Part shown: in pieces, positions 1-5,641 of the stretch
How positions within the stretch are numbered: the first letter of the stretch is position 1
How the letters are laid out: the number at the start of each line of letters is the position of its first letter
DNA from: Nitrospira defluvii
GTDB lineage: Bacteria > Nitrospirota > Nitrospiria > Nitrospirales > Nitrospiraceae
Assembly (NCBI GenBank): GCA_016199015.1
Contig: JACQHN010000473.1
Coordinates: forward strand, 1 to 5,641
Direction of reading: 5' to 3'
DNA: 5,641 nucleotides
Translations under genes and position numbers: made by a program
Notes under the pieces: generated by a model
Seen by the model: only the letters and a program-made list of their open reading frames with translations
Told to the model about the DNA's origin: nothing
Databases searched by the model: none

Positions 1-229
1 GAATGACGTCGCCTCGTTCCCGATAGCAGTGGCACACAACCAGCCTGCGCAGCGTGAAACTCAAGCCCAGCATGAGAAAGCGATCCTCATCTTCCGAGTG
101 ATCCGGGTCATAGAATCGCATCGCATGGTCGTCAAGGAATACCGACTGCGCCTCCTCGAAAGAGACACCGTGCTTTCGAATATTCTGTCGATTTTTCTTC
201 TCATCCCACTCAAACCGAATATCACCCAT
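1..229 (-). CDS. brnT: BrnT family toxin (type II toxin-antitoxin), 3' end outside the window
   Basis: BrnT toxins are small RelE-fold ribonucleases that inhibit translation and are neutralised by a BrnA antitoxin, usually encoded just downstream. Read on the minus strand from the ATG at 229, the frame stays open to the window edge and gives 76 residues beginning MGDIRFEWDEKKN. It carries the family's N-terminal signature: FEWDE at residues 6-10, then IRKHGVSFEEA at 17-27. It ends in VVCHCYRERGDVI, the strand that normally leads into a conserved IRIISAR segment. About 15-20 residues should be missing, and brnA would lie left of the window. No Shine-Dalgarno sequence precedes the ATG. In-frame ATGs at 274 and 295 also exist, but the family normally starts close to FEWD, so 229 is preferred. 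Family identity is firm; activity cannot be judged from a partial gene. Confidence 0.85.
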   Translation of the reverse strand, partial: MGDIRFEWDEKKNRQNIRKHGVSFEEAQSVFLDDHAMRFYDPDHSEDEDRFLMLGLSFTLRRLVVCHCYRERGDVI

Positions 230-235
230 GCATAC

Positions 236-264
236 AGTGTACATATATTCAGCGCGTGCTTCAA
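236..264 (-). promoter_or_regulatory. candidate brnT promoter
   Basis: On the minus strand, TTGAAG (264-259) and TACACT (241-236) are separated by 17 bp, and each matches 4 of 6 sigma70 consensus bases. Transcription would begin near 229, the chosen ATG, so the mRNA would be leaderless, in line with the absent ribosome binding site. Two short palindromes, TGTACA and ATGCAT, lie in the same stretch and could bind the antitoxin. This is inference from spacing only. Confidence 0.3.
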
Positions 265-295
265 TCTGCACCCCCGATTTCCATCGAGCAAGCAT

Positions 296-607
296 CCTAA
301 AAACACAAGGCGCCGAGGCAGAAGCACCAGCGCGTGGGCACTCAGGATGGCACGAGCAGCAGCCCTCGTTACAGACGCCGGGCAGGCTTCCTATGGATCT
401 TTATTTGGATCTTCGACCAGGCCCGTGTGTGCGGAAAGAACGTGCTGCTCTGGCTGGTGCCGTTTGCGTTGGCTCCGCTCCCGACCTTGATGCTGTTTAT
501 CTTGTCTTTACAGCGAAAGGTGAAGTCGTAGCCCGCCATAGAAGTGCCGTCGTGGCACGCACGGGACTCAACACCACACAACCGCGCACCGATAGAATTC
601 CACGATC
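296..607. other. gene-poor stretch with one hydrophobic reading frame
   Basis: No convincing gene was found here. The only notable frame is on the plus strand from about 382 to 531. It encodes a peptide with a hydrophobic run (GFLWIFIWIF), a short polar turn, and a second run of about 23 residues (VLLWLVPFALAPLP onward to LSL), ending in basic QRKVKS. It resembles the tail of a two-helix membrane protein. It has no ribosome binding site and no plausible start other than a GTG at 334, so it is either a remnant or chance. The remainder holds no recognisable RNA, repeat or terminator. Confidence 0.25.
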
Positions 608-745
608 TTACGAGAGGCGGTCTCTTCTACCCTGAATCAGCTGGTACAAGGCTTGGAAGAGATGACCCATCCGCTCATACCACCGGTTACACACCTGGAC
701 ATGGACGCCATTGAGTTGCCGCAAGCCGTGAGCCAGCACCTCCAG
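608..745 (-). pseudogene. unrecognised 45-residue frame, possible gene tail
   Basis: Between a TAG at 746-748 and a TAA at 608-610, this minus-strand frame reads LEVLAHGLRQLNGVHVQ and continues with VCNRWYERMGHLFQALYQLI. The amphipathic pattern and balanced composition look more protein-like than the other five frames here, which are rich in Ser, Arg and Cys. There is no start codon with a ribosome binding site, so it would be the 3' end of a broken gene. I do not recognise the family. A decayed transposase is possible but unsupported. Confidence 0.22.
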
Positions 746-903
746 CTATCGGTCCGGTCGCCAGCATCGGCCACACAATCCTGCCCGTCATTTTCTCGAT
801 GCTCACATGAGAGACCGCACCGGAGATCCCACGCGAAGGGACGGACTATGTCAGGCGATTTTCGCAGCCTGAATGTGTGATGGCAAGACCTGATCTCATC
901 TGA
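746..903. other. no supportable feature
   Basis: This 158-bp stretch lies between the unrecognised tail at 608-745 and the short cassette-type gene ending at 904. A minus-strand frame continues open beyond the TGA at 904-906, but its translation is rich in Trp, Cys and Ser and does not resemble a folded protein. No promoter, repeat or terminator stands out. Confidence 0.4.
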
Positions 904-972
904 TCACGACCGATCAACATCGATCTCCAGCTTCCCGCCCTTCCAAGCTTGAACAAACTCGGTGTGCTCCAT
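904..972 (-). pseudogene. short cassette-type gene, truncated after 22 codons
   Basis: The minus-strand ATG at 972 follows the purine-rich AGAGGAGA (980-973) and starts the peptide MEHTEFVQAWKGGKLEIDVD followed by RS and a TGA stop at 904-906. The opening looks like a genuine amino terminus of a small soluble protein. The gene starts 12 nt past the right-hand box of the attC-like element at 985-1062, where a cassette gene should start. Normal genes of this type would run on, so I read this as a gene broken by a stop codon or deletion just after codon 22. The ribosome binding site is closer to the ATG than ideal. The family is not recognised. A genuine 22-residue peptide cannot be excluded. 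Confidence 0.4.
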
Positions 973-984
973 TCTCCTCTCAAA

Positions 985-1062
985 CCCTAATGCTCGCGCT
1001 CGGGGGCGCGGGCAAGCAAATGCACGCCGCTCTCGACTGTCCGATGCATGACCAAATTAGAC
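985..1062 (-). repeat. attC-like element following the gene at 1068-1831
   Basis: Read on the minus strand, this 78-bp element starts with GTCTAAT five nucleotides past the TAG at 1068-1070 and ends with ATTAGGG just before the next short gene. CTAAT and ATTAG form inverted ends. The positions match the R'' (RYYYAAC) and R' (GTTRRRY) boxes of an integron attC site, but each has one transition at the residue involved in recombination (AAC to AAT, GTT to ATT). The interior contains ATGCA/TGCAT and CGCGC/GCGCG stems. Placement supports the call; the altered boxes suggest an inactive site. Confidence 0.35.
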
Positions 1063-1067
1063 GTCGA

Positions 1068-1831
1068 CTACCCATCATAGATTTCATCGAACTTGCGAAA
1101 CAGTGCGATGTTGACTCGGTCCACCCAATCCAACACCTCAAGAAGAAACTTGTCATCGGCCCCAATCCGCTTCCGCCAGAGACGGAAGGGTTCATTGGTA
1201 AACCTTAGGGTTGGAGAAACATAGCGGATATCAGCGGGATGAGAAAAGGGGAACGGCGAGAAACTCCCATCGTCGTTTCGGAGAAGACAAAAGTCCATGG
1301 ACTCATTCCACGACCCATGGATGGACTCGGACATCATCCCGTAGGTACATGCATACAACTGTTCGTTCTGGACTACTGCAAAAATGTCATAAAACGTCTT
1401 TCCCTGAATCCTCCAACGGTTCTTCTTCTGGGTCTCGAAGTCAGCAGCAGTGAGATTCTCTAGCTCCATCTTCTCCCGCACAGACTTAAGTAGTCGCTTT
1501 CCTGCCTTTGTTTCGAAGAAACGCGAGCCTTTTTCAAGGTCACGCAGAATGCGTAGACGGTCTTTGTAGGAGCACTTCCTGTAGTCATCGAGCACACTTT
1601 GCTCGTTTTGCAGAAGATACGCAGCAATTACAGCCCAAGAACGGGCGCATCGTGGATGGAGAAGCCCGTAGGGTTACGCTCAATATTCCGAACTCTGGTA
1701 ATGGCGTCATAAATCTCAGCAACGTCCTTGTAGAAGGTCAGGGCAAACGCGTTAATGCGTTCCATCGACCCAAGGTTATCCCCTACAAACGATTCGTCAT
1801 ACTTCTTGAGAACCTCGCGAATCTCATCCAT
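1068..1831 (-). pseudogene. hypothetical protein gene split by a frame change near 1630-1645 (DUF5677-like?)
   Basis: Two adjoining minus-strand frames look like parts of one protein. The first, from ATG at 1831 to TAA at 1628-1630, gives 67 residues (MDEIREVLKKYDESF to HDAPVLGL), helical and well composed. The second is open from upstream of 1640 to TAG at 1068. Its useful part begins about VIAAYLLQNEQ and continues through YRKCSYKDRLRIL, GKTFYDIF, MSESIHGSWNES and a tail ending KFDEIYDG. The ESIHGSWNE segment faintly recalls the DUF5677 family, from memory only. The switch lies at CTTGGGCTGTAATTGC, where the first frame hits its stop and the second becomes protein-like. A single-base change or an internal deletion would do this. 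No enzyme motif, signal peptide or membrane segment is seen. An alternative is a shorter gene starting at the GTG at 1595, which has no good ribosome binding site. Confidence 0.6.
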
Positions 1832-1863
1832 GGGGTCAATACGATCAGAACGGAATCTCGACG

Positions 1864-1944
1864 ACTCGACCGAGTTAAGCGGAGAGCGGCCAGTGCGCGC
1901 AGCACGATGGCCACACTCTCGTCCATTCGAACGCGCTGTTAGGC
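1864..1944 (-). repeat. attC-like recombination site following the gene at 1952-2404
   Basis: On the minus strand GCCTAAC (1944-1938) begins 7 nt after the TGA of the upstream gene and matches the attC R'' box RYYYAAC. The element ends in GTCGAGT (1870-1864), which fits GTTRRRY at 6 of 7 positions. Inside, CGAATGGACG (1929-1920) can pair with CGCTTAACTCG (1881-1871), leaving an unpaired extra base, as in L''/L' boxes. The centre has GAGAG/CTCTC, GGCC/GGCC and GTGC/GCAC stems. The 81-bp length is in the normal attC range. The right box is imperfect and unusually close to L'. This is the best attC candidate in the window. Confidence 0.55.
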
Positions 1945-1951
1945 CGCGATT

Positions 1952-2404
1952 TCACGTTACTGCCTGCAGAAGGCCTCCTTGTGGAATCTCATTCGACCAA
2001 TACCTCAACAGAATTGAAGCTATCTCCCGGAGATTCATTCCGGCCCTTTCCGCCCGCACGAGGAAGAGCAAAGGCTCCTGGTACGCAATCGTGGATAAAG
2101 CTGCGTAATGACCTTTGACCCATTGGCCGAGCCCCGCTCGACATAGCCGATGGTAAATCTCCTTTAGATCAGACCTCGACAGCGACTCAATCTCCATCAG
2201 CTTTCGAATTCCGTCGTCGTCCTCGCATAGATCGAGAAACTCTTCCAGAGCTTTTTCCTGTTCAGAATTTCCGCTGTGCAGATTTTGCATAAATACTGCG
2301 ACTACATCGTCAACGATCTGGTCGGGCGGAGCAATCTTGAGCTGCAGCCTTCGAAGTCTGGAAGATTTATTCCATGAGCGGACGAAGGTTGAGAGAATTC
2401 CCAT
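1952..2404 (-). CDS. hypothetical protein, 150 residues, cassette-type gene
   Basis: This is the only intact gene in the left half. The minus-strand ATG at 2404 is preceded by AAGGAA (2414-2409), a good Shine-Dalgarno sequence, and the frame runs to a TGA at 1952-1954. The product is predicted to be soluble and mostly helical, with an acidic middle (EKALEEFLDLCEDDDG, about residues 50-65) and a basic amino end (RSWNKSSRLRRLQLK). It has no signal peptide and no clear membrane span, and I recognise no family or catalytic motif. Context is the informative part: GTTAGGC lies 17 nt upstream of the ATG and GCCTAAC lies 7 nt after the stop, so the gene sits between recombination-type boxes like an integron cassette. 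Its role is unknown; cassette genes often encode lineage-specific accessory proteins. Confidence 0.72.
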   Translation of the reverse strand: MGILSTFVRSWNKSSRLRRLQLKIAPPDQIVDDVVAVFMQNLHSGNSEQEKALEEFLDLCEDDDGIRKLMEIESLSRSDLKEIYHRLCRAGLGQWVKGHYAALSTIAYQEPLLFLVRAERAGMNLREIASILLRYWSNEIPQGGLLQAVT

Positions 2405-2420
2405 TTGATTCCTTCTTGCA

Positions 2421-2507
2421 GCCTAACAATTAAAGTGAGCAGCGACAGGGATGCTGGCATCCTAACCCTGACTGCGCCAGAGCTCTGGTGACCGCAAATT
2501 GTTGAGA
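2421..2507 (-). repeat. attC-like element between the genes at 2462-2623 and 1952-2404
   Basis: On the minus strand the element ends in GTTAGGC (2427-2421), a perfect GTTRRRY box, 17 nt before the next start codon. A candidate left box, TCTCAAC (2507-2501), matches RYYYAAC at 6 of 7 positions. The ends form a perfect 7-bp inverted pair, AACAATT (2425-2431, plus strand) and AATTGTT (2497-2503). The interior holds a GGATGC/GCATCC hairpin nested in CAGGG/CCCTG, and a 12-bp palindrome CCAGAGCTCTGG (2480-2491). Typical L boxes are not evident and the element overlaps about 43 nt of the upstream gene's end. The right end is convincing; the left end is less so. Confidence 0.45.
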
Positions 2508-2623
2508 TCATCCTCAATTCGAGGAACTGTGTCAATTACCGCCCACAAGAAAACACTGCCACTGGCGCGGCCTATCTCCCTATTGACCCGCAGTCTATTT
2601 AAGGTTGGGGGGCAGGTCTGCAA
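2462..2623 (-). pseudogene. 3' remnant of an unknown cassette-type gene
   Basis: This minus-strand frame runs from just below an in-frame TGA at 2624-2626 to a TAG at 2462-2464. Its carboxyl part, NREIGRASGSVFLWAVIDT then VPRIEDDLNNLRSPELW and RSQG, looks like a real protein end. The first ten residues (LQTCPPTLNR) look random. There is no plausible start codon with a ribosome binding site. The point where it stops looking protein-like is close to 2637, where homology to the ampG downstream flank begins. I infer that the 5' part was removed when the ampG fragment arrived. The family is not recognised. Confidence 0.4.
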
Positions 2624-2648
2624 TCACACATTTTACACATCGGGGGTA

Positions 2649-2679
2649 CTTCACCCAACGGCTCACGGTGGCGTCGTGC
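2649..2679. repeat. conserved 31-bp noncoding block, copy 1
   Basis: This block differs from 4104-4134 at a single position, although the sequence between it and the ampG stop codon is poorly conserved. It contains ACGGCTCACGGTGGCGTCGT. Only a weak CACG/CGTG stem can be drawn and no T-run follows, so a terminator is unlikely. Its function is unknown. Confidence 0.6.
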
Positions 2680-2723
2680 AAATCTGAATACTAACCCGAC
2701 GGTTGCTTCACCGCAGCAGCTCC

Positions 2724-2993
2724 TCAACAAGACAGACTCGCCTCGCTCCTGCCTTCACTCATCTCCGCATGCTGCGTGACCGGCTTCCGGAGGTACCACA
2801 GCAGCCATAAGCCCGGCAGCGCGGCGAGAAAGGTGACGAAGAAGAAGGGGCCCCACCCGGCGATCCCGACCAACTTGGCGGCAGGCCAGCCGAGGAAGAC
2901 ACGTCCGAGGGCCTCGACGGAAGAGAGCAGAGCGAACTGAGTCGCAGTATAGCGATGATTGCAGAGCGACATGACCAGCGCCACGAAGGCCGC
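2724..2993 (-). pseudogene. ampG: truncated ampG, carboxyl-terminal part only
   Basis: The translation matches residues 333-421 of the AmpG encoded at 4183-5448, from AAFVALVMSLCNHRYTATQ to the stop, with three substitutions: Leu to Ile in the LVGxAGWG segment, Val to Tyr in LLWxLRKP, and Lys to Gln in VTxHAEM. It retains only the last two to three membrane helices, so it cannot transport. The minus-strand frame continues to an ATG at 3038 through sequence with, at most, weak likeness to AmpG (MGGM against TGGM). There is no sign of its own expression signal. About 33 nucleotide differences against three amino-acid changes show that the source gene was functional during most of the divergence. 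Confidence 0.85.
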
Positions 2994-3146
2994 TTGGGGT
3001 CTTGTACGCATGCCACCCATGTTCCGAACTGCGTCCAAACCCGTTCTGCCGTGAGGACCGACAAATAGTCCCGCTCACCCTGACAAGAAACGACTCCTCT
3101 GCTCCCTCTGTTTCTTTGTGTGTTCCTTCCAACCATTGATGGCCTC

Positions 3147-3175
3147 TTGCCAATGTCTTATATTTAGGACATACT
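3147..3175 (+). promoter_or_regulatory. higBA promoter with overlapping operator-like palindrome
   Basis: TTGCCA (3147-3152, 5 of 6 to consensus) and CATACT (3170-3175, 4 of 6) are 17 bp apart. The interval plus two flanking bases holds the imperfect palindrome ATGTCTTATATTTAGGACAT (3153-3172), symmetric at 16 of 20 positions with perfect ATGTC/GACAT ends. A repressor bound there would block RNA polymerase. HigA-type antitoxins are known to repress their own operons this way, so this is the expected HigA site. The transcript should start around 3182, the toxin's GTG. Confidence 0.65.
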
Positions 3176-3181
3176 GCGCGG

Positions 3182-3514
3182 GTGAAGTCGATCACGTTTC
3201 ATCCCAAGGCGCTGGCATTCATCCGCGGTCAATCGCCAGCGATCAGGCGGGAGATCGGCGAAGCGCTCCGGGACATTCAGAAAGGTATCCAGCTAGGCCT
3301 GCCTCTCAGTAGGCCGATGCCCGCGGTGGCATCCGGCGCTCATGAACTCAGAGTGCGGGGCACAGCGGCAGCCGTACGGGTGTTCTACTTTGTAAAATTA
3401 GCTGACACGATCGTGGTGTTTCACGGATTTCAGAAGAAGACCCAGAAGACGCCTGCACACGAGATCGCCGTCGGCCAACAGCGACTAGAGGAGGTGGTGC
3501 ATGACCATGTCTAA
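3182..3514 (+). CDS. higB: HigB/RelE-type toxin (phage-derived Gp49-like family)
   Basis: The 110-residue product belongs to the RelE-fold toxins related to HigB and phage Gp49, which cut mRNA at the ribosome and arrest growth until bound by their antitoxin. Visible features are a basic amino-terminal helix region (IRREIGEALRDIQKG, 21-35), the HELRVRG strand (54-60), the VRVFYFVK strand (65-72) and the diagnostic FQKKTQKTP motif (83-91) followed by EIAVGQQRLEEV. Length is normal for the family. The start is GTG with no convincing Shine-Dalgarno sequence, and the predicted transcription start falls on it, so the toxin message may be leaderless and poorly translated. It overlaps the antitoxin gene by 14 nt. 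Toxin first, antitoxin second is the higBA order. The gene appears intact. Confidence 0.9.
   Translation: MKSITFHPKALAFIRGQSPAIRREIGEALRDIQKGIQLGLPLSRPMPAVASGAHELRVRGTAAAVRVFYFVKLADTIVVFHGFQKKTQKTPAHEIAVGQQRLEEVVHDHV
3489..3495 (+). promoter_or_regulatory. strong ribosome binding site of higA
   Basis: AGGAGGT, a full complement of the 16S rRNA 3' end, lies 5 nt before the ATG at 3501, inside the toxin coding sequence. It favours 3501 over the in-frame ATG at 3507 and contrasts with the toxin, which has no clear site. More antitoxin than toxin per transcript would follow. Confidence 0.8.
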
Positions 3515-3812
3515 GACCCACAGGAGTGTGACCGTTCGAACCGCCGAACACCTCGGGCGGGCATTGGGTTTGTCCGCGGCTGATACTGCCGAAATGGAAT
3601 TTCGTTCGGAGCTCACCGTCGCATTGGCAAAAATCATTCAAGCAGGACGGCTTACCCACGTCGAAATCGCGAAAGGCGCCGGCACGTCGAGAACACGAGT
3701 GACCGCGATTGCGAATGGGAACACCCACGGTGTCTCGACCGATGTACTCATCAGGGTCCTTGCCGCAACAGGCCATCGCGCAGAAGTCCGAGTGAAGAAG
3801 GCCGCCGCCTAA
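3501..3812 (+). CDS. higA: HigA-type antitoxin, XRE/HTH transcription factor
   Basis: This is the partner of the upstream toxin. The 103-residue protein has a helical amino-terminal part (EHLGRALGLSAADTAEME, 16-33) of the kind seen in HTH_37/XRE antitoxins of this branch. A Cro/C1-type helix-turn-helix follows at about 45-75: LTHVEIAKGAGTSRTRVTAI, where VEIAKGAGTSRTRV is the core. A third helix (STDVLIRVLAATG) and a basic tail ending RVKKAAA complete it. Antitoxins of this family bind the toxin and repress the shared promoter; the palindrome at 3153-3172 is the likely site. The gene overlaps the toxin by 14 nt and has its own strong ribosome binding site. It appears intact, stopping at a TAA (3810-3812) with no obvious terminator behind it. 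Confidence 0.9.
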   Translation: MTMSKTHRSVTVRTAEHLGRALGLSAADTAEMEFRSELTVALAKIIQAGRLTHVEIAKGAGTSRTRVTAIANGNTHGVSTDVLIRVLAATGHRAEVRVKKAAA

Positions 3813-3825
3813 GGTGATCTTTCCA

Positions 3826-4080
3826 CGTGTTCCGACCTGCCACGGCAGAAGTGTCAGGCCAATCAATGCCCACGACTAACGTGGTCCGCCCCACAGGGTG
3901 ATGGCAATCTGGCGGGAAAGCAAGTCCAGGACCGTGCTGCATCACTCGGATCGAGGCAGCCAGTACAGCAGCGAATCGTTCCCACAGCTCGTGGCGGGCC
4001 AGGCCTTTCCTGCAGCATGCCACTCAGGCGATGTTTGGGACAACGCGGCATCAGGCAAGAATTGGGAGCAGGTCTTCTAA
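3826..4080 (+). pseudogene. IS3-family transposase (OrfB, integrase core) remnant
   Basis: The frame from 3898 to the TAA at 4078-4080 contains LHHSDRGSQYSSESF, the IS3-family segment with the second catalytic aspartate, followed by SGDVWDNAASG, normally DNA(A/L)xESFF in intact enzymes. Here the sequence departs at ASGKNWEQVF, so the catalytic glutamate is missing. Upstream, 3826-3897 aligns in shifting frames with the region that usually reads DLFSRxVVGWSM: pieces such as DLPRQ and VSGQSMPTT can be read. At least two small frame changes and both ends are lost. No terminal inverted repeats were found. This is a dead fragment of an insertion sequence wedged between higBA and the ampG downstream flank. 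Confidence 0.75.
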
Positions 4081-4092
4081 GCACACACCCGT

Positions 4093-4452
4093 ACTTCGGC
4101 GTGCTTCACTCAACGGCTCACGGTGGCGTCGTGCGCAGCGAACTGTCAGACCGATTGCCTGTTCGGCCAGCCTCTGGAACCCTCAACAAGACAAGCTCGC
4201 CTCGCTTCGGCCTTCACTCATCTCCGCATGTTTCGTCACCGGCTTGCGGAGCACCCACAGCAGCCATAAACCCGGCAGCGCGGCGAGGAAGGTCACGAAG
4301 AAGAAGGGCCCCCACCCTGCCAGCCCAACAAGCTTGGCGGCAGGCCAGCCGAGAAAGACGCGCCCGAGGGCTTCGACGGAGGAGAGCAAGGCAAACTGGG
4401 TTGCGGTATAGCGGTGATTGCAGAGCGACATGACCAGCGCCACGAAGGCCGC
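4093..4452 (-). repeat. ampG 3'-region direct repeat, copy 2 (within intact ampG)
   Basis: This is the counterpart of 2637-2993 and covers the last 89 codons of the intact ampG plus its downstream flank. The left edge abuts the transposase remnant, which ends at 4080. Recombination between the copies would remove 1459 bp, including the higBA operon. Confidence 0.85.
4104..4134. repeat. conserved 31-bp noncoding block, copy 2
   Basis: This block matches 2649-2679 at 30 of 31 positions and lies about 48 bp past the ampG stop codon. In both copies it is better conserved than the adjacent coding sequence. No function is assigned. Confidence 0.6.
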
Positions 4453-5448
4453 CGTGCCCATGCCGCCGGTGAGATTTTCGAATCCGACCGCGAACGCCAT
4501 GACGGCGTAACTCTTCCCCGCCCATGCCAGCCATAAGAACGACAGGTTCGACAGCGCCTGTAACACCCCGAACACCAAGAGCGAACGGAAGAGGCCTAAC
4601 TGCGGCATCAAGCCGCCCCCGATGAACGCACCGAGAATAGTCGCGCCGATGCCGAATGCCCGAACCACGCCGATATCTTCAGACGAAAACTCCATCCCGC
4701 GAAGGAGAAACGAGGTCGTCAGCGCGCCGGCGAACGCATCGCCCAACTTATAGAGGACGATCAAGCCCAGCAGCGCCCCCGCCATGGGACGAGACAGAAA
4801 TTCGGACAGAGGCCCCCACACCGCCTCCTTCATCGATTGCGGTGCAGCCCGCGCCTCCTCCGGTTCCGGAATCATCAGGATGGTCACAATCCCTAACAGC
4901 ATCAACCCGGCCATGCAGAGATAGGCTGAGGACCATCCCAGGCGCGCCGCAACAATCAAGGCCAGCGAGCCTGAGGCAATCATCGCGATGCGATACCCCA
5001 TCACCCAGGTGGCAGCGCCCAACCCCCGCTCATCCGGTTTCAGCAAGTCAGTGCGATAGGCGTCGAAGACAATATCCTGCGAGGCAGAGAGAAAGGCGAC
5101 GCCTAGTGCCAGCGCCGCAAAGATTTGAGCCCCCGAGCTAGGACCGATCAACGCCATCAAGGTTAACGCCAGCGCGAGACCGGTCTGGGTGACGATCATC
5201 CAGCCCCGGCGGTGACCGAGCCAGGGCGGCACGATCCGATCCATGACCGGCGCCCAGAGAAATTTCAGGGTATAGGGAAGGCCGACATAGGCAAACAGGC
5301 CAATGGTCGTCAGATCCAGTCCGGCTTCGGTCAGCCAGGCCTGCAGAGTTCCGCCCGTGAGGGCCAGCGGCAACCCGGAGGCGAACCCCAAAGGCAGCAT
5401 GATGCCGAGTCGTGGAGTCAGGACGGCGCGCAGGGTAGCTCTATTCAT
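4183..5448 (-). CDS. ampG: AmpG-like muropeptide permease (major facilitator superfamily)
   Basis: AmpG proteins are inner-membrane proton-driven importers that bring GlcNAc-anhydroMurNAc muropeptides from the periplasm into the cytoplasm for cell-wall recycling; in species with inducible AmpC beta-lactamase they also supply the inducing signal. The 421-residue product has the family signatures: GFASGLPLALTGGTLQAW (21-38) in helix 1, LPYTLKFLWAPVMDR (57-71), RRGW (80-83) at the helix 2-3 loop, SASQDIVFDAYRTDLL (121-136), and GGMGTAAFVALVMSLCN (328-344). About 12 membrane helices can be counted, with a central cytoplasmic loop around 195-222. It is shorter than E. coli AmpG (491 residues), like many AmpG homologues outside enterobacteria. 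The start is the only sensible ATG; no clear Shine-Dalgarno sequence precedes it. No ampD or ampC gene is in view. The gene appears intact. Confidence 0.9.
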   Translation of the reverse strand: MNRATLRAVLTPRLGIMLPLGFASGLPLALTGGTLQAWLTEAGLDLTTIGLFAYVGLPYTLKFLWAPVMDRIVPPWLGHRRGWMIVTQTGLALALTLMALIGPSSGAQIFAALALGVAFLSASQDIVFDAYRTDLLKPDERGLGAATWVMGYRIAMIASGSLALIVAARLGWSSAYLCMAGLMLLGIVTILMIPEPEEARAAPQSMKEAVWGPLSEFLSRPMAGALLGLIVLYKLGDAFAGALTTSFLLRGMEFSSEDIGVVRAFGIGATILGAFIGGGLMPQLGLFRSLLVFGVLQALSNLSFLWLAWAGKSYAVMAFAVGFENLTGGMGTAAFVALVMSLCNHRYTATQFALLSSVEALGRVFLGWPAAKLVGLAGWGPFFFVTFLAALPGLWLLWVLRKPVTKHAEMSEGRSEASLSC

Positions 5449-5510
5449 CAGATTGAAGGAGACTGGGGGATCACGAGGTGCAGCATACCATTGCAGCCTG
5501 TTTCGCGCGC

Positions 5511-5539
5511 ATCAGAATCGTGAATACAACGAAGGTCAA
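5511..5539 (-). promoter_or_regulatory. candidate ampG promoter
   Basis: On the minus strand TTGACC (5539-5534, 5 of 6 to consensus) and TCTGAT (5516-5511, 4 of 6) are 17 bp apart, giving a leader of about 55 nt before the ATG at 5448. A second possibility is the extended -10 TGGTATGCT further downstream, which lacks a matching -35. Confidence 0.4.
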
Positions 5540-5568
5540 TAGTCCTGGCTAGCCCGCATTATTCACGA
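5518..5568. repeat. 9-bp inverted repeat bracketing the ampG -35 region
   Basis: TCGTGAATA (5518-5526) and TATTCACGA (5560-5568) are perfect reverse complements. The arms start 42 bp apart, about four helical turns. The inner arm falls in the spacer of the candidate ampG promoter and the outer arm upstream of its -35. A regulator site or the end of a lost mobile element are both possible. Confidence 0.45.
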
Positions 5569-5641
5569 AGACTTCTACTACAACCGCCGAGACGCCGTTC
5601 CGACAAGCCTGCCGGCGGGCGGGCTCGCCGCTCGGTCGGTC
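5569..5641. other. GC-rich palindromic stretch at the window edge
   Basis: GCCTGCCGGCGGGC (5607-5620) and the overlapping CGGCG/CGCCG pair (5613-5630) can form competing hairpins. No T-run follows on either strand, so an intrinsic terminator is not supported. No gene is visible here. Confidence 0.3.

Follow-up and report, generated by a model that had tools for sequence, protein, structure and literature searches.

What is likely a row of decayed integron gene cassettes lies, on a contig without an integrase, between an ampG-like gene and its usual neighbour in what is likely a Nitrospira chromosome; the probability of this reading is put at about 0.86. The window, meaning the whole stretch of DNA that was analysed, is one entire contig of 5641 bases (C413) from a genome of 600 contigs (3.1 Mb, 67% complete), whose fragmented and incomplete state weighs against the reading. 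A protein named Nitrospira sp. (P0117) is 95% identical to the ampG-like protein of the window, and 14 of 15 relatives searched within the genus have proteins 86-97% identical to it, pointing to Nitrospira as the likely host. For the region 904..2623, a cassette array without an integrase (CALIN), as had been proposed from the sequence alone, is the best reading and is supported by the same-strand order of genes and sites, by two covariance-model matches and by the absence of an integrase (no TIGR02249 match) from the contig. The strongest support is comparative, namely the 94% identity of cassette gene 1 to a gene in another family, starting at the core of site A. The array is likely chromosomal, decayed and ordinary in kind; arrays of the CALIN type are already known, and a CALIN in the genus Nitrospira is not new. 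A literature search found no paper on this particular array, and found integrons to be hardly described in Nitrospira. The main use of the array is that its left cassette boundary can be read by comparison across two families; it is also a natural example of attC sites apparently caught mid-decay, in a likely Nitrospira.

Organization of the array and its attC-like sites

The array is read along the minus strand in the order site A, 150-codon gene, site B, two DUF5677 pieces, site C and 22-codon remnant. Site A (2421..2507), a remnant attC or an insertion junction upstream of the first cassette, ends in the core GTTAGGC (2421-2427), 16 nt ahead of the ATG at 2404 that opens cassette gene 1 (1952..2404), an open reading frame for a 150-residue protein of unassigned function. 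Site B (1863..1944), a degenerate attC closing cassette 1, starts with GCCTAAC at 1944, 7 nt past the stop of this gene. Cassette gene 2 is a broken DUF5677 gene, of which the N-terminal piece (1628..1831) was delimited by DNA alignment to the genes of loci L067 and L068 and the C-terminal piece (1068..1595) by its match to PF18928 (E 1.2e-10, 42.1 bits against a cut-off of 27.1). Site C (985..1062; GTCTAAT ... ATTAGGG), a degenerate attC closing cassette 2, starts at 1062, 5 nt past the stop of the C-terminal piece, and ends at 985, 12 nt ahead of the ATG at 972 of a 22-codon frame (904..972), the presumed remnant of a third cassette gene, for which a plasmid search at E <= 10 gave no match. 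Measured against RYYYAAC for the first box and GTTRRRY for the second, the boxes have one mismatch and none in site A, none and one in site B (the last box being altered), and one and two in site C. The boxes, gene order and spacings that had been claimed for the three junctions (now 5-7 nt after stops and 12-16 nt before starts) were thus borne out, and the attC-like elements are present but degenerate.

A covariance model (R1) was built from 20 aligned attC-like sites, none from the window, taken from loci near integrase genes or near cassette genes elsewhere. Because these training sites were chosen partly for box complementarity, the stem statistics of the alignment only check the alignment: its stems pair in 86.6% of cells (75.4% for shuffles, no more than 48.4% for slid versions), its covariation score exceeds that of all 500 shuffles, and its seven pairs changed on both sides were reached by 224 of 500 shuffles. 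When R1 was run on the window with filters off, the two best matches were on the minus strand, site C at 24.2 bits (E 9.9e-5) and site B at 16.6 bits (E 0.0069); the third and last match at E <= 5 scored 4.9 bits (E 4.3). With a leave-out model (R2), from which the two training sites of cassettes homologous to those of the window had been removed, site C retained 23.9 bits (E 1.5e-4) and site B a weak 14.1 bits (E 0.031). Site A was matched neither by R1 at E <= 5 nor by R2 at E <= 10, so that of the two places where the sequence-only reading had expected a model match, 1863-1944 gave one and 2421-2507 did not. The arms of site A are complementary at 8 of 11 positions, a value reached by 119 of 5000 shuffles. 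A scan for boxes plus fold found no site in the window, yet three in a shuffled window.

Sites B and C lie 800 bp apart, each with E < 0.01 in R1 (a self-built model, not that of IntegronFinder), and the contig carries no integrase nearby, which agrees with the definition of a CALIN as at least two attC sites under 4 kb apart without a neighbouring integrase, albeit with degenerate sites. In cassettes 1 and 2 a gene is followed by an attC-like site on the same strand, as expected of cassettes, gene 2 being broken.

A probable cassette shared with another family

The left boundary of cassette 1 can be read from a second locus, L057, on the Nitrospirae MAG contig JACQBZ010000033.1; this locus, which by its contig position is the same place as one in G454, belongs to another family of the same class. 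Positions 2427-1926 of the window are 94.0% identical over 502 bp to positions 7979-8479 of L057. Ahead of the core of site A identity is 32-40%. The match sets in at the G of GTTAGGC in that core, extends over the first box and arm of site B, and beyond these drops to about 50% identity. Compared with the GTTRRRY cores expected at both ends, the shared unit therefore has its left boundary at GTTAGGC, and its right boundary is not at a core, since the identity fades inside site B. Although the gene is 94% identical in DNA, site B resembles the corresponding site of L057 (8461-8541) chiefly over the first arm and at a few bases in the centre; it may be a hybrid or a decayed version.

At L057, an attC (7923-7985) ending in the identical GTTAGGC precedes the gene, and a canonical attC (8461-8541) that scores 43.8 bits in the leave-out model follows 7 nt past the stop of the gene. 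The locus has five gene-strand R1 matches, of which three are training sites and one is weak (5935-6006, 21.7 bits). Thus the L057 cassette resembles that of the window in its gene and in its identical left boundary, and differs in having a canonical, foldable attC and another chromosomal place, flanked by genes that we take, from reading their open reading frames, to be glutamine-amidotransferase-like and aminotransferase-like. Identity of 94% between different families points to transfer, and cassette gene 1 has likely moved between species. The L057 genome has no integrase above cut-off; at the contig end (G235:C34:50563-50718), about 40 kb from the gene, there is a 52-position piece of an integron integrase (98.7 bits).

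Homologues of the cassette genes

The 150-residue protein has 110 homologues at E <= 0.01, including those at 77-94% (P0001-P0011). It is predicted to be mostly helical (mean pLDDT 85), and the predicted structure has no Foldseek match at E <= 0.001 in the PDB or among viral models. A pattern scan of species genomes placed the gene at three loci; it has six matches, including that of the window, in 235 genomes of the order (two only partial) and likewise six, including that of the window, in the 395 phylum genomes sampled (one only partial). Six loci outside the window hold near-full-length homologues. Matches to attC occur at two of them, L057 and L059, the latter a deltaproteobacterial MAG locus with a 42%-identical homologue and ten gene-strand attC matches at E <= 1, including one training site. 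The other four (L058, L061, L062 and L063) have no attC match. Homologues in a conserved operon without boxes had been named in advance as evidence against cassettes; no conserved operon was seen, and with attC matches at two of the six loci and none at four this counter-evidence did not clearly appear. The DNA of L062 and L063 is 82.8% identical in an alignment of 717 columns that extends some 180 bp upstream of the gene, which suggests that the gene may have a cassette-free home in that genus.

DUF5677 homologues 71-72% identical to that of the window were found in two genomes (G059 and G160). The gene of G160 (71% identical) ends in an attC, with its stop codon inside the first box, that scores 39.0 bits in the leave-out model; the gene of G059 has no attC match. 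Among the 235 genomes of the order, the 150-residue and DUF5677 genes occur together in no genome other than that of the window.

Probable decay of the sites and of the second gene

The three elements had been described as structured, and folding as single-stranded DNA had been suggested as a check; this expectation failed, since sites A, B and C have z scores from +0.23 to -1.16 on either strand, no significant stability relative to shuffles; the attC downstream of cassette gene 1 in L057, by contrast, does fold (z -2.97 and -3.23). The sites of the window are therefore called remnants rather than active attC sites. In addition, the broken DUF5677 gene lacks 103 nt that are present in both aligned relatives (L067 and L068). 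Poor folding, mismatches in the boxes and the missing 103 nt together lead us to read the array as a probable fossil of a cassette array.

Likely insertion between ampG and its neighbour

The native right flank of the array is the ampG-like gene for an MFS transporter of 421 amino acids (4183..5448, minus strand; MFS_1, E 2.6e-26), and the native left flank is a short conserved reading frame on the plus strand (394..531). Nine of 14 relative loci have DNA matches to the latter (76-86% identity) on the same side of ampG and on the same strand relative to it; their distances from the ampG 3′ end, measured from the match ends, range from 44 to about 870 bp. The flanks fetched at the other five loci, 1.5 kb or shorter, contain no match. 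In the window the same frame is 3.65 kb from the ampG 3′ end. The ampG locus of the 14 relatives has no attC match at E <= 1. Within the contig, the array is enclosed by close neighbours of the ampG locus. The contig ends are therefore unlikely to account for the lack of an integrase, and the array is likely an insertion between these neighbours, a chromosomal CALIN rather than an integron split by assembly.

The interval 541-4056 was searched in 29 genomes of the genus, with ten candidates scored in each. The candidates scored matched only the ampG copy, toxin-antitoxin and transposase-like parts, the DUF5677 gene of G059 and short scattered pieces. The ampG copy is a truncated second copy of the ampG 3′ end and downstream DNA (2643..2993, minus strand), in which 2722-2993 is 88% identical to 4181-4452 and 2643-2679 is 92% identical to 4098-4134; among the matches listed for the 29 genomes, two ampG 3′ copies occur in the window's own genome only. 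Between the copies lie a Gp49-like toxin and HTH antitoxin pair (3182-3812), with a 73% DNA match over the pair in one genome (G023) and 72-77% matches to parts of it in another (G015), and a weak transposase-like fragment (rve, E 0.013). At the left end of the contig, a BrnT-like toxin gene (2-295) is cut by the contig end; in a relative (L097 of G001) an 87% match to this stretch lies between ampG and the 394-531 frame. At the right end, 5549-5641 is the left arm of a MITE-like inverted-repeat element of roughly 200 bp that starts with CTAGCCCGCATTATTCACGA and whose other arm ends in the near-mirror TCGTGAATAATGC...CTAG. At least 37 copies or pieces of this element, many of them at contig ends, are present in the same genome among 40 matches scored of 73 candidates, and four of five relatives have at least 1-20 matches.

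Comparison with known systems and alternative origins

Two CALIN are reported in Candidatus Nitrospira inopinata by IntegronFinder 2.0 (PMC9024848), and CALINs are called more abundant than intI-bearing integrons among Bacteria (PMC9668308). Compared by description, the window is like the Candidatus Nitrospira inopinata CALINs in that two attC-like sites less than 4 kb apart (by the self-built model) enclose genes sharing one strand, the contig has no integrase and the likely host has the same genus name; it is unlike them in that its sites are degenerate and one gene is broken. A complete sedentary chromosomal integron would have the same cassette anatomy; in contrast to it, no intI was found next to the array and no attI was seen. 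Chromosomal insertion of cassettes mediated by attG sites has reportedly been described by Loot et al. in 2024. The window resembles such insertions in that its cassettes are away from an integron platform and an integrase gene is present in the genome, and differs in that more than one cassette stands in a row and the target site is a candidate only.

The integrase IntI binds attC as a folded bottom strand, and recombination takes place at G^TT. Each cassette would thus comprise a gene and then its own attC recombination site, and IntI, by pairing the folded attC with another site and cutting at the G^TT of the core, would let cassettes enter and leave as exact units. A unit starting at GTTAGGC in two families may therefore be read as the trace of an IntI cut. 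An IntI, that of the genome or that of a donor, would have placed the cassettes beside ampG; they may once have been part of a longer or intact array and would no longer recombine where they are. The cassettes may have arrived at an attG site or may have belonged to an integron that lost its platform.

According to one alternative, cassettes were inserted by an IntI acting in trans straight into a non-classical chromosomal attG beside ampG, so that site A is a junction and was never an attC. Such insertion into genomes is described in PMC12901181 and PMC12444791. Site A has no attC model match although the cassette boundary is at its core, and an integrase gene lies elsewhere in the genome. 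Against this, the arm complementarity of site A, seldom reached by shuffles, favours an old attC, the stretch upstream of the core (2428-2607) is covered, among the matches scored in the 29 genus genomes, by the window's own sequence alone, and the ampG locus of 14 relatives lacks attC matches; this origin is considered unlikely. Its broader form would be that CALINs in the phylum are insertion products rather than broken integrons, Nitrospira integrases seeding cassettes into the chromosome, with the stretch downstream of ampG as an attG site that took up a cross-family cassette in trans and then fossilised. That proposal is somewhat less likely still.

If instead the array were part of a complete integron cut by assembly, its integrase would be on another contig such as C366, where an integron integrase above cut-off does run off the contig end, and the window is indeed a whole contig of 5641 bases. 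However, both outer sides of the array are inside the contig and match the ampG-locus neighbours of nine of 14 relative loci, and C366, searched whole (L050), has no attC match at E <= 1, which makes a split integron very improbable. Least credible of all is an ordinary small operon, or a set of orphan genes, with boxes present by chance: the insignificant folding, the mismatched boxes and the four homologue loci without attC matches would fit it, but the model matches (E 1e-4 and 0.007) fall on one strand directly past two stop codons, the left boundary of the shared unit is at a core, and the two genes are together only in this one genome among 235 of the order. A decayed cassette array lying beside ampG remains the preferred reading.

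Integrases and attC sites in the genome and its relatives

The search for an integrase had a divided outcome: the contig carries none, consistent with a CALIN, and the genome does have an integrase gene on another contig. TIGR02249 matches of the genome are on C366, C113, C361 and C423, the last two weak. On C113, a C-terminal integrase piece is beside five attC matches, three of them training sites. At E <= 1, R1 gave at least 13 matches in the genome (five on C113, four on C455, two on C420, one on C44 and one on the window's contig), a list that may be incomplete as 150 of 1918 first-look candidates were scored. The four on C455 likely represent another array of the same genome.

A survey of 41 genomes, including that of the window, used stricter filters, with at most 119 candidates scored per genome. 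The five genomes with an integrase above cut-off (that of the window, G000, and G007, G014, G015 and G032) have at least 10, 12, 7, 17 and 9 attC matches at E <= 0.05, respectively, of which at least 7, 7, 6, 15 and 8 are left when training sites are subtracted. The remaining 36 genomes comprise 15 with one to six matches and 21 with none among the candidates scored; all three matches of one genome (G022) are training sites. At least 20 of the 41 genomes therefore have one or more attC matches, and 15 of those have no integrase above cut-off. Counts of integrases may underestimate how widely cassettes are exchanged in the group. Two layouts of integrase and array were observed: at L051 (C113 of the window's genome) and L042 (G007), the integrase gene or piece is on the same strand as the cassettes and the array follows the integrase 3′ end, while at L043 the layout is divergent, so that G007 holds both.
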